Assembly: GCF_018709685.1 (NCBI RefSeq)
Contig: NZ_JABDHQ010000004.1
Span: forward strand, 124,001 to 188,000
Direction of reading: 5' to 3'
Source of the DNA: Akkermansia muciniphila
Lineage (GTDB): Bacteria; Verrucomicrobiota; Verrucomicrobiia; Verrucomicrobiales; Akkermansiaceae
Length of the DNA: 64,000 nucleotides
Below, piece after piece: positions 1-64,000 of the stretch (within the stretch, counting starts at the first letter, position 1; each line of letters starts with the position of its first letter). The notes under the pieces were generated by a model. It worked only from the letters and a program-made list of their open reading frames with translations, made no database searches and was not told the origin of the DNA. The position numbers were made by a program, and so were the translations under genes.

Positions 1-843
1 CTCAACCCACTCGATGGAAGATGGATTAGCCGTGATCCACTTACAGAAGAAGCAGGTGAAAATTTGTTTGTTTTTGTTAAAAATAATGGAATTAAAAACC
101 AAGATTATCTTGGCCGTGATTTACAGTGGTGGATAGATGGCACCAAACACAATGCCAATTTAGTATGGCAGGGAACTAAGCGTACAGCAACACTGACTGT
201 TGAAAAAGTTAAAAAAATAGACAGAGAATACAAGGTGGTCAATAGAGCAACAGGGGTATTACAAGTAGTTGGAGGAGGATTTGAAGCAACTGCAGGAGCA
301 ATTGGCATTTTTACCCCCGAACCTGTAACAACAGCTGGAGGAGTAGTTCTGTTTGTCCATGGGAGTGATGTGGCAAGTACAGGTATTCGTGTGATTATTA
401 CCGGCGAATTTGATTCGACAATGACTTATAAAGCCATAGTTCAAGGCGCTGAATCTGTAGGAGTTCCAACGGAAGCGGCAAATAGCATTGCTGCTGGTGC
501 AGAAGTAGCTTTAGGAGCTAAGGCTTTTACTACGCCGGCGACAAAATGTTGCCCAAAAGTATTAGTTGAATCTACTGAGATTGAAGTGACAACAGTCTCA
601 CGATGGGGATCGGATCTAACCCCAAATTCATGGGTAATGGAAGGCACTCCAACCGTATGGAATTATATGTGGTCCGGAAAATGGCAGCCAGGTTTGAAAA
701 ATCTATTTGCACCTGTATGGAACGTAAGAAGCTATGTGGTTCCTAAAAGCTCTCTTTCATGTCCTACTGGTAAAGGACTTGATGGATTCTTCAAACGGCT
801 TCTTCCTGCTAAACAAAGAATTTACACCCCTCCAAAAAACTAA
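1..843 (+). CDS. RHS repeat protein, C-terminal end with variable toxin-like tip (5' partial)
   Basis: The gene enters from outside the window; the frame is open from base 1. The first ~40 codons encode the end of an RHS core (GRWISRDPLTEEAGEN, then NQDYLG), the conserved motif that precedes the variable C-terminal tip of polymorphic toxins. About 240 residues of unique tip follow: a Gly/Ala-rich, partly hydrophobic stretch (window residues ~80-180), then a Trp-rich end with WGSDLTPNSWVM and MWSGKWQPG. I recall similar Trp-rich ends in other RHS proteins but cannot name the catalytic class. In this family the core forms a shell around the toxic tip, which is delivered to neighbouring cells. 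The region is visibly more AT-rich than the following genes, typical of horizontally shuffled tips. The stop overlaps the next start (TAATG), so the two are probably co-translated. Confidence 0.85.
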   Translation, partial: LNPLDGRWISRDPLTEEAGENLFVFVKNNGIKNQDYLGRDLQWWIDGTKHNANLVWQGTKRTATLTVEKVKKIDREYKVVNRATGVLQVVGGGFEATAGAIGIFTPEPVTTAGGVVLFVHGSDVASTGIRVIITGEFDSTMTYKAIVQGAESVGVPTEAANSIAAGAEVALGAKAFTTPATKCCPKVLVESTEIEVTTVSRWGSDLTPNSWVMEGTPTVWNYMWSGKWQPGLKNLFAPVWNVRSYVVPKSSLSCPTGKGLDGFFKRLLPAKQRIYTPPKN

Positions 844-1169
844 TGTTAACTATGATTTACAATATAATATATCAATCATTATTTTGGTTTCTAATTCTCA
901 TAGGGACTTTAGTTATCATTTATAATTGGATTATTTTTATCAAAAGATATATCTTAAGAAAGACTAATGCATCATGGATTCCTCTGGTAGGAGGTGTGAG
1001 CATCTGCATAGCATTTTCCCTGCCGGCTTATAAAAGTCTTAATGACATCGCGGGAATTCCTTTAATTTTGGACTATGGATGCTCATGGGGGTTTATTCAT
1101 ACATTTATTTTTTATATTTACCTGGCTGTGAAGGGCGTATTTAAAATGTTGATGAAAAAACTACGTTAA
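843..1169 (+). CDS. Small membrane protein, probable immunity protein of the RHS tip
   Basis: This 108-residue protein has about three hydrophobic segments (residues ~5-30, ~44-62 and ~80-98) and a basic end. Its ATG shares a base with the stop of the RHS gene, the close coupling usual for toxin and cognate immunity genes. I do not recognise a named family. The immunity role is inferred only from position, size and coupling. If correct, a membrane location would fit a tip acting at or across the inner membrane. It is as AT-rich as the RHS tip, so both probably arrived together. Confidence 0.6.
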   Translation: MLTMIYNIIYQSLFWFLILIGTLVIIYNWIIFIKRYILRKTNASWIPLVGGVSICIAFSLPAYKSLNDIAGIPLILDYGCSWGFIHTFIFYIYLAVKGVFKMLMKKLR

Positions 1170-1902
1170 AATAGTTCGGAATTATATAGAATAATCTTGT
1201 AACGTCGTTTTTCTTTTCTGCCGATGGTATTTGAATGACAGCTACAGAAGAATGTTGGTCGGAGCAAGATTAAAGTAAATAATTCTGAAATAGTTTTATG
1301 GCGAATAAGAATATATCTAAGCAGATAAAGAACCTTAAAATGAACGACAGGTTAGTAAACCTTATATATGTTTATCCAGTTTCAAGAGCTGTTCAATATG
1401 ACAGTATTCTTTTGCAAGTATGGAGCAACCACTCCAGAAGGCTTGGTTAGCTTAGAGCGATGTTGTTTGAGGATGTCTTATGCATGGAGGGCAGGTCTTT
1501 CCAACTCTTAAGGCCGTTTATGGCATTCATAGAACTGAATGAATGAATCCTCAATTCCCTGCATCCTCGGCTGATGTTGGTGAAGTATTCGGCCGGTTGA
1601 GTACCTAAACGCGCCAGTGCAGGAGGCTGTTCATCGCTTTCATTTGATTCTTTCTATGATATTTATTGGATAAGAAGATGTAACTATATGTCTAGAAATA
1701 ACATATTATCTTCCATAACGGAAACAATAGAAAACAATGTAATTACTTCTTTCTAATAACCTTTTCACTCTTTTCCATGGGAGAAATTCTTACCTCGTTT
1801 ATGGAAAAGAGACAGCCTCCTTAATACGGAAAATCTTTCAAAGAATTTATCCAAGCACCAATATCAAAACGGCTTTCAGCTCCCTGGAGGACGCGCCGTC
1901 CA
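1170..1902. other. AT-rich intergenic stretch after the RHS pair
   Basis: No convincing gene is seen in about 730 bases. The longest small frame I noticed is 1298-1450 (+), 50 codons starting MANKNISKQIK, with no clear ribosome binding site and no recognised family; I do not call it. The right end (about 1800 onward) regains the GC content of the neighbouring genes. RHS loci often leave displaced tip fragments downstream, but I see no repeat of the tip here. Confidence 0.5.
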
Positions 1903-3537
1903 TCAGCATTCCGCGCGCCATCTGGCCTGCTCCGTCTTGTAGAGCTTGTACGTGACGGCGTCCGCCAGGGCTTCCAGGCTGGCCTCAATGATGTTGTAGG
2001 AGACGCCCACCGTAGTCCAGGTAGCGACGCCGTCCGAGGATTCAATGAGAACGCGGACATTGGAGCCGGTACCGTTTTCTTCCGCCGCGTCCGGAATGTT
2101 CGTCCGGGTGGGGGAGAGCACGCGCACCTTGTAGTCGATCAGGTGCATTTGCTCCAGTTCCGGGTACCAGCGCGTCAGGGCGCGGCGCAAGGCGCGGTCC
2201 AGCGCATGCACGGGGCCGAAGCCGCCGGCGGCGGTATGTTCCACGTTGCCGTGGACGTCCAGCTTGAGGGAGGCTTCCACCATCATGTCCGGGTCCATTT
2301 CATGGCGGGAGGTAAGAACCACGGTGCGCAGGATGTTGAAGTACGGCTTCAGGGCGCTGTCCGGCATGTGCCGCAGGAAGAGCAGTTCCGCGCTGGCCGG
2401 AGCGGCCACATAGTCGTACCCCAGCGCGGCGTTCTTTTTCACGGCGGCGGAAAGCACGTCCAGAACAGGGTCTCCCTTTTCCAGCTCAAATCCCAGGGTG
2501 CGGGACAGGGAAAGGATGTTGCTTTTGCCACCCTGCTCCGTCATCAGCACGCGCTGAGCGTTCCCCACGAGGGAGGGGTCAATGTGCTCGTACAGGGCGG
2601 CGTCCTTCATGATGGCGCTCACGTGCACGCCCCCCTTGTGGGCGAAGGCGGCGTTCCCCACAAAGGGCTGCCGGCGGAAGGGAGCCAGGTTGGAGACTTC
2701 CGAAACGAACGCGGCGGTGGATTTGAGCCGCGTCAGCGAGGCGTCGCTGAGGCAGGAAAAGCCTTCCATCTTCACCTGAAGGTTGGGAATGACGGAGCAC
2801 AGGTTGGCGTTTCCGCAGCGCTCCCCGATGCCGTTCACAGTCCCCTGCACCTGAATGGCCCCGTTTCTGACGGCGGCCAGGCTGTTGGCGACAGCCAGTT
2901 CACAGTCATTGTGGGCGTGGATGCCCAGGGAGGCCTGCGGCAGGCGTTCACGGACCGTCCGGATGATGGCGCCGATTTCCTCCGGCATGGCGCCTCCGTT
3001 GGTATCACACAGGACCAGGCAGTCCGCCCCGTGCTCATGGGCGGCGCGGAGCACGGCCAGGGCGTATTCCGGGTCTCGCTTAAAACCGTCAAAAAAGTGC
3101 TCCGCATCAAAAAAGGCTTCTTCCAGATTCTTTTTAAGGTAGGAGATGGAATTGCCGATGATTTCCAGATTCCGCTCCCGGGAGATGCCCAGCGCCACTT
3201 CCACATGGCGGGGGCAGGATTTGCCGAAGATGGCGGCCACCCGGGCGCCGCTGGAAACCAGGGCGTTCAGCGTGGGGTCCGTCTCCGGAGTGTGGGCGGG
3301 ATGGTGCGTGCTGCCGAAGGCGGCCAGCTTCGCGTTCCTGAGTTCCACGTCCTTCATGGCCTTGAAAAATTCCGTCTCCACCGGGTTGGCGCCGGGCCAC
3401 CCCCCCTCAATGTAGTCCATACCCAGATAATCCAGCTGCCGGGCAATGCGGACCTTGTCCGTCGCGCTCAGATTGACGTCTTCACTCTGTGCGCCGTCGC
3501 GCAGCGTGGTGTCGTAGAGAAAGATTTTGGTGGACAT
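1903..3537 (-). CDS. cimA: Citramalate synthase (alpha-isopropylmalate synthase family)
   Basis: This 544-residue enzyme is predicted to condense pyruvate and acetyl-CoA to (R)-citramalate, the threonine-independent entry to isoleucine synthesis. The N-terminal DRE-TIM barrel opens with LYDTTLRDGAQSEDVNLS and has the metal-binding HxH in GIHAHNDCELAVANS, followed by GTVNGIGERCGNANLCSV. The C-terminal ~150 residues form the LeuA-type dimer/regulatory domain. The long-form sequence (GGWPGANPVET, GSTHHP) fits the CimA subgroup better than LeuA or homocitrate synthase. It stands alone, with a divergent gene starting 120 bases upstream. Allosteric isoleucine inhibition is known for the family but cannot be read here. 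Confidence 0.88.
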   Translation of the reverse strand: MSTKIFLYDTTLRDGAQSEDVNLSATDKVRIARQLDYLGMDYIEGGWPGANPVETEFFKAMKDVELRNAKLAAFGSTHHPAHTPETDPTLNALVSSGARVAAIFGKSCPRHVEVALGISRERNLEIIGNSISYLKKNLEEAFFDAEHFFDGFKRDPEYALAVLRAAHEHGADCLVLCDTNGGAMPEEIGAIIRTVRERLPQASLGIHAHNDCELAVANSLAAVRNGAIQVQGTVNGIGERCGNANLCSVIPNLQVKMEGFSCLSDASLTRLKSTAAFVSEVSNLAPFRRQPFVGNAAFAHKGGVHVSAIMKDAALYEHIDPSLVGNAQRVLMTEQGGKSNILSLSRTLGFELEKGDPVLDVLSAAVKKNAALGYDYVAAPASAELLFLRHMPDSALKPYFNILRTVVLTSRHEMDPDMMVEASLKLDVHGNVEHTAAGGFGPVHALDRALRRALTRWYPELEQMHLIDYKVRVLSPTRTNIPDAAEENGTGSNVRVLIESSDGVATWTTVGVSYNIIEASLEALADAVTYKLYKTEQARWRAEC

Positions 3538-3657
3538 CGCCTTTGTTCATACATGCAAATACGGTTCCATTCAAGACCGGGGCCCGGTTTTTTCCCTGAT
3601 GCAGACACGAAAAGCATGAAGCTTGAAGGAGTGCGGCGCTTCCGTTAGGATACCCCC

Positions 3658-5802
3658 ATGCGGTCTCTGCGGCATTATTTTTTCCCCCTGATTCTTTTTC
3701 TTTCCTGTTCCCTGCCCTTTCCGGCGTCTTCCTCCGGCCATCCTTTTCTGGACAATTCCCGCCCCATCCGCTGGAGCCTTCTGACGCCCGACCGCCTGGA
3801 ACCGGATATCCGGGAAGCCATGCGCCTCACGCAAGCCGCCGTGGACCGGATCAGCCGCCTCCAGCCGGAAGAGATGACTTATGATAATACCTTCCGGGCG
3901 CTGGAAGACAGCAATGCCCCCCTGCTGGAAGGCATGCGCAAGGCTTACGTCCTGAAAAGCCTGTGCGACAGCGCGGAACTCCGCAAGGCCATGGATTCCG
4001 CCGCTCCCCGCGTCTCCGCCTTCCTTTCCTCCATCACCAAGAACCAGGCCCTGTGGAACGTCCTGAAAACCGCGGAATCCCGGCTGCGGACGGCTAACCT
4101 GGACCTTGAACAGAAACGGTACATGGAGCTCACCATGCAAAGCTTCCGGGACAACGGGGCAGACCTTCCCCCGGACCGGCGCGCCCGGCTTGAAGCCATT
4201 GACCGGGAACTTGCCCTCGCTACCCAGCGTTTCAACAACCTGTACATGGATGCGCGGAAAGCGTGGTCATGGACGGTGCAGGACGCCTCCCTGCTGGAAG
4301 GGATAGACCGGACAGCTCTTCAACAGGCGCAGGATGAGTTCAAAAAACGGAATCCCGGCCACTCCGGCCCGGGCTGGACCTTTACCCTGGATTCCGCGGC
4401 CGCGGCCCGCGTGATGGAGAAGGCGAGCTGTGAGGAATGCCGGAAGGAGCTGTGGGAGCATTTCCAGACCGTCGCCACGGGGGCCTGTGACACGGAGCCG
4501 GTCATCCGCGATATTCTTGCCCTGCGCGCTGAAAAGGCGCATTTGTGCGGGTATGGAACGTATCCGGCTTACGCCCTGCGGGAGAGCATGGCGGGGAACG
4601 GAGAGAACGCCATGAAGTTCGTGAATGAGCTGCTGGACAAGGTAAAAGCCCCCTTTTTCCGTGAAATGGAAACCCTGCGCCGCCTGAAGGCCCGTCTTAC
4701 GGAACAGGAAAACGCCCGCCTGAATCCCTGGGACGTGGCGTATTACGCCAGTCTTCAGGCAAAGGAGCAGTTCCGGCTGGACCCGGAAGAACTGCGCCGT
4801 TACTTCCCCCTCCCCCGTGTCATGAAAGGCCTGTTTTCCCTGGCAGAACAGTTGTACGGCATCCGGGTGGCGGAGGTTCCCGCCGGGAAGGGCGCCGGAG
4901 CCGTGGAGCTCTGGAATCCGGACGTCCGTTTCTTCACCATAGATGATGAAAAGGGCAACCGCCTGGGGTCTTTTTACCTGGACCTTTTTTCCCGCAGCAG
5001 CAAAAGGGCCGGAGCATGGATGAACGCCCTGGATACGGGGAGCCCGGCCACGCGGGAGAACCCGGGCAAGCCCCGACTGGGCATGGTCTGCCTCAATATC
5101 CAGCCGCCTGCGGGAGACGCCGCACCGCTTCTTTCCCATCAGGAAGCCAGGATTTTGTTCCATGAATTCGGCCATTTGCTCCACCTGATGTTCACCAGGG
5201 TTTCCATCCCCTCCCTGGCCGGCACCAGCGTGCCGAGGGATTTTGTGGAAGTCCCCTCCCAGTTCATGGAAAACTGGTGCTGGCATCCGGACGTGCTGAA
5301 AAGCTTCGCGCGCCATGAGAAAACGGGGCTCCCCATTCCGGAGGATATGTTGCGCGCCCTGGATGCTTCCCGCGGCAACACGCCCGCCATCACCCTGGCG
5401 GGACAGCTCCTGTACGCTAAAACGGACCTGGCCGTGCATCTGGAGCCGGAACGCTTCGCCGCCGGCCCCCTTGACGGCGTGGACGCCGCCGTAGCCGGAG
5501 ATATGGATTATTTCAAGGATTTCAAACGTACCGGCAAGCTGCGCACGGCCCGTCATTTGTTTTCCTCTCCCGCGGGCTATGCCTCCTTTTACTTTGCGTA
5601 CCGCTGGGCGGAAGTGCTGGACAAGGACATTTTTGAAGCCTTTGAACGCGCGGGAGGACCGGACCGGGAGACCGCAGGAAAATTCCGGAAAGCCATTCTG
5701 GAGAAAGGATATACGGTCCCGCCCATGCAGCAGTTCACCGAGTTCATGGGCAGGAAACCGTCCATGGACGCCATGCTCCGCAAAAGGCGGCTGTCCTCCT
5801 GA
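3658..5802 (+). CDS. M3-family zinc oligopeptidase, exported
   Basis: A 714-residue thimet-oligopeptidase-type metallopeptidase that should cut short peptides. The zinc motif HEFGH is at residues 502-506 and the third ligand lies in the following DFVEVPSQFMENW block, both typical of oligopeptidase A/Dcp/thimet peptidases. The N-terminus (hydrophobic residues ~9-25, LILFLSCSLPFPASS) is a signal peptide, with a Cys that could be a lipobox, so the enzyme probably works in the periplasm or envelope rather than the cytosol. Length matches the family. It is divergent from cimA, and the RND operon lies 225 bases downstream in the same direction. Dcp versus OpdA specificity cannot be decided. Confidence 0.85.
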   Translation: MRSLRHYFFPLILFLSCSLPFPASSSGHPFLDNSRPIRWSLLTPDRLEPDIREAMRLTQAAVDRISRLQPEEMTYDNTFRALEDSNAPLLEGMRKAYVLKSLCDSAELRKAMDSAAPRVSAFLSSITKNQALWNVLKTAESRLRTANLDLEQKRYMELTMQSFRDNGADLPPDRRARLEAIDRELALATQRFNNLYMDARKAWSWTVQDASLLEGIDRTALQQAQDEFKKRNPGHSGPGWTFTLDSAAAARVMEKASCEECRKELWEHFQTVATGACDTEPVIRDILALRAEKAHLCGYGTYPAYALRESMAGNGENAMKFVNELLDKVKAPFFREMETLRRLKARLTEQENARLNPWDVAYYASLQAKEQFRLDPEELRRYFPLPRVMKGLFSLAEQLYGIRVAEVPAGKGAGAVELWNPDVRFFTIDDEKGNRLGSFYLDLFSRSSKRAGAWMNALDTGSPATRENPGKPRLGMVCLNIQPPAGDAAPLLSHQEARILFHEFGHLLHLMFTRVSIPSLAGTSVPRDFVEVPSQFMENWCWHPDVLKSFARHEKTGLPIPEDMLRALDASRGNTPAITLAGQLLYAKTDLAVHLEPERFAAGPLDGVDAAVAGDMDYFKDFKRTGKLRTARHLFSSPAGYASFYFAYRWAEVLDKDIFEAFERAGGPDRETAGKFRKAILEKGYTVPPMQQFTEFMGRKPSMDAMLRKRRLSS

Positions 5803-6027
5803 CCGCAGGCGTGCAGACGCCCGGAAAGCGGCTGCCGCGGCAGGCACATTCCGCAGTCAACATATTATACATTTGTTCAATTAAATTATCCGTTCAATAT
5901 GCACATGTTACGGATATTTCACGAATAGCAGAACACATCTTTGCGTTGACTTTATGAGAAAAAGAAGCAAAATTCGCCTGCTCTGCCGCATCTTCCGGCA
6001 CCAGTTGCAACCAACCGCATTTCATTT
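5803..6027 (+). promoter_or_regulatory. AT-rich leader region of the RND efflux operon
   Basis: The centre of this gap (about 5850-5960) is strongly AT-rich between GC-rich genes. GTTCAAT occurs twice, at 5875-5881 and 5892-5898, 17 bases apart, which could be part of an operator. No efflux regulator gene is adjacent, so the controlling protein is unknown. No clear promoter boxes are assigned. Confidence 0.35.
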
Positions 6028-7287
6028 ATGTACAACAAGCCTTTGACGATTGCCGCCACAACCCTGCTCCTGTGCTCTCCGGTGATGATTTTAACGTCCT
6101 GTGAAGGAAAAAAGGACGCCGCAGGCCAGATGCCGTCGCTCGTTCCCGAAGTGCAGGTAACCAAGCTGGTGACCAAGGATGTTCCCATCAGGCAGGAATG
6201 GGTGGGTACCCTGCGCGGCACGGAAGATGCTGAAATCCGCTCCCAGGTGACCGGATACCTTCTTTCCAAGGATTACAAGGACGGCGCCTACGTCAAGAAA
6301 GGCCAGGTACTTTTCCAGATTGACCCCCGCCCGTTCCAGGCAACGCTGGACCAGGCCCAGGGGCGCCTGGAACAATATGAAGCCACGCTGAAGAAGTACA
6401 AGCTGGACGTGGACCGCTACACGCCGCTGGTGAAGACCGGTTCCGTCAGCCGCAAGCAGCTGGACGACGCCCTGCAGCAGGTCCAGGAGACGGAAGCCGC
6501 CATAGCCACGGCAAAGGCCCAGGTGGATGAAGCGAAAATCAATCTTAAATTCACCACCATCACGGCCCCCATTTCCGGCCTGGCGGGCCTGGCTACCCCT
6601 TCCATCGGCAACCTGCTGACGCCCTCCAGCCCCAACCCGCTGACCACCATTTCCGCCATTGACCCCATCCGCGTGGACTTCTCCGTGAGTGAACAGGATT
6701 TCCTGAACTCCATGGACAGCAACCTGACCAAGCAGAAGCACCTCAAGTTTGACGTGATCCTGGCCAACGGGACGGAATTCCCCATGCAGGGCGAGCCCGT
6801 AGCCATTGACAGAAATGTGGACGCCCAGACCGGCACGATCAACATCGTGGGCCACATCCCCAACCCGAACCTGACGCTGCGGCCCGGCATGTTCGTCCGC
6901 GTCCGCGCCACGGTGAAGACGCTGGAAAACGCCACGCTGGTGCCCCCGCGCGCCATCCTGGCCGCCCAGAGCGCCAAGTTCATCATTTACCTGGATGACA
7001 AGAACATCCCCCACATGCAGGTGGTGAACCTCGGCCCCGTCGTCGACGGCATGCAGGTGGTCAACATCGTTCCCATGCCGCACTCCACCTTCACGAAGGA
7101 CAGCCCCATCGTGGTGGAAGGAATCATGCAGGCGGCCAAGGTCCAGGGACAGGAGCCCGTGAAGCCCCTGCCCTACAAGCCCGTGGTTTCCCAGCCCGTT
7201 CTTCCTTCCGTGGGCGCCCAGTCCTTTGAGAAGGCCAAGACGCCTGAAGGCATGAAGCATGACGAAGCCCAGCCGGCCGCCAAATAA
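6028..7287 (+). CDS. RND efflux periplasmic adaptor (membrane fusion protein), lipoprotein
   Basis: A 419-residue AcrA/MexA-type adaptor. The N-terminus has a signal peptide ending in a lipobox (MILTSC), so it should be lipid-anchored in the inner membrane. It has the standard order: barrel-sandwich half (WVGTLRGTEDAEIRSQVTGY), alpha-hairpin of ~80 residues (GRLEQYEATLKKYKLD ... AQVDEAKINL), second lipoyl half (TTITAPISGLAG), beta-barrel (IDPIRVDFSVSEQDF) and membrane-proximal domain (PPRAILAAQSAKF). It bridges the pump at 7356 and the outer-membrane factor at 10612, forming one operon. The substrate cannot be deduced. The C-terminal Pro/Lys-rich tail is a lineage extension. Confidence 0.92.
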   Translation: MYNKPLTIAATTLLLCSPVMILTSCEGKKDAAGQMPSLVPEVQVTKLVTKDVPIRQEWVGTLRGTEDAEIRSQVTGYLLSKDYKDGAYVKKGQVLFQIDPRPFQATLDQAQGRLEQYEATLKKYKLDVDRYTPLVKTGSVSRKQLDDALQQVQETEAAIATAKAQVDEAKINLKFTTITAPISGLAGLATPSIGNLLTPSSPNPLTTISAIDPIRVDFSVSEQDFLNSMDSNLTKQKHLKFDVILANGTEFPMQGEPVAIDRNVDAQTGTINIVGHIPNPNLTLRPGMFVRVRATVKTLENATLVPPRAILAAQSAKFIIYLDDKNIPHMQVVNLGPVVDGMQVVNIVPMPHSTFTKDSPIVVEGIMQAAKVQGQEPVKPLPYKPVVSQPVLPSVGAQSFEKAKTPEGMKHDEAQPAAK

Positions 7288-7355
7288 CCACCCCTTTCCG
7301 GGGAAGTCCCGTACCCCTTCCCCGCCTTTCCCGCGCACTTTCATGATTTAACACC

Positions 7356-10300
7356 ATGTCCAGCTTCTTCATCAAACACCCGACCATCGCCATCGTCATC
7401 TCGATCGTGATGATCCTGCTCGGCGGCCTGGCCCTGATGGGGCTCCCCGTGGAGCAGTACCCGAACATCGTTCCGCCCACCATCAAGATGCAGGCGACCT
7501 ATCCGGGCGCCAATGCGGAGACGGTGGCCAATTCCGTGGCTTCCCCCATTGAACAGTCCATTTCCGGCGTCATCGGGATGGACTACATGACCTCCACCAA
7601 TGCCAACAACGGCATCTGCTCCCTGAGCATCGTCTTTGAAGTGGGCACGGACCCCAACATGGACCAGACGCTGGCCTACATGCGCTACGGGCAGGCCACC
7701 GCGCAGATTCCCGCGGAAGTGTCCCAGATGGGCATCACCATCACCCAGTCCACCGGCAGCCCGCTGGCCGTGATCAACCTGTTTTCTCCGGACGACAGCC
7801 TGAACGCCATCTTCCTGAGCAACTACGCGTACGTGAGCCTGGTGGACCCCGTGAAACGCGTTCCCGGCGTGGGTGACGTGCAGGTGTTCGGCGCAGGACG
7901 CTACGCCATGCGCATCTGGCTGGACACCACGAAGATGGCCGCGCAGAACATCTCCGTGGGAGAAGTCCAGTCCGCCATCCGGGCGCAGAACACCGTGATT
8001 CCCGGCGGCCAGATCGGCGCGGAGCCGGCCCCTCCCGGAACGGAATTCACGTACAGCATCCAGACCAAGGGGCGCCTCCAGACGGCGGAAGAATTCGGAA
8101 ACATCATCATCCGCGCGGACGGGAACAAGCTCCTTTACCTGAAAGACATCGCCAAGGTGGAACTGGGTTCCCAGACCTACAACGTATCCAGTAAGTACAA
8201 CGGCAGGGATTCCGGCGCCATCGCCGTGTACGCCGCCCCCGGCTCCAACGCCATCAATACGGTGGACGCCCTGGTCAGGCTTTTTGAAGACCGCGCCCGC
8301 AGCTTCCCCGCCGGGATGGAATACAACCTGACGCTGGACACCACGCTGGCCGTGCGCGCTTCCATTGAGGAAATCGAGCACACGCTGGTGGAAGCCCTGC
8401 TGCTGGTGGTGCTGGTGGTATTCGTCTTCCTCCAGGGCTGGCGCGCCACGCTGATTCCGGCCATTGCCGTGCCGGTCTCCATCATCGCCACCTTTGCGCT
8501 GTTCCCGCTTCTGGGCTTCACCCTGAACACCATCTGTCTGATGGGCATGGTGCTGGCCATCGGCCTGGTGGTGGATGACGCCATTGTGGTGGTGGAAGCC
8601 GTGGAATCCCACATGGAACGCGGGCTGACTCCACGCCAGGCGGCCTTCGCCGCCATGGAGGAAGTGTCCGGCCCCGTCATCGCCATTGCCCTGGTGCTGG
8701 CGGCGGTGTTCCTCCCCTCCCTGCTCCTGCCGGGCATTACGGGCACGCTGTTCCAGCAGTTCGCCGTCACCATTGCCATTTCCATGCTGATCTCCGCGTT
8801 CAACGCGCTGACGCTTTCCCCGGCCCTCTCCGCCATCCTGCTGAAGCCCAAGGACCCAAACAAGAGAGGCCCGCTGAAATTCTTCTACCGCATTTTCAAC
8901 CGCGGTTATGACGCCACGGCCAGCGGGTACACCAAGGTGTGCCACTTCCTGACCCGCAAGCTCATCATCTCCATTCCGCTCCTGGCCCTGATCGCGTACG
9001 CCATCCTGCCCGTAGCCAAGCAAATCCCCAACGGCTTCCTGCCGGACGAAGACCAGGGCTACCTGTTCGCGGCCCTCATCATGCCGGAAGCCCGCTCCCT
9101 GCAGTTGACGACGGCCGCCTCGGACAAGGTCTCCGACCTCATCCGCCAGAATCCGAACGTGAAAGACGTGATCGCCATCTCCGGGTTCAGCCTGCTGACC
9201 GGGGTGCAGAGCACGAACAACGCCTTCTTCTTCGTCATGCTCAAGCCATGGGAGGAACGCCCCAATCCGGACCAGAGCGCCAAGGCGGTCACCGCCCAGC
9301 TCAACGGGCTGCTGAGCACCAAGGTTTCCGAAGGCATCACCATGTGCTTCCAGCCCCCGGCCATCGCAGGGGTGGGTTCCGCCAACGGCGTCACCTTCAT
9401 GCTGGAAGACCGCGACGGCAAGGGCACGGAATACCTGGCTGAACAGACGGACATCTTTGTCAAGGAAGCAAGCAAGCTCCCGATCTTCGACCCGCAGAAA
9501 AACGGCGGCGTGCGCAGCGTGATGTCCTTCGCCGTGGAACAGAAGGACGTGCGGCTGGATGAAGAAAAGTGCGCCACGCTGGGCGTCAGCATCAGTGAAG
9601 CCAACAACCTGCTCCAGGCCTACATGGGCTCCCTGTTCATCAACTACATCACCCTGTACGGCCAGCAATGGCAGGTGTACATCCAGGCGCAGGGCAGCGA
9701 CCGCACCGGAACGGACATGCTCAAGAACTTCTATGTGAAGAACGACTCGGGCAGCTCCGTCCCCCTCTCCACCCTCGTGAAGATCACGGACATCAAGGGG
9801 CCGGAATTCCTGCTGCGCCAGAACCTGTACAATTCCTCCAAGCTGATGGTCACCCCGGCCCAGGGCTACTCCAACTCCCAGGCTATGGAGGCGCTGGAAC
9901 AGACCTTTGAAGCCAGCATGCCCACAGACATGGGCTACAGCTATGCGGACATGAGCTATCAGGAACAGAAGATTCAGAACGGCATCGGCATCGTGCAGAT
10001 CTTCATGCTCTCCTCCATCTTCGTCTTCCTGATCCTGGCTGCCCTGTATGAACGGTGGTCCCTGCCGCTCAGCATCTTCATGACGGTGCCCATTGCGGCG
10101 CTGGGGGCGTTCCTGGGCCTGTACTGGTTCGGTTATGAACTGAACCTGTACGCGCAGATCGGCCTGGTGATGCTCATCGGCCTGGCGGCTAAAAACGCCA
10201 TTCTGATCGTAGAATTCGCCGTCATTGAAATGGAACGCGGCAAGACGCTGATGGAAGCCACGCTTTCCGCGGCAAGAATCCGCCTGCGTCCCATCCTGAT

Positions 10301-10571
10301 GACCTCCTTCGCCTTCATCCTGGGGTGCGTTCCGCTGGCTCTGGCCTCCGGCTCCGGCGCCTACTCCCGCAATATCATCGGGATTGTGGTGATTGCCGGG
10401 ATGACGATGGCGACGGTCGTGGGCGTGTTCCTGATTCCCTGTTCCTTCTACTTCATCATGAAACTCTTCCGCGTCCGCATCGCCCGGAAGACCGTGGAAA
10501 CGGAGGATCCGGATGAAATCATTGCCCGCAAGCACCTGTTCCATGAGGCCCACGAATCCCTGAAAGGATAA
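7356..10571 (+). CDS. RND multidrug efflux pump, HAE1 family (AcrB-like)
   Basis: A 1071-residue proton-driven inner-membrane pump. The two RND repeats are clear: TM1 at the N-terminus, large periplasmic loops and 12 expected membrane helices. The proton-relay pair Asp407-Asp408 (GLVVDDAIVVVEAVE) falls at the same numbering as in AcrB, and the second-half GLAAKNAILIVEFA carries the expected Lys. The opening FFIKHPTIAIVISIVMILLG and the QYPNIVPPTIKMQATYPGA block are typical of HAE1 drug/bile-salt pumps rather than metal (HME) pumps. It lies 68 bases after the adaptor and 40 before the outer-membrane factor. In a gut bacterium bile salts or antibiotics are plausible substrates (inference). Confidence 0.95.
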   Translation: MSSFFIKHPTIAIVISIVMILLGGLALMGLPVEQYPNIVPPTIKMQATYPGANAETVANSVASPIEQSISGVIGMDYMTSTNANNGICSLSIVFEVGTDPNMDQTLAYMRYGQATAQIPAEVSQMGITITQSTGSPLAVINLFSPDDSLNAIFLSNYAYVSLVDPVKRVPGVGDVQVFGAGRYAMRIWLDTTKMAAQNISVGEVQSAIRAQNTVIPGGQIGAEPAPPGTEFTYSIQTKGRLQTAEEFGNIIIRADGNKLLYLKDIAKVELGSQTYNVSSKYNGRDSGAIAVYAAPGSNAINTVDALVRLFEDRARSFPAGMEYNLTLDTTLAVRASIEEIEHTLVEALLLVVLVVFVFLQGWRATLIPAIAVPVSIIATFALFPLLGFTLNTICLMGMVLAIGLVVDDAIVVVEAVESHMERGLTPRQAAFAAMEEVSGPVIAIALVLAAVFLPSLLLPGITGTLFQQFAVTIAISMLISAFNALTLSPALSAILLKPKDPNKRGPLKFFYRIFNRGYDATASGYTKVCHFLTRKLIISIPLLALIAYAILPVAKQIPNGFLPDEDQGYLFAALIMPEARSLQLTTAASDKVSDLIRQNPNVKDVIAISGFSLLTGVQSTNNAFFFVMLKPWEERPNPDQSAKAVTAQLNGLLSTKVSEGITMCFQPPAIAGVGSANGVTFMLEDRDGKGTEYLAEQTDIFVKEASKLPIFDPQKNGGVRSVMSFAVEQKDVRLDEEKCATLGVSISEANNLLQAYMGSLFINYITLYGQQWQVYIQAQGSDRTGTDMLKNFYVKNDSGSSVPLSTLVKITDIKGPEFLLRQNLYNSSKLMVTPAQGYSNSQAMEALEQTFEASMPTDMGYSYADMSYQEQKIQNGIGIVQIFMLSSIFVFLILAALYERWSLPLSIFMTVPIAALGAFLGLYWFGYELNLYAQIGLVMLIGLAAKNAILIVEFAVIEMERGKTLMEATLSAARIRLRPILMTSFAFILGCVPLALASGSGAYSRNIIGIVVIAGMTMATVVGVFLIPCSFYFIMKLFRVRIARKTVETEDPDEIIARKHLFHEAHESLKG

Positions 10572-10611
10572 AACAGCCCTGAAACCATTTAAAAACAGAC
10601 AAAACGCCATT

Positions 10612-12045
10612 ATGCGACCGAATCAATACATCACGCGCGCCATTCTGCTGGGGACGGCCATCACGGCTTCCTCCTGCATGATGGGCCCCGACTTCAAGCC
10701 GGTGGACATGCCCATGCCCACGGCGTTCAGAGGAGCCCCCGCGGCTACGGAGTCCATTGCGGACCTGCCCTGGTGGAAAGTCTTCAAGAATAAGGACCTT
10801 CAGGACCTCCTGACAGATACCTACAATAATAACCGCGACCTGAAGGCCACCATGGCCCGTGTGGAAAAGGCCCGCCAGTACATCACCATCACGGAAGCCC
10901 CGCTCTTCCCGTGGGCTGATTATTCCGGCACCCTGAGCAAGGGGGCCAACTACACCAACGGCAACATCATCCAGACCGGCGGCAATACCCTGACGCCCGG
11001 CACGATTGACGGCGGCATCTCCTGGGAACTGGACATCTGGGGCAGGACGCGCCGGATGACGGAAGCGGCCCGTGCGGATTACCTGGCTTCCGAAGAAGGC
11101 CAGCGCGCGCTCATGCTCTCCCTGCTCCGCCAGGTGGCGGATTCCTACCTCCAGCTTCTCCAATTGGACGAGCAGCTTGCCATCGTGCAAAAATCCGTGG
11201 AGTCCTATTCCGAATCCCTCCGGCTGTTTGACGAACAGCTTGAAGGCCAGGTGGGAGACAGGCTCCAGGTGGCCTCCGCCAAGGCGGCGCTCTCCTCCTC
11301 CCAGGCCCAGATTCCCGCCATCCAAGCCCAGATCGCCAATCTGGAAAACACCGTTTCCGTGCTGGCCGGGCGTACTCCCGGCCATATCCGCCGTTCCGGC
11401 AGCCTTCGGGACATTGCCTATAACATCCAGGTTCCCGCCGGCATTCCCGCCTACATCCTGTCCAGAAGGCCGGACGTGCGCCAGAAGGAATACCAGTTGC
11501 GTGCGGCCAATGCGGAAGTGGGCGTAGCCATTGCCAACTACTTCCCGACCATCTCCCTGACGGCGGCGGGCGGCCTCGCCTCCGCCGACCTGAGCCACGT
11601 GCAGGGACGCCGCGGCGGCTGGGGCCTGGGAGCCAACCTGACCGGCCCTCTCTTCCAGGCGGGCAAGCTGACGGCCTCCGAGAAAGCGGCCAAGGCCGAA
11701 TTCCTGGCAGCCAGCAACGACTATGAACAGACGGTGCTGAACGCCCTGGCGGAAGTCTCCAGCACGCTGATCCAGCGGGCCAAGCTCCGCGTAATCACGT
11801 CCACCCAGTCCGAAGCCGTGGAAGCCTACCATACGGCCGTGACGCTCTCCTTTGAACGCTACCGCACGGGCCTTTCCAACTACATTGAAGTGCTGTACGC
11901 CCAGCAGAACCTGTATCCCGCACAGATTCAGCTTTCCCAGTACTACTATCAGCACGCCAGCACGCTGGTTTCCCTGTACACGGCCCTGGGCGGCGGCTGG
12001 AACATGAGCCACAAGGCTATCATGGACGGCCCGCCCAAGCGATAA
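10612..12045 (+). CDS. Outer-membrane efflux factor, NodT/OprM family lipoprotein
   Basis: A 477-residue TolC-like channel. It has a signal peptide with lipobox (AITASSC), then MMGPDFKPVDMPMP, the usual start of NodT-type factors, and LPWWKVFKNKDLQDLL. Two OEP repeats follow, with coiled-coil helices and RRPDVRQKEYQLRAANAEVGVAIANYFP, the hallmark segment of the second repeat. It completes the tripartite pump with the two upstream genes. A strong terminator-like hairpin closes the operon 48 bases downstream. Confidence 0.93.
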   Translation: MRPNQYITRAILLGTAITASSCMMGPDFKPVDMPMPTAFRGAPAATESIADLPWWKVFKNKDLQDLLTDTYNNNRDLKATMARVEKARQYITITEAPLFPWADYSGTLSKGANYTNGNIIQTGGNTLTPGTIDGGISWELDIWGRTRRMTEAARADYLASEEGQRALMLSLLRQVADSYLQLLQLDEQLAIVQKSVESYSESLRLFDEQLEGQVGDRLQVASAKAALSSSQAQIPAIQAQIANLENTVSVLAGRTPGHIRRSGSLRDIAYNIQVPAGIPAYILSRRPDVRQKEYQLRAANAEVGVAIANYFPTISLTAAGGLASADLSHVQGRRGGWGLGANLTGPLFQAGKLTASEKAAKAEFLAASNDYEQTVLNALAEVSSTLIQRAKLRVITSTQSEAVEAYHTAVTLSFERYRTGLSNYIEVLYAQQNLYPAQIQLSQYYYQHASTLVSLYTALGGGWNMSHKAIMDGPPKR

Positions 12046-12092
12046 AAAACACGGCTCCCTTCAAATCGGGAGTTTCCTTGAGTGTTTTTTTC

Positions 12093-12123
12093 ATTCCCCG
12101 GCAAGTACAACTTGCCGGGGAAT
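12093..12123 (+). terminator. Hairpin ending the efflux operon
   Basis: A perfect 13-bp stem (12093-12105 with 12111-12123) around a 5-base loop is followed by TTGCTTT. It is 48 bases after the outer-membrane factor stop and has a T-rich run on its 5' side as well. Confidence 0.75.
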
Positions 12124-12725
12124 TTGCTTTCCGTGCAGCGGAAAACGGAAGACCTTCAATCCGCCCCCCCTCCCTGCACGCTTTCCCTGTGCCGGCGGAA
12201 GGGATTCATGAGGCTGGAACGGAAAGCTCAACGGGTTATCCTCTTACCTGCGCCGCCTCATGATCCGGAAGGCATGGAATCTCTCCCGGCTTCCCTTTTA
12301 TGCCCGGGTTCCGGAGAGCGGAAGCAATTTGGGAATGGTTCAAATCAAATTCGTTCACCATCAACATGCCGGTAGAAAATTCCGCTGTGTTTTTCAGGAA
12401 TTAATAATCTCTGGTTTTTCTATTCCATCATTACCAACAAGCCGATGCTGCTCCTGCTTTTACGACTGATTTTCAACGTCCTGCCGGATTCCTAATCCGC
12501 CAACAATTAAAAATATTAACGTTGAATGCATTGTTTATCATAAAATATTGATTTTCATCAGGATTTCAAGGAACTGGTCTTTTCATCACCATCCCTTTCA
12601 GCATGATTCTCTGGCCTTTATCCATGCTTGTACGGGGTGGAGGTACAAACGGATTAGGAATCCGATAAAAAAACGGACGTTCTCTTGCGCGAGAATATTT
12701 CCCTAACCTTGCTACAGCAATCAAT
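12124..12725. other. Intergenic stretch upstream of the PEP-CTERM gene
   Basis: About 600 bases without a supported gene. Several short overlapping frames exist on the plus strand at 12078-12469 but they have no family resemblance and mutually overlap. The right half (12380-12720) is AT-rich and probably holds the promoter of the 12726 gene; I could not pick reliable -35/-10 boxes. Confidence 0.45.
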
Positions 12726-13499
12726 ATGAAGACCAAATACCTGTCCCTCCTGCTCGCCGTGCTGGGAGGCAGTCTGTCCTTCGGCGCTTCCATCAATGAC
12801 CTGGATCCAGTTTATTCAAAGGATTACACCATCTATGACGGAAGCAATGGAGATACGCTGAATGTTTCCTCTCCCGCCACGGTGCCCGTGCATACCGGCA
12901 GCGGCGCCACCCCGTGGACGATGGCGCTGACTGTTTCCAACCTGTCCGTCACTCCGGGAACGGATACAGGCCTGCTGTTTACCTATAACACCACCTCCAA
13001 TTACAAGAATCTGGAAGGAATAGGCTTTCGGCTCACAGACTCCGGAGACCTCACCCTGTGCGCGGGAGGCTTTAACTACAATGGGGGGACTGCTGCTTCC
13101 TCCCCCTGGAAAACGCAGACGCTTTCCGGTTATTCCCCTGACCAGCCCCTTACCCTGTTCTATACTTACAATGACGGGAATGTCACCATTTCCGCCATGC
13201 TGGGCAATGATACCTCCACGCTGGCCACCCTTGCCTCCCTCAGCGGCTCCGGCGTCAAATTCGGCAGCGTCTCCATGAACCAGATCAATTTCTCCGCCAA
13301 GGACGCTTCCGGAAGCACCTGGAGCGCCCCGGACAGCGTCACGGGGGAATACACTCTGGACAACTTTGACCTGTACCTGGGGGCGTTGACGGAAGACCAG
13401 ATGAAGGAATACGCCCTGAGCGCCGTTCCGGAACCGGCTGCCGCCTCTCTCGGTATCCTGGGCCTGGGCATGCTGATGATCCGCCGCCGCAGGGCCTAG
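12726..13499 (+). CDS. PEP-CTERM sorted secreted protein
   Basis: A 257-residue protein with a signal peptide (MKTKYLSLLLAVLGGSLSFGA), a beta-rich body of about 210 residues resembling a LamG-like jelly-roll (for example NFDLYLGALTEDQMKEYAL near the end), and a C-terminal sorting tail: VPEPAAASLG, a hydrophobic segment and RRRRA. In PEP-CTERM systems exosortase cleaves and processes this tail during export. No exosortase gene is in the window. The ligand or function is unknown; carbohydrate binding would be a guess. It is single, with its own terminator. Confidence 0.82.
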   Translation: MKTKYLSLLLAVLGGSLSFGASINDLDPVYSKDYTIYDGSNGDTLNVSSPATVPVHTGSGATPWTMALTVSNLSVTPGTDTGLLFTYNTTSNYKNLEGIGFRLTDSGDLTLCAGGFNYNGGTAASSPWKTQTLSGYSPDQPLTLFYTYNDGNVTISAMLGNDTSTLATLASLSGSGVKFGSVSMNQINFSAKDASGSTWSAPDSVTGEYTLDNFDLYLGALTEDQMKEYALSAVPEPAAASLGILGLGMLMIRRRRA

Positions 13500-13513
13500 C
13501 CTTTTTCCCCGGC

Positions 13514-13545
13514 ACGGCCATCCCGCTCCATTCAGGGATGGCCGT
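13514..13545 (+). terminator. Terminator of the PEP-CTERM gene
   Basis: An 11-bp perfect stem (13514-13524 with 13535-13545, ACGGCCATCCC) with a 10-base loop is followed by TTTC and further T-rich sequence, 15 bases after the stop codon. Confidence 0.8.
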
Positions 13546-13595
13546 TTTCATTTACCCTTTTTCAAACACTCGTTTACTATTCTTTATTTGCCTTC

Positions 13596-16500
13596 ATGAA
13601 AACCAGGCTCCCCCTCTCCCTGCTCGCCTTCCTGCTGGCGGCCATCCCCTCCGCCACCGGCGCCCCTGCCGGAACGGACCTGGGAAACGTCATGTATGTG
13701 GGGGATTCCATCACCCACGGCATGAACGGCGGCTCCTACCGCTGGGCCCTTCACAAGATATTTGCGGACAACGGCATTTCCTGCAACGCGGAAGGCGTGA
13801 AAACCGGAAATTATTCCGGAGGGGTTACGCCCGGAACGTCCTATGGAGGGCAGTCCTTCAATAACGAACATTCTTCCCAGGCAAGCGCAAGGGCCTGGGA
13901 AATATCCGGCAGGAAAAACGGGAGCAGGTTTGACGGCTCCAACATCTCCAACTGGCTGGGACTTTCAGATACCAAGGCAAACGGTGCAGCCTACCAGGGG
14001 CAGACTTTCACGGGAACGGATACTCCGGATACTTTTTTCCTGATGATCGGCACCAACGATCTTCTGTCTGACGGGAACAATGCCACCCTGGGCGACCGCA
14101 TTGACACCGTTACCCGGGATCTTCTGGGAGACATGGACGCCATCGTGGACACCATGCACGCCGCCAACAGCGATGCGAATGTCATCGTTCTCACCATTCC
14201 CTGCTGGACCCAGCATTCCAACGGCAATTCGGACGCCACCCACCAGGCGGTGGAGACTTACAACGCCTCCCTGAAATCCTGGGGGCAGTCCAAACCGGGC
14301 GTCACGGTTGTTGACGTCAACAGGGGCCTCATTGACGTGGCCTCCTCCACGCCGTTCTACGGCGTGCAGTCCATGTTCAACAATCCCGCGGCAGACGGAC
14401 TCCATCCCAACGCCCAGGGAGACCTGCTCATGGCGGGCAACATCGCCAAAGCCCTGGGCTATGCGGGCCGCTCCGCCGGACAACTGCGCCGTGACGCCGG
14501 GGAAATGGCCGTCAATTTCCACCAGGGCGGAGGAATGCCCGCATGGTCCGGAGTGCAGGATCTGGCGAATGCGGGGTTTTCCCTCTCCAACGTTGCCGTG
14601 GGCGCGGAAGGCATCAGCCTGGGCCAGGCGGGAACAAGCTCCATTTCCCGGACATGGACGGAGGGGACCAGCCTGAAAAACGGCTTTACCTTTGATTTCA
14701 ATCTGGTTCTGGGCGACGGTGAGGCAAACGGCTGGAACACCACGGACCAGTTCAGCGTAAGCCTGGGGAACGGCTCCTTTTACGGCACGCTCAACATTAA
14801 TGAGGCTTATATCAAATGGGGGGATGCCATCCTGTATTCCCTGGACATGTCCGCCAATACGGACAACCTGCGCCTGGCGTACGTCACGGGCAATGAACTG
14901 GAAGGGCTGAAAGGCGGCTATTATGTCTGGCTGGGTGACATGCTGATCGGGGAGGCGCTTTCCGTCACCTCCGGTTCCGGCTGCAACGGCGTCACCATCC
15001 GGTATGACGGCAGCGGCAGCGCCATCCTGAAGGACCTGTCCATGGACGGGACGGGGTCCTATGCTCCCTCTTCCTCCGGCCTGGCCAATGAGGAAAACGC
15101 CTTCATCTCCGCCGGAGCGGACAACAGCGGCGCCGGAGGCGCTCCGGAAGGCAATATTACCTGGCCGGAAACGGGTTTCACCCACACCGCCTCCAACCAG
15201 AACTGTTCCGGCACCTTCAATGCGCGCGCCGCGGCGGATTCCTCCGCCGGTACCGCCGGAAACTCCGTGGGCGTCACGATCGCCTCCGGAAACGCCACGT
15301 ATATTTATGCCAACAGCGGCAATTATACGGGAGACGTCCGGCTGACTGTCGCCAACGAGGGACAGGCTTCCTCCTGGTACGCAGCCCATGGAGCCTCCGG
15401 CACGCTTAACGGAAACGCCGGCCTGCGCTTCACGGACGCCGCCACGGGCGGGAGCACCGTCTTCGGCGCCGTGAACAGCGCCGGCGTCACGGGAAATGTC
15501 TATCTGGAATTCTCCGCGGAAAACGCCGCCTTCGGCACCTTCACCAGTGCGAATGCCTCCTCCGTGGTGGGCTCCTATGCCGCGGACATCAAGGGAAATG
15601 TGGATATTGTGGTTAACTCCGGCACCTTCTCCAGCCAGATCATGGGCGGTATCTATGCCAATGCCAAAAACGCCGCCACAACCATTGGCGGAGCCGCCAG
15701 CGTTTACATGAACGGAGGAACCGTCAACGGGGACGTGATGGGCGGCGGCCTGACAGGCTCCATTTCCGGCGGATCCAACGCCACCGTTACGGGCGGCATC
15801 ATCAGCGGCTCCGTTTACGGCGCGGGCAAGGGAGGCGCCATCCTGCAGGGAAGCAATGTGCGCGTTACAGGCGGCACGGTCAGGGGGAACATTTACGCCG
15901 GGGGTTCCGGCGGGAGCGTGCAGGGGAATACGTCCGTCACCGTGTCCGGGAATTCCGCCACGCTCCACAACGGGAACGCCTGGGGAAGCATCTCCGGAGG
16001 CGGCTCCGGCGGCACGGTTACGGGGAACTCCGTCGTGCGCATCCAGGACCTTTCTTCCGGCACCACCGCGTACGGTTTTGACAAGTATGCCGGCACCATC
16101 AGCGGCGGAACGAATGTGAGCGGCACCAGAACCCTGGTGCTGGACCACGTGACTGTGGACCATTTCCGGGCATCCCTGACGGATTTCACGCATGTTTCCG
16201 TGGTCAACCATGCCAATACCGCGCTGGATTCCCTGGGCGGAGCTCTCACCGTGACCATTGAGGCCGGAAGCGGCCTGGTCCTGAACGGGGTTTCCGGCCT
16301 GACCACGCTCATTCTGGGGGAACATGCCTCCTTCACGCTTCAGGGGCTTACCGCGGACATGGTCATCGTGGACATCACGGGCGCCAGCAATTATGCGCTT
16401 TCCCTGACGGAAATTCCCACCAGTCTGGACAACATCAAATTCCTGAATAACGGCGTTCTGCATGATGCGGCCATGTCCACGGACCCCCAGGCCAATTCCG

Positions 16501-16601
16501 CCATGGTTTTCGCCCAGGTTCCGGAACCGGGCAGCGCCTCCCTGGGTTTGGCCGGGCTGGCCGCCCTGCTGTGGCGGCGGCGCAGAAAAATGTTCCATTA
16601 A
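13596..16601 (+). CDS. Large secreted SGNH/GDSL hydrolase with glycine-rich repeats and PEP-CTERM tail
   Basis: A 1001-residue multidomain protein. Residues ~1-22 are a signal peptide. Residues ~30-290 form an SGNH hydrolase: GDS at 36-38 (nucleophile Ser38), GTND at 152-155 and DGLHP at 267-271 (Asp267, His270), the catalytic layout of GDSL esterases/acetylesterases. Residues ~300-480 look like a beta-sandwich. From ~510 to ~850 there is low-complexity Gly/Ser/Thr-rich sequence with repeated GG-x-V-x-GN units, probably a beta-helix or autotransporter-like passenger. The end is VPEPGSASLG, a hydrophobic segment and RRRRK, a PEP-CTERM signal. A role in deacetylating mucin sugars is an inference from the likely host niche; the substrate is not visible. 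Confidence 0.82.
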   Translation: MKTRLPLSLLAFLLAAIPSATGAPAGTDLGNVMYVGDSITHGMNGGSYRWALHKIFADNGISCNAEGVKTGNYSGGVTPGTSYGGQSFNNEHSSQASARAWEISGRKNGSRFDGSNISNWLGLSDTKANGAAYQGQTFTGTDTPDTFFLMIGTNDLLSDGNNATLGDRIDTVTRDLLGDMDAIVDTMHAANSDANVIVLTIPCWTQHSNGNSDATHQAVETYNASLKSWGQSKPGVTVVDVNRGLIDVASSTPFYGVQSMFNNPAADGLHPNAQGDLLMAGNIAKALGYAGRSAGQLRRDAGEMAVNFHQGGGMPAWSGVQDLANAGFSLSNVAVGAEGISLGQAGTSSISRTWTEGTSLKNGFTFDFNLVLGDGEANGWNTTDQFSVSLGNGSFYGTLNINEAYIKWGDAILYSLDMSANTDNLRLAYVTGNELEGLKGGYYVWLGDMLIGEALSVTSGSGCNGVTIRYDGSGSAILKDLSMDGTGSYAPSSSGLANEENAFISAGADNSGAGGAPEGNITWPETGFTHTASNQNCSGTFNARAAADSSAGTAGNSVGVTIASGNATYIYANSGNYTGDVRLTVANEGQASSWYAAHGASGTLNGNAGLRFTDAATGGSTVFGAVNSAGVTGNVYLEFSAENAAFGTFTSANASSVVGSYAADIKGNVDIVVNSGTFSSQIMGGIYANAKNAATTIGGAASVYMNGGTVNGDVMGGGLTGSISGGSNATVTGGIISGSVYGAGKGGAILQGSNVRVTGGTVRGNIYAGGSGGSVQGNTSVTVSGNSATLHNGNAWGSISGGGSGGTVTGNSVVRIQDLSSGTTAYGFDKYAGTISGGTNVSGTRTLVLDHVTVDHFRASLTDFTHVSVVNHANTALDSLGGALTVTIEAGSGLVLNGVSGLTTLILGEHASFTLQGLTADMVIVDITGASNYALSLTEIPTSLDNIKFLNNGVLHDAAMSTDPQANSAMVFAQVPEPGSASLGLAGLAALLWRRRRKMFH

Positions 16602-16637
16602 CGGGCCCTTTGTTTTCTTCAGGCCCTGATGGACGAG

Positions 16638-16673
16638 GGAAGCCTCCGCGGCACAACGCCTGCGGGGGCTTCC
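16638..16673 (+). terminator. Terminator-like hairpin after the SGNH gene
   Basis: A 12-bp stem with one G-U pair (16638-16649 with 16662-16673) lies 37 bases after the stop. No long T-run follows, so it may act only weakly. It also lies between convergent genes. Confidence 0.5.
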
Positions 16674-16744
16674 TGTTGACAGCCATGGCCGGCATGGGAG
16701 GGGGGCATTGCCGCCCTCTCCGGCTCTCCATGAGGCGGGAACCC

Positions 16745-17365
16745 TCAGGATTCCCGGTTTTTAAACAATTCCAGCGCAAGCTGGGACCAGGTTTCCAGCT
16801 TGTCAAACAGGTTCCCGGACAATTCCTCCGGAGCCACAAAGCGGAGATTGGCCAGAGCGGCTTCATTCGCGCGCACCTGGTCCGTATCCAGCTCAAACAG
16901 GTGGACGATTCCCAGATGCACGGCGCCCACATCATTGGAATCGTCATTGATCACGCCGAGCACCCGCTGGGTGCAGCCGCCGTCAATGACCAGTTCCTCC
17001 CGGATTTCACGCTCCACTCCGGCCAGGTAGGTTGAAACGTCGTCATGGCCGGACTGGCGGTCCACCGGGTTGATATGGCCGCCGATGCCGATGGAGCCCT
17101 TGTCATGCAGGCGGGCCTCCCCGCCGGAGCCGCCGCGCGTGTAATGCAGAATGCGGCCCTGGTGGCAGAAAATGGCGTAGGCGATGATCTGCTTGTGGGA
17201 AGGGTCGTTTTCCGCCGCTTCCCGGTCCATGAAGGAGGACACTCCCGGCTTCATGAATGCATTCAGATACTTTTCTCCGCCTTCCCGGTGGCCCTGGAAA
17301 TACCCCGCCTCCTCAAAGGCGGCGCGGGGCACCACCAGAACCTGTTCTCCATGGTAACGTGACAT
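16745..17365 (-). CDS. Nudix-like phosphohydrolase-related protein
   Basis: A 206-residue protein with a Nudix-like centre: GSIGIGGHINPVD, then after an insertion EREIREELVIDGG, matching the REUxEExGU half of the Nudix box. The spacing between the first Gly and the REIREEL helix is longer than the classical G-x5-E-x7 pattern, so hydrolase activity needs caution. The N-terminus (MSRYHGEQVLVVPRAAFEEAGYFQG) and the pattern IIAYAIFCHQGRILHYTRG resemble a conserved group of Nudix-type 'phosphoesterase' proteins in bacteria. It is transcribed leftward, downstream of the YcxB-like gene with a 98-base gap. The substrate is unknown. Confidence 0.68.
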   Translation of the reverse strand: MSRYHGEQVLVVPRAAFEEAGYFQGHREGGEKYLNAFMKPGVSSFMDREAAENDPSHKQIIAYAIFCHQGRILHYTRGGSGGEARLHDKGSIGIGGHINPVDRQSGHDDVSTYLAGVEREIREELVIDGGCTQRVLGVINDDSNDVGAVHLGIVHLFELDTDQVRANEAALANLRFVAPEELSGNLFDKLETWSQLALELFKNRES

Positions 17366-17463
17366 GGAAATACCCTACCCGTTTTGACCCCGCGCTCAAT
17401 AAAAAAGGCGCGGAAACGGCAAATTTGCGACTGTTCCGGAACAGCCATGAACGGCTTGCCGCC

Positions 17464-18003
17464 TCAGGAAATATCCCGCACTTCCACGCCGTGGTTCCGG
17501 AACCTGCTCAGGATGCTTGCCAGCTCTTCCTTGCTCATGAGCTGAATCGGCAGCCACAGCACCAGCTTTTTTCCAAACAGGAACAGCAGGGCGTGGCGCG
17601 TCCTGCACAGGGTGGTGAAGCGGTCATAGGGAATGTTCATGGGCTCAACGCCCTTGCTGGAAAAGGTCAGGTAATCCTCATGAAAAACGTAATCCTTCTC
17701 CTGGTGGTACATGGGCACCTTCTTGTTGGCGGCCAGAGCGGCCTTCGCCAGAAAGGGAACGTAGAACCAGGACAGGATGATCGCCATCAGCGCCCCGGCA
17801 AGGGAGAGCCACGCAAAGATGGGCAGCGGACGCAGGGAAAAGGAGTACAGCGTCATCAGCACGAAGAAGGCGGTAATGGATAAGTCCAAGGGCTTCTTCC
17901 ACCTGGGGCGCACCGTATTATACCACATCACCAGCACCTGGGTGGCCAGGCGGTCGGACGGAACGGGTTTGACGAGTTTGATGACCTCTGAATCCTGCAT
18001 CAT
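17464..18003 (-). CDS. YcxB-like membrane protein
   Basis: A 179-residue protein with two adjacent membrane helices (about residues 38-85), followed by a cytosolic part with HEDYLTFSSKGVEPMNIPYDRF and LFGKKLVLWLPIQLMSKEELASIL. The layout matches YcxB-like (PF14317) proteins, whose function is unknown. Two consecutive Met codons make the start ambiguous by one residue. The neighbours do not point to a pathway. Confidence 0.6.
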   Translation of the reverse strand: MMQDSEVIKLVKPVPSDRLATQVLVMWYNTVRPRWKKPLDLSITAFFVLMTLYSFSLRPLPIFAWLSLAGALMAIILSWFYVPFLAKAALAANKKVPMYHQEKDYVFHEDYLTFSSKGVEPMNIPYDRFTTLCRTRHALLFLFGKKLVLWLPIQLMSKEELASILSRFRNHGVEVRDIS

Positions 18004-18219
18004 GGCGGCAGGGTAGCTTCATTCCCGCGGAAGAGAAAGCCTAAAAAGAGGCCGTTGCACCACGCTTGGGGCAAAACGGCCACGCCTGAAAGGGCCTCCC
18101 CCATTTTCCCCGCCCCCAATTCTCCGGGAAAGCGCCCTTCCCCGTCCGCAGACCAGAATTTCCTTGATAATCAGGGTTCCCTTCATAGAATTAAAAGTCA
18201 AAAGCCTTTAGCAGATCCG

Positions 18220-18663
18220 GTGGCAGACAATCTTCAAATTCACGTACGCACGTTCCAGCCCTCAACCACTCAGGAACAGGCTCTGGAAACCTTGACGGAT
18301 TCCATGGCGGAAGTCCTTGACGAACGCCAGCTAAGGCATATCAAGAATGCCGTCCTCCTGCGCGAGGAAACGCAAACCACCTACCTGGACCACGGGCTGG
18401 CTGTCCCCCACGGACGCACCAGCGCCCTGGATTCCATGCAGGTTACCGTGGGCCTCAGCCCGGAAGGCATCCTCTGGCCGGACGACGCCCGCCACGCCCA
18501 TCTCATCGTCATGCTGGGCGTTCCCACCGCCATGGTGACCGGCTACCTGACCACCATGCAGAAGCTGCTGCGGTGGCATAAAAACGCTCCTCTGGGCCCC
18601 AACGGGGAATGGACGGGAGATGAAGCCAGCCTGCTGGCGTCCCTTCAACACGCCCTGCAATGA
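18220..18663 (+). CDS. PTS EIIA-like (PtsN/fructose type) domain protein
   Basis: A PTS EIIA type-2 fold protein. The phospho-acceptor His lies in DHGLAVPHGRTSALDSM, matching the GxAxPHG motif of PtsN/FruA IIA domains, followed by QVTVGLSPEGILWPD and AHLIVMLGVP. The frame is open further upstream to an ATG at 18055, but residues encoded before the GTG at 18220 (DPVADNLQ) look non-coding; with the GTG the protein has 147 residues, normal for IIA. Its stop overlaps the start of the ClC gene (ATGA), so the two are co-translated. No sugar permease is nearby, suggesting a regulatory rather than sugar-transport role. Confidence 0.72.
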   Translation: MADNLQIHVRTFQPSTTQEQALETLTDSMAEVLDERQLRHIKNAVLLREETQTTYLDHGLAVPHGRTSALDSMQVTVGLSPEGILWPDDARHAHLIVMLGVPTAMVTGYLTTMQKLLRWHKNAPLGPNGEWTGDEASLLASLQHALQ

Positions 18664-20450
18664 CGGACAAGAAGAACGAGCCTGCGGCAAAAACGCACAT
18701 CTCCTGGTCATGGCTCCGCATGGCGCTGAGCCTGCGTGAAAAAGTCAAGCTGGGGGACAAGCAGGTCATCTTCATCTGGGCCGTCGTCGTAGGCGCGCTG
18801 GGCGCGCTGACGGCCCTTGTCTTTGAATGGGGAGTGGAGCTGGTGCAGGACCTCCTGACGGGCCGCACCAGCTACAAGCAGATCCAGGTCTTTCAGGAAA
18901 TGGCCCGTGAGGACTGGGCGTGGTGCATCTTCGTCCCGGCGGCGGGCGGCCTGCTGGCCGGCCTTACCCTTCTCTTCACGCACCGCTTTGTCCCGGCCAA
19001 GGCCACGGAATACATGGAAGCCGTGGCCCTGGGCAATGGCTACGTCCCCCCCAAGCCCAGCCTGCTGCGCTCCCTGTCCGCCGTTTTCTCCGTAGGCTCC
19101 GGCGCCTCCATCGGCCGTGAAGGCCCGCTGGTGCAGGCCGCCGCCGTAGTGGGGTCCGCCCTGGGGCGCTTCTTCCACCTCTCCGCGCCGCGCCTGCGCC
19201 TGGTTGTAGCCTGCGCCGCGGCCTCCGGCATGTCCTCCGCCTTCCATACGCCCCTGGCCGGCGGCCTGTTCATCAGTGAAATCGTGCTGGGCGCGCTGAC
19301 CATTGACTTTCTGGCCCCCCTGCTGGTGGCGAGCTGCGCGGGATACTTTACGATGGGCCTGTTCCATGAACCGGCCCCCATCTACCAGCTCCAGCAGGAA
19401 GTTTCCCTGACGGGCAACCAGCATGTGCTCTGGTGCGTCCTGCTGGGCGCGCTGGCCTCCCTGGTAGCCAGTTTCTGGCTCCTGATCCTTAAAAAATCCC
19501 GCCAGTACCTGAACGGGAAACGCCAGTGGCTGCCCGTGCGCCTGATGGCCGCAGGAATGCTGGTGGGCGTCATTGCCATTTTCTACCCGGAAATCGTGGG
19601 CAACGGCAAAAACATCATCACCTCCCTCATTCATTATGAATTTGACGCCACGCGGGCGGGCATCCTGCTGTTCCTGAAAATATTCACCGTCGCCATCGTC
19701 TTTGGCGTAGGTACGGTGGGGGGCGCGCTGACGCCCAGCCTCACCATCGGCAGCGTGTGCGGCTTTCTGTTCAGTACGGCGCTCACCCAGCTCGGCGTGC
19801 CGGGGGACCATGCCATCGCCTATTCCCTGGTGGGCATGGCCGCCTTCTTCACCACGGCGGCCAACGCCCCCATCACCTCCCTGGTGCTGGTGGTGGAATT
19901 CACCATGGCCGGGCACATGATGTTCCCCCTGATTATCGGCGTTCTGGTCTCCTACGGCATGGCGCGGCTGACGAAGGCCCAGTCCATGTACCATGACTCC
20001 CTGGCTTTCGGCCCCAGAAGCACCTTTGACAAGCCCCTGGCCCAGGTGCAGCTTCAGGACGTGGCCCGCAAGGACCCGCCCGTGGTCCACCCCTTGGACA
20101 AATTCGGAACCATCGCCTCCATGCTCATTAAAAACCCGGCCCAGCCCATCTTTGTCACCTCCCCCGCGGGCAAGTACCTGGGCAGCGTAGTGGCGGAGGA
20201 CGTGGCGGCCTTCGCCCGCAACAAGGAGCTGGCCCAGGCCGTCCTGGCCATGGACGTGCTGCGCAGCGACATGCCCACCCTGCCCGCGGACATGCACCTT
20301 CCGGAAGCCCTGGGCATCTTCTCCCGCCCCCACTGCGCGGAATCCCTGGCGCTGGTGAACCCGAACAACGACCTCCTCCTGGGCGTCGTCAACAAGACGG
20401 ACCTTTACCTGGTGCTCTCCGAGATCATGCGGCGGGAGAAACTGCAATAG
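18660..20450 (+). CDS. ClC-family chloride channel/antiporter with C-terminal CBS domains
   Basis: A 596-residue ClC protein. Selectivity-filter motifs are present: GSGASIGREGPLVQ (GREGP at 152-156, with the gating Glu154 position filled) and the second-half GVGTVGGALTPSLTIGS. The membrane part spans about residues 30-450. The last ~130 residues form a CBS-pair-like cytosolic region (HPLDKFGTIASML..., NNDLLLGVVNKTDLYLVL) that typically senses nucleotides. It is translationally coupled to the PTS-IIA-like gene. Whether it is a channel or a Cl-/H+ exchanger cannot be settled from what I see. Confidence 0.92.
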   Translation: MTDKKNEPAAKTHISWSWLRMALSLREKVKLGDKQVIFIWAVVVGALGALTALVFEWGVELVQDLLTGRTSYKQIQVFQEMAREDWAWCIFVPAAGGLLAGLTLLFTHRFVPAKATEYMEAVALGNGYVPPKPSLLRSLSAVFSVGSGASIGREGPLVQAAAVVGSALGRFFHLSAPRLRLVVACAAASGMSSAFHTPLAGGLFISEIVLGALTIDFLAPLLVASCAGYFTMGLFHEPAPIYQLQQEVSLTGNQHVLWCVLLGALASLVASFWLLILKKSRQYLNGKRQWLPVRLMAAGMLVGVIAIFYPEIVGNGKNIITSLIHYEFDATRAGILLFLKIFTVAIVFGVGTVGGALTPSLTIGSVCGFLFSTALTQLGVPGDHAIAYSLVGMAAFFTTAANAPITSLVLVVEFTMAGHMMFPLIIGVLVSYGMARLTKAQSMYHDSLAFGPRSTFDKPLAQVQLQDVARKDPPVVHPLDKFGTIASMLIKNPAQPIFVTSPAGKYLGSVVAEDVAAFARNKELAQAVLAMDVLRSDMPTLPADMHLPEALGIFSRPHCAESLALVNPNNDLLLGVVNKTDLYLVLSEIMRREKLQ

Positions 20451-20612
20451 GAACGGCGTTTTTCCAGGCCACGTCCCCGTTCCGGAAAACTTGCGGGGAG
20501 CACTGTACGCCCCTCCGGCGGTATCCCGTCCGGCGCCAGGCGGAGGCAGGCCCTCCCTTCCCGGAAACACGGAGCAGCTTAAAAACGCAATTTTTCCATC
20601 CTCTTTTTTTAC

Positions 20613-20640
20613 GATAGGGGTCAGGTTAAAAATAACAACA
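20613..20640 (+). repeat. RAYT-associated GGGGTCAGG element, copy 1
   Basis: The block GATAGGGGTCAGGTTAAAAA followed by TAACAACA lies 41 bases before the transposase gene. It is nearly identical (one gap, a few substitutions) to 22832-22858. GGGGTCAGG flanks are familiar next to REP-associated tyrosine transposases, so this is probably part of the element ends that the enzyme recognises. Confidence 0.55.
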
Positions 20641-20680
20641 AACTTGCATTTTTACCCCCATCCGGTACGCTTCCGGCATT

Positions 20681-21691
20681 ATGAGCCGTACGCTGAGAAT
20701 AGAGTACCCCGGAGCGGTCTATCACGTGCAGAGCGAAGGCAACCGCGGAGACGCCATTTATCTGGATGACGAGGACCGGGAAATCTTTCTGCGCACTTTT
20801 TATGAGGCGGCCCGCAGAAGCGGCTGGACCGTGTACGCCTATGCTCTGATGGCCAATCACTACCATATTCTTTTCCAGACGGCCCGCGCCAATCTAGTGG
20901 ACGGCATGAAATGGCTCCAGACCGCCTACACGCAGCGCTTTAACGCACGCCACCGCATGCGCGGCCACCTGTTTGCGGGCAGGTACCACGCCATGGTGGT
21001 GGAAGCGGAGAACGCCCATTATTTTTCCACCATTATCGACTACATTCACCTGAATCCGGCGCGGTCCGGCCTGGCGCGCCGCCACACGTTCCTTTCCGGC
21101 TGCAAGTGGACCAGCCTCCCGGCATGGCTGGCAGCCCCCGCGAAAAGGCCCAAGTGGATTCACCCGGAGCGCGGCCTGGTGTGCTTTGGCTGTGACGATA
21201 CGGATGACGGGCGCCAGAAGTACCTCAACCATCTGATGGGCCGCTTTGAGGCGGAACGCATGGATGAACGCTCCCTGCTCCCCGCGGGGCACGTGGGCCC
21301 CGGCACCGTGCAGCGGGGCTGGTGCTACGGCTCCAGCGCTTTCCGCGCCAGACTGGTGGGGGAACTGCCCCGGCTGGCGCGCAGGAAGCCCGTCACTACG
21401 GGGGCGCGCGCCTCGGAAATAGGGGAATACCAGGCGGAAATCATCGTGAAAAACGGCCTGAAGGCGTTCGGCCTGTCAGAGGAGGATTTGCTTGTCACGC
21501 CCTACAGCCACCCGTCCAAGCTCATTATTGCCCTGGCCGTCCGGCAAAGCACGCTGGTTCCGTACGCCTGGATCAGCAACCGCCTGCACATGGGCATCCC
21601 CAAATCCATGGGAACCCTGCTCCACCGGGCCAAGAAGATGGCGGAGGGGGACTTGAAAACGCGGGCATGGATCGAACGCCTGACCGCCTGA
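20681..21691 (+). CDS. REP-associated tyrosine transposase (RAYT, Y1/HUH family)
   Basis: A 336-residue protein with an N-terminal Y1 transposase domain (residues ~1-140): REYPGAVYHV-like opening (RIEYPGAVYHVQSEGN), the HUH metal pair in ANHYHILFQT (His60, His62) and YIHLNPARSGLARR with tyrosines nearby (Tyr117-Tyr121 region) for the nicking nucleophile. The C-terminal ~130 residues end in a helix-turn-helix-like part (AVRQSTLVPYAWISNRLHMGIP). RAYTs are single-copy domesticated relatives of IS200/IS605 that act on palindromic REP-type sequences. The gene appears intact. Element-like sequences at 20613 and 22832 may be its targets. Confidence 0.85.
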   Translation: MSRTLRIEYPGAVYHVQSEGNRGDAIYLDDEDREIFLRTFYEAARRSGWTVYAYALMANHYHILFQTARANLVDGMKWLQTAYTQRFNARHRMRGHLFAGRYHAMVVEAENAHYFSTIIDYIHLNPARSGLARRHTFLSGCKWTSLPAWLAAPAKRPKWIHPERGLVCFGCDDTDDGRQKYLNHLMGRFEAERMDERSLLPAGHVGPGTVQRGWCYGSSAFRARLVGELPRLARRKPVTTGARASEIGEYQAEIIVKNGLKAFGLSEEDLLVTPYSHPSKLIIALAVRQSTLVPYAWISNRLHMGIPKSMGTLLHRAKKMAEGDLKTRAWIERLTA

Positions 21692-21741
21692 TTTTTCCCT
21701 GCGGGTGCGCCCGAAAGAAGCTTTTCCCTGCCCGTCACGCA

Positions 21742-21778
21742 GAAAAACCCGGAGAGCGGGGATCATGCCGCCTCCGGG
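21742..21778 (-). terminator. Terminator of the minus-strand PEP-CTERM gene
   Basis: On the minus strand CCCGGAG pairs with CTCCGGG (21772-21778 with 21748-21754), extended inside by GCGG/CCGC with one bulge, and is followed by TTTTT. It lies about 45 bases after the stop of the 21821-22546 gene. Confidence 0.7.
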
Positions 21779-21820
21779 GATGGTTCCGTAACAAGGAAAA
21801 GAACGCCGGGGTGAACGGGA

Positions 21821-22546
21821 TTACGCCCTGCAACGGCGCACCATCATAACGGCCAGTCCAAGCAATCCCATGGAGGCCACAGCCGGTTCCGGAACGACTG
21901 AAAACGCCATGGCCGCAACCCCGGCCTTCTGCCCTCCGATGCGGAAATCCAGGGTATCCGCCGTGGCCTCTCCCGTCCACTTGACCAGGGTCAGCTTGCC
22001 GTTGGCGAAGGAAGGAGTGGATGAAAATCCGCTCCCGTCCGCCGCGGCGTATTCGAAGGAGCCGGTACCCCCGGTCACGGCAGTAGCCCCCGGAGCAGAG
22101 GCAGTACTGGAAATGAACATATACAGCGTTACCGTATCTCCCACGGTCAGCCCTCCCAATTGAATGGAGGATGTAGTGGAACCTCCGGCCCCGGGAGCCA
22201 TATAGGAGGCCAGCGCGCCGTAATCAAAAGAACCGAGGGTATTAACCAGGTCCGTCATCGCCGCCTTGTTCTGGTAATAAGCGTAATAGGCAGGGTCGTC
22301 CTCCCCGGGAGCCATGGTGGCAAGCGTCGTGTTGAAGAAGTTTCCGGCGCTTTTAACGATTTTAAGAGTATAGGGAGTCTCGCTGCCGGAGGCGTCCACC
22401 AGGGGGAGAACAGCCGCAGCGTTGGAAGTGTATTGGTTCATGCCGTCCCTTCCTTCCCCATCCCTGTACACATCCACAAAAACAGAAGCCGCCTGGGCAA
22501 TGGAAAAAGCCCCTCCGGCAATAAGCAGGAATAATGTTTTCTTCAT
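21821..22546 (-). CDS. PEP-CTERM sorted secreted protein
   Basis: A 241-residue protein with a signal peptide (MKKTLFLLIAGGAFSIAQA), a beta-rich body containing GGLTVGDTVTLYMFISSTASAP and TLDFRIGGQKAG, and the sorting end VVPEPAVASMG, hydrophobic segment, RRCRA. The Cys inside the terminal basic patch is a minor deviation. The body shows no recognised enzyme motif. It should be exported and processed by an exosortase that is not encoded in this window. It is a single gene with its own terminator. Confidence 0.78.
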   Translation of the reverse strand: MKKTLFLLIAGGAFSIAQAASVFVDVYRDGEGRDGMNQYTSNAAAVLPLVDASGSETPYTLKIVKSAGNFFNTTLATMAPGEDDPAYYAYYQNKAAMTDLVNTLGSFDYGALASYMAPGAGGSTTSSIQLGGLTVGDTVTLYMFISSTASAPGATAVTGGTGSFEYAAADGSGFSSTPSFANGKLTLVKWTGEATADTLDFRIGGQKAGVAAMAFSVVPEPAVASMGLLGLAVMMVRRCRA

Positions 22547-24360
<1,814 letters not shown>

Positions 24361-24392
24361 GCCTGCCTGCTTTCAACGTAAAACACACCATG

Positions 24393-24420
24393 AAGCGCCG
24401 GGTTCGCCCGGCGCTTTTTC
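24393..24420 (+). terminator. gdhA terminator
   Basis: A perfect 10-bp stem (24393-24402 with 24407-24416) closed by a TTCG tetraloop and followed by TTT, 33 bases after gdhA. Confidence 0.9.
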
Positions 24421-24546
24421 ATTCTTCCGGAGGCCTTGATTCTCAAGGAAACGCCACGGCCAAGGCAGAAGCACAGAAACCGCGCCCAATCAAACAGGCA
24501 CTCCCGGTTCTCCCGGAACCAATATCCGGGGAAAAAGCCTTGCCGC

Positions 24547-25668
24547 TTACTCCTCCAACAGATGGCACACGGCCTGCGCCGCATGTTCCGCAGCGCCCCC
24601 CTGCCCCAGCTTGTCGGAGGCGTCTTTCATTTCCGCCAGCAGGGCGTCCCTGTTTTCCGGAACCAGCAGGCGTTCTATTTCCTGAATCACCTTCTCCGGC
24701 GTAAAGTCAAACTGGACCAGCTCCTTTACCACGGGCTTCTGCGCCAGAATGTTCACCATGCCGATAAAGCGTATTTTAATGAGCATGCGGGCCATCCAGT
24801 ACGTGAGCAGCGGAACCTTGTACACCAGCATGTACGGGAGGCGGTGCAAGGCGGCCTCCATCGTGGCGGTGCCGGAAGCCACCACGCCCACGGCGGCGCG
24901 GTCCATCAGTTCATGATAGCCACCCACCGTAATGTGGAAGAGTTCCGGCCGCATGCCGGCGTTTTGCGCCATGCCGTGCATTCTTTCTGCAAGCGCCTCC
25001 GTGGAGGCGGCAGTTTCAAAGGACAGCTCCGGCCGTTCCCGGGAAAGACGGCGCACTACCTCTATGAACACCGGAAAATGCCTGTCAATCTCCCTGTTCC
25101 GGCTGCCTGGAAAGAGCCCGATCAGGGACGGCTGCCGGACGCCCTCCTTACGGATGGAGGCAATCTCATCCACCAGGGGATGCCCCACGAACTCCGTTCT
25201 CAGCCCGGCTTCCTGGAACAAGGGAGCCTCAAAGGGGAAAATGCACATCATCAGGTCCAGCATGCGCACCATCTTGGGAATGCGCCCGCGGTGCCAGGCC
25301 CACACCTGCGGGGAGATAAAATAAACGATTTTGGTACGGGGGCAGCACTTGCGGACTTTTTCCGCCAGGCGCAGGTTGAATCCCGGGTAGTCAATCAGGA
25401 TGAGGCAGTCCGGCTGGTCCTGCCGTATACGCTCCAGAATGGAGAGAAAACGCCTCCTGAACCATCCGTACTTCTTGAGTACCTCCACCACGCCGATGAC
25501 GGCGGCTTCATCCGCCCAGTCCTCCACGCCGGGGCACAGCGCATGCATGCCGCGGCCGCCCAGCCCCTGAACGTCCATTCCGGGCATCAGGCGCAGCAGA
25601 TTCTTCAACAGCAGGGCTCCGTGAATATCCCCGCTCTTCTCTCCTGCTATAATATAAAGCTTCATCAC
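24547..25668 (-). CDS. lpxB: Lipid-A-disaccharide synthase
   Basis: A 373-residue GT19 glycosyltransferase that joins UDP-2,3-diacylglucosamine and lipid X to make the lipid A disaccharide at the inner membrane. It begins LYIIAGEKSGDIHGALL, the LpxB signature, and contains GLGGRGMHALCP, DYPGFNLRLAEKVR, YFISPQVWAWHRGRI and LLGLFPGSRNREI-like text (IGLFPGSRNREIDRH). The length is normal. Its presence indicates a Gram-negative envelope with lipid A. It is monocistronic here and divergent from dedA; other lpx genes are not in the window. Confidence 0.95.
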   Translation of the reverse strand: MMKLYIIAGEKSGDIHGALLLKNLLRLMPGMDVQGLGGRGMHALCPGVEDWADEAAVIGVVEVLKKYGWFRRRFLSILERIRQDQPDCLILIDYPGFNLRLAEKVRKCCPRTKIVYFISPQVWAWHRGRIPKMVRMLDLMMCIFPFEAPLFQEAGLRTEFVGHPLVDEIASIRKEGVRQPSLIGLFPGSRNREIDRHFPVFIEVVRRLSRERPELSFETAASTEALAERMHGMAQNAGMRPELFHITVGGYHELMDRAAVGVVASGTATMEAALHRLPYMLVYKVPLLTYWMARMLIKIRFIGMVNILAQKPVVKELVQFDFTPEKVIQEIERLLVPENRDALLAEMKDASDKLGQGGAAEHAAQAVCHLLEE

Positions 25669-25756
25669 TCTCCGCTGCGGCGCGCGCCGTATGCCTTTTT
25701 ATCTTACCAGCCCCGTTTCAGCGGCGCAATAAAAGACTTTCCTTTCAAGGATTTTA

Positions 25757-26449
25757 ATGCAAGATACGCGCCGTATGCATGAATTGGTCTCGCTTTGGAT
25801 GTCCTGGGTGCAGGACTGGGGTTACGTGGGCGTCATCGTCCTGATGGCCATGGAAAGCTCCATCTTTCCCGTCCCCAGTGAGGTAGTCATTCCGCCCGCG
25901 GCCATCCTTTCCGCCCAGGACGGGGCGGGCATGAGCTTCTGGGGGGTGGTGATTGCGGGGACGTTCGGTTCCTGGCTGGGGTCCGCCATTACATACGCGG
26001 TTGCCCGCATCGTGGGGCGCCCGGTTATCATGCGCTGGGGCAAATTCTTTTTCATGCCCCCCCAAAAGGTGGAAAAAGCGGAAGTCTTTCTCCAGCGTTA
26101 CGAGGTCTCCGGCGTTTTCTTCGCCCGCCTGCTGCCCGTTATCCGCCACCTGATCTCCATTCCCGCGGGGATTGTCCGCATGGGATTCGGCGTCTTCTCC
26201 CTGGTCACGGTGCTGGGAGCGTTTGCCTGGTGCACGGTGCTCGCCTGGTACGGCCACCGCATTGGAGAACGGCATCCGGAACTGCTCAAATCCCCGGATG
26301 AACTGATCCTCACCGTCAAGAGCGAAAGCCTTCCCCTCATTCTGGCCGTGCTGGTGCTGGCCGTCTGCTACATCATCATGCTGCGGCTGACGGACCGCAA
26401 GAAGCCGCAGGATGCCGCCGCAGAAGCCGCTGCTGAAAAGGAGCAGTAA
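25757..26449 (+). CDS. DedA-family membrane protein
   Basis: A 230-residue polytopic membrane protein. The DedA/VTT features are present: MESSIFPVPSEVVIPPAA near the N-terminus, GSWLGSAITYAVARIVGRPV, and FFARLLPVIRHLISIPAGIVRMG, with the conserved Arg and Pro residues. DedA proteins are linked to lipid (undecaprenyl- or phospholipid) flipping and membrane homeostasis; the exact lipid here is unknown. It is followed 16 bases later by a small Cys-rich gene in the same direction, so both may share a transcript. Confidence 0.9.
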   Translation: MQDTRRMHELVSLWMSWVQDWGYVGVIVLMAMESSIFPVPSEVVIPPAAILSAQDGAGMSFWGVVIAGTFGSWLGSAITYAVARIVGRPVIMRWGKFFFMPPQKVEKAEVFLQRYEVSGVFFARLLPVIRHLISIPAGIVRMGFGVFSLVTVLGAFAWCTVLAWYGHRIGERHPELLKSPDELILTVKSESLPLILAVLVLAVCYIIMLRLTDRKKPQDAAAEAAAEKEQ

Positions 26450-26465
26450 CCCCCATGTTTTTTCC

Positions 26466-26939
26466 ATGAGCGCTTCCAAGGAAGACCGGGCAGCCAGGGC
26501 GCTGGACTATTTCCACCAGGGGTACAACTGTTCCCAGTCCGTCTTTGCCGCCTTTGCGGACGTCTGCGGCCTGACGGAAGAAACGGCCCTGAAGCTTTCC
26601 TCCCCGCTTGGAGCTGGCATAGGCCGCATGCGGGAGGTGTGCGGAGCTTTTTGCGGACTGAGCATGCTGGCGGGAAGCCTGTACGGAAACAGTTCTCCGG
26701 AAACCGGAGAAAAGGAAAAAATCTTTTCCCTGGTGCAATCCCTGGCGGCCTCCTTCAAACAGGAATTCGGCACGCTTTACTGCCGGGAGCTGCTGGGCCT
26801 GTCTCCGGAACGGCTGGCTGCGGAAACGGCGCGCCCCGGCGAACGGACCGCGGCCTATTACGCCTCACGCCCCTGCGAACGCTGCATTGCCTTCTGCGCC
26901 CGGCAGGCGGCCGCTCTGGAAGCAAAGGCACAGCATTGA
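26466..26939 (+). CDS. C_GCAxxG_C_C family redox-type protein
   Basis: A 157-residue protein matching the C_GCAxxG_C_C family (PF09719): YNCSQSVFAAFADVCGL, then LGAGIGRMREVCGAFCGLSMLAG, then a Cys pair near the C-terminus (CERCIAFC). Cys spacing suggests metal or Fe-S binding. I choose ATG 26466 because upstream residues in the same open frame (from 26412) overlap the end of the DedA gene and read like its out-of-frame copy. Function is unknown; members are often encoded near redox or transport genes. Confidence 0.78.
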   Translation: MSASKEDRAARALDYFHQGYNCSQSVFAAFADVCGLTEETALKLSSPLGAGIGRMREVCGAFCGLSMLAGSLYGNSSPETGEKEKIFSLVQSLAASFKQEFGTLYCRELLGLSPERLAAETARPGERTAAYYASRPCERCIAFCARQAAALEAKAQH

Positions 26940-26977
26940 AATGCCCGGTCTCCCCACGCAGGAAAACCGGGCATTTC
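26938..26977. terminator. Bidirectional hairpin between convergent genes
   Basis: A perfect 12-bp stem (26938-26949 with 26966-26977, GAAATGCCCGGT) overlaps the stop of the Cys-rich gene and lies 20 bases beyond the stop of the convergent ferritin-like gene. A/T ends on both arms suit termination from either side. Confidence 0.7.
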
Positions 26978-26996
26978 AAGCAGACGGAAAGTTCCG

Positions 26997-27332
26997 TCAA
27001 TGGGAACTGCATGAACCGTCCTTGCAGGACGCTTTCAGCTTGTCAATTTTTTCATTGGTTTCACCCATTCCTTCGTCGTAAAAGCCCTGTTCATCCGGGG
27101 CCAGTACCTGAAGGAGACGGAGAAATTCTCCCGCGTGTTCCTTTTCTTCATTGGAAATATCCAAAAGAACTTCCTGAGCCAGTTTGTTGTCGATGGATTC
27201 GGCAAGCTGGGTATAGAGCTGGATGGCCTCATACTCCGCTGCGATCATAAACCGGATGGCCCTCACCAATTCGTCATGGGTGAGCATCCGGTCTTCCTTC
27301 AGTCCGCTAAATGCATTTGTAAATTCAGGCAT
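26997..27332 (-). CDS. Ferritin-like di-iron protein, copy A
   Basis: A 111-residue four-helix-type ferritin-like protein. AAEYEAIQLYTQLAESI and SNEEKEHAGEFLRLLQVL give the Glu...Glu-x-x-His pattern of di-iron ferritin-like/rubrerythrin domains; the short length suggests a two-helix unit that must dimerise. The C-terminus ends in a Cys-containing tail (KASCKDGSCSSH). The start MPEFTNAF is chosen to match copy B; five more codons exist upstream. It is about 90% identical by eye to the gene at 27624, a recent tandem duplication. A role in iron storage or peroxide protection is inferred. Confidence 0.78.
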   Translation of the reverse strand: MPEFTNAFSGLKEDRMLTHDELVRAIRFMIAAEYEAIQLYTQLAESIDNKLAQEVLLDISNEEKEHAGEFLRLLQVLAPDEQGFYDEGMGETNEKIDKLKASCKDGSCSSH

Positions 27333-27360
27333 GCAGGTATGACTCAAATCACCACTAATG

Positions 27361-27382
27361 TATTCAAAATGTTTTTGTCATA
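27361..27382 (-). promoter_or_regulatory. Conserved upstream block of ferritin-like copy A
   Basis: This 22-base block (contains TTTTTGTCATA on the plus strand) matches 19 of 22 positions of the block at 27997-28018, at the same 29-base distance upstream of the start of each duplicate. It survives where the flanking bases have diverged, so it is a candidate promoter or operator. Confidence 0.45.
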
Positions 27383-27561
27383 CATTTTTTGCGACATTCT
27401 TTGAACTTTTTCCATAGAAAATGGTCTAATAGCGGCGATGCCGCTTCCCGTCATGTTTTGAGGCGGGGGAACTAGCAATTTTCCGCCCCCCTCTCCGGCG
27501 TGCCTTCCACTACGGATGTGAAATGAGAGAGACAAAACGGGGCGCCCCATACGGCAAGAGA

Positions 27562-27600
27562 AAACGCCCGACTTCTCCCTGAAGGAAAAAGCGGGCGTTT
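27562..27600 (-). terminator. Terminator of ferritin-like copy B
   Basis: AAACGCCCG (27562-27570) pairs with CGGGCGTTT (27592-27600). On the minus strand the stem ends in TTTTCTC, 24 bases after the stop of copy B, so the two duplicates are separate transcription units. Confidence 0.7.
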
Positions 27601-27623
27601 GACAGCGGCGGATGGGAAATCCG

Positions 27624-27968
27624 TCAATGGGCAGGGGAATTGCCGCATTTGCCGTCCGGGCAGGACGCTTTCAGCTTGTCAATTTTTTCATTGGTTTCAC
27701 CCATTCCTTCGTCGTAGAAGCCCTGTTCATCCGGGGCCAGAACTTGGAGAAGACGGAGGAATTCTCCCGCGTGTTCCTTCTCTTCATCGGAAATATCCCA
27801 AAGAACTTCCTGGGCCAGTTTATGGTCAATGGAGGCGGCAAGCTGGGTATAAAGCTGGATGGATTCATATTCCGCTGCGATCATGAAACGGATGGCCCTC
27901 ACCAATTCGTCATGGGTGAGCATCCGGTCTTCCTTCAGTCCGCTAAATGCATTTGTAAATTCAGGCAT
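27624..27968 (-). CDS. Ferritin-like di-iron protein, copy B
   Basis: A 114-residue paralogue of the 26997 gene with the same start MPEFTNAFSGLKEDRM, the di-iron motif residues (AAEYESIQLY, DEEKEHAGEF) and a different tail (CPDGKCGNSPAH). Differences cluster at the C-terminus and a few surface positions (DNK/DHK, LLDISN/LWDISD), as expected for a duplicated gene under selection. It has its own upstream block and terminator, so the copies can be expressed independently. Confidence 0.78.
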   Translation of the reverse strand: MPEFTNAFSGLKEDRMLTHDELVRAIRFMIAAEYESIQLYTQLAASIDHKLAQEVLWDISDEEKEHAGEFLRLLQVLAPDEQGFYDEGMGETNEKIDKLKASCPDGKCGNSPAH

Positions 27969-27996
27969 ACCAGTAGGACCGGATAAACAAATTCTT

Positions 27997-28018
27997 CATT
28001 CAATATGCTTTTGTCATA
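27997..28018 (-). promoter_or_regulatory. Conserved upstream block of ferritin-like copy B
   Basis: Partner of 27361-27382 (19/22 identical, core CTTTTGTCATA on the plus strand), 29 bases upstream of the copy B start. Confidence 0.45.
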
Positions 28019-28095
28019 ATTTTCCTACGGATTTTTTTAAGCTTTCATGATGAAAAAAAGTTTCATGAAAATTTCCCTCCTTTCCTCTAAAATAC

Positions 28096-28131
28096 GGCAG
28101 GAGCTGCGGCTTTAACACCACAGCTCCTGCC
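28096..28131 (-). terminator. Terminator of the thioredoxin-like gene
   Basis: A perfect 11-bp stem (28096-28106 with 28121-28131, GGCAGGAGCTG), with a short T-rich run (TATTTTAG) on the minus-strand exit side, 26 bases after the stop codon. Confidence 0.75.
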
Positions 28132-28156
28132 AGAATCCCGGTTGGGAGCAAGCACC

Positions 28157-28657
28157 CTACCTGGCCTCCGCCGGCTTGGGAGCGTACTTCTTGAAAAACT
28201 CAACGTATTGGACAGGAGACCGGCCGGGAACATAGCCCGTGCGGCCCAGCTCCTTCCCTTGGGCGTCTACCACCACCATGGCGGGAACGCCGCGAATGCC
28301 GTACTCCTTCGCTTCCTTGGATTTGCTGAAATCTGGACTGCCGAACTCAAACTTGACGCCGATGGCTACGCCATCCATGCCTTGCTTGAACTCCTTCTTG
28401 GAAAGAATTTCCTTCTCCAGCTTAATGCAGTAACCGCACCAGGACGTTCCCGTGAAAAGAAGAACAATGGGAAGGCCCGTCTCCTCCGACTGCTTCTGGG
28501 CGCTTTTCATGCTCTTGCCCCACTTGAACTTCACCTTGGCGGCCTTGGCCGCTTTTGCGGCGGCTTCCTTGTCAGGCGAGAGGCCCTGGGCCATGGAAAC
28601 TCCGGAAACGCTGAATCCGAGCACGGCGCATAATGCAAAAATTGAATGTCTGTTCAT
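28157..28657 (-). CDS. Secreted thioredoxin-fold protein
   Basis: A 166-residue protein with a signal peptide (residues ~1-24, ending SMAQG), a Lys/Ala-rich linker, and a thioredoxin domain with the active site WCGYC (Cys74, Cys77) and the cis-Pro loop GIRGVPAMVVVD. It is predicted to act in the periplasm on disulfides. CGYC differs from CGPC of cytosolic thioredoxins and is common in DsbD-gamma/thioredoxin_7-like proteins. It is monocistronic. The target is unknown. Confidence 0.85.
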   Translation of the reverse strand: MNRHSIFALCAVLGFSVSGVSMAQGLSPDKEAAAKAAKAAKVKFKWGKSMKSAQKQSEETGLPIVLLFTGTSWCGYCIKLEKEILSKKEFKQGMDGVAIGVKFEFGSPDFSKSKEAKEYGIRGVPAMVVVDAQGKELGRTGYVPGRSPVQYVEFFKKYAPKPAEAR

Positions 28658-28781
28658 TAGATTTGGGAATGGTTCCCTGCAAATTAACAGGAAATGGCAG
28701 CATAGGAAGACAAATCAGCGTCTTTCCCATACGGGAGAGGACGGATTTCCTCCCGAAATGGACGCTCTCCTAAAAAAAGTA

Positions 28782-28810
28782 TTGCTCTTTCCACCCCAAT
28801 CGGGTAATAA
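28782..28810 (+). promoter_or_regulatory. Promoter of tRNA-Val
   Basis: TTGCTC (28782-28787), a 17-base spacer and TAATAA (28805-28810) form a good sigma-70-type promoter, with the tRNA beginning 20 bases after the -10 box. Confidence 0.55.
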
Positions 28811-28829
28811 TCCGCCCGCACTTCCAAAC

Positions 28830-28904
28830 GCGCGGTTAGCTCAGTGGTAGAGCAACACCTTGACATGGTGGAGGTCGTAGGTTCAAATCCTATACCGCGT
28901 ACCA
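28830..28904 (+). tRNA. tRNA-Val (anticodon GAC)
   Basis: A full cloverleaf: acceptor GCGCGGT (28830-28836) with ACCGCGT (one G-U pair), D arm GCTC...GAGC, anticodon stem ACACC/GGTGG with loop TTGACAT giving GAC, T arm around GGTTCAAATCC, and an encoded CCA end. The anticodon reads GUC (and GUU by wobble) valine codons. It stands alone, with its own promoter and terminator. The phage cassette starts about 375 bases beyond, and tRNA 3' ends are common phage integration sites. Confidence 0.95.
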
Positions 28905-28911
28905 CTTTTTT

Positions 28912-28941
28912 AAAATCCCGTCCCTTCCCGGACGGGATTTT
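28912..28941 (+). terminator. tRNA-Val terminator
   Basis: A 12-bp stem (28912-28923 with 28930-28941, AAAATCCCGTCC) with a 6-base loop and a following T-run, just 8 bases after the CCA end. Confidence 0.9.
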
Positions 28942-29280
28942 TTATTCCGGCACCCCAGGACTTCCAACTTTTCTCCTGCATCTCCGTCGGCACGGCCTGG
29001 AAGAAAAAGCCTGTTTGCGGAGGGTGCTCCGCACACCCGGATAGAGAAAAAGAAGCCGGGAAACATGGCATTTGCAGCGCCTGCGGCAGGAAAGGCAAAA
29101 ATCTTTTCCCATCTTTTTTTGAACACAACCCCACCCTCAGGACGCTAATAGTGTGAAGGCAGATGAAGGCCGCAGCCCTTGACCCTCCTTCCCTGATGAA
29201 ATAATGACCATTAAGAGCCCGGCGGAGGAAATCCCTCCGCCGGGCTTGCTGTTGGCCAGGGCCGCCAGATAATCCACGGT
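28942..29280. other. Gap between tRNA-Val and the phage cassette
   Basis: No gene is seen. A perfect 13-bp hairpin at 29216-29246 (AGCCCGGCGGAGG paired with its complement) lies 34 bases beyond the stop of the leftward phage operon and probably terminates it. I searched by eye for a second copy of the tRNA 3' end that would mark an attachment site and did not find one. Confidence 0.5.
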
Positions 29281-30162
29281 TTACCGGGACGTCAGGCGGT
29301 CATACAATTCATTGGCATATCTGTGGTTGGGATGGTTCACGTTCATATACGCATCATAAAGCGGGTGGGAAGGGTCTGACTCCATGCGCATGGCCTCCTC
29401 CGCAGGAGAAGGCGTATCATTCCCCGAATGATGAAGGGGCGCTTCATCCAGCAGGCGGGAGGCTTGGAACAGCAGCCGGATCACGTCCGGATTGGAACCG
29501 AGCTCCGGATGATCAAGCAGGGCGTCCGCATCCACGCCCGTCTCTGACGCAAGCCGCTGGAGAGCGGCGGTAGCCCGGCCCATGTTGCGCTCATAATTGG
29601 CGCCCCATTCCTGCTGCAGGGACTCTTCCGCCCGGGTTTCCATCTCCAGCCGGGAATCCGCCATCTGTTCCCTGGCTTCCTGATACGCCTGGGACATTGT
29701 CTCCTGAAGGGCATTCATGGCTTCCGGAGGCACGCCGTAACGGTAGGCCGTGCGGGCCATGCGTTCCGCCAGTCCGGCGTTCCACTCGCTTTCCGGCATG
29801 GATTCCGGTCGCTCCAGGCGGTACTCCTCCTCTGACTCCGGAAGCCCGGCCATCCGCCGGAACCGCTCCATCTGCTCCTCATTCTCCACACCGGGATAAT
29901 GCCGCATGCGCTCCAGCTCCGCGTAACTCTTGGCCAGGGCCTCCGGCGTCTTAAACTTGGAAAGGGACTTCTCCATCCCCTTCAGCTCATCAAAACGGGC
30001 GTACCAGTCCGGAACAAAACCTCCGTCCTCCCCCAGAAGGCCGGGAAGAGGTTCGGACGGCGCGGGAGCCCCGGTTAAAATTTCCGCCTCCGGAGAAACT
30101 CCCCCGGAAAAATCCGCCTCCCTGGAGGGGGCGGCCGTATGGTTATCAATGGAATCAATCAT
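29281..30162 (-). CDS. Phage scaffolding/capsid-assembly-like protein
   Basis: A 293-residue acidic, helical protein. WYARFDELKGMEKSLSKFKT, then EALAKSYAELERM and LPESEEEYRLERPE, recall the scaffold proteins of T7-like podoviruses, which have a 'SLAKFKSVEALAKSYLELE' region followed by Glu-rich helices and guide capsid assembly. It is the last gene of the leftward cassette (32291 to 29281) and overlaps the Bbp19-like gene by 8 bases. In such phages the major capsid gene usually comes next; here a hairpin and a tRNA follow instead, so the cassette appears cut off. Confidence 0.65.
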   Translation of the reverse strand: MIDSIDNHTAAPSREADFSGGVSPEAEILTGAPAPSEPLPGLLGEDGGFVPDWYARFDELKGMEKSLSKFKTPEALAKSYAELERMRHYPGVENEEQMERFRRMAGLPESEEEYRLERPESMPESEWNAGLAERMARTAYRYGVPPEAMNALQETMSQAYQEAREQMADSRLEMETRAEESLQQEWGANYERNMGRATAALQRLASETGVDADALLDHPELGSNPDVIRLLFQASRLLDEAPLHHSGNDTPSPAEEAMRMESDPSHPLYDAYMNVNHPNHRYANELYDRLTSR

Positions 30163-30436
30163 TTTTTTCTTCTGCTGTGGATTCTTTAATGGCTAGTTGA
30201 AGCTGGCGGCGAATGTACAGGAATATCTCCCTGTAAGCATCCCGCCTCATGGCGTCCAGGGGGTCGTAGCTCCCGGGACTGCCTTGAAAAACGGGCAAAT
30301 CAGTCTGGAAGCGAGCCTCCAGAAAGGTCAGCGCCTCCCGCCCGTCCGGGGTGTCAAACACCCGGAGAAGCTGGCGCCTTCTAAGACGGGCCTCCCTGAG
30401 GGAAGCCTCCTGCTGCAATGTCGTATCCTGGTTCAT
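30155..30436 (-). CDS. Bbp19-like phage protein
   Basis: A 93-residue protein containing RRQLLRVFDTPDGREALTFLEARF and YDPLDAMRRDAYREIFLYIRRQL, the pattern of the Bbp19-like family found between portal and scaffold genes in podoviruses. Function is unknown. It overlaps the portal gene by 4 bases and the scaffold gene by 8, indicating an intact translational chain. Confidence 0.72.
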   Translation of the reverse strand: MNQDTTLQQEASLREARLRRRQLLRVFDTPDGREALTFLEARFQTDLPVFQGSPGSYDPLDAMRRDAYREIFLYIRRQLQLAIKESTAEEKND

Positions 30437-32067
30437 TCCTGAATTGCTGTTAACTGGTCAAGTAAAGGATTGAGGGAAGCGTACGGGTCCTCTTCCGCCG
30501 GGGCTTGCGCGGCCTCCTGCTGGCGGTCCGCACGCTCCTTCCGCATGGCCTGGACGTCAGCCCATGGCCTCAGCATGCTCTCCGGGGCGCCGTCCACACG
30601 GGTGGACAGGCGGAAACAATGGTCCCAGTCCACATGGTCCGCCAGGTCCGGCGCGGCCTGCATCATCATATTCAGGCGCTGAAGGCTGCGGTCCATCCCC
30701 TCGCTCTGCAAGCGCCTGAGCACCAGCGCAATCTTTGACTGGTACACCACCCTGGGTTCTCCGACGGCAATGGCCCCGTCCCTCCCCTCCCGCAGAACGG
30801 CGCGGGGAGGCCTGGGGAACTTGCCCATGCGGAACAGCAGGGAGAAAATGCGCGTCATGGTGGAATACAGGTCACTCACAAACAGCGTGAAAGACGGGGA
30901 AAACATCAGAACGCGTTCGTTCTCCCGGGCCATCACCTCCGTGGCGGTCATGCTGCCGCGGTGGCCGCTCCAGAGCTCCAGCATGGGCAGGTAATAGGCG
31001 CGCCGGATGGCGTCCTGCTTCTGCGCCAGGCGGTCCATCCCTACGTCGTACCTGCCCTGCGTGGCCCACTCCCGCGGAAGGTGGAGGGAAGCGGCCTCCG
31101 GCGTGATGACGGTTCTGCCGCCGGCCCTCAGGTCCACCTCCCCGATCTGGTTAGCCAGCTCCAGAATGCGGGGGAAGGCGGCAACCTCACCCAGGGTGTC
31201 CAGAATACGGTTCAGAAACTGCACCTGCTGGATGGCGGGAAACACCAGCCTGCCGGGCGCAAGGCCGTACGGCCCGCTGCCCCACTTCAAAAACCGGGTC
31301 ACCAGGTACGGAAACTCCATGTATCCCCCTTCCTCCACGATCACCTGGTCATCCAGGGACAGGTACACGCTCTCAAACGGCATGTGGGCGGCCTGTTCCC
31401 TGCGGCGGCTGCGCCGGGCGCGCGGACGAACCACATGCAGGAACCTCAAGGACGTGGCGTATGGATTGCCTCCGCGTTCCAGCGCCTCCCGCGCACGGGG
31501 GCCCAGCGCCTTCAGGCCGAACATGGAACGTGCCTGGTGGGCGGTATAGGTAAACTCCCGCACGTAGGTATCCACCCGGCCTTCCGCATTCTCCGCGCAG
31601 GCGAACTGCCCGCACGGAATATTTGTAAACAGCAGCCTGCCGTCTGACGAATTCCCAGTAAACAGGCTTCCCGTTCCCAAAGCCACCCGGTCCAGAAAAC
31701 ACTCATGGATCTCCGTATAGAAATTGGAAACGGACAGCTCCTTCAAGGCAATCTCCGAGCACTGGTTATACCAGGCCTCCGCTTCATCCCCGCCCCGGTC
31801 ATCCGGAGCGGACCACTTGAACCACACGTCATGGCTGGGCGTGATGTAGGACATATGGCCGCTTGCCAGCTTCTGGCAAGCCTCCACGGCAGTGGTATCC
31901 GTCATGCGGTCCATGGCGTCCCTACTGGGCAGGGAAACATCCCCTTCCCGGTTCAGGCGCCGCGGCAGCACGTAATCCCTCAAACGGTCCCACCACGTCT
32001 CCCAGGGAGCGCGCTGGGCGGCCAGGGACTTGTACACGGAATTCAACTCCGCAACTCTCTCTTCCAT
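30433..32067 (-). CDS. Phage portal (head-to-tail connecting) protein
   Basis: A 544-residue podovirus-type portal (head-tail connector family PF12236). Supporting text: WETWWDRLRDYVLPRR near the start, ACQKLASGHMSYITPSHDVWFKWS, LGTGSLFTGNSSDGRLLFTNIPCGQF, SVYLSLDD, and GHRGSMTATEVMARENERVLMFSP, all typical of T7-like connectors. Portals form the dodecameric DNA gate of the capsid. It is full length, without an internal stop. Terminase large subunit and major capsid genes are not in the window, so it cannot build particles from this locus alone. Confidence 0.85.
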   Translation of the reverse strand: MEERVAELNSVYKSLAAQRAPWETWWDRLRDYVLPRRLNREGDVSLPSRDAMDRMTDTTAVEACQKLASGHMSYITPSHDVWFKWSAPDDRGGDEAEAWYNQCSEIALKELSVSNFYTEIHECFLDRVALGTGSLFTGNSSDGRLLFTNIPCGQFACAENAEGRVDTYVREFTYTAHQARSMFGLKALGPRAREALERGGNPYATSLRFLHVVRPRARRSRRREQAAHMPFESVYLSLDDQVIVEEGGYMEFPYLVTRFLKWGSGPYGLAPGRLVFPAIQQVQFLNRILDTLGEVAAFPRILELANQIGEVDLRAGGRTVITPEAASLHLPREWATQGRYDVGMDRLAQKQDAIRRAYYLPMLELWSGHRGSMTATEVMARENERVLMFSPSFTLFVSDLYSTMTRIFSLLFRMGKFPRPPRAVLREGRDGAIAVGEPRVVYQSKIALVLRRLQSEGMDRSLQRLNMMMQAAPDLADHVDWDHCFRLSTRVDGAPESMLRPWADVQAMRKERADRQQEAAQAPAEEDPYASLNPLLDQLTAIQE

Positions 32068-32075
32068 GGCGGCGG

Positions 32076-32291
32076 CTATCCCAGGGTTTTCCTAAGCAGG
32101 GTGCGGGGATTGGCCTCCTCCTGCCCGGCGGAAGAATGGCGGCGTGCCAGAATGGTGGAAATCATCCCCTGCCTCTGGCGCTCCCGTGCCTGGTAATCCT
32201 CTCCTGTTTCCTCCCCCACACTCTCCGCCTTCACTGGAATGGTCTGCTCCGGCGCGGGAGTGGGCGGTGTGGATGGTTTCATGAATCCCAT
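32076..32291 (-). CDS. Small phage protein preceding the portal gene
   Basis: A 71-residue protein with a Pro-rich start (MGFMKPSTPPTPAPEQ) and an end ISTILARRHSSAGQ...LLRKTLG. Short proteins with a Pro-rich start and the pattern 'STILTG...KTLLG' are common beside portals of podoviruses and siphoviruses; function unknown. It is 8 bases upstream of the portal start and probably the first gene of the leftward operon. Confidence 0.6.
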   Translation of the reverse strand: MGFMKPSTPPTPAPEQTIPVKAESVGEETGEDYQARERQRQGMISTILARRHSSAGQEEANPRTLLRKTLG

Positions 32292-32606
32292 AATCTTTTT
32301 TTCTTTCTATGCATGGTTTTATTGATGGCCCGTTCCGTTTGCCGGAATAAATGGCTCCGTGGAGGTCCGGACGCCTGCCGCACGGATAAGCCATGCGGTT
32401 CAGGCGCCTTCTCACCGTAAAGGAAAAGGGCACGCTCTTCACCTGCCCGGAAACTCCCGGACCGGTGCATGCGTCTATCAAATAGACCAATTGCCGGAAA
32501 ATGCACCTGGGGAAAAAACGTCCGCATACATGCCACCGGTGGCATAAAAGAGGGAGCTCCCAAACAAGATGCATTACCCGGCCAAATCCGGCAAACATGT
32601 GGCGTT
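32292..32606. other. Divergent control region inside the phage cassette
   Basis: About 315 bases between leftward and rightward phage genes. Open frames here (one leftward frame reaches 168 codons over 32092-32598) overlap the small phage gene and have no family resemblance. The region probably carries two promoters; none could be assigned with confidence. Confidence 0.4.
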
Positions 32607-33227
32607 ATGACTCATGAATCCTTACTTCAGCCGGATACCCCCTCCGCGCTGGATATTTGCAACGCCGCGCTCTCCAAGATCGGGGAAGCGCCGCTGGATG
32701 CGCTGATTGCCAATGAATCCACGGCATCCCGTCTCTGCGTTCTTCACTACCACCCGGCCCGGAGGGAAACCCTCTGCATGGCGCGCTGGACCTTCGCCAC
32801 CACGCAAACCATGCTGGACTCCGTCTCCGCCCAGGCTCCCAACTCCCTGACCCCCTACCAGTTCACGCTGCCTGCGGACTGCCTGCGCGTCCTGGATGTG
32901 GAATGTACGGAATGGAAAATGCAAGGGCGCCGCATCCATGCCTCACGCGCTCCGCTGCCCATGAGCTACATTGCGGACATTGAAGACGCAAACCAATTTG
33001 ATCCCCTCTTCATGGACGCCCTGGCTACGCGCCTGGCGGAGAAACTGGCCATGCCCATGACGGGAAACCAGAGCCTGCGCCAGAACCTTCACCAGGAATT
33101 CCATAAAATCATTCTTCCGCAGGCAGCCACCGTCAACGCCGTGCAATCCTTTTCCAACGACTCCCACCCCCTGCTGGACCTGCTGAGGAAAATCAAATCT
33201 CCCACCTGCCCGGAGGAATGTGAATAA
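32607..33227 (+). CDS. Phage tail tubular protein A/head-tail adaptor-like protein
   Basis: A 206-residue protein. SALDICNAALSKIGEAPLDA, then ASRLCVLHYHPARRETLCMARWTFATTQ, is the hallmark start of tail tubular protein A (T7 gp11) and P22 gp4-type adaptors that plug the portal. I take ATG 32607 because these proteins start 10-15 residues before the DICNxAL motif; the open frame extends further upstream without similarity. It lies on the strand opposite to portal and scaffold, unusual for phage structural genes, which are normally all co-oriented. Confidence 0.72.
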   Translation: MTHESLLQPDTPSALDICNAALSKIGEAPLDALIANESTASRLCVLHYHPARRETLCMARWTFATTQTMLDSVSAQAPNSLTPYQFTLPADCLRVLDVECTEWKMQGRRIHASRAPLPMSYIADIEDANQFDPLFMDALATRLAEKLAMPMTGNQSLRQNLHQEFHKIILPQAATVNAVQSFSNDSHPLLDLLRKIKSPTCPEECE

Positions 33228-33277
33228 CAGGAGAATAACACGGGAACAACGTAACGATAACTTGTGAATACACGCTG

Positions 33278-33571
33278 ATGAAAGCACTGGACTTCATACA
33301 GATATTCGCCACCAACGTCCGCAGGATGGACTTCCGCCTCAGCAGCGCTCAGGTCATTCTGGCCATTATTGCCGGATACAGGCGCCACAGCACCATCACG
33401 GAAGCCACCCGCCTGCACCCTAATACCGTCACCAACATCCTGCAGGACCTCATCGCACAGGGATACGTCAACCGGTTCGGAGACTGCCGCCCTTACGTGT
33501 ACCGCCCCACGGAGGAAGGCAAGCAGCTGGCCGGAAACCTGCTGGACAAAAATACCCTCCCCGGCACATGA
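33278..33571 (+). CDS. Winged-helix DNA-binding protein
   Basis: A 97-residue MarR/PadR-like winged helix: LSSAQVILAIIAGYRRHSTITEATRL, HPNTVTNILQDLIAQGYVNRFG (recognition helix) and YVYRPTEEGKQLA (wing). It overlaps the next gene by 4 bases (ATGA). In phage clusters such a protein can be a regulator or supply the DNA-binding part of packaging; here it lies between the tail adaptor and a possible small-terminase relative. Confidence 0.7.
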   Translation: MKALDFIQIFATNVRRMDFRLSSAQVILAIIAGYRRHSTITEATRLHPNTVTNILQDLIAQGYVNRFGDCRPYVYRPTEEGKQLAGNLLDKNTLPGT

Positions 33572-33825
33572 AAGACTCCCTGCTCAGTACGGAAGAAAAA
33601 CGCCGCTGGCTCGCCCGGGTCTTCCGGGATAAAGACGGCGAATACTCCCAGGCAGACAAATTCAAGGCCCTGGTGGAAGACACCAAGCTGGCCACCCTCC
33701 AGCAGGAAGAAGAGGAATTCAAACGCCGGCAGGAAACGGGAGCCGGAACGCAGGACCCCATTCTGGCCCTGCTCCAGGCTATCCCGCCCGCAGAACTCAA
33801 CCTGGACAATCATACTCCTTCCTGA
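33568..33825 (+). CDS. Small phage-type protein, possible small-terminase relative
   Basis: An 85-residue acidic protein: EEKRRWLARVFRDKDGEYSQADKF, then KALVEDTKLA. The combination of 'FLARVLR..GE' and 'DKLKALELDAKLAG' is familiar from phage terminase small subunits, though the match is short and I hold it loosely. It is translationally coupled to the winged-helix gene, so the pair could jointly play a small-terminase role (inference). A strong hairpin follows. Confidence 0.4.
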   Translation: MKDSLLSTEEKRRWLARVFRDKDGEYSQADKFKALVEDTKLATLQQEEEEFKRRQETGAGTQDPILALLQAIPPAELNLDNHTPS

Positions 33826-33849
33826 AGTTTTAATGATACGTCACTACAA

Positions 33850-33886
33850 AAAAGCTCTCCAGACCAAACAGGCCTGGAGAGCTTTT
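33850..33886. terminator. Bidirectional terminator between phage genes and CRISPR array 1
   Basis: A perfect 13-bp stem (33850-33862 with 33874-33886, AAAAGCTCTCCAG) with an 11-base loop. T-runs on both exits suit termination of the rightward phage genes and of the leftward CRISPR transcript, whose last repeat ends 9 bases away. Confidence 0.85.
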
Positions 33887-33895
33887 TCATTGTCA

Positions 33896-35935
33896 GACAG
33901 CAGAGTCGCACTCCGTGTGGAGTGCGACGCGGACTGGGAACTCTGGATGCAGGCCGCCGCGGTTTCAATCCACGCACTCCGTGTGGAGTGCGACGATGAC
34001 CATGAAGAACTGGTTGAATACCAACAAAGTTTCAATCCACGCACTCCGTGTGGAGTGCGACGCAAAGCAATAAGTACAAGCTTGAAGCCATTACGGTTTC
34101 AATCCACGCACTCCGTGTGGAGTGCGACAAAAGGATTTATTACCTTCCGAATTTTCCGCAACGTTTCAATCCACGCACTCCGTGTGGAGTGCGACCTATG
34201 TCTCCCCTCGATATAGGACAATACCAAGATGGTTTCAATCCACGCACTCCGTGTGGAGTGCGACGCACACAATATCCACAGGTGCCGTTTCCACGGCGGT
34301 TTCAATCCACGCACTCCGTGTGGAGTGCGACCCTTGCAGCTGGGCTGCCTGGATATTGCCACCGGGTTTCAATCCACGCACTCCGTGTGGAGTGCGACAT
34401 TCGCCTTCAGAAACGGCTGAAGGCGGTTGCGGGTTTCAATCCACGCACTCCGTGTGGAGTGCGACGGTATTTGTATAGAATCTCTAGGGCAGGCAGGGGG
34501 TTTCAATCCACGCACTCCGTGTGGAGTGCGACCAAGATTTTTTTCAAAAAAGTTATAACGCGTTGGTTTCAATCCACGCACTCCGTGTGGAGTGCGACGC
34601 TATACAGGGCGTTGCCCTTAAACCAGACACGGGTTTCAATCCACGCACTCCGTGTGGAGTGCGACCAAAGTTTCATGAATCTTGGAGCATTGGACGTGTG
34701 GTTTCAATCCACGCACTCCGTGTGGAGTGCGACTAAATGTGCACGCAAACAGTGTGCCCCATACGCTGTTTCAATCCACGCACTCCGTGTGGAGTGCGAC
34801 GCCGTGTTTGCGGCATGCCGTGGGACCCTGATTTGTTTCAATCCACGCACTCCGTGTGGAGTGCGACTTTTTATGGCCGCCACTGTATGGCTTACTTTCC
34901 AGTTTCAATCCACGCACTCCGTGTGGAGTGCGACCCGCCGGAAACGGATAATGAGCCGCAAGAAGCGGGTTTCAATCCACGCACTCCGTGTGGAGTGCGA
35001 CCGCCCCAAACCAGCTCAATAGCATGACACAGCTAGTTTCAATCCACGCACTCCGTGTGGAGTGCGACCAGATGGAAGTATTCAGGACGCTGGCCAAGGC
35101 GGTTTCAATCCACGCACTCCGTGTGGAGTGCGACCCGGCAAGGGAAAAAGAAACCGACCCGGAAGCGGTTTCAATCCACGCACTCCGTGTGGAGTGCGAC
35201 TTTGCCCGGCTGTGATAGTTGAGGGGGCTTTCCTGTTTCAATCCACGCACTCCGTGTGGAGTGCGACCCGCAAAGAGATTGAAACCAAGCAACGGAACCA
35301 GGTTTCAATCCACGCACTCCGTGTGGAGTGCGACGTTCATCCGCGTATTTGACGAGTTGGCCGCCAGGTTTCAATCCACGCACTCCGTGTGGAGTGCGAC
35401 AAGTCACCCCGCCCGTGGCGGTCGTTTCCACCGGTTTCAATCCACGCACTCCGTGTGGAGTGCGACCATAAGGCGGATAGGGTTGTTGCTTACGGCCCGT
35501 GTTTCAATCCACGCACTCCGTGTGGAGTGCGACTGCGCAGCACGTGCGCCACGCCGCTGCCTCCCTTGTTTCAATCCACGCACTCCGTGTGGAGTGCGAC
35601 TCTTCTTTAATAGTTGAGCCTGACGTTACCGTCAGTTTCAATCCACGCACTCCGTGTGGAGTGCGACCGGCATCCAGCCCTGCGGCGGAAGCCTGCAATC
35701 CGTTTCAATCCACGCACTCCGTGTGGAGTGCGACCGTCGAATCGTCCGAAGACGGCGCCGACTGGGCGGTTTCAATCCACGCACTCCGTGTGGAGTGCGA
35801 CATGTCGTACTGGCTAAAAAATAGCCTCAATAGTTGTTTCAATCCACGCACTCCGTGTGGAGTGCGACTGCCCTCTCTCCCTCTGGATAAGGTGCTTGCG
35901 TAGTTTCAATCCACGCACTCCGTGTGGAGTGCGAC
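33896..35935 (-). CRISPR. Type I-C CRISPR array 1 (33-nt repeat, 31 repeats, 30 spacers)
   Basis: The plus-strand repeat begins GTTTCAATCCACGCACTCCG and ends TGTGGAGTGCGAC (33 nt). Copies start at 33962, 34029, 34096, 34163, 34232 and so on to 35903, with 33-36-base spacers. In crRNA orientation (minus strand) it runs from GTCGCACTCC to GGATTGAAAC, the I-C type, with a 7-bp hairpin GCACTCC/GGAGTGC. The leftmost copy (33896-33928) has lost the TTTCAATCCAC half, marking the old trailer end; the leader is on the right, next to cas2. The leader-proximal spacer (35869-35902) is identical to that of array 2. Confidence 0.99.
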
Positions 35936-36135
35936 CGCGTATGATCATATGCACTGTTATTCAACAGTGCAAACGATACTTTGCGCCAACCTCCCGGAGA
36001 AGACCGTCATTGCACGGCCTCCTCTCGGGGTGATCATCTGTCAATCTTCAATTCCCAATGCATTACATCTATCGCCGACCTCCCGGGGAATTTGTGTGAG
36101 CTTGGGGTTGGCGCAAAGGCCGTGTTCAACAGTCT
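35936..36135 (-). promoter_or_regulatory. Leader of CRISPR array 1
   Basis: The 200 bases between the newest repeat and the cas2 stop. An 8-bp hairpin at 35951-35970 (GCACTGTT/AACAGTGC) lies near the array. A long-range inverted repeat, TTTGCGCCAACCTC (35980-35993) and GGGGTTGGCGCAAA (36104-36117), encloses the middle; 36072-36117 is strongly similar to 47095-47140 in the array 2 leader. This should hold the crRNA promoter and the Cas1-Cas2 integration signals. Confidence 0.8.
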
Positions 36136-36426
36136 TTAAATAATCAGGGGGCCGGAAATGTCATAGCTTTTTTCCTTTCCCAATTGTTCTATCTTATGAT
36201 GCCAATTGGAACCCATGTGATAAATCCTCAGGCTGTCGCTTTCGTGATCAATAATTTTAAGCAGCTTGCTCCTGATGTCAACCAATTGGGCCGGAGACAG
36301 TTCACATTCAAATACGGAATTCTGCACCCTCTGTCCGATATTTTCACAGGCGCGGGCAACCTGGCGCAAGCGGCGCTGCCCTGCCTTATCCTCCGTGGAG
36401 ACATCATAAGTAATGAGAATGTACAT
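36136..36426 (-). CDS. cas2: CRISPR integrase subunit Cas2
   Basis: A 96-residue Cas2 with the ferredoxin-like opening MYILITYDVSTEDKAGQRRL, the region EFECELSP-like (SVFECELSPAQLVDI), and the end SYDISGPLII. With Cas1 it forms the complex that inserts new spacers at the leader-proximal repeat. It starts 2 bases after the cas1 stop and is the last gene of the leftward cas4-cas1-cas2 operon, directly facing the leader of array 1. It appears complete. Confidence 0.97.
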   Translation of the reverse strand: MYILITYDVSTEDKAGQRRLRQVARACENIGQRVQNSVFECELSPAQLVDIRSKLLKIIDHESDSLRIYHMGSNWHHKIEQLGKEKSYDISGPLII

Positions 36427-36428
36427 GG

Positions 36429-37448
36429 TTACTTACTGATAAAGGGAGGATAACAATCCAAATCACCACGCAGGTGGCGCGCCATTAAAAGAGCTTGAAT
36501 ATGAACCAGCAATCCCAGTGTGGTCTTTTCTTGAAGGAAAGGATGCACCAGAACGGTCTTCTTCCGTTCCTGCCAGGCGTTCAACACTTTCTTACGGGAG
36601 TCTTCCTTCAGGAAAAAGGCACCGGACTCTTCCTTGTCAAAATCATCTGCGGTGATCTGCCTGCGGTTAATCAGCGTAAGGGCCAGTCGATCGGCCAGGG
36701 GTGCCCGGAATTCCTCCATCAGGTCGAGGGCCATACCGGGACGCCCCGGGCGGTCACGGTGCAAAAAGCCGGCGGAGGCATCAATGCCGGAGCTTTCAAG
36801 AGCGGACCGGGCATCATGGCACAACAAACTGTACAGAAAAGACAGCAGGGCATTAAAACAATCCCTGGGAGGGCGCCTGTTGCGGCCTTCAAACACCAGT
36901 TCCGGATCTTCCGTCCTCTGGCAATGGGAGAGGCAGGAAAAATATGTTTCTGCCGCAGAGCCTTCAATCCCCCGCAGGATGTCGCCGGATTCACAGCCGC
37001 GAGCCATGCGGCAAAAGGCCGCCAGACGGTTTACCGCCTCTGACAAATCCTTCCCGTACGTTCTCTGCGCCCTTAAAAGCAGGCTGCGGCAGTTCGCAAT
37101 CTTAGCCGCAATCATTTCCCGTGCCACGCCCACCCACCTTGTCTCATCATCAGCCCAGCGGTACTGCTCCCGGCGCAGCAGGATATTTCCCTTCATGAAG
37201 CCTTGCACGCCGGCCAGGAACTTTCCGTAAGGATTACAGAAGGAAAGAGTGACGCCGCGTTCAGCGCAGGCCCCCATCAAATGCGGGGAAACTCCTATAT
37301 CCCACCCCAGCGTTACGATGCCCTCCAGATTATGAAGGGGAACCCGGAGCAGGCAGGCCCCTTCAGAATTCACTTTTACGGTATCGCCGTCCTTGGACAG
37401 CCAGCATCCCTCCAGTGTAACAAACAAGGTATTTAAATGCTTCTTCAT
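36429..37448 (-). CDS. cas1: CRISPR integrase Cas1 (type I-C)
   Basis: A 339-residue Cas1c. The N-terminal beta domain (NTLFVTLEGCWLSKDGDTV) and C-terminal catalytic domain are present; the metal ligands lie in GIEGSAAETYFS (Glu), AGFLHRDRPGRPG (His) and MALDLMEEFR (Asp/Glu). It is intact, so spacer acquisition is probably possible. Its start overlaps the cas4 stop by 4 bases. Confidence 0.97.
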   Translation of the reverse strand: MKKHLNTLFVTLEGCWLSKDGDTVKVNSEGACLLRVPLHNLEGIVTLGWDIGVSPHLMGACAERGVTLSFCNPYGKFLAGVQGFMKGNILLRREQYRWADDETRWVGVAREMIAAKIANCRSLLLRAQRTYGKDLSEAVNRLAAFCRMARGCESGDILRGIEGSAAETYFSCLSHCQRTEDPELVFEGRNRRPPRDCFNALLSFLYSLLCHDARSALESSGIDASAGFLHRDRPGRPGMALDLMEEFRAPLADRLALTLINRRQITADDFDKEESGAFFLKEDSRKKVLNAWQERKKTVLVHPFLQEKTTLGLLVHIQALLMARHLRGDLDCYPPFISK

Positions 37449-38113
37449 AAATCATCAGCTTCACTTGCACCAAGGCTGTCCTCAAACACATCATCCACCC
37501 GGGCCCTCAGGGCCTGCCTGTGCTCCCGGCACATGGAAGGCAGGCAATCATTGACCAGGGAACAGGACTTGCAGCCCTTGGAATAATGGGGCAATGGCGT
37601 AACAATGCCCGTCAGCACTTCCCTGGCACTACAGATAACCTGGGCTGTCAGGGAACGCAATTCCTGGTCAAATACCACTTCAAGCCTTCTCTGGGTCTTT
37701 CCGTAAAATAAAAAGCCGGAAGGAATTTCCACCTTGAACATCTCTTCCAGGCATAGTGCCTGGGCGCACACCTGCACTTCATCTGCACGATGCGGCTTGG
37801 GCTTCCCCACCTTGTATTCCACGGGAGTCATGAACACTGCCTCACCGCCCTTTTCAGCATAAACGGCTTCCACCACATCCGCAATCCCGTGAATACCCCA
37901 CTGTGCGGAAGAAACATGAAGGGAGCGCAGCACTTTTTTCAATCCGCGGGTTTCCGTCATCCCGGAATCAGCCCGTTCATGAAATACATTTCCCTCTGCC
38001 GTGAACTGGTTCTCCTCCCATGCGCATTCCAGATGAATCAGAGCGCACTGCCTGGGACAGTACAGGTAATGCTGCAATGCCGCCAAGGGTATGGAGAAGA
38101 GAGTCGAAGACAT
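37445..38113 (-). CDS. cas4: CRISPR-associated Cas4 nuclease (type I-C)
   Basis: A 222-residue RecB-like nuclease with an Fe-S cluster. ALQHYLYCPRQCALIHLEC has the first Cys, and YSKGCKSCSLVNDCLPSMC near the C-terminus has the other three. TPVEYKVGKPKPH carries the nuclease Glu-x-Lys motif. In I-C systems Cas4 joins Cas1-Cas2 and trims prespacers so that they carry the correct PAM and orientation. It is first in the leftward operon, 126 bases from the divergent cas3 start. Confidence 0.95.
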   Translation of the reverse strand: MSSTLFSIPLAALQHYLYCPRQCALIHLECAWEENQFTAEGNVFHERADSGMTETRGLKKVLRSLHVSSAQWGIHGIADVVEAVYAEKGGEAVFMTPVEYKVGKPKPHRADEVQVCAQALCLEEMFKVEIPSGFLFYGKTQRRLEVVFDQELRSLTAQVICSAREVLTGIVTPLPHYSKGCKSCSLVNDCLPSMCREHRQALRARVDDVFEDSLGASEADDL

Positions 38114-38239
38114 CTTGGAAATTCTGTTCAGAATGGAACCCTAAATAAAATACTAAATTAATCAATTCATATCTTGTAAATCCCACGGAAAAGACTACTC
38201 TGGCTCTCCGGTACTGGAACTGGGAAGGAAGAATAAAAC
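38114..38239. promoter_or_regulatory. Divergent promoter region of the two cas modules
   Basis: The 126-base gap between cas4 (leftward) and cas3 (rightward) is AT-rich at 38140-38185 and must start both operons. GGGAAGGAAG about 8 bases before the cas3 ATG is a good ribosome binding site. A shared control region would allow coordinated or competitive regulation of adaptation and interference. Confidence 0.55.
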
Positions 38240-40702
38240 ATGTTAGCACGGCCTGGACAGACAATTGAACAGCACACGCATGAGTGTATTGTAGGCGCCT
38301 CTCTTAACGCGGCAAAAATAGGATTGGCCAGGACGGCGGCGCTCATCGGGGCGCTTCACGACTTTGGGAAATGGAGTGATGCCTTTTATGAATATATGGA
38401 GGCTATTGTCTCCGGAAAAGACCCTGGACCTCGAGGCTCCGTCGATCACTCTACGGCAGGAGCACAACATCTGTGGCGTTATTTCATGAATGCTCCCCAC
38501 CCAATGGAAGCATTTGAAAAATATTGGGTTCAAATAATAGCCCTTTGCTGTCTTTCCCACCATGAAGGATGCCTGATTGATAATCTAAAAACGGACGGTA
38601 CCAATTCCTTCAAAGCCCGCATTACTAAAAACGTCGAGAAATCCCACTATAAAGAAGCCTGGAAGAACATGCCTGAAGAGGAAAAAGCCCGGATACAGGC
38701 AATGCTTTCGGATCCGGCCTTAAGAGAAGAATGGCGTTCCCTTGATGCCCTCCTCAGAAATGGTGAGAAAAAACTGTCTGGCAAGGAAATAAAATACCGA
38801 TATGGTCTCTTGTGCCGGTTTTTGTTGAGTTCCCTTGTGGATGCCGACCATTCCAGTGCGGGCGGAGAGCCGGTTGAAGCCGTACCCACACCTCCATGGG
38901 ACAAGATGCTGGCTAATCTGGACAGTTATCTGGCAGGCTTTACCTCACATGGAATGATTGATGATTTGCGTACAGAAATATCTCAACGCAGTTTCAACGC
39001 AGCAGGTCGCCCTCAAGGCAAGTTTTTAATGACTCTCCCCACAGGAGCCGGGAAAACTCTGGCCAGTCTGCGGTTTGCGTTGGCCCACGCACAGAAGCAT
39101 CATCTGGACCGGTTGATCTATGTTATTCCCTACACCTCTATCATTGACCAGAATGCGGCTATCATCCGTGACGCATTGGGGGAGGAATTTGGAGATCTCA
39201 TCCTGGTTCATCATTCCAATGTCCTCGTTGATCCCAAAAATGAATTATCCGGAAGCGAACTCTATCAGGAGGAGGAAAAGCGCCACCAAGCCGAATGCTC
39301 CTGGAATCCTCCCATTATTCTGACAACGGCGGTACAGTTTTTGCAGACGCTGTTTTCCAAAGGGAGCCATTACGTGCGCCGTATGAACAGCTTGGCCCGT
39401 TCAGTAATTATTTTCGACGAAGTTCAGGCTCTCCCTTTAAAATCCACCTACTTGTTGACATCCGCATTAAATTTCATGGATGAAGTCATGGGATGCAGTC
39501 TTGTTTTATGCACGGCTACGCAGCCCATATGGAGCCGATTGGAGGATAAGGTTTGGAATTTAAGGCTGAATCCAGATCCTCATATCATTCCCGACTATCA
39601 GAAATATTTTGAACTGTTTCATTCCAACCGCCGGATTGCTCTGAATATGATTGAAGAATCCAAACAATGGAAACTTCAGGAGTTTACTGATTTTGCATTA
39701 AAACAAGCGCGGATGGGTAACAATACCTTAATGATAGTTAATACGAAATCCTTTGCCCGCAATCTGTATGAGGCCTGTGGCGATGTGGAGGATGTACAAA
39801 CCTGCCATTTAAGCACAAACATGATCCCGGAGGATCGCTCAGGCATCATCCAACATAAAATAGACAAACACTCTCTTGAAACAGCTAAAAAGACTGGAAG
39901 ACCTATCTTGTGCTTCAGTACGCAATTAATTGAAGCTGGGGTGGATGTGGACTTTGATGTAGTCATTCGTAGTGCAGCAGGCCTGGACTCTCTTGTCCAG
40001 GCCGGTGGCCGCTGCAACAGAAATGCCCGGCTGGACGAGGGAAACATGTTCGTCGTCTTTCCTTCCCAAAAACTGGAGCATACAGACAAATTGGAAGAAA
40101 TCAGCATTGGCAAATCACTTTTACACCAAATTTTCAGCGACGTGCACGGAAATGCCGATTTACTGATGGAAGAAAACGCCTTGGATTCTTTTTACCGACA
40201 TTATTATTCTGAGCAACGGAACAAGTTGGCTTACCCGTTGGAGGCCGACAGTTACACCATGATGGACCTGCTTTCTACGAATGAAGCCATAAAAATGGAG
40301 GCGCAGCGGATTCAGTCTGACAGCTCCGACATGCTTCTGCATCAGTCATTCCAAAAAGCGGCAGAAGCTTATAGAGTCATCGAAGGCTTATCCACTCCAG
40401 TCATTGTGAATAAGGGCGAGGGGGCTCAGATTATAGAAAAATTGATAGAGCTGGCGCACCCTCATTCGCAAGAAGAATGGAGAGACGTCCGAAAATTGCT
40501 CAGGGACGCCATGAAGTACACGCTCTCATTAAACTATTCCGAGCAGGAAGTTCATTCCATGCTTGCAGACGGAGTACTTGTGTTACTACCCACGGATTAT
40601 CCTGTCTATATGCTTTCAGAAATTCATTATGATGAAAAAACTGGATTTTCATGGTCCGGAAAAGAACCCTATGCTAAAAATCCAGGCGCTCTTATCTCTT
40701 AA
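38240..40702 (+). CDS. cas3: CRISPR nuclease-helicase Cas3 (type I-C)
   Basis: An 820-residue Cas3 with both activities. The N-terminal HD nuclease has HTHECIVGASLNAA, then IGALHDFGKWSDAF (HD pair), and PRGSVDHSTAGAQH; the SF2 helicase has Walker A LPTGAGKTLAS (Lys272), DEVQ at 393-396 (DExH-type box), LCTATQPIW, and the motif VI region QAGGRCNRNARL. It is recruited by the Cascade complex to degrade target DNA. It is full length with no break. It is first in the rightward operon cas3-cas5-cas8c-cas7, 11 bases before cas5. Confidence 0.97.
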   Translation: MLARPGQTIEQHTHECIVGASLNAAKIGLARTAALIGALHDFGKWSDAFYEYMEAIVSGKDPGPRGSVDHSTAGAQHLWRYFMNAPHPMEAFEKYWVQIIALCCLSHHEGCLIDNLKTDGTNSFKARITKNVEKSHYKEAWKNMPEEEKARIQAMLSDPALREEWRSLDALLRNGEKKLSGKEIKYRYGLLCRFLLSSLVDADHSSAGGEPVEAVPTPPWDKMLANLDSYLAGFTSHGMIDDLRTEISQRSFNAAGRPQGKFLMTLPTGAGKTLASLRFALAHAQKHHLDRLIYVIPYTSIIDQNAAIIRDALGEEFGDLILVHHSNVLVDPKNELSGSELYQEEEKRHQAECSWNPPIILTTAVQFLQTLFSKGSHYVRRMNSLARSVIIFDEVQALPLKSTYLLTSALNFMDEVMGCSLVLCTATQPIWSRLEDKVWNLRLNPDPHIIPDYQKYFELFHSNRRIALNMIEESKQWKLQEFTDFALKQARMGNNTLMIVNTKSFARNLYEACGDVEDVQTCHLSTNMIPEDRSGIIQHKIDKHSLETAKKTGRPILCFSTQLIEAGVDVDFDVVIRSAAGLDSLVQAGGRCNRNARLDEGNMFVVFPSQKLEHTDKLEEISIGKSLLHQIFSDVHGNADLLMEENALDSFYRHYYSEQRNKLAYPLEADSYTMMDLLSTNEAIKMEAQRIQSDSSDMLLHQSFQKAAEAYRVIEGLSTPVIVNKGEGAQIIEKLIELAHPHSQEEWRDVRKLLRDAMKYTLSLNYSEQEVHSMLADGVLVLLPTDYPVYMLSEIHYDEKTGFSWSGKEPYAKNPGALIS

Positions 40703-40713
40703 TTTATTTTATC

Positions 40714-41409
40714 ATGGGAAATAACATAGAATACATGGTATCAGGGAAATTGGCCCTATTCACTGATCCCCTCACCCGCATGGGCGGTGAAAAATACTCT
40801 TACCACATCCCTACTTATGAAGCTTTAAAGGGAGTAACCAAATCTATTTATTGGAAGCCCACCATTAATTGGGTCATTGATGAAGTGCGCATCATGAATC
40901 CCATTCGGACGTTCGCAAAAAACATGAAACTGATCAAGTATCATGAAAGCGGTGCTGAACTGTCAGTATACACTTATTTGATAGATGTTGCTTATCAGGT
41001 ACGAGCTCATTTCGAATGGAATTTGCTTCGCAAGGACATGATGGCGGACCGCATTGAAGGAAAACATGCCGCCATCATCCGCCGCACTCTGGAAAAGGGA
41101 GGCAGACGCGACATCTGCCTGGGCGCACGTGAATGCCAGGCTTATGTGGAACCGTGCCGCTTTGGAAACACACCCGGAGCCTATGATGACACTCCGGAAC
41201 TCGCCTTCGGCGTTATGTTCCATGGATTTGATTATCCGGATGAGACGGGAAGAGACGAATTGGGGGTGCGCTTCTGGAAACCCGTCATGAAGAATGGGAT
41301 TGTAAAATTCATCCGTCCAGAAGAGTGTAATATAACGAGGGCTGTCCGCAAGATGAAGGCTAATCCTCCACGCTCATGCGGAACAAAAGACTCCTCTTTG
41401 GAAGAATAG
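40714..41409 (+). CDS. cas5: Cas5d/Cas5c crRNA-processing endonuclease
   Basis: A 231-residue Cas5 of the I-C type: YMVSGKLALFTDPLTRMGGEKYSYHIPTYEALKG, split here as MVSGKLALFTDPLTRMGGEK and SYHIPTYEALKG, then IYWKPTINWVIDEVRIMNPI. In I-C there is no Cas6; Cas5 cuts the repeat at the base of its hairpin. It therefore has to accept both repeat types in this locus if both arrays are used. The length is normal. Confidence 0.95.
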   Translation: MGNNIEYMVSGKLALFTDPLTRMGGEKYSYHIPTYEALKGVTKSIYWKPTINWVIDEVRIMNPIRTFAKNMKLIKYHESGAELSVYTYLIDVAYQVRAHFEWNLLRKDMMADRIEGKHAAIIRRTLEKGGRRDICLGARECQAYVEPCRFGNTPGAYDDTPELAFGVMFHGFDYPDETGRDELGVRFWKPVMKNGIVKFIRPEECNITRAVRKMKANPPRSCGTKDSSLEE

Positions 41410-41424
41410 AAAGCGAGGTAAACA

Positions 41425-43347
41425 ATGAACTGGATGGAAGCTTTATATAGGACGTACGAAGACAACGCGCAACAGGTGGGGAAGAACTCTTCGGAAGAGA
41501 GAGATTTAAAAAAACGGACGATCACACCGCTATTCCCGCTTTATCATGGTAGCCAAAATGCCCAGATAACAGTCGTACTGGATGGTTACGGCAATTTCAG
41601 ACGAGCAGAAATCGTCCCCACGGGGAGCCAGCAAACAATCATTCCCGTTACTGAAAAATCCGGAGGAAGAACCAGCGGCCTGTGTCCCCACCCTCTTTGC
41701 GATAAACTGCAATATGTAGCGGGAGATTTTACCAGATGGACGAACAACAGCAAAAGCGGGTACAAAGAATATCTAAACCAGTTGGAGTGCTGGAAAGACT
41801 TTGATCCTTCCAATGCCACGCTTTCTGCCATCTTTGCGTACGTATTAAAAGGTACCCTTTTGGAAGATCTTGTTGAATCAAAAATTCTGCCCGTCAATGA
41901 AAACTCCTTCTTAATGAAAAAATGGACGGGCGAAAAGAATGATACACCGGCAATTTATGCAGCCCTCGGAGTGGTCGGCATAGACGCTATCCTTGTAAGA
42001 TGGAGAGTAGAAATTCCTGGTAATCTTGTTCCGGACGTATGGAAAAACAAGGAAATGTGGAACTCCTGGATCCGATTTCAAGAATCACGGGGTCAAAACA
42101 CAGGCTTGTGCTATGTGACGGGTGAGACCACTAATTTGGCAACACAGCACCCGGCCCGTATCAGAAATGCTGGAGACGGCGCCAAAATCATCTCCTCCAA
42201 TGATTCTTCCGGGTTCACGTTCAGAGGAAAATTTGATGACTCGAAGGAGGTGTGCGGGGTAAGCCGTGAAGTCTCCCAGAAAGCCCACAGTGCCTTGAGA
42301 TGGCTTATTTCCAACCAGGGGTGGAGAGATGACTCCCAGGCAATCGTAGCTTGGTCATCCAGAAGCCTTTTCATGCCAGGTCCATGGTCTGACACCAGAG
42401 AATTGCTGGAGATGGATCCGGACGAAGAACCTGAAACCATCCAATACACGGCCGAAGAAGTGGGACGAAAGCTTAGAACTAAAATCTCAGGTTATAAAGA
42501 AGAAGTAGCCAACATCAGCAAAGTTTTCATCATGGGCCTGGATTCAGCCACTCCCGGTCGTTTGTCCATCACCTTCTTCAACGAGATGGACTCCGTTGAA
42601 TATTGGAATAACATTGAGCATTGGCATACTAAATGTGTGTGGTGGCAGTGGAGTGAAAAAAACAAATTGCGGTACGCCGGTGCCCCTTCTCCCAGAACCA
42701 TTGCGGAAGTGGCCTATGGAAAATCCGTGGACGAAAAATTGCGCAAGCAGACAGTGGTTCGTCTACTTCCCTGCATTATTAAGAGACGACCTGTTCCCCC
42801 TGATCTGGTAGATGCCTGCATCCACAAGGCCTGCAACAGAAGCGGGCTAGAGAATCGGGATTGGAATCTTGCCGTCAATACTGCATGCGCCTTATTTAGA
42901 TACCAATTTAACTCAACCCAAAAACAACACCATTACACCATGAGTCTGGATAGAACCATTACAGAGCGGGGATATTTATACGGAAGGCTGCTTGCTGTAG
43001 CGGAATTGCTGGAAAAAGCCGCCCAGAAAGCCTCCTCCGATACGGAACGCCCCACCAATGCGGAAAAACTGATGCAGCGCTTCAGCTCCCACCCACATTC
43101 AACGTGGCAAACTTTGCGCAAAGCACTTGATCCTTATATTCAAATATTAACAAAAAATAAACCAGGATGGAAAAATTACTACGATAAAGAATTAGCAAGT
43201 ATTCATGACCTCTTTGATCAAACCGATTTCATCAATGACAGTAAGGTTTCAGGAGAATTCCTCTTGGGATATTACTGCCAAAAATCGGACATGTTCAATA
43301 AAACATCTTCCTCAAAAGAAGAAGAAAATTCCCAACCTAAAGAATAA
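41425..43347 (+). CDS. cas8c: Cas8c large subunit of the I-C Cascade
   Basis: A 640-residue Csd1-type protein. MNWMEALYRTYEDNAQQVGK is a typical Cas8c start, followed by ITPLFPLYHGSQNAQITVVLDGYGNF, RTSGLCPHPLCDKLQYVAGD and SNDSSGFTFRGKFDDSKEVCGVS. Cas8c recognises the PAM and stabilises the R-loop; in I-C a Cas11-like small subunit is usually translated from an internal start in its C-terminal part, which could be so here (not verifiable by eye). It is intact and 15 bases after cas5. Confidence 0.95.
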   Translation: MNWMEALYRTYEDNAQQVGKNSSEERDLKKRTITPLFPLYHGSQNAQITVVLDGYGNFRRAEIVPTGSQQTIIPVTEKSGGRTSGLCPHPLCDKLQYVAGDFTRWTNNSKSGYKEYLNQLECWKDFDPSNATLSAIFAYVLKGTLLEDLVESKILPVNENSFLMKKWTGEKNDTPAIYAALGVVGIDAILVRWRVEIPGNLVPDVWKNKEMWNSWIRFQESRGQNTGLCYVTGETTNLATQHPARIRNAGDGAKIISSNDSSGFTFRGKFDDSKEVCGVSREVSQKAHSALRWLISNQGWRDDSQAIVAWSSRSLFMPGPWSDTRELLEMDPDEEPETIQYTAEEVGRKLRTKISGYKEEVANISKVFIMGLDSATPGRLSITFFNEMDSVEYWNNIEHWHTKCVWWQWSEKNKLRYAGAPSPRTIAEVAYGKSVDEKLRKQTVVRLLPCIIKRRPVPPDLVDACIHKACNRSGLENRDWNLAVNTACALFRYQFNSTQKQHHYTMSLDRTITERGYLYGRLLAVAELLEKAAQKASSDTERPTNAEKLMQRFSSHPHSTWQTLRKALDPYIQILTKNKPGWKNYYDKELASIHDLFDQTDFINDSKVSGEFLLGYYCQKSDMFNKTSSSKEEENSQPKE

Positions 43348-43352
43348 AAACC

Positions 43353-44174
43353 ATGTCATTACAACATAAGATAGACTTTGCGGTTATCTTCACCGTAAAA
43401 AATGCGAATCCTAACGGAGATCCGTTAAATGGCAACCGCCCCCGAACCACTCTTGATGGCAACGGGGAACTTTCCGATGTCTGTTTGAAACGTAAAATCC
43501 GTAACAGGCTCCTTGATTCCGGGGTTCCTATATTTGTACAATCGGACGATCACAAGATAGATACCTGCAAGACATTAAAAGACAGGGCTTCCATTCTTCT
43601 GGAAGGGAAGAAATCCAGGGAGGAACAAACAAATCTGGCTTGCCGGACGTGGTTTGATGTGCGTGCCTTTGGACAACTGTTTGCATATAAAGGTACGGGT
43701 GAAAAAAAGAATGACGGCGTTTCCATCGGTATTCGTGGTCCTGTCACCGTCCAGGCAGCTTTCAGCGTAGAACCTGTTGAAATCACCAGTACCCAAATTA
43801 CCAAAAGTGTCAGCGGAGAAGGCGATGGCACAAAAAAAGCATCCGATACCATGGGCATGAAACACCGAGTGGATCATGGAGTCTATGTTTTCTATGGAGC
43901 CATTTCTCCTCAGCTTGCTTCCCTTACAGGATTCAGTGACGAAGATGCAGAAATCTTAAAAAATGCCCTCCCGTTCATGTTTGAAGGGGATGCCTCTTCC
44001 GCCCGTCCTGAAGGCAGCATGGAAGTAAAGAAGGTAATCTGGTGGCAACATTCCTGCCCCGCAGGCCAATATTCTTCCGCCAAGGTACACCGAAGCCTTA
44101 TTGTTCATGCTGACGGCACCTATAAGATGGAAAATCTTCCAGGATTGACTCCGGAAGAAATTGATGGTTTTTAA
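43353..44174 (+). CDS. cas7: Cas7/Csd2 backbone subunit of the I-C Cascade
   Basis: A 273-residue Cas7: KIDFAVIFTVKNANPNGDPL, NGNRPRTTLDGNGELSDVCLKRKIRN, RTWFDVRAFGQLFA, SIGIRGPVTVQAAFSVEPV and MGMKHRVDHGVYVFYGAIS. Several copies coat the crRNA spacer. It starts 5 bases after cas8c and ends the interference operon before a strong terminator. In the usual I-C order cas4-cas1-cas2 would follow here; in this locus they are on the other side, inverted. Confidence 0.97.
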   Translation: MSLQHKIDFAVIFTVKNANPNGDPLNGNRPRTTLDGNGELSDVCLKRKIRNRLLDSGVPIFVQSDDHKIDTCKTLKDRASILLEGKKSREEQTNLACRTWFDVRAFGQLFAYKGTGEKKNDGVSIGIRGPVTVQAAFSVEPVEITSTQITKSVSGEGDGTKKASDTMGMKHRVDHGVYVFYGAISPQLASLTGFSDEDAEILKNALPFMFEGDASSARPEGSMEVKKVIWWQHSCPAGQYSSAKVHRSLIVHADGTYKMENLPGLTPEEIDGF

Positions 44175-44180
44175 CATCTT

Positions 44181-44216
44181 GTCCAGGCCCATCTTCATAA
44201 GGAAATGGGCCTGGAC
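44181..44216 (+). terminator. Terminator of the cas interference operon
   Basis: A perfect 12-bp stem (44181-44192 with 44205-44216, GTCCAGGCCCAT) with a 12-base loop and TTTATTTG following, 6 bases after the cas7 stop. Confidence 0.85.
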
Positions 44217-44313
44217 TTTATTTGTTCTTATAGTAAGCAAAAGAAAAAACTGAAACGTCCAGAATTTAAGTGCCTCTTAGTGCTAGCAGTCACTCACCGT
44301 GGAGCCACGTTAT

Positions 44314-44838
44314 TTATTCTCGGCAATATTTTCCATCTGCAAGTACCACGGATGTTTCAATCTGTCTTTCCGGAACCGTCCAATACTTCTTTAACAGCAG
44401 CTTCCGTTCTTCAGGCCCTACCAAATGAAACCCGTTTTTCTGGTAGAAGTCGATCGCCCAGGTCGCATCCGCCCACGTTCCTATTAAAACAGGTTTCTCC
44501 TGATCTTTTCGTAAATAGTTAAGAAGCTGAACTCCAATTCCACGCCGCCTGGCGCATGTCCTGACATAGGCGTGACGTATCAGTTTAACATCTTCCCGGT
44601 CCTGAATGCCCATGACACCAAGAAGGAGCCCCTTATCTTCATAACAGTAAAACTCCACACCATCTCTGATCTGTTCCTTTAATTCATCCATGGGCATGTA
44701 AGGTTCCTTCCATCTGTCGGCAGGAATCCTGTCTTTATAAGCCACGGCTGAATCATTGATAATTTCATAAATCGTTTCCTGTTCCGACTTCAAGCACTTT
44801 CTAATCATCTCATCTATCCCTCTTGATGCAAAATACAA
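44314..44838 (-). CDS. GNAT-family N-acetyltransferase
   Basis: A 174-residue GNAT protein: GVEFYCYEDKGLLLGVMGIQDRED (strands 2-4), IRHAYVRTCARRRGIGVQLLNYL (acetyl-CoA loop with R-x-x-G-I-G), and TWAIDFYQKNGFHLVGPEERKLLL (C-terminal half). Another Met at residue 11 (MIRKCLKSE) may be the true start. It sits between the cas genes and array 2 and has no known CRISPR role; it is probably cargo or an ordinary chromosomal gene. The substrate is unknown. Confidence 0.8.
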   Translation of the reverse strand: MYFASRGIDEMIRKCLKSEQETIYEIINDSAVAYKDRIPADRWKEPYMPMDELKEQIRDGVEFYCYEDKGLLLGVMGIQDREDVKLIRHAYVRTCARRRGIGVQLLNYLRKDQEKPVLIGTWADATWAIDFYQKNGFHLVGPEERKLLLKKYWTVPERQIETSVVLADGKYCRE

Positions 44839-45109
44839 CGGAAACTTAACATACCGTTGCCATGTTCCTATAACGAATTCTTCCTGGTTCTAGAAGTTTC
44901 ATTTGTGTCACAGATTACCTTTTTAAATATTTAAGCCCGACTATTATTTTTCTTTATTACTTCAAGAAAGTCGCCCCCAAACCATTCTCACCTTGGCACC
45001 CCCTATTTAATGCTATGCCATTTAAGAGGGCTGGTATTTGATGGTCGCACCTATATCTCCATACAGGTGTGACAACCATCTAAAACGTATACCCCTTGAC
45101 GCATATCGT
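44839..45109. other. Trailer side of CRISPR array 2
   Basis: AT-rich, with no gene. At 45041-45080 two imperfectly inverted pieces (TGGTCGCACCT and AGGTGTGACAACCA) resemble the end of the array 2 repeat (GGTGCGAC) and may be relics of decayed repeats. The left edge probably holds the promoter of the GNAT gene. Confidence 0.4.
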
Positions 45110-46958
45110 GTTTAATCCACGCACCCGTGAGGGTGCGACCCAAAACGGGGTGGAAGATTGGGCGCACTATTGGTTTCAATCCACGCACCTGTGAGGGTGC
45201 GACACGCCGTCATGGCGGAACAGGCCAAATGGCTGATGTTTCAATCCACGCACCTGTGAGGGTGCGACGCCCGCAAAAAATTAAAGGGATGCCCGCACTG
45301 GCGTTTCAATCCACGCACCTGTGAGGGTGCGACCCAGGGCGACGGTGGCAAGGGAATTTCACGACGGGTTTCAATCCACGCACCTGTGAGGGTGCGACTC
45401 ACGCCCGACCAGGCCGAGGCGATTGAAAAAGCGTTTCAATCCACGCACCTGTGAGGGTGCGACTGATGAAGATTATTCCAAACACAATACATGGATTGTT
45501 TCAATCCACGCACCTGTGAGGGTGCGACGACGCCTATTTCAACTGTAAACCCAACGCATTGGTTTCAATCCACGCACCTGTGAGGGTGCGACGGTTCACA
45601 AAGTGTTCTTTTTTTCTTGAAGAAAGGTTTCAATCCACGCACCTGTGAGGGTGCGACCTCCAGTTTGCCCGGCTGTAAAGGGCGGCAAAAGGTTTCAATC
45701 CACGCACCTGTGAGGGTGCGACCCGGATGGTCCCTCCGTATTGCTCCACCAGGGGGGTTTCAATCCACGCACCTGTGAGGGTGCGACACAGGCGCAAGAC
45801 GTATTCTGCCTTGATTGCATTGTTTCAATCCACGCACCTGTGAGGGTGCGACTTTGGATGAATTCTTTCTTGCCCATCGTGTAACGGGTTTCAATCCACG
45901 CACCTGTGAGGGTGCGACCATCCTTGCCTGACGCGGATGACGATCAGGAGCCAGTTTCAATCCACGCACCTGTGAGGGTGCGACTAGACTAGGCTTGCCA
46001 GGATGATACCTTTCGGGACGTTTCAATCCACGCACCTGTGAGGGTGCGACTCGATGAAATTCACCACGTCTTACGCAGTGACCGTTTCAATCCACGCACC
46101 TGTGAGGGTGCGACCAGCTCGCCGTACACCCAGCAGCGGACGTTTCCGGTTTCAATCCACGCACCTGTGAGGGTGCGACCGGATGACATTAAGACCTGCA
46201 TTGACGATCTTGAGTTTCAATCCACGCACCTGTGAGGGTGCGACAAGGTGCGCCAGGATGAAGCCAGGCTGAAAATGGTTTCAATCCACGCACCTGTGAG
46301 GGTGCGACACGCTGGCGGGCAACGCCCATCAAGAGACGTTCCGTTTCAATCCACGCACCTGTGAGGGTGCGACAGGAGCAGGGACAGAAGGGCGGCAAGG
46401 TTGATCCAGTTTCAATCCACGCACCTGTGAGGGTGCGACAACACGTTGAAATTAAATGGGATTTTGAAGGATGGTTTCAATCCACGCACCTGTGAGGGTG
46501 CGACTGCGTTCCGGCGCCACGACCGCCCGCAAGGCCGGTTTCAATCCACGCACCTGTGAGGGTGCGACGGAAGACCTGGCCATTACCCTGCGCCGCTGCA
46601 TGGTTTCAATCCACGCACCTGTGAGGGTGCGACTTCACCATGGCCGGACGCTTTCCCGAATGTGGAAGTTTCAATCCACGCACCTGTGAGGGTGCGACCG
46701 GAGTCCGTGTCTCCAAAAACCAATTAGTTAAAGTTTCAATCCACGCACCTGTGAGGGTGCGACCCCCCTAAATCTAAAAATTAGAATTAACTCATATGTT
46801 TCAATCCACGCACCTGTGAGGGTGCGACATCCTATAGCCCCTTATGGGGCATCCTAAAAATAGTTTCAATCCACGCACCTGTGAGGGTGCGACTGCCCTC
46901 TCTCCCTCTGGATAAGGTGCTTGCGTAGTTTCAATCCACGCACCTGTGAGGGTGCGAC
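45110..46958 (-). CRISPR. Type I-C CRISPR array 2 (31-nt repeat, 29 repeats, 28 spacers)
   Basis: The plus-strand repeat begins GTTTCAATCCACGCACCTGT and ends GAGGGTGCGAC (31 nt), with copies at 45173, 45238, 45303, 45368 and so on to 46928 and spacers of 33-36 bases. It shares the first 16 bases and the terminal GTGCGAC-type end with array 1 but has a shorter hairpin (GCACC[T/C]/GGGTGC). The leftmost copy (45110-45139) lacks one C in TTTCAAT and has CCC where the others have CCT, restoring a fully paired stem; it is the old trailer end. No cas genes adjoin its leader at the right. The newest spacer, 46894-46927, is identical to 35869-35902. Confidence 0.99.
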
Positions 46959-47162
46959 GGCGGAAAGGAATATGCGTTGAAAGTTAGTGGTACAAACGGC
47001 TCTTTGCGCCAACCTCTTTCAAGATACATAATCCTTACGCCTTCTATCTTATTGAAGGGAATGTCAATCTACTGGTTTCAATGACTTACAGGAATCGCCG
47101 ATCTACCGGGAAATTCCTGTGAGCTTGAGGTTGGCGCAAGCAGATCATCGGTTCAGCAATTC
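46959..47162 (-). promoter_or_regulatory. Leader of CRISPR array 2
   Basis: It contains TTTGCGCCAACCTC (47003-47016) and the inverse GAGGTTGGCGCAA (47127-47139). The stretch 47095-47140 (TCGCCGATCTACCGGGAAAT onward) closely matches 36072-36117 in the array 1 leader, while the sequence between the arms has diverged. This marks both as leaders recognised by the same adaptation machinery. Confidence 0.75.
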
Positions 47163-47273
47163 ATGTTGGAATCGCTGATTCACCTCTGGTTAACCAACCT
47201 GTTTTTGATGCTAGATGGTCCGTGGCCTATCGTCCAGCAACTTTTTTCCATCACAGTCATTCCGAAAACAAAA

Positions 47274-47300
47274 GGCCGCTCCATTCAACACGGAGCGGCC
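47274..47300 (-). terminator. glyS terminator
   Basis: A 9-bp GC-rich stem (47274-47282 with 47292-47300, GGCCGCTCC) followed on the minus strand by TTTTGTTTT, about 40 bases after the glyS stop. Confidence 0.8.
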
Positions 47301-47340
47301 CTGAAGTGTTTTGCGGCATCAGCGGCCGTCAAAGGCGCCA

Positions 47341-48918
47341 TTAACGCACGCGGGCAATGAGCCAGTGAAGCAGGTCCTTGATGGCAACGCGTTCCTGCTC
47401 CATGGAGTCGCGGTGGCGGATGGTCACCGTGTCCTTGAGGGAGGCATCGTTTTCTCCGAGGGTTTCAAAGTCCACCGTGATGCAGAAGGGGGTACCCACT
47501 TCATCCTGGCGTCGGTAGCGGCGGCCGACGGCTCCCGTTTCATCATAGAAGACGGGCATCCACGGCTGGAGCGTTTTTTCAATTTCCCGGGCGATGCGCA
47601 CCTGTTCCTCGTTTTTCTTGAGCAGCGGGAAGATGGCGGCCTTGATGGGAGCCATCCGGGGGACAAAGCGGAGCACGGTACGTATGTCTTTCTTGCCCTT
47701 GTCATCCACCAGTTCTTCTTCATCAAAGGCTTCACAGATGATGGCCAGAATGGTGCGGTCACACCCGGCGGAGGGTTCCACCACGTGGGGAATGAATTTC
47801 TCCCGCGTTTCTTCGTCAAAGTATTCCAGCGGACGGCCGGAGCCTTTCTGGTGGCAGCTCAAGTCATAGTCCGTGCGGTAGGCAATGCCTTCCAGTTCCT
47901 GAATGCCGAACGGGAATTCATATTCCAGGTCGTAGGTTTTCTTGGAGTAGAAGGCGCGTTCACCATCCGGCACATCCAGCAGATGAATGTGTTCGCGCGG
48001 CACGCCCACTTCATCATAGAAGCTGAGGCGGTGTTCCAGCCATTCATCCACCAGGCGCAGGCCGTCTTCCGGACGGCAGAAGTATTCGATTTCCATTTGT
48101 TCGAATTCGCGGGAACGGAAGGTGAAGTTGCGCGGATTGATTTCGTTGCGGAAGGATTTGCCGATCTGGGCAATCCCGAAGGGGAGCTTCACACGGGAGC
48201 TGTCCAGAATGTTCTTGTACTGGCAGAAGATGGACTGGGCCGTTTCCGGACGCAGCCAGCCGGTGGCATTGGGATCGTTTTCATCAGAGGTGGCCCCAAT
48301 GGTCGTCTTGAACATGAGGTTGAATTCACGGGCTTCCGTCACCAGGGAACCGTTGGCGGGGTTGTACATGGTGGAGTCCGTGATGGGTTCCATGCGTTCG
48401 CCTTGAAGCTCCATTTCCTTGTGGGAGACGTCCTTGCCGGCCAGCTGGGCATAGTACTGGGCTGCCGTTTTTCGTGCCTTGTCCGCCTGTTTTTCAGAGT
48501 CCACCAGGACGGAGTATTCCTTTTCCACGCTCCAGGAGCCGTCTTTCCTGGTGGCTCCGGTGTAGAAGAAGCCCATGCCGCTCTGTGCCGGAATCTGGTC
48601 CGCGCGCAGGCGTTCCTTGGTCAGCAGGCAGTCGCACATCGGGTCGGAGAAGCCGCCCACGTGGCCGGAGGCCACCAGCACGGAGTTATGCGTCAGAATG
48701 GAGCCGTCCATGCCCACCATGTCGTCGCGTTCCTGCACGTTTTTGCGCCACCAGTATTCCTTGAGGTTGCGCTTGAGTTCCACACCCATGGGACCGTAGT
48801 CCCAGCAACCATTCAGCCCGCCATAGATTTCAGCTGCCTGGAAGATGAAGCCCCGCCTTTTGCAGAGGCTCACGATTTTCTCCATTCGGACGGGATCTGT
48901 ATTGGTTCTGTCTGCCAT
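47341..48918 (-). CDS. glyS: Glycyl-tRNA synthetase (dimeric, class IIa)
   Basis: A 525-residue single-chain GlyRS of the alpha2 type, which charges tRNA-Gly. Visible elements: KIVSLCKRRGFIFQAAEIYGG at the N-terminus, the glycine-recognition region ATGWLRPETAQSIF, motif 2 GKSFRNEINPRNFTFRSREF, EQMEIEYF, and the C-terminal anticodon-binding domain from about residue 400 (FVPRMAPIKAAIFPLLKKNEEQ). It is monocistronic, with a terminator on the array 2 side. Confidence 0.96.
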   Translation of the reverse strand: MADRTNTDPVRMEKIVSLCKRRGFIFQAAEIYGGLNGCWDYGPMGVELKRNLKEYWWRKNVQERDDMVGMDGSILTHNSVLVASGHVGGFSDPMCDCLLTKERLRADQIPAQSGMGFFYTGATRKDGSWSVEKEYSVLVDSEKQADKARKTAAQYYAQLAGKDVSHKEMELQGERMEPITDSTMYNPANGSLVTEAREFNLMFKTTIGATSDENDPNATGWLRPETAQSIFCQYKNILDSSRVKLPFGIAQIGKSFRNEINPRNFTFRSREFEQMEIEYFCRPEDGLRLVDEWLEHRLSFYDEVGVPREHIHLLDVPDGERAFYSKKTYDLEYEFPFGIQELEGIAYRTDYDLSCHQKGSGRPLEYFDEETREKFIPHVVEPSAGCDRTILAIICEAFDEEELVDDKGKKDIRTVLRFVPRMAPIKAAIFPLLKKNEEQVRIAREIEKTLQPWMPVFYDETGAVGRRYRRQDEVGTPFCITVDFETLGENDASLKDTVTIRHRDSMEQERVAIKDLLHWLIARVR

Positions 48919-49002
48919 GATAAGATATATAGGTTGGGTTGGCTATGTGGGTTGTATTGATGACCGCAATCAGCGGCCAGTGAAAGCAAAAAGCGTGTCT
49001 TC

Positions 49003-49665
49003 TCAAGAATTCCAGGGGAGAGCCACCCCCTTGAGCAACTGGGAGTCATATCCGGCTTCCACCAGCGTGCGGAAGGCTTCCATCGCCTCCGGAGTTACGG
49101 GCTGTTCCGTGGAGAATCCCTGCCGGGGGTATTCCAGTATCCGTTGAAAGTCCCCCACCATGGCGGAGACGACCAGCTCCTGCGGCAGTTCCGGAGTCAA
49201 GTATTCCCGGAAGCTTACGGGAGGGGAGCTGACCGTTACCCCGGGTTCCGGCCACTGGGCCTGGAGCGTAGCCAGGGTACGCCGTTCCATATACGGTTTT
49301 TGCAGGGCTATGAGGCTGACAGGCTCCGGAATGCCGGCCTGTTTCAGGATTTCCCGGGAAAAACGGACGTTTTCCCCGGTGTTGGCGGACTTATTTTCAA
49401 TGAGTATCCGGTCTTCCGGCACTCCCGCCTTCACGGCTGCCGCCGCAAAAAGTTCCGCCTCCGTCACAGCCCATTCCCCGGTGAACCGCCCGACCCCGCC
49501 GGAAAACAGGAGCAGGGGCGCCAGCTTCCTCGCATAAAGTTCCGCCGCATATTCCGCCACCCGCACGTCATTGCTGCCAAGGATGAAGATGAGGTCCGCC
49601 GGGCGCAGCTCCTGCTTCACATGGTGGTAGTCCCATAAAATTTCTATTGCTTCTTCCGGAGTCAT
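49003..49665 (-). CDS. YdcF-like (DUF218) protein
   Basis: A 220-residue YdcF family protein: PADLIFILGSNDVRVAEYAAEL, LAPLLLFSGGVGRFTGEWAVTEAEL and ILIENKSANTGENVRFSREIL match the Rossmann-like DUF218 fold with its acidic and Gly-rich loops. I chose ATG 49665 (MTPEEAIEIL); the longer open frame upstream overlaps the CPBP gene and looks like its shadow. It is the last gene of the lrp-aminotransferase-CPBP-ydcF operon, 43 bases after the CPBP stop. The biochemical role is unknown (S-adenosylmethionine binding is reported for E. coli YdcF). Confidence 0.8.
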   Translation of the reverse strand: MTPEEAIEILWDYHHVKQELRPADLIFILGSNDVRVAEYAAELYARKLAPLLLFSGGVGRFTGEWAVTEAELFAAAAVKAGVPEDRILIENKSANTGENVRFSREILKQAGIPEPVSLIALQKPYMERRTLATLQAQWPEPGVTVSSPPVSFREYLTPELPQELVVSAMVGDFQRILEYPRQGFSTEQPVTPEAMEAFRTLVEAGYDSQLLKGVALPWNS

Positions 49666-49708
49666 CAGTCTTATGTACTTAAGAAGCCCCTCCCTGTAAA
49701 CGCCGGAT

Positions 49709-50488
49709 TCACCACAGGCCGTATTTGCCCCATTCCAGGGCGGCCCATCCCAGCAGCGCATTCGCCACTGCGTGCATGATGATGACGGCGCACAGGTTTT
49801 TCTGCCACACGGCAAGGAGGTACGCCAGAGAGCCGTAGATGAAGGCGCCGCAGTAGTCCACCGGCTGGTGCACGGCCATGAAGCACAGGGTAGTTACCCA
49901 GTACGCTTTCCAGGTGTTCGTGCCGAAGGGCACTTTCCACGGGTGGTCCAGGTTCACCATCAGGCGCATCAGGTACCCGCGCCAGAAGAGTTCTTCCACC
50001 AGAGCCACTACCACCACGGCCCGGAAGAAGCGCAGGGCCAGCGCCGCCAGCCAGCTCCAGGAGTCCGGAGCAAAGACAATGCCGGGATCAAATCCTTCCG
50101 GGCGCGCGTCAATTCCCAGCAGGTACCGGTACCATGGCCAGGAGGGGTGGCCGAACCACGCGTCCGGCCCGCCCGGCAGACGGTCCGCCACCATCGCAGG
50201 GGCCAGCCAGCACAGGATGCCCAGCACGCCGAAGAGGACGCCCCACACGGCAGGTTTCCATTTCCAGTCCCAGTCAACGGCCTTTCTCCACCAGATGACC
50301 AGGGCAAAGCAGACGATGGCCTGCACGGGGTACAACCATTGCTCCGGCGCCCTTCTCCACCAGGCCGCGGCAGGGTGGTCCCATTCCAGAAACGGGCCGC
50401 CAAACTGCCACAGCAGGGTAAAGCCCATGAACACCGCAAAGGGCGCTACGTACGCCCTTGTTTTCAGGGCCTCCGGGACGGAGCTCAT
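49709..50488 (-). CDS. CPBP/CAAX-type intramembrane protease, PEP-CTERM-associated type
   Basis: A 259-residue protein with about eight hydrophobic segments. Active-site motifs of the ABI/CPBP (Rce1-like) group: VEELFWRGYLMRLM (EE-x3-R), FMAVHQPVDYCGAFIYG (His) and CAVIIMHAVANALLG (second His). The layout resembles the CAAX-protease-related proteins reported alongside exosortase/PEP-CTERM systems, which fits the three PEP-CTERM proteins in this window (the link is inference). It starts 13 bases after the aminotransferase stop, so it is co-transcribed. Confidence 0.78.
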   Translation of the reverse strand: MSSVPEALKTRAYVAPFAVFMGFTLLWQFGGPFLEWDHPAAAWWRRAPEQWLYPVQAIVCFALVIWWRKAVDWDWKWKPAVWGVLFGVLGILCWLAPAMVADRLPGGPDAWFGHPSWPWYRYLLGIDARPEGFDPGIVFAPDSWSWLAALALRFFRAVVVVALVEELFWRGYLMRLMVNLDHPWKVPFGTNTWKAYWVTTLCFMAVHQPVDYCGAFIYGSLAYLLAVWQKNLCAVIIMHAVANALLGWAALEWGKYGLW

Positions 50489-50501
50489 GGACGCGGAGAG
50501 G

Positions 50502-51671
50502 TCAGGAGAGGGTTTTCACAAAACGCTCCATGCGGTTGCAGGCTTCCTTGATCTGGTCAAAGGCAGTCGCATAGCAGCAGCGCAGGTAGCCTTCCCCGCT
50601 TGCACCGAAAGCGGTACCGGGCACGGCGGCCACCTGCTCTTCCATCAGCAGGCGCGTAGCGAATTCCTTGCTGGAAAGGCCGAATTTGGAGATGTCCGGG
50701 AAGGCGTAGAATGCGCCTCCGGGCAAATGGCAGTCTATGCCGATTTCATTGAACCGCTTCACCAGGAAGTCCCGGCGCTGGCGGTAGCTTTCCCGCATTT
50801 TCAGCATGGCGGAGGTTCCGTTTTCCAGTGCTTCAATGGCCGCCTCCTGGGAGGTGATAGGCGCGCAGAGCATGGAGTACTGGTGGATTTTCATCATGGC
50901 GGAGATGAGCGGTTCCGGCCCGCAGGCATAGCCCAGGCGGAAGCCCGTCATGGCAAAGGCCTTGGAAAAACCGTGCAGTAGCAGCGTGCGTTCCTTCATT
51001 CCCGGCAGGGAGGCGATGGAGACATGCGGCTTGCCGTCGTAACGCAGCTCGCTGTAAATTTCATCCGTCAATACAATCAGGTCGTGCTTGATGCAGATGC
51101 GGGCAATTTCCTTGAGCGTTTCCACAGGGGCCACCGCTCCGGTCGGATTGGTGGGGAAGTTGAGCATCAGCACCTTGGTCCGGGGCGTGATGGCGGTCTC
51201 CAGCACGGCCGGATTCAGGGCAAACAGGTCCTGCTTGCTCGTAGGCACGGCGGTAGCCACGCCATAGGCCATTTTCACGCTGGGAGCGTAGGAAACGTAG
51301 CAGGGTTCATGGTAGAGAACCTCGTCCCCCGGGTTCAGCACGGCGCGCAGAGCCAGGTCAATGGCTTCGCTTACGCCCACCGTCACCAGCACTTCATGCA
51401 GGGGGTCGTATTTTACATGGAAGAAGCCTTCCACATATTTGGCGATGGAACGGCGCAGGGATTCCAGCCCGTAGTTGGAGGTGTAGGAGGTATGCCCTTT
51501 TTCCAGGGAGTAAATGGCTGCCTCACGGATGTTCCACGGCGTGACGAAGTCCGGTTCCCCCACGCCCAGGGAGATGATGTCCGTCCGGCCTGTGACCAGG
51601 TCAAAGAATTCCCGGATGCCGGAACGGGGAATGGAGTCTACCTGCTCCGCTATTTTGTTCTGCCAGTTCAT
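50502..51671 (-). CDS. PLP-dependent class I aminotransferase
   Basis: A 389-residue fold-type I aminotransferase. The PLP lysine is Lys237 in LLLHGFSKAFAMTGFRLGY; NFPTNPTGAV (Asn175 region) and LTDEIYSELRYDG carry the ring-stacking and phosphate contacts; the C-terminal Arg is in EGYLRCCYA. The sequence resembles the aspartate/aromatic aminotransferases of the I-gamma group; the exact substrate is open. It is 27 bases downstream of an Lrp/AsnC gene, a common pairing in which Lrp controls amino-acid turnover. Confidence 0.9.
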   Translation of the reverse strand: MNWQNKIAEQVDSIPRSGIREFFDLVTGRTDIISLGVGEPDFVTPWNIREAAIYSLEKGHTSYTSNYGLESLRRSIAKYVEGFFHVKYDPLHEVLVTVGVSEAIDLALRAVLNPGDEVLYHEPCYVSYAPSVKMAYGVATAVPTSKQDLFALNPAVLETAITPRTKVLMLNFPTNPTGAVAPVETLKEIARICIKHDLIVLTDEIYSELRYDGKPHVSIASLPGMKERTLLLHGFSKAFAMTGFRLGYACGPEPLISAMMKIHQYSMLCAPITSQEAAIEALENGTSAMLKMRESYRQRRDFLVKRFNEIGIDCHLPGGAFYAFPDISKFGLSSKEFATRLLMEEQVAAVPGTAFGASGEGYLRCCYATAFDQIKEACNRMERFVKTLS

Positions 51672-51698
51672 TAATGGTTCCTTTCTGACGGCAGGGGA

Positions 51699-52184
51699 TT
51701 ACGGAGCGACAACCAGGCGTTCGGCCTGCACGGGGGCCTCAAACACGCAGCCGTTTTTCTTGTAGGTTTTCAGATGGAAGTGCGTGGAAGTAGACAGAAC
51801 CCCTTCCAGCGTGGACAGTTTTTCCGCCACAAACCGGGCGATGTCCCGCATGCTTTTCCCCTCCACCAGCACCAGCAGGTCAAAGCCGCCGCTCGCCAGA
51901 TAGCAGGAGGAGACTTCGTCAAAACGGGAGATACGCATCGCCAGGCGGTCAAAGCCGCCGTCACGTTCCGGCGTCATCTTCACCTCAATGAAGGCCGCCA
52001 CACGGCTGTCGTGTTCGTATTCTTCATTCACCACCGCCTGGTAGCCCAGGATCACGCCTTCCTTTTCCCATTGCTCCCGCTGGGCTCGCACGGCTTCTTC
52101 AGTCATGTCAAGACGTTCGGCCAATTCGCCATCGCTCAAGCGGGCTTGAGTCGCCAGTAACTGTAGAAGTGTTGCGGAGGACAT
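51699..52184 (-). CDS. Lrp/AsnC family transcriptional regulator
   Basis: A 161-residue regulator: an N-terminal helix-turn-helix (LSDGELAERLDMTEEAVRAQREQWEKEGVILGY) and a C-terminal RAM ligand-binding domain (VAAFIEVKMTPE, SRFDEVSSCYLASGGFDLLVLVEG). It is first in the leftward operon with the aminotransferase and CPBP protease genes and probably autoregulates through the AT-rich gap upstream. The effector amino acid cannot be predicted. Confidence 0.9.
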   Translation of the reverse strand: MSSATLLQLLATQARLSDGELAERLDMTEEAVRAQREQWEKEGVILGYQAVVNEEYEHDSRVAAFIEVKMTPERDGGFDRLAMRISRFDEVSSCYLASGGFDLLVLVEGKSMRDIARFVAEKLSTLEGVLSTSTHFHLKTYKKNGCVFEAPVQAERLVVAP

Positions 52185-52488
52185 AAAATTTCAGGCATAA
52201 AAGACCCTTTTATAGCGGACGTGTCAAGAACACATGTTACGCAAGCCTGACATTCATTCTTTCCAGCATGATAAAATATGCTCTTTTTCTTCAAAAAACA
52301 GCCTTCGGCACAAAAACATAACATGATTAAATTCATAAATTTAAGTATTATTTCAAACATTCGTTGGAATTATTTTCAGAGAATAGTTGCTCTAATCCGC
52401 CCTTTGTGCCATAGTAAAGTGCATAGACCTGTAGCGTCCTTTTCTCAAGGAACGCTTGTTTCCAATTTTTATATGACAGTCTGATATT
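52185..52488. other. Divergent control region of lrp and the SNF2 helicase
   Basis: About 300 AT-rich bases without a gene between divergent genes. The lrp side should contain its promoter and, by family habit, an Lrp binding site. No unambiguous operator or -35/-10 pair was identified. Confidence 0.45.
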
Positions 52489-55400
52489 ATGAGCATGGCA
52501 CTTAACCCGGATAGGGCTACCCTGAACTTTCTCAACGCCTTTCCGGAAGAAATCCGTCTGCGCGGCGAGAAGCTCCAAAAGGATGGAGCGGTTACACAGA
52601 TCTTTGGCAATCATTTGTATATTCAGGGCCGTGTGGAAGACGCCCACGGCGTGCACCGCGTGAATCTGCGCCTCCAGGGCAACAGGTGGTTCGGGGCATG
52701 CTCCACGGAGGACGAGGATCTGGCCGGGGCGGCCATGTACGCCGCCATGCTGGAACGCATGTACCGCGGCCAGGACCTGCCGGAATCACCCAATGAACTG
52801 AACGACGTCCCCCTGCTGGATATTTTGGAAGAGAAGCTGGGCCGTGAACTGGACGACAAGGAGGCGGATTACGTCAGCAAGCTGGAAAAGCGCTACCGCC
52901 GCTTCGCCATTGAGCAGGAAATCCATGACCATGACATGGTGCGCCTGAATCCCCGGTGGGAAATCGTCAGCTATGACCCGCTGGAGCTGTGGCCCGTGCC
53001 CCCCACCAACATCCTGGAGTTCTGGAACTACATCGCGTACGCCTTTAACAAGAGGCGCCTGCCCTACCCGGAATTCATGGAGTCCATCACGGACCTGGAA
53101 AAAATCCAGCGCAAGATTCATGAATGGGAGCGTTCCCGTGAAGTGGGCACCTGGTATGACCGCATCCAGTCCGTGAATGAACGCCCCCCGCAACCGCCCC
53201 GCGGAGAGCTGTTCATGAGGCTCGTCTCCACCATTAACGAGGGCCACTTTGAATACCGCCATTCCCTGAAGCAGGACTGGATTCCCGTCCGGGAAAAACA
53301 GGACCTGGACCATCTGGAAAACCTGCATGAACGCGCCGCCGTGCGCATGGACGCCCAGACGGAAATCCTCCTTGTGGCCCTGTCCGACTATGCCCGTGCG
53401 GAAGACGCCCTGACGCTGGACCTGGACCAGGAAGCCGCGTGCGCCCTGATGAACAAGCTTTTCCACCAGCCCGCCCTGAAAGGCTACCTGGTGAACCTGG
53501 ATGAAAATTACTTCAAGGTGGTGGACGAACCGCTCAAGTGGATTTGCCAGGACGACCCCATTGAGCCGGATTGCTACGCCCTCCAGCTCGCCACGTCCAC
53601 CGGCATCAACGTTTCCCACTCCGTCCGCCAGCTTCCGGGCCAGCAGGAACTTTACCAGTCTGATGAAACCGTGTTCCCCGGCCCTCCCCGCTGGCTGGAA
53701 AGCACGGAAGTGGAACCCCGTTATTCCATTCCCAAACAGGTCATCGACAGCCTTGAAGGGGTGGAATTCCTGCGCAAGATAGGCGCTTCCCTTCCCCCCA
53801 GCATGGAAGACCGCGTGGTGGACATTGACCTTCGCGGCACCTTTGACATGAAGATTGTCCGCGGCCTCACCTCCGCGGAAACGGAGCACGTCCTGTGTGA
53901 AGTAAGCGCCAGGGACGCTTCCGGCTACCGCACGGAAAAGCTCGGCAAGGACGGCTGGGACGTGGCCCACCAGGAGCCCATGAAGAACAAGGCCCTGCTG
54001 CGCTTCATCCGTGAACATCTTTATCCCATTCCCGGCCTGCTGGAGGAAATGGGCTTCTCCTATGACCCCCAGGTAGGCGCCTTCAAGGCCCGCGTTACCC
54101 GGCAGTTCCCTGAAAAATTTGCGGAATGGGCCAAGCAGCTCCCGGAAGAGCTGACCGTCAACATGGACGAGAAGCTCAAGACATTGCTGGCGGACCCGGT
54201 GGCCGCCGCCGTTCGGTTTGAAGTGGTCAACCAGGAAATTGACTGGTTTGATCTCCGCATCGTCATTGACGTGGAAGGCGTGCAGCTTTCCAAGGAACAA
54301 ATCCGCGCCCTGGTGGCCGCCAGAGGCGGCTACGTCCGCATGGACGACGGAGGCTGGATGCGCCTGGAAATCAAGCTGGACAACGACCAGCGCGACGCCG
54401 TCACCCGCCTGGGCCTGGACCCCTTCGACCTCTCCGGGGAAACCCACCGCATGCACGCCATGCAGCTGGCGGACCCGAAGGCCGCGGAAGTGTTCGACCC
54501 GAAGGCCTGGAAACGCATCAAGGACCGCACGGCGGAAATCAAGATCGACGTCAAGCCGGACGTCCCCTCCCAGCTTCAGGCCACCCTGCGCCCGTACCAG
54601 GTGGATGGCTTCCACTTCCTGGCTTATCTGGCTACGAACGGCTTCGGCGGCATCCTGGCGGACGACATGGGTTTGGGCAAAACCATCCAGTCCATTACGT
54701 ACGTCCTCTGGCTGCGTGAGGAATTCGCTCGCAAAAACAAATCCAAGAAGAAGGTCGCCGTTCCTCCGGTGCTCATCGTCTGCCCCAAGTCCGTGCTGGA
54801 CGTCTGGGCCGGGGAAACGGAGAAATTCGCTCCCGGCGTGCGCGTGCTCGTCATCCGCAGCAAGGACCAGGCCAATCTGGACGACATCCGGAAGAATTAC
54901 GACATGGTCGTGGTCAACTACGCCCAGCTCCGCGTCTGCGGTGAAACCCTCAACCAGATCAAGTGGCTCACGGTCATCCTGGATGAAGGCCAGCAGATCA
55001 AGAATCCGGATTCCAAGGCCGCCAAAGCCGCGCGTGAAATCGTTTCCTACAACCGCCTCGTCCTTTCCGGCACGCCCATTGAAAACCGCCTGCTGGACAT
55101 GTGGTCCCTCATGGCCTTCTCCATGCCCGGCGTCCTCGGTTCCCGCTCCTACTTCAAGAAACGCTTTGACAAGCGCAAGGACCCGCAGAGCCAGAACCGC
55201 CTGGCCGCGCGTCTGAAGCCCTTCCTGCTCCGCCGTACCAAATCCCAGGTGGCCAAGGACCTGCCCCCCAGGACGGAAGAAGAAGTGTACGCCAAGATGG
55301 AAGGCATCCAGAGCCAGCTGTACAAGGCGGAACTCCGCCGCATCCAGCAGGCCCTCCTTGGCCTGGACTCTGATGAATCCGTCAAGAAGAACAGCTTCGC

Positions 55401-56004
55401 CATTCTGCAAGGACTCATGCGCCTGCGCCAGATCTGCTGCCACCCCGGCCTGGTGGACCCCAAATACGCCAAGGAAGACAGCGCCAAGATGACCGCCCTG
55501 TTCTACCTGCTGGACCAGCTTCGGGAAGAAGGGCACAAGGTGCTCGTCTTCTCCCAGTTCGTCTCCATGCTGGAAATCATCAAGAACCGCCTGGAGGCGG
55601 AAAACAGGCCGCTTAACTACCTCACCGGGCAGACGAAGGACCGCCGCGGGGAAATTGAAAAATTCCAGACCACCAAGGACCCGTCCGTCTTCCTGCTCTC
55701 CCTGAAAGCGGGGGGCGCCGGCCTCAACCTTACCTCCGCCTCCTACGTGGTCCTTTATGACCCGTGGTGGAACCCGGCCGTGGAAAGCCAGGCCATTGAC
55801 CGTACGCACCGCATCGGCCAGAAGAACAAGGTGATCGCCTACCGCCTGCTGACGAAGGATTCCGTGGAAGAAAAAATCCGCATCCTCCAGCACCAGAAAA
55901 ACCAGCTCGTCGCCAACGTGCTAGGTGACGAAGGCTTCACCTCCAGCCTGGGCATTGACGACCTCAACTTCATCCTCAACCACGGGGATGACGAAGAAGG
56001 CTAG
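52489..56004 (+). CDS. SNF2/Swi2-family DNA helicase
   Basis: A 1171-residue SNF2 ATPase. The C-terminal ~490 residues hold the motor: Q/I motif GGILADDMGLGKTIQSITY (Walker A 728-732), DEGQ at 832-835 (motif II, replacing DEAH), LSGTPIENRLLDMWSLM (III), LVFSQFVSMLEII (IV), LLSLKAGGAGLNLTSAS (V) and QAIDRTHRIGQ (VI). The N-terminal ~700 residues are large and diverged, with a pattern (LYIQGRVEDAHGVHRVNLRL) that may be a degenerate SWIM-like region without its Cys/His ligands. Such bacterial proteins are thought to act on DNA or RNA polymerase; no partner is next to it. The DEGQ motif is common in bacterial HepA-like members. Confidence 0.92.
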   Translation: MSMALNPDRATLNFLNAFPEEIRLRGEKLQKDGAVTQIFGNHLYIQGRVEDAHGVHRVNLRLQGNRWFGACSTEDEDLAGAAMYAAMLERMYRGQDLPESPNELNDVPLLDILEEKLGRELDDKEADYVSKLEKRYRRFAIEQEIHDHDMVRLNPRWEIVSYDPLELWPVPPTNILEFWNYIAYAFNKRRLPYPEFMESITDLEKIQRKIHEWERSREVGTWYDRIQSVNERPPQPPRGELFMRLVSTINEGHFEYRHSLKQDWIPVREKQDLDHLENLHERAAVRMDAQTEILLVALSDYARAEDALTLDLDQEAACALMNKLFHQPALKGYLVNLDENYFKVVDEPLKWICQDDPIEPDCYALQLATSTGINVSHSVRQLPGQQELYQSDETVFPGPPRWLESTEVEPRYSIPKQVIDSLEGVEFLRKIGASLPPSMEDRVVDIDLRGTFDMKIVRGLTSAETEHVLCEVSARDASGYRTEKLGKDGWDVAHQEPMKNKALLRFIREHLYPIPGLLEEMGFSYDPQVGAFKARVTRQFPEKFAEWAKQLPEELTVNMDEKLKTLLADPVAAAVRFEVVNQEIDWFDLRIVIDVEGVQLSKEQIRALVAARGGYVRMDDGGWMRLEIKLDNDQRDAVTRLGLDPFDLSGETHRMHAMQLADPKAAEVFDPKAWKRIKDRTAEIKIDVKPDVPSQLQATLRPYQVDGFHFLAYLATNGFGGILADDMGLGKTIQSITYVLWLREEFARKNKSKKKVAVPPVLIVCPKSVLDVWAGETEKFAPGVRVLVIRSKDQANLDDIRKNYDMVVVNYAQLRVCGETLNQIKWLTVILDEGQQIKNPDSKAAKAAREIVSYNRLVLSGTPIENRLLDMWSLMAFSMPGVLGSRSYFKKRFDKRKDPQSQNRLAARLKPFLLRRTKSQVAKDLPPRTEEEVYAKMEGIQSQLYKAELRRIQQALLGLDSDESVKKNSFAILQGLMRLRQICCHPGLVDPKYAKEDSAKMTALFYLLDQLREEGHKVLVFSQFVSMLEIIKNRLEAENRPLNYLTGQTKDRRGEIEKFQTTKDPSVFLLSLKAGGAGLNLTSASYVVLYDPWWNPAVESQAIDRTHRIGQKNKVIAYRLLTKDSVEEKIRILQHQKNQLVANVLGDEGFTSSLGIDDLNFILNHGDDEEG

Positions 56005-56114
56005 GCCGGAGTCAGTGATTGGAGAGTATCGAGTAGAGAATAGTTATTTCAACTTCCGGACATTGTTCCATTCACTCTTTCCCTACTCTCTTATCTCTAA
56101 TCATTAAACACTAT

Positions 56115-56148
56115 AAAAAAGCCCCGCAATCAGTTGCGGGGCTTTTTT
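56115..56148. terminator. Bidirectional terminator between SNF2 and ApaG-like genes
   Basis: A 15-bp stem (56115-56129 with 56134-56148), A6 plus GCCCCGCAA paired with TTGCGGGGC plus T6, around a 4-base loop. It lies 110 bases after SNF2 and 4 bases beyond the stop of the convergent gene. Confidence 0.92.
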
Positions 56149-56151
56149 ATT

Positions 56152-56529
56152 TCACCATTTAAGGCTGACGGGGTCCGTATGGTAGAGAATCCCGGCCTCG
56201 TCCCGTACAAGGAGGGTCAACTGGATGCGCGCCGGCAGGCGCAGCATCTGGAGGCCGTTAAACGCAAAAATCTGTCCCTGGCACAGCAACGGACGGGAAC
56301 CGAACAATTCGTCCCCTTCAATCACCTGCGTGCCGTCTTCATGGGAACGGACAGTCCACTTCTTGCCGATGATGCGCACGGCGCCGTCCCCCGTGTTGCG
56401 GATGCTCACGTTATAAGGCACGGGAATGCGCCCGTCCTCCCTTACCATCCGCTCCAGCTTTTCATCCCGCGCATACAGGCTGCGCGGCGTAAGACGCACT
56501 TCCAGACTGGTCAGGAGGGGAAGAACCAT
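56152..56529 (-). CDS. ApaG-domain protein
   Basis: A 125-residue protein with an ApaG (DUF525) beta-sandwich: YNVSIRNTGDGAVRIIGKKWTVRS, VIEGDELFGSRPLLCQGQIFAFNGL, matching the 'YxIxIxN..V.L..R.W.I.D..G....V.G.GVVG..P.L.PG..F.Y.SG' pattern of ApaG. Function of ApaG is not settled; fungal and mammalian domains occur in F-box proteins. It is 13 bases downstream of the secreted protein gene at 56543, so they form a two-gene operon. Confidence 0.75.
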   Translation of the reverse strand: MVLPLLTSLEVRLTPRSLYARDEKLERMVREDGRIPVPYNVSIRNTGDGAVRIIGKKWTVRSHEDGTQVIEGDELFGSRPLLCQGQIFAFNGLQMLRLPARIQLTLLVRDEAGILYHTDPVSLKW

Positions 56530-56542
56530 CGGAATACGGATA

Positions 56543-57433
56543 TTATGATTCCACGGGAGCCAGAGCCGCCTTCATCAGCTCCAGCGTTGTCTTGCGGATG
56601 GCTTCCACGCCCGCCCGGGTAGGTTTGGCATCCGGGGCCAGCGTCATCTGTTCCTGCAAGGTCGTGAGCAGGTCCATGATTTTCGCAATGTCCCGGCGCT
56701 CCTTCATTTCCGGTTCCACTCCGTCCAGAATGTAATGGAAATATTCCGGTACGTCCGGCTGGAAAATGACCTTCGCCTTATCCTCCGCAAACTTGTTGTC
56801 CAGCGCGGCGGTGGCGGCGTCCAGCGCGCGAATCCACCCGCCCAGGCCGATCAGGTTCGCCATATCGGAATCCCGCAGGGAGGCAAGCTCCTGTTCCACG
56901 TCGGACTGGATGAGGGCCAGGTTATTCTTGAAACTGCTCAAATCCCCGTCCTCCGCGTTTTTCAGCAGGCTGGCGGCGTGGCGGTTCACCCGCTCCCCGG
57001 CGCCGATCGCCTTCGCGTAACTGGACAGGTCCAGCGCAATGGGCTTTACTTCGTTCATCTTGCCGCACTGCACAATCACGAAGCCGTCCGCCATCATGCC
57101 GCCCAACTGAAGAGCCAGGGAGCAGCGGTCCATGGGCGGCCGTTCCGGGCGGGCGCGCAGCGCCACATTTTCCGGAATCTCCGGAAGTCCTTCCAGGTCT
57201 TCAAAAATCTTGCGGATGGAGGGCGCGGTAAATTCATTGATGCCCAGTTCCTCGTTCATGTGGGAATCATCCAGCAGGCGTTCCGGAATGGCCGGCTGGC
57301 ACTCCTTGCCGGACGGCGGCGTCTGAACGTCCAGCACGGCATACGCCTTCTCCGGGGCTTCCTGCTCCGGAACGGCAAATGCCATTCCTCCCGTGACGGA
57401 TACGGCTACGGCCATCAGATACAATCTCTTCAT
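56543..57433 (-). CDS. Secreted protein of unknown function
   Basis: A 296-residue protein. MKRLYLMAVAVSVTGGMAFA is a signal peptide (start taken at 57433; four more codons are open upstream). The mature part is helical and polar (IPERLLDDSHMNEELGINEF, DLSSYAKAIGAGERVNRHAA, ASLRDSDMANLIGLGGWIRALDAA), with no recognised motif; the pattern ALQLGGMMADGFVIVQ suggests a lipobox-free periplasmic protein. The SNF2/ApaG neighbourhood gives no clear hint. I do not know the family. Confidence 0.6.
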   Translation of the reverse strand: MKRLYLMAVAVSVTGGMAFAVPEQEAPEKAYAVLDVQTPPSGKECQPAIPERLLDDSHMNEELGINEFTAPSIRKIFEDLEGLPEIPENVALRARPERPPMDRCSLALQLGGMMADGFVIVQCGKMNEVKPIALDLSSYAKAIGAGERVNRHAASLLKNAEDGDLSSFKNNLALIQSDVEQELASLRDSDMANLIGLGGWIRALDAATAALDNKFAEDKAKVIFQPDVPEYFHYILDGVEPEMKERRDIAKIMDLLTTLQEQMTLAPDAKPTRAGVEAIRKTTLELMKAALAPVES

Positions 57434-57568
57434 AACAACACTCAAAAAGGTTAAGCAAAACGGAATATGTCTTGACTCTCGCCCTATGGTGTCTTATACG
57501 GGCGTCACGTCAAGGAAATCCCCAGCCCCTGACGCAGAAAGATACCAAACACCCTTGTACGCCCCAGC

Positions 57569-59086
57569 ATGTCCTTAAATTACAATTTTATCTGGCTCTT
57601 GTGCTATCTTCTGGTCCTTGTCGGTCTGGCCGGATACGGCTTCCACCGCCTAAGCATCGTTTACCTGTACTGGAAGAACCGCAACAACAAGCCCCAGCCC
57701 AAGTCCCATTTCCAGGAACTGCCCGTCGTTACGGTCCAGCTTCCCATGTTCAATGAAAAATTCGTCGTGGACCGCCTTCTGGAATCGGTAGCGGCCCTGG
57801 ATTATCCGCAGGACAAGCTGGAAATCCAGATTCTGGACGATTCCACGGATGACACCACGGAGCAGTGCTACCGCAAGGTGGAGGAACTGAAGGCCCGCGG
57901 CTTTGACGCCGTATGCATCCACCGCACGGACCGCACGGGCTTCAAGGCCGGCGCGCTGGAAGCGGCCACCAAGGTGGCCAAAGGGGAGTTCCTGCTGATT
58001 CTGGACGCCGACTTCGTTCCGGAACCGGACCTCCTGCAGAAGACCATCCACTTCTTTACGGATGAAGGCGTGGGCCTCGTCCAGACCCGCTGGGGCCACA
58101 TCAACCGGGAATACAACCTCCTCACCCGCGTCCAGGGCATGTACCTGGACGGCCATTTCGCCATGGAACAGACGGCGCGCAACCGCTCCGGCCGTTTCTT
58201 CACCTTCAACGGCACCGCCGGCATGTGGCGCAAATGCGTCATCGGAGACGCAGGCGGCTGGTCCCATGACACCCTGACGGAGGACATGGACCTTTCCTAC
58301 CGTGTCCAGCTCAAGGGATGGCGTTTCATCTACCTGAACGACGTCGTTACCCCGGCGGAACTTCCCGTGGACATGGACGGCTTCAAGTCCCAGCAGCACC
58401 GCTGGACCAAGGGTTCCATCCAGGTCTGCCAGAAAATCCTGCTGGACATCTGGCGCTCCAAGGCCCCCCTCAAGGCCAAGGTGGAAGCCACCACGCACCT
58501 CACCTGCAATTACTCCTACCTCCTTCTCGCCCTGCTCTGCTTCCTGGTATACCCCATCTGCACGCAGCGCATCCCGGAAAATGAAACGGTGTTCATGTGG
58601 TTCGTGAACGTGGCCCTGTTCTTCATGACCAGCGTGGCCGTCTGCATCTTCTACATGAGCGCCCAGATCGTGGTGCGTCCCAAATCCTGGTGGAAGGAAC
58701 TTCCGTACCTGCCGCTCCTTCTGACGCTGAGCGTGGGCATGGCCGTGAACAACGCCAAGGCCGTTCTGGAAGCCATTTTCGGCCATCAGTCCGCCTTTGT
58801 CCGCACGCCCAAGTACGGCGTGGACCGGAAGGAAGACAGGCAGCACGTCTCCCAGCTCAAGCGCAACGGCTATAAAGCCATCAAGTCCGTCGTCATTCCC
58901 GTGCTGGAAATCGCCTGCGGCACCTTCTTCCTGAACCTGATCATCATCATGATCAGCCAGGGCCATTACCTTTCCCCCATCCTGATGATTCCCTTCCTGG
59001 GCTTCTACTACACGGGATTCTGTTCCCTGGGCCGCATGATCTCCAACCTGCTGCCCGCCAGACAAACTGCCAAAGCCAAAAACTGA
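57569..59086 (+). CDS. Processive family 2 glycosyltransferase (cellulose/mannan synthase-like), membrane protein
   Basis: A 505-residue GT2 enzyme. An N-terminal membrane segment is followed by the catalytic domain: LPVVTVQLPMFNE, LDDSTDDTTEQCY (first Asp), LILDADFVPEPD (DxD), TEDMDLSYR (catalytic Asp) and QQHRWTKG at 275-282 (QxxRW), the set shared by processive synthases. The C-terminal half has about four membrane helices. There is no PilZ domain, unlike BcsA. It probably makes an exported polysaccharide from a nucleotide sugar; the sugar is unknown. It ends 10 bases before the L,D-transpeptidase gene, so a surface-building operon is plausible. Confidence 0.88.
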   Translation: MSLNYNFIWLLCYLLVLVGLAGYGFHRLSIVYLYWKNRNNKPQPKSHFQELPVVTVQLPMFNEKFVVDRLLESVAALDYPQDKLEIQILDDSTDDTTEQCYRKVEELKARGFDAVCIHRTDRTGFKAGALEAATKVAKGEFLLILDADFVPEPDLLQKTIHFFTDEGVGLVQTRWGHINREYNLLTRVQGMYLDGHFAMEQTARNRSGRFFTFNGTAGMWRKCVIGDAGGWSHDTLTEDMDLSYRVQLKGWRFIYLNDVVTPAELPVDMDGFKSQQHRWTKGSIQVCQKILLDIWRSKAPLKAKVEATTHLTCNYSYLLLALLCFLVYPICTQRIPENETVFMWFVNVALFFMTSVAVCIFYMSAQIVVRPKSWWKELPYLPLLLTLSVGMAVNNAKAVLEAIFGHQSAFVRTPKYGVDRKEDRQHVSQLKRNGYKAIKSVVIPVLEIACGTFFLNLIIIMISQGHYLSPILMIPFLGFYYTGFCSLGRMISNLLPARQTAKAKN

Positions 59087-59096
59087 CACCTTCCCC

Positions 59097-59948
59097 ATGC
59101 CTGCGCCTCTCTCGCAAGCAGCACGCCTGATTCAACTCGCCGGCGCCGCCTTAGCGGTGTTCGGCGCCCTGGTATCCTGCTCCCGGCCGGATTACCAGCC
59201 CACCGCCATCGTCAAAGATGGCGCGGTCGTTAGCGTCAGGGACCAGAAAATGGCCGTCATGCGTAACGGCCGCGTTGTAAAAACCTACCCCATCAGCACC
59301 TCCAAATTCGGTCTGGGGGATAAGAAGGGAAGCTGCCGCACCCCGCTGGGCGCCCACCGCATCGCGTCCAAGATCGGCACCGGGCAACCCAAGGGCATGG
59401 TGTTTAAAAGCCGCAAGCCCACCGGGGAATGCGTGGCCCCCAATTCTCCGGGGCGCGACCCCATCGTCACCCGCATCATGTGGCTGGCGGGTATGGAAAC
59501 CCGGAACCGGAACGCCCACTCCCGCCTGATTTACATCCATGGCACGGCGGAGGAACGCACTATCGGCACGCCCGCCTCCTACGGCTGCGTACGGATGAAG
59601 AGCAATGATGTGTACGAGGCCTTCAACCTGCTCCGGACCGGGGACCCCGTCGTGATTGAACGCTGCTCCATTGATGCCTCCCTGAAAGCCCTGGCCCAGT
59701 CTGAAAAAACGCAGGATTCCTCCCTGCTGGTCATGGCCCCGGCTCCCGTAGAAGAAATCAACACGGCTTCCGTCATTTCCCACCGCCGCCGCGCGTCCCG
59801 TCCGCCTGCCGTAGCGCTCTCCCGCAAACACCCGGCCTCCGCCGGGAAAAAGGCTGCCTCCGCCCGGCGGACAACGGTCCGCAAAACGGCGAAGAGTCCC
59901 AAAGCCGCGGCCCGTTCCGCCGGGGGGGCCCGTTACACCCTCGGTTGA
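59097..59948 (+). CDS. L,D-transpeptidase (YkuD domain), lipoprotein
   Basis: A 283-residue protein. A signal/lipobox (FGALVSC) gives envelope anchoring. The YkuD catalytic signature is IYIHGTAEERTIG then SYGCVRMKSNDVY, with nucleophile Cys164, His, and the conserved Gly-Cys-x-Arg. The C-terminal ~60 residues are Lys/Arg/Ala/Ser-rich (RKHPASAGKKAASARRTT), a basic tail perhaps binding wall or polyanions. These enzymes make 3-3 peptidoglycan links or attach proteins to peptidoglycan; which applies cannot be seen. Confidence 0.88.
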   Translation: MPAPLSQAARLIQLAGAALAVFGALVSCSRPDYQPTAIVKDGAVVSVRDQKMAVMRNGRVVKTYPISTSKFGLGDKKGSCRTPLGAHRIASKIGTGQPKGMVFKSRKPTGECVAPNSPGRDPIVTRIMWLAGMETRNRNAHSRLIYIHGTAEERTIGTPASYGCVRMKSNDVYEAFNLLRTGDPVVIERCSIDASLKALAQSEKTQDSSLLVMAPAPVEEINTASVISHRRRASRPPAVALSRKHPASAGKKAASARRTTVRKTAKSPKAAARSAGGARYTLG

Positions 59949-60054
59949 ACCTTCCTTTCCTGCCGTTCTTCCGGCTTTCCCGTTCCGGCGCCTCCTGACA
60001 TGGCTGTTTGAACGCATGGTTGCCTGCATCCGTCACATTTGTTAACGTACACTT

Positions 60055-60618
60055 ATGGCGATGATGGAACATGAAGATATCAGCAATGAAAACCTGGCGG
60101 GCCACCTCCTGGTCTCCGCCCCCTACCTGGAAGGCGGCGGTTTTTACCACTCCGTAATCTTTCTGAGCCGGGTGGAGGAGGAATTCGTCATCGGCCACAT
60201 CCTGAACCATCCCGCCGGCATGAACGTGGGGGAAGTGGCGCGCCATACGGACATTCCGGAATCCCTTTACACCGTTCCCATTTTCAAGGGGGGGCCCGTG
60301 GAACGCAACCAGCTCATTTTCGCCGCCTTTGCCCGTACGGAGGATAAACTGCGCGTCCAGTTCCATCTTCAGGAAGAACAGGCTCTGGAATACGCCGGGG
60401 ACCCCCATGTGACCCTGCGCGCGTACGTGGGTCACAGCGGATGGACGCCGTCCCAGCTGCGCCGGGAACTGAATGACCGGGCCTGGTACGTATCCCCCAT
60501 GGTGCCGGACATCTGCCTGGAGCCGGATTCTTCCAAGGTCTGGGCCATGGCCATGCGGCGCCTTTCCCCGCTGCACCACATCATGAGCCACGCCCCCGCA
60601 CAGCCCTCCCTGAATTGA
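60055..60618 (+). CDS. YqgE/AlgH (UPF0301) family protein
   Basis: A 187-residue protein matching YqgE: LAGHLLVSAPYLEGGGFYHSVIFL, VIGHILNHPAGMNVGEV, PIFKGGPVERNQLIF and AYVGHSGWTPSQLRRELNDRAWYV. The structure is known but function is unclear. It is 10 bases upstream of the yggS-like gene in the same direction, so they are probably co-transcribed. The start could also be a Met two codons on. Confidence 0.92.
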   Translation: MAMMEHEDISNENLAGHLLVSAPYLEGGGFYHSVIFLSRVEEEFVIGHILNHPAGMNVGEVARHTDIPESLYTVPIFKGGPVERNQLIFAAFARTEDKLRVQFHLQEEQALEYAGDPHVTLRAYVGHSGWTPSQLRRELNDRAWYVSPMVPDICLEPDSSKVWAMAMRRLSPLHHIMSHAPAQPSLN

Positions 60619-60628
60619 ACCATCCATC

Positions 60629-61324
60629 ATGAGCATCCAACAGAATCTGGAACACATTCTCTCCTGCATCCGCGCCGCGGAACGCCGCGCCGGGCGTCCG
60701 GAAGGGTCCGCACGCCTGGTCGCCGTCAGCAAGACATTTCCCGCCGGGGACGTCAGGGCCTGCCATGATGCGGGCCAGCGCGTTTTTGGGGAAAACAGGG
60801 TCCAGGAGGCCCTGGGAAAAATCCCCGCCCTTCCCCCGGATACGGAATGGCATCTCATTGGCCCCCTGCAGCGCAACAAGGTGCGCAAGGCCATGGAGCA
60901 TTTCACGCTGATCCACGCCGTGGATTCCCTGCGCCTGGCGCAGTTCATGGACACCGTGGCGCAGGAAACGGGCAAGCGCCCACGCATCCTGTTGGAGGTG
61001 AACGTGGGGGATGAAAACAGCAAATTCGGCTTTTCCCCGGAGACCCTGGAACGGGAATGGCCGGAGCTGGCCGCCCTGGACCATCTTGAAATCGCAGGCC
61101 TCATGTGCATCCCTCCCCCGGTGGAAAATCCGGAGGACGCGCGCCCTTATTTCCGCCGCCTGAGGGATCTTAGGGAGACGCTTTCCAGCAAGGGGGGAGC
61201 CCCGCTGACGGAGCTTTCCATGGGCATGAGCCATGACTTTGAAACGGCCGTGGAAGAGGGCGCCACCCTCGTCCGCGTGGGCACCGCCATCTTCGGCGGG
61301 CGGTCCTATGCTCCGGCCCCGTGA
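60629..61324 (+). CDS. YggS-family PLP-binding homeostasis protein
   Basis: A 231-residue alanine racemase-like TIM barrel. The PLP lysine is Lys35 in RLVAVSKTFPAGDVR; FGENRVQEALGK, WHLIGPLQRNKVRKAM, ILLEVNVGDENSKFGF and LSMGMSHDFETAVEEGATLVRVGTAIFG are the YggS blocks, some replaced at single positions (EGATLVR for EGSTMVR). It maintains PLP and amino-acid balance in the cytosol; no catalytic role is known. It probably shares a transcript with the YqgE gene. Confidence 0.95.
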   Translation: MSIQQNLEHILSCIRAAERRAGRPEGSARLVAVSKTFPAGDVRACHDAGQRVFGENRVQEALGKIPALPPDTEWHLIGPLQRNKVRKAMEHFTLIHAVDSLRLAQFMDTVAQETGKRPRILLEVNVGDENSKFGFSPETLEREWPELAALDHLEIAGLMCIPPPVENPEDARPYFRRLRDLRETLSSKGGAPLTELSMGMSHDFETAVEEGATLVRVGTAIFGGRSYAPAP

Positions 61325-61409
61325 TTTAGTTGGACAGAAGGAAAGGTGGCGTGTAGGTTTGTTCCGGAAGAACGGGAGGGCCCGGACGGTTTACTGATCT
61401 CATCAACCC

Positions 61410-63077
61410 ATGCTGACAGGAGGAAAAAATGTGATTCCGCATGCGGTGCGGGATGTAGCGGATGCCGCCGCGGCATTTTCCGCCCGCATTGGCCCGGACC
61501 GCCATTTTGATTCCCAGGAAGCCGTGGAGGAAGCCCTGGCGGAATGCTGCTCTCCGCAGAACGTCACCGTCATCGGCATGACGGGTTCCGGCAAATCCTC
61601 CACGCTGGATGCCCTGGCCGGGGAACGCTTCTGCTCCCGCGTTTCCAGTGAGGCCACGCTGGTGCGCTGGCAGTACAGGCCCCACCCGGCCCCGCACACC
61701 CATGAATGGGTGCTGGACCTTTTTTACCCGTCGGATGCCCTGCTGAACCTTGAGTTCTGGGACACCATCGGCCTGGAGCAGGAGGACGCCCCGCGTAAGC
61801 TGAAGCACATCGTCCCCAAATCAGACGCCATCCTCGTGGTCATTTCCGCCAGGGTGGGCAGCCAGGACGTCCTGTGGGACTATCTCCGGACGCTGGAGGA
61901 ACGGCTCCGTTCCCGCATGGTCCTCGTCATCACGCATGCGGAACTGCTCTCCTTTGACCAGCTCCAGTCCCTGAAAGAGGAGCTGCGCGCCACATCCCGC
62001 GAGCGCCTGGGCGTGCAGCTTCCCCTGTACCCCGTCACCACCGCCGGAGACCGGGCGGGGGAAGGCGTGGAAGCGCTGAGAACCTGCGTGCAGGAGGTCC
62101 TGAAACGCAGCCCGCTGACGGACAAGCGCGTGGAGCGCCTCCTGCTGGCCACGGACAGCCTTCTGGAAGAACAGGGGAAGGTGCTCAATGAATTGCACCG
62201 CCTTTCCAAGATGGATTCCGGCTTCCTGACCGCCATTGACCGGGAGATTGACCGCATCCAGCTCCAGATGGAGGATGAAATGCCTGCCAGGCTCAAGGCA
62301 TACGCCCAGTACGTGCAGGACTGCGTGCCGCGGCTGGGGAAAAAGTCGGCCCGGCAGATGGGCCGCTTCCTGTCCATCCGGCGCACGATGATCCTGCATA
62401 AGCTCCCTCCCGTTATTGACGAATGGTTTTATGAGCTGGTCAAGGGCGGCATTGAGGAACGGCACGCGTATTACAACAAGGAATTCCTCAACATCTGCCA
62501 GACGCACTGGAATCATGTGCGCCCCCGCGTGAAGGAGCAGTGGGACTGCGACATAGGCGATTTCCCCGCTGCCAGGCTCCAGGCGGACCTGGAGGTGTAC
62601 AAGGAGCGCCTGGGCCGCTCCATTTACATGCCCCTGAAGGATTTCGGCATCAAGCCTTGCCTCAGCAAGCTGTTTCTGGACCAGGAGGATGTGATGAGAA
62701 CGGAACTCAAACTGATGCTCATCATGGTGATTCTGGGGGCCCTGCTGGGCTGCTTCGGCGAGCACGCGGCGGGGTTCGCCTGCCTGGCCGCAGCCCTGGC
62801 TGTCTGGGTGGGCGGAAACGTGGGGCTGGCCTGGATGCAGTTCCGCCTGTCACGCCAGATCGTGGCCGCAGCGGCGGAAATGCACGTTGCCGTGGAATGC
62901 GGGCTGCGCACGCCCCTGTATGAAGCCATGATCAGCGGCCTTTCCGACTACCGCAAGCTGTACGCGGACATCCGCGGGCAGGTGGCCGGCGGCGTGGAAC
63001 ATCTCCAGCCCCTGCTGAACGCCCGCTACGATTTGTTCTACAAGCTGACGGTCCAGAAGCACCGGTTCCGCATTTAA
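61410..63077 (+). CDS. Membrane-associated P-loop GTPase, dynamin-like/EngA-type G domain
   Basis: A 555-residue GTPase. The G domain has G1 IGMTGSGKSS (Lys62), FWDTIGLEQED (G3, DTIG) and VLVITHAELLSF (G4-like THAE instead of NKxD, so guanine specificity may be unusual). Helical middle (about residues 230-400), then two membrane helices (LMLIMVILGALLG and FACLAAALAVWVGG, ~430-470) and a short cytosolic end. This looks like the family of bacterial membrane GTPases related to YfjP/LeoA-like proteins, possibly membrane-remodelling. Function is unknown. It follows yggS by 85 bases. Confidence 0.72.
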   Translation: MLTGGKNVIPHAVRDVADAAAAFSARIGPDRHFDSQEAVEEALAECCSPQNVTVIGMTGSGKSSTLDALAGERFCSRVSSEATLVRWQYRPHPAPHTHEWVLDLFYPSDALLNLEFWDTIGLEQEDAPRKLKHIVPKSDAILVVISARVGSQDVLWDYLRTLEERLRSRMVLVITHAELLSFDQLQSLKEELRATSRERLGVQLPLYPVTTAGDRAGEGVEALRTCVQEVLKRSPLTDKRVERLLLATDSLLEEQGKVLNELHRLSKMDSGFLTAIDREIDRIQLQMEDEMPARLKAYAQYVQDCVPRLGKKSARQMGRFLSIRRTMILHKLPPVIDEWFYELVKGGIEERHAYYNKEFLNICQTHWNHVRPRVKEQWDCDIGDFPAARLQADLEVYKERLGRSIYMPLKDFGIKPCLSKLFLDQEDVMRTELKLMLIMVILGALLGCFGEHAAGFACLAAALAVWVGGNVGLAWMQFRLSRQIVAAAAEMHVAVECGLRTPLYEAMISGLSDYRKLYADIRGQVAGGVEHLQPLLNARYDLFYKLTVQKHRFRI

Positions 63078-63112
63078 CCCTTTTCCTCCTGCGGGAAGGC
63101 GAGGGCCGGCAA

Positions 63113-63703
63113 TCATTCCGCATCCGGCGTGATCACCATGTCCACATGCCTGTCATGGGCTTCCATGGGCAGGTCGTCCAGAAGCTGGCACGGGAAGCAA
63201 ACTCCCGCCAGCGGCACTCCCGCGGCCGGACCGGCCAGCAGGGTATCATAAAATCCTCCGCCGTACCCCAGCCGCTTGCCGTTCCGCGTGAAGGCGGCTC
63301 CCGGCAGCACGATTAAATCCATTTCCCCGGGATGCAGTTCCGGACACGCCGGGCCCGGCTCGCGGATGTCCCAGCACCCCGTCACAAACTCTCCGTGGTG
63401 GCACACGCGGTGAAAACTCAGCATCCTGCCCTCATGCACCAGCGGGAAATACCATTCCCGGTCCGGCAGCATGTCCAGCAGGGGCAGCAGGTCCACCTCC
63501 CCCGGCCTGGCGGCAAAAATGGCGATGCGGTAAAAATCCCTCTCCCGCGCCAGGGACGCTATCCTCCGGCAGATGGAACGGGACATGGCTTCCAGGGAAG
63601 AGGCGTCCAGCGCGCCTATTCTGGCGCGTATCATGCGGCGCACTTCCCGCTTGGCAGCCGCGTGGCCGCCTACGGTTCCGGGTTGGGGTGTTTTTCCTTC
63701 CAT
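63113..63703 (-). CDS. 5-formyltetrahydrofolate cyclo-ligase
   Basis: A 196-residue enzyme that converts 5-formyl-THF to 5,10-methenyl-THF using ATP. AAAKREVRRMIRARIGALD (substrate/nucleotide Lys-Arg opening), FAARPGEVDLLPLL, FPLVHEGRMLSFHRV, DLIVLPGAAFTRNGKRLGYGGGFYD (ATP/folate loop) and ITPDAE are the family blocks. The start MEGKTPQPG is chosen because residues upstream in the open frame are the out-of-frame reading of the ABC gene. Its start overlaps that gene by about 34 bases, suggesting co-translation. Confidence 0.9.
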   Translation of the reverse strand: MEGKTPQPGTVGGHAAAKREVRRMIRARIGALDASSLEAMSRSICRRIASLARERDFYRIAIFAARPGEVDLLPLLDMLPDREWYFPLVHEGRMLSFHRVCHHGEFVTGCWDIREPGPACPELHPGEMDLIVLPGAAFTRNGKRLGYGGGFYDTLLAGPAAGVPLAGVCFPCQLLDDLPMEAHDRHVDMVITPDAE

Positions 63704-64000
63704 TCCAGCAGGCTCTTTAAAAATACGCTTTCCAGGGAATTGCGCGGGTGTCCGGATTCCAGCCATGCGGCACCGTCCTCCTCCACGGTCTTCTTCAGCC
63801 GTTCCAGCAGTTCCGGAGAGGCGTGTTCCAGCAGAATTTCCTGCTTGTCGGAATCGCGCGTCAGCTCGTTCATGGAACCTTCCGCAATAAGCAGCCCCTT
63901 GAAGATGACGCCCACCCGGTCGCACACCTCCTGAACCTGTTCCAGCAGGTGGGAGCACAGGAAAACGGTCATGCCGCGGCCCTTCAGGTTTTCTATGATG
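63670..64000 (-). CDS. ABC transporter ATP-binding protein, C-terminal part (3' end in window)
   Basis: The gene runs off the right edge. The visible ~110 residues read (upstream) IIENLKGRGMTVFLCSHLLEQ, with the switch His in SHLLEQ, then VCDRVGVIFKGLLIAEGSMNEL and a variable C-terminal end, as in ABC-2-type exporters (drug or polysaccharide). Walker A and signature motifs lie outside the window. It overlaps the folate gene start. The substrate is unknown. Confidence 0.75.
   Translation of the reverse strand, partial: IIENLKGRGMTVFLCSHLLEQVQEVCDRVGVIFKGLLIAEGSMNELTRDSDKQEILLEHASPELLERLKKTVEEDGAAWLESGHPRNSLESVFLKSLLEWKEKHPNPEP

Follow-up and report, generated by a model that had tools for sequence, protein, structure and literature searches.

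In the part of the Sulfolobus study by Erdmann and Garrett (2012, PMC3468723) that is drawn on here, different CRISPR loci took up identical spacers, and single clones carried new spacers at two or three loci. Pairs of independently acquired spacers have been described in Thermus (PMC6452258) and in Sulfolobus islandicus (PMC2946923), and in the sections of those papers used here the same or an overlapping protospacer was taken repeatedly, as judged by array context and partial overlap. Within the Cas4-Cas1-Cas2 complex, the PAM end is determined by Cas4, according to the available text of PMC6519985. In Akkermansia, the relevant passages of Karcher et al. (2021, PMC8278651) describe a type I-C locus with two arrays, divergent genes, and the PAM TTC.

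The window, by which we mean the whole 64-kb stretch of Akkermansia muciniphila DNA analyzed here, contains a locus that resembles the latter as far as those passages describe it, with cas3-5-8c-7 opposite cas4-1-2 and an array at each end; their spacer analysis also took in orphan arrays. Identical spacers were found in different loci of one organism, as in Sulfolobus. However, that system, in the part cited, is an archaeon under laboratory infection, whereas the present case is a bacterial I-C locus with visibly different repeats and is known from its genome sequence only. The Thermus and S. islandicus pairs covered by those sections differ from the present ones in that they involve either different array types or different strains, and 37 of the 41 S. 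islandicus pairs given in the cited section are offset, whereas the spacer matches tabulated in this study are all in PAM register. In the literature searched, including the consulted portion of PMC8278651, no Akkermansia genome was found to be described as carrying one spacer in two of its arrays.

RESULTS

A complete type I-C locus and five arrays with related leaders

The type I-C gene set of the window was found to be complete, with all seven genes exceeding their NCBIfam cut-offs (cas3 by way of two domain models) and arranged divergently: the minus strand carries cas2, cas1, and cas4, and the plus strand carries cas3, cas5c, cas8c, and cas7 (Table 1). A search of the genome with Pfam PF01867 detected one Cas1 gene, the cas1 of the window. 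The leaders of arrays 1 and 2 are both at the right-hand end of their array. Array 1 has 30 perfect repeats at 33962-35935 in addition to its degenerate distal repeat, and in array 2 the CCCG form is kept in the most distal repeat only.

Table 1. Coordinates of the cas genes, arrays, leaders, and shared spacers in the window
Feature	Position	Strand	Description
CRISPR array 1	33896..35935	-	33-nt repeat, 31 copies, the distal-most (from 33896) degenerate; 30 spacers
Spacer X, copy 1	35869..35902	-	Array 1 #1 from leader; transcribed from the right
Leader of array 1	35936..36135 (extent approximate)	-	Homologous to the leaders of arrays 2 to 5
cas2	36136..36426	-	TIGR01573, 73.3 bits, cut-off 24.5
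cas1 (Cas1c)	36429..37448	-	TIGR03640, 452 bits, cut-off 385
cas4	37445..38113	-	TIGR00372, 135.6 bits, cut-off 65
cas3 (helicase + HD nuclease)	38240..40702	+	TIGR01587 and TIGR01596, above cut-off
cas5c	40714..41409	+	TIGR01876, above cut-off
cas8c	41425..43347	+	TIGR01863, above cut-off
cas7	43353..44174	+	TIGR02589, above cut-off
CRISPR array 2	45109..46958	-	31-nt repeat, 29 copies, the distal-most degenerate; 28 spacers
Spacer Y	46699..46732	-	Array 2 #4; equals array 3 #2 (contig C4, L147 196-229)
Spacer X, copy 2	46894..46927	-	Array 2 #1 from leader
Leader of array 2	46959..47150 (extent approximate)	-	Homologous to the array 1 leader

A search for the leader motif located five sites in the genome, each with an array adjoining it. 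The three arrays outside the window are array 3 on contig C4, which is interrupted by the end of that contig, array 4 on C5, and array 5 on C44. The five leaders can be aligned with one another. In array 5, one repeat variant occupies the 8 leader-proximal repeats and another the 8 distal repeats, a distribution in which the variant is confined to the leader side, as expected if every insertion copies the leader-proximal repeat. Because the genome has a single Cas1 (by PF01867) and five alignable leaders, the five arrays, which represent at least four repeat types, appear to be fed by one adaptation machine.

Spacer X is the newest spacer of both arrays

The two copies of spacer X were compared and found to be equal at 34 of 34 bases, with no mismatches, and the likelihood of a 34-nt match arising by chance is negligible. 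The exact common block around X is 57 nt long, consisting of 7 nt of repeat, the 34-nt spacer, and 16 nt of the next repeat; outside this block the repeats flanking X differ by array, being of the 33-nt form in array 1 and of the 31-nt form in array 2. Arrays 1 and 2 have no neighboring spacers of X in common. The sequence-only reading had described the same 34-nt spacer in the leader-proximal position of two arrays with different repeats, and the letters, the positions, and the array-specific repeats all agree with that description.

No third X-like site was present in the window when up to 8 substitutions were allowed on both strands, and allowing up to 3 mismatches, X was found neither elsewhere in the whole genome beyond its two copies nor in any of 75 further genomes of the genus. 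The idea that X might be an invariant first spacer, or a guide maintained throughout the genus, was rejected, as X is absent from the other genomes searched and has no further match in its own genome.

Two further spacers are shared between arrays

When all spacers were compared across the arrays of each genome, three identical pairs emerged, X and two others. Spacer Y is found in arrays 2 and 3 of the same genome, and its copies are both 34 nt long and flanked by repeats that differ by one base between the two arrays. The scan that matched Y to array 3 scored up to 3 candidate stretches per genome, so that its match counts are lower bounds. Pair Z was found in a related genome, G004, where spacer #14 of the main array (34 nt) matches spacer #8 of array 1282k (33 nt), with both arrays on one 1.8-Mb contig and with 33-nt repeats flanking the spacer in one array and 31-nt repeats in the other. 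The PAM-side ends of the Z copies coincide (offset 0) and the extra base is PAM distal, so that PAM-side ends coincide in all three pairs, X and Y being identical copies. The copies of X, Y, and Z each lie between repeats of their own array. The length difference of Z fits a PAM end fixed by Cas4 (PMC6519985) together with looser measurement of the opposite end, and is hard to obtain by copying.

Partial resemblances were also seen among other spacers. Array 2 #28, array 4 #9, and array 5 #11 have 24 to 27 matching bases of 33 to 34 and are in PAM register, and by eye the translations of this group resemble a helicase-like motif in the IMG/VR contig L219. Spacer #6 of array 1 matches a spacer of a G001 array at 32 of 33 bases, also in PAM register. 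Same-array spacer repeats occur in several single-array loci of other species (L019, L020, L024, and L031); in L019, of G057, a run of spacers recurs 21 positions away.

Frequency of shared spacers within and between genomes

The rate of spacer sharing was determined in a set of 48 arrays from 45 loci, which was assembled from sites with the leader motif (up to 2 mismatches), the cas loci of motif-bearing genomes, and one array identified by a spacer match (L188). This set leaves out arrays with diverged leaders and single-array loci of other species, and two pieces of G044:C24 entered it as two arrays. A leader-like site in G007:C40 (L179) had no array of this family. Pair counts were made with 517 spacers, after 2 had been dropped. 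Identical spacers were rare, being found in 3 of 13,051 cross-array pairs within genomes compared to 0 of 115,555 pairs between genomes, a difference with a Fisher P value of approximately 0.001 when pairs are treated as independent and with a between-genome control that is mostly between species. Among same-array pairs, 6 of 4,780 had a spacer in common, all of them in array 2 of G007, where one copy is 34 nt long and three copies are 35 nt long.

If sampling is uniform, and if 10 to 20% of cross-array pairs within genomes are assumed to come from the same element, the 1,490 TTC sites counted on both strands of a 31-kb Akkermansia phage give approximately 0.9 to 1.7 expected same-site pairs, compared to the three that were seen. 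Resampling of shared phages, perhaps with favored sites, can thus be enough for the observed rate, making a special double-recording device unnecessary.

Of 38 Cas1 sites, the regions of 27 were covered; the other 11 are 32 to 38% identical to the query. The sequence-only reading had proposed to check other genomes for spacers that recur at equivalent positions of the two arrays. In the genus, none of the six other two-array cas loci shares spacers across its arrays. Sharing of the newest spacer as a habit of the locus was rejected, the window being the only one of the seven two-array cas loci of the genus that shares. Outside the genus, three of four two-array loci share none, and the fourth, L109, whose two adjacent arrays use one and the same repeat, has at least two shared pairs.

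Searches for protospacers and the PAM

Searches for the source of X gave weak matches in 35 phage records, and among the matches listed (20) these were 17 to 23 nt long with E values of approximately 1 to 4. No match to X was obtained in plasmids, in IMG/VR searched with the full-length spacer and with two partial patterns, 18 and 20 nt long, or with one 20-mer of X in GTDB genome contigs, a set from which near relatives are perhaps absent. A 20-mer of spacer #24 of array 1, run as a positive control, retrieved two IMG/VR contigs, one of which matches the spacer over its full length. For Y and Z, no protospacers were found in the genomes of the genus or, with one 20-mer each, in IMG/VR.

Spacers of both window arrays did have matches outside arrays in congener genomes. 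Of 15 such matches, 5 have TTC immediately upstream, and most of the others have a trinucleotide one base away from TTC. For array 4 spacers with matches, TTC was upstream in 1 of 3. Three hits, two from array 2 and the third from array 1, fall at 25 to 37 kb of G007:C40, indicating that these two arrays sample related elements.

DISCUSSION

The explanation that we regard as very probable is that a single I-C Cas4-Cas1-Cas2 machine twice took up and inserted the same invader fragment. X would have come from a mobile element, where it would have lain beside a TTC PAM, and the same PAM-defined fragment would have gone into both array 1 and array 2, in each case next to the leader. Each insertion would duplicate the local leader-proximal repeat, so that the copy would end up between repeats of its own array; array-specific repeats on either side of a new spacer are expected because the leader-proximal repeat is the template for each new one, as seen from the repeat variants of array 5 and from the CCCG form at the distal end of array 2. 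That two insertions were made by one Cas4-Cas1-Cas2 machine had already been proposed from the sequence, and the proposal is strengthened by the array-specific repeats, the single Cas1, the homologous leaders, the repeat variant of array 5, and the 1-nt PAM-distal difference of Z. Also in its favor are the second pair Y in this genome, the restriction of identical pairs to single genomes in the counts above, the lack of common neighbors of X, the Sulfolobus precedent, and the role of Cas4 at the PAM end (PMC6519985). On the other side, no protospacer or PAM of X was found in the databases searched, TTC precedes only 5 of the 15 matches of window spacers outside arrays in congener genomes, and the copies of X and of Y are equal in length, as copying too would give, with equal length by chance having a probability of 0.49 for independent events.

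Copying of X by recombination or gene conversion, with both exchange points within the common 7-nt and 16-nt repeat stretches, is quite unlikely in our estimation. The 57-nt block is exactly what the common parts of the repeats permit, and segmental duplication within arrays is known in the genus (G057, L019). The part of PMC12814883 cited here describes spacer sharing through duplication as frequent where two arrays have one repeat in common; the repeats around Y, moreover, are one base apart, and Y alone therefore leaves room for an exchange. However, the common stretches are very short, and an exchange should normally bring along repeats or neighboring spacers, none of which moved with X. 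Z, which differs in length at its PAM-distal end, lies between 33-nt repeats in one array and 31-nt repeats in the other, and together with the array-specific repeats this length difference favors separate integrations over recombination. An origin of the second copy within the arrays themselves, in which the adaptation machine cut a prespacer from one array and inserted it into the other without any new invader, would be in keeping with the lack of any source of X found outside the arrays. We consider it very improbable, since the 5' neighbor of an arrayed spacer is the repeat end ...GAAAC rather than the TTC PAM given in the cited passages of PMC8278651, and since exact excision would preserve length, whereas the copies of Z differ by 1 nt.

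The assembly itself was also considered as a source of the second copy, with the assembler placing one true copy of X in both arrays. The genome is in 48 contigs, and contig C4 starts inside array 3, indicating that repeats troubled the assembly. Nevertheless, both copies of X are well within a contig of 227,509 bases, and each is flanked by the repeats of its array. A misjoin over the 57-nt block should swap flanks rather than add a copy, and the comparable pair Z lies on a single contig of another genome. An assembly error is therefore very improbable.

Whether the two integrations coincided is a separate matter. The position of X as #1 in both arrays has a probability of approximately 1 in 840 if insertion times are independent and uniform, and because X is the newest spacer of both arrays this favors two X insertions that were close in time, in what is one case only. 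Simultaneous recording, as suggested earlier, may thus have occurred: it fits the newest position of X in both arrays and gains nothing from Y (#4 and #2) or Z (#14 and #8). Primed recording, the other form suggested, would call for an older spacer that matches the same element close to the new protospacer, and no protospacer of X was found in the databases searched. A stronger version, in which a dominant prespacer was loaded into several arrays in one burst within one infected cell (multi-array broadcasting), with the newest spacers time-stamping the infection and redundant copies guarding against deletion, seems doubtful to us.

Double acquisition is already known, and the window is a clear natural I-C example of it, without a new mechanism. 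Its array-specific repeats make it a clean natural case for telling insertion from recombination. It also indicates that an adaptation machine is able to store one memory repeatedly when it has several arrays, and shared newest spacers could link arrays in time. Akkermansia genomes in which there are up to five such arrays and one Cas1 offer a tractable setting for measuring the joint charging of arrays.

Similar spacers in arrays of one genome

Three spacers in the type I-C-associated array 2 and in arrays 4 and 5, which lie outside the window and have homologous leaders, were found to resemble one another when compared directly, with 24 to 27 of 33 to 34 bases alike and a common PAM register. 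Judged by eye, their translations resemble a helicase-like motif that is encoded at the corresponding site in L219, an IMG/VR contig related to the sampled elements. From their sequences, the three spacers look like three samplings of one and the same position in related elements that have diverged from each other.

Similar spacers and phage genes (spacers numbered from the leader)
Feature	Location	Position
Array 2 spacer #28	window	45140-45172
Array 4 spacer	L181	#9
Array 5 spacer	L182	#11
Phage genes: head-tail connector (PF12236), Bbp19-like (PF25181)	window	30155-32067

The phage genes are immediately beyond the distal end of array 1 and probably belong to a prophage. In another genome of the genus, G007, array 2 (L015 8924-9806) carries a single spacer four times consecutively (#7 to #10), with one copy of 34 nt and three of 35 nt, the difference lying at the PAM-distal end. 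The 84-repeat array of G057 (L019 6-5457) contains a spacer run that reappears 21 positions away in the same order; on sequence grounds, this is a large internal segmental duplication.

A one-base repeat variant in array 5 (contig C44) was present in all eight leader-proximal repeats and confined to them, and array 5 has therefore grown in a polar manner.
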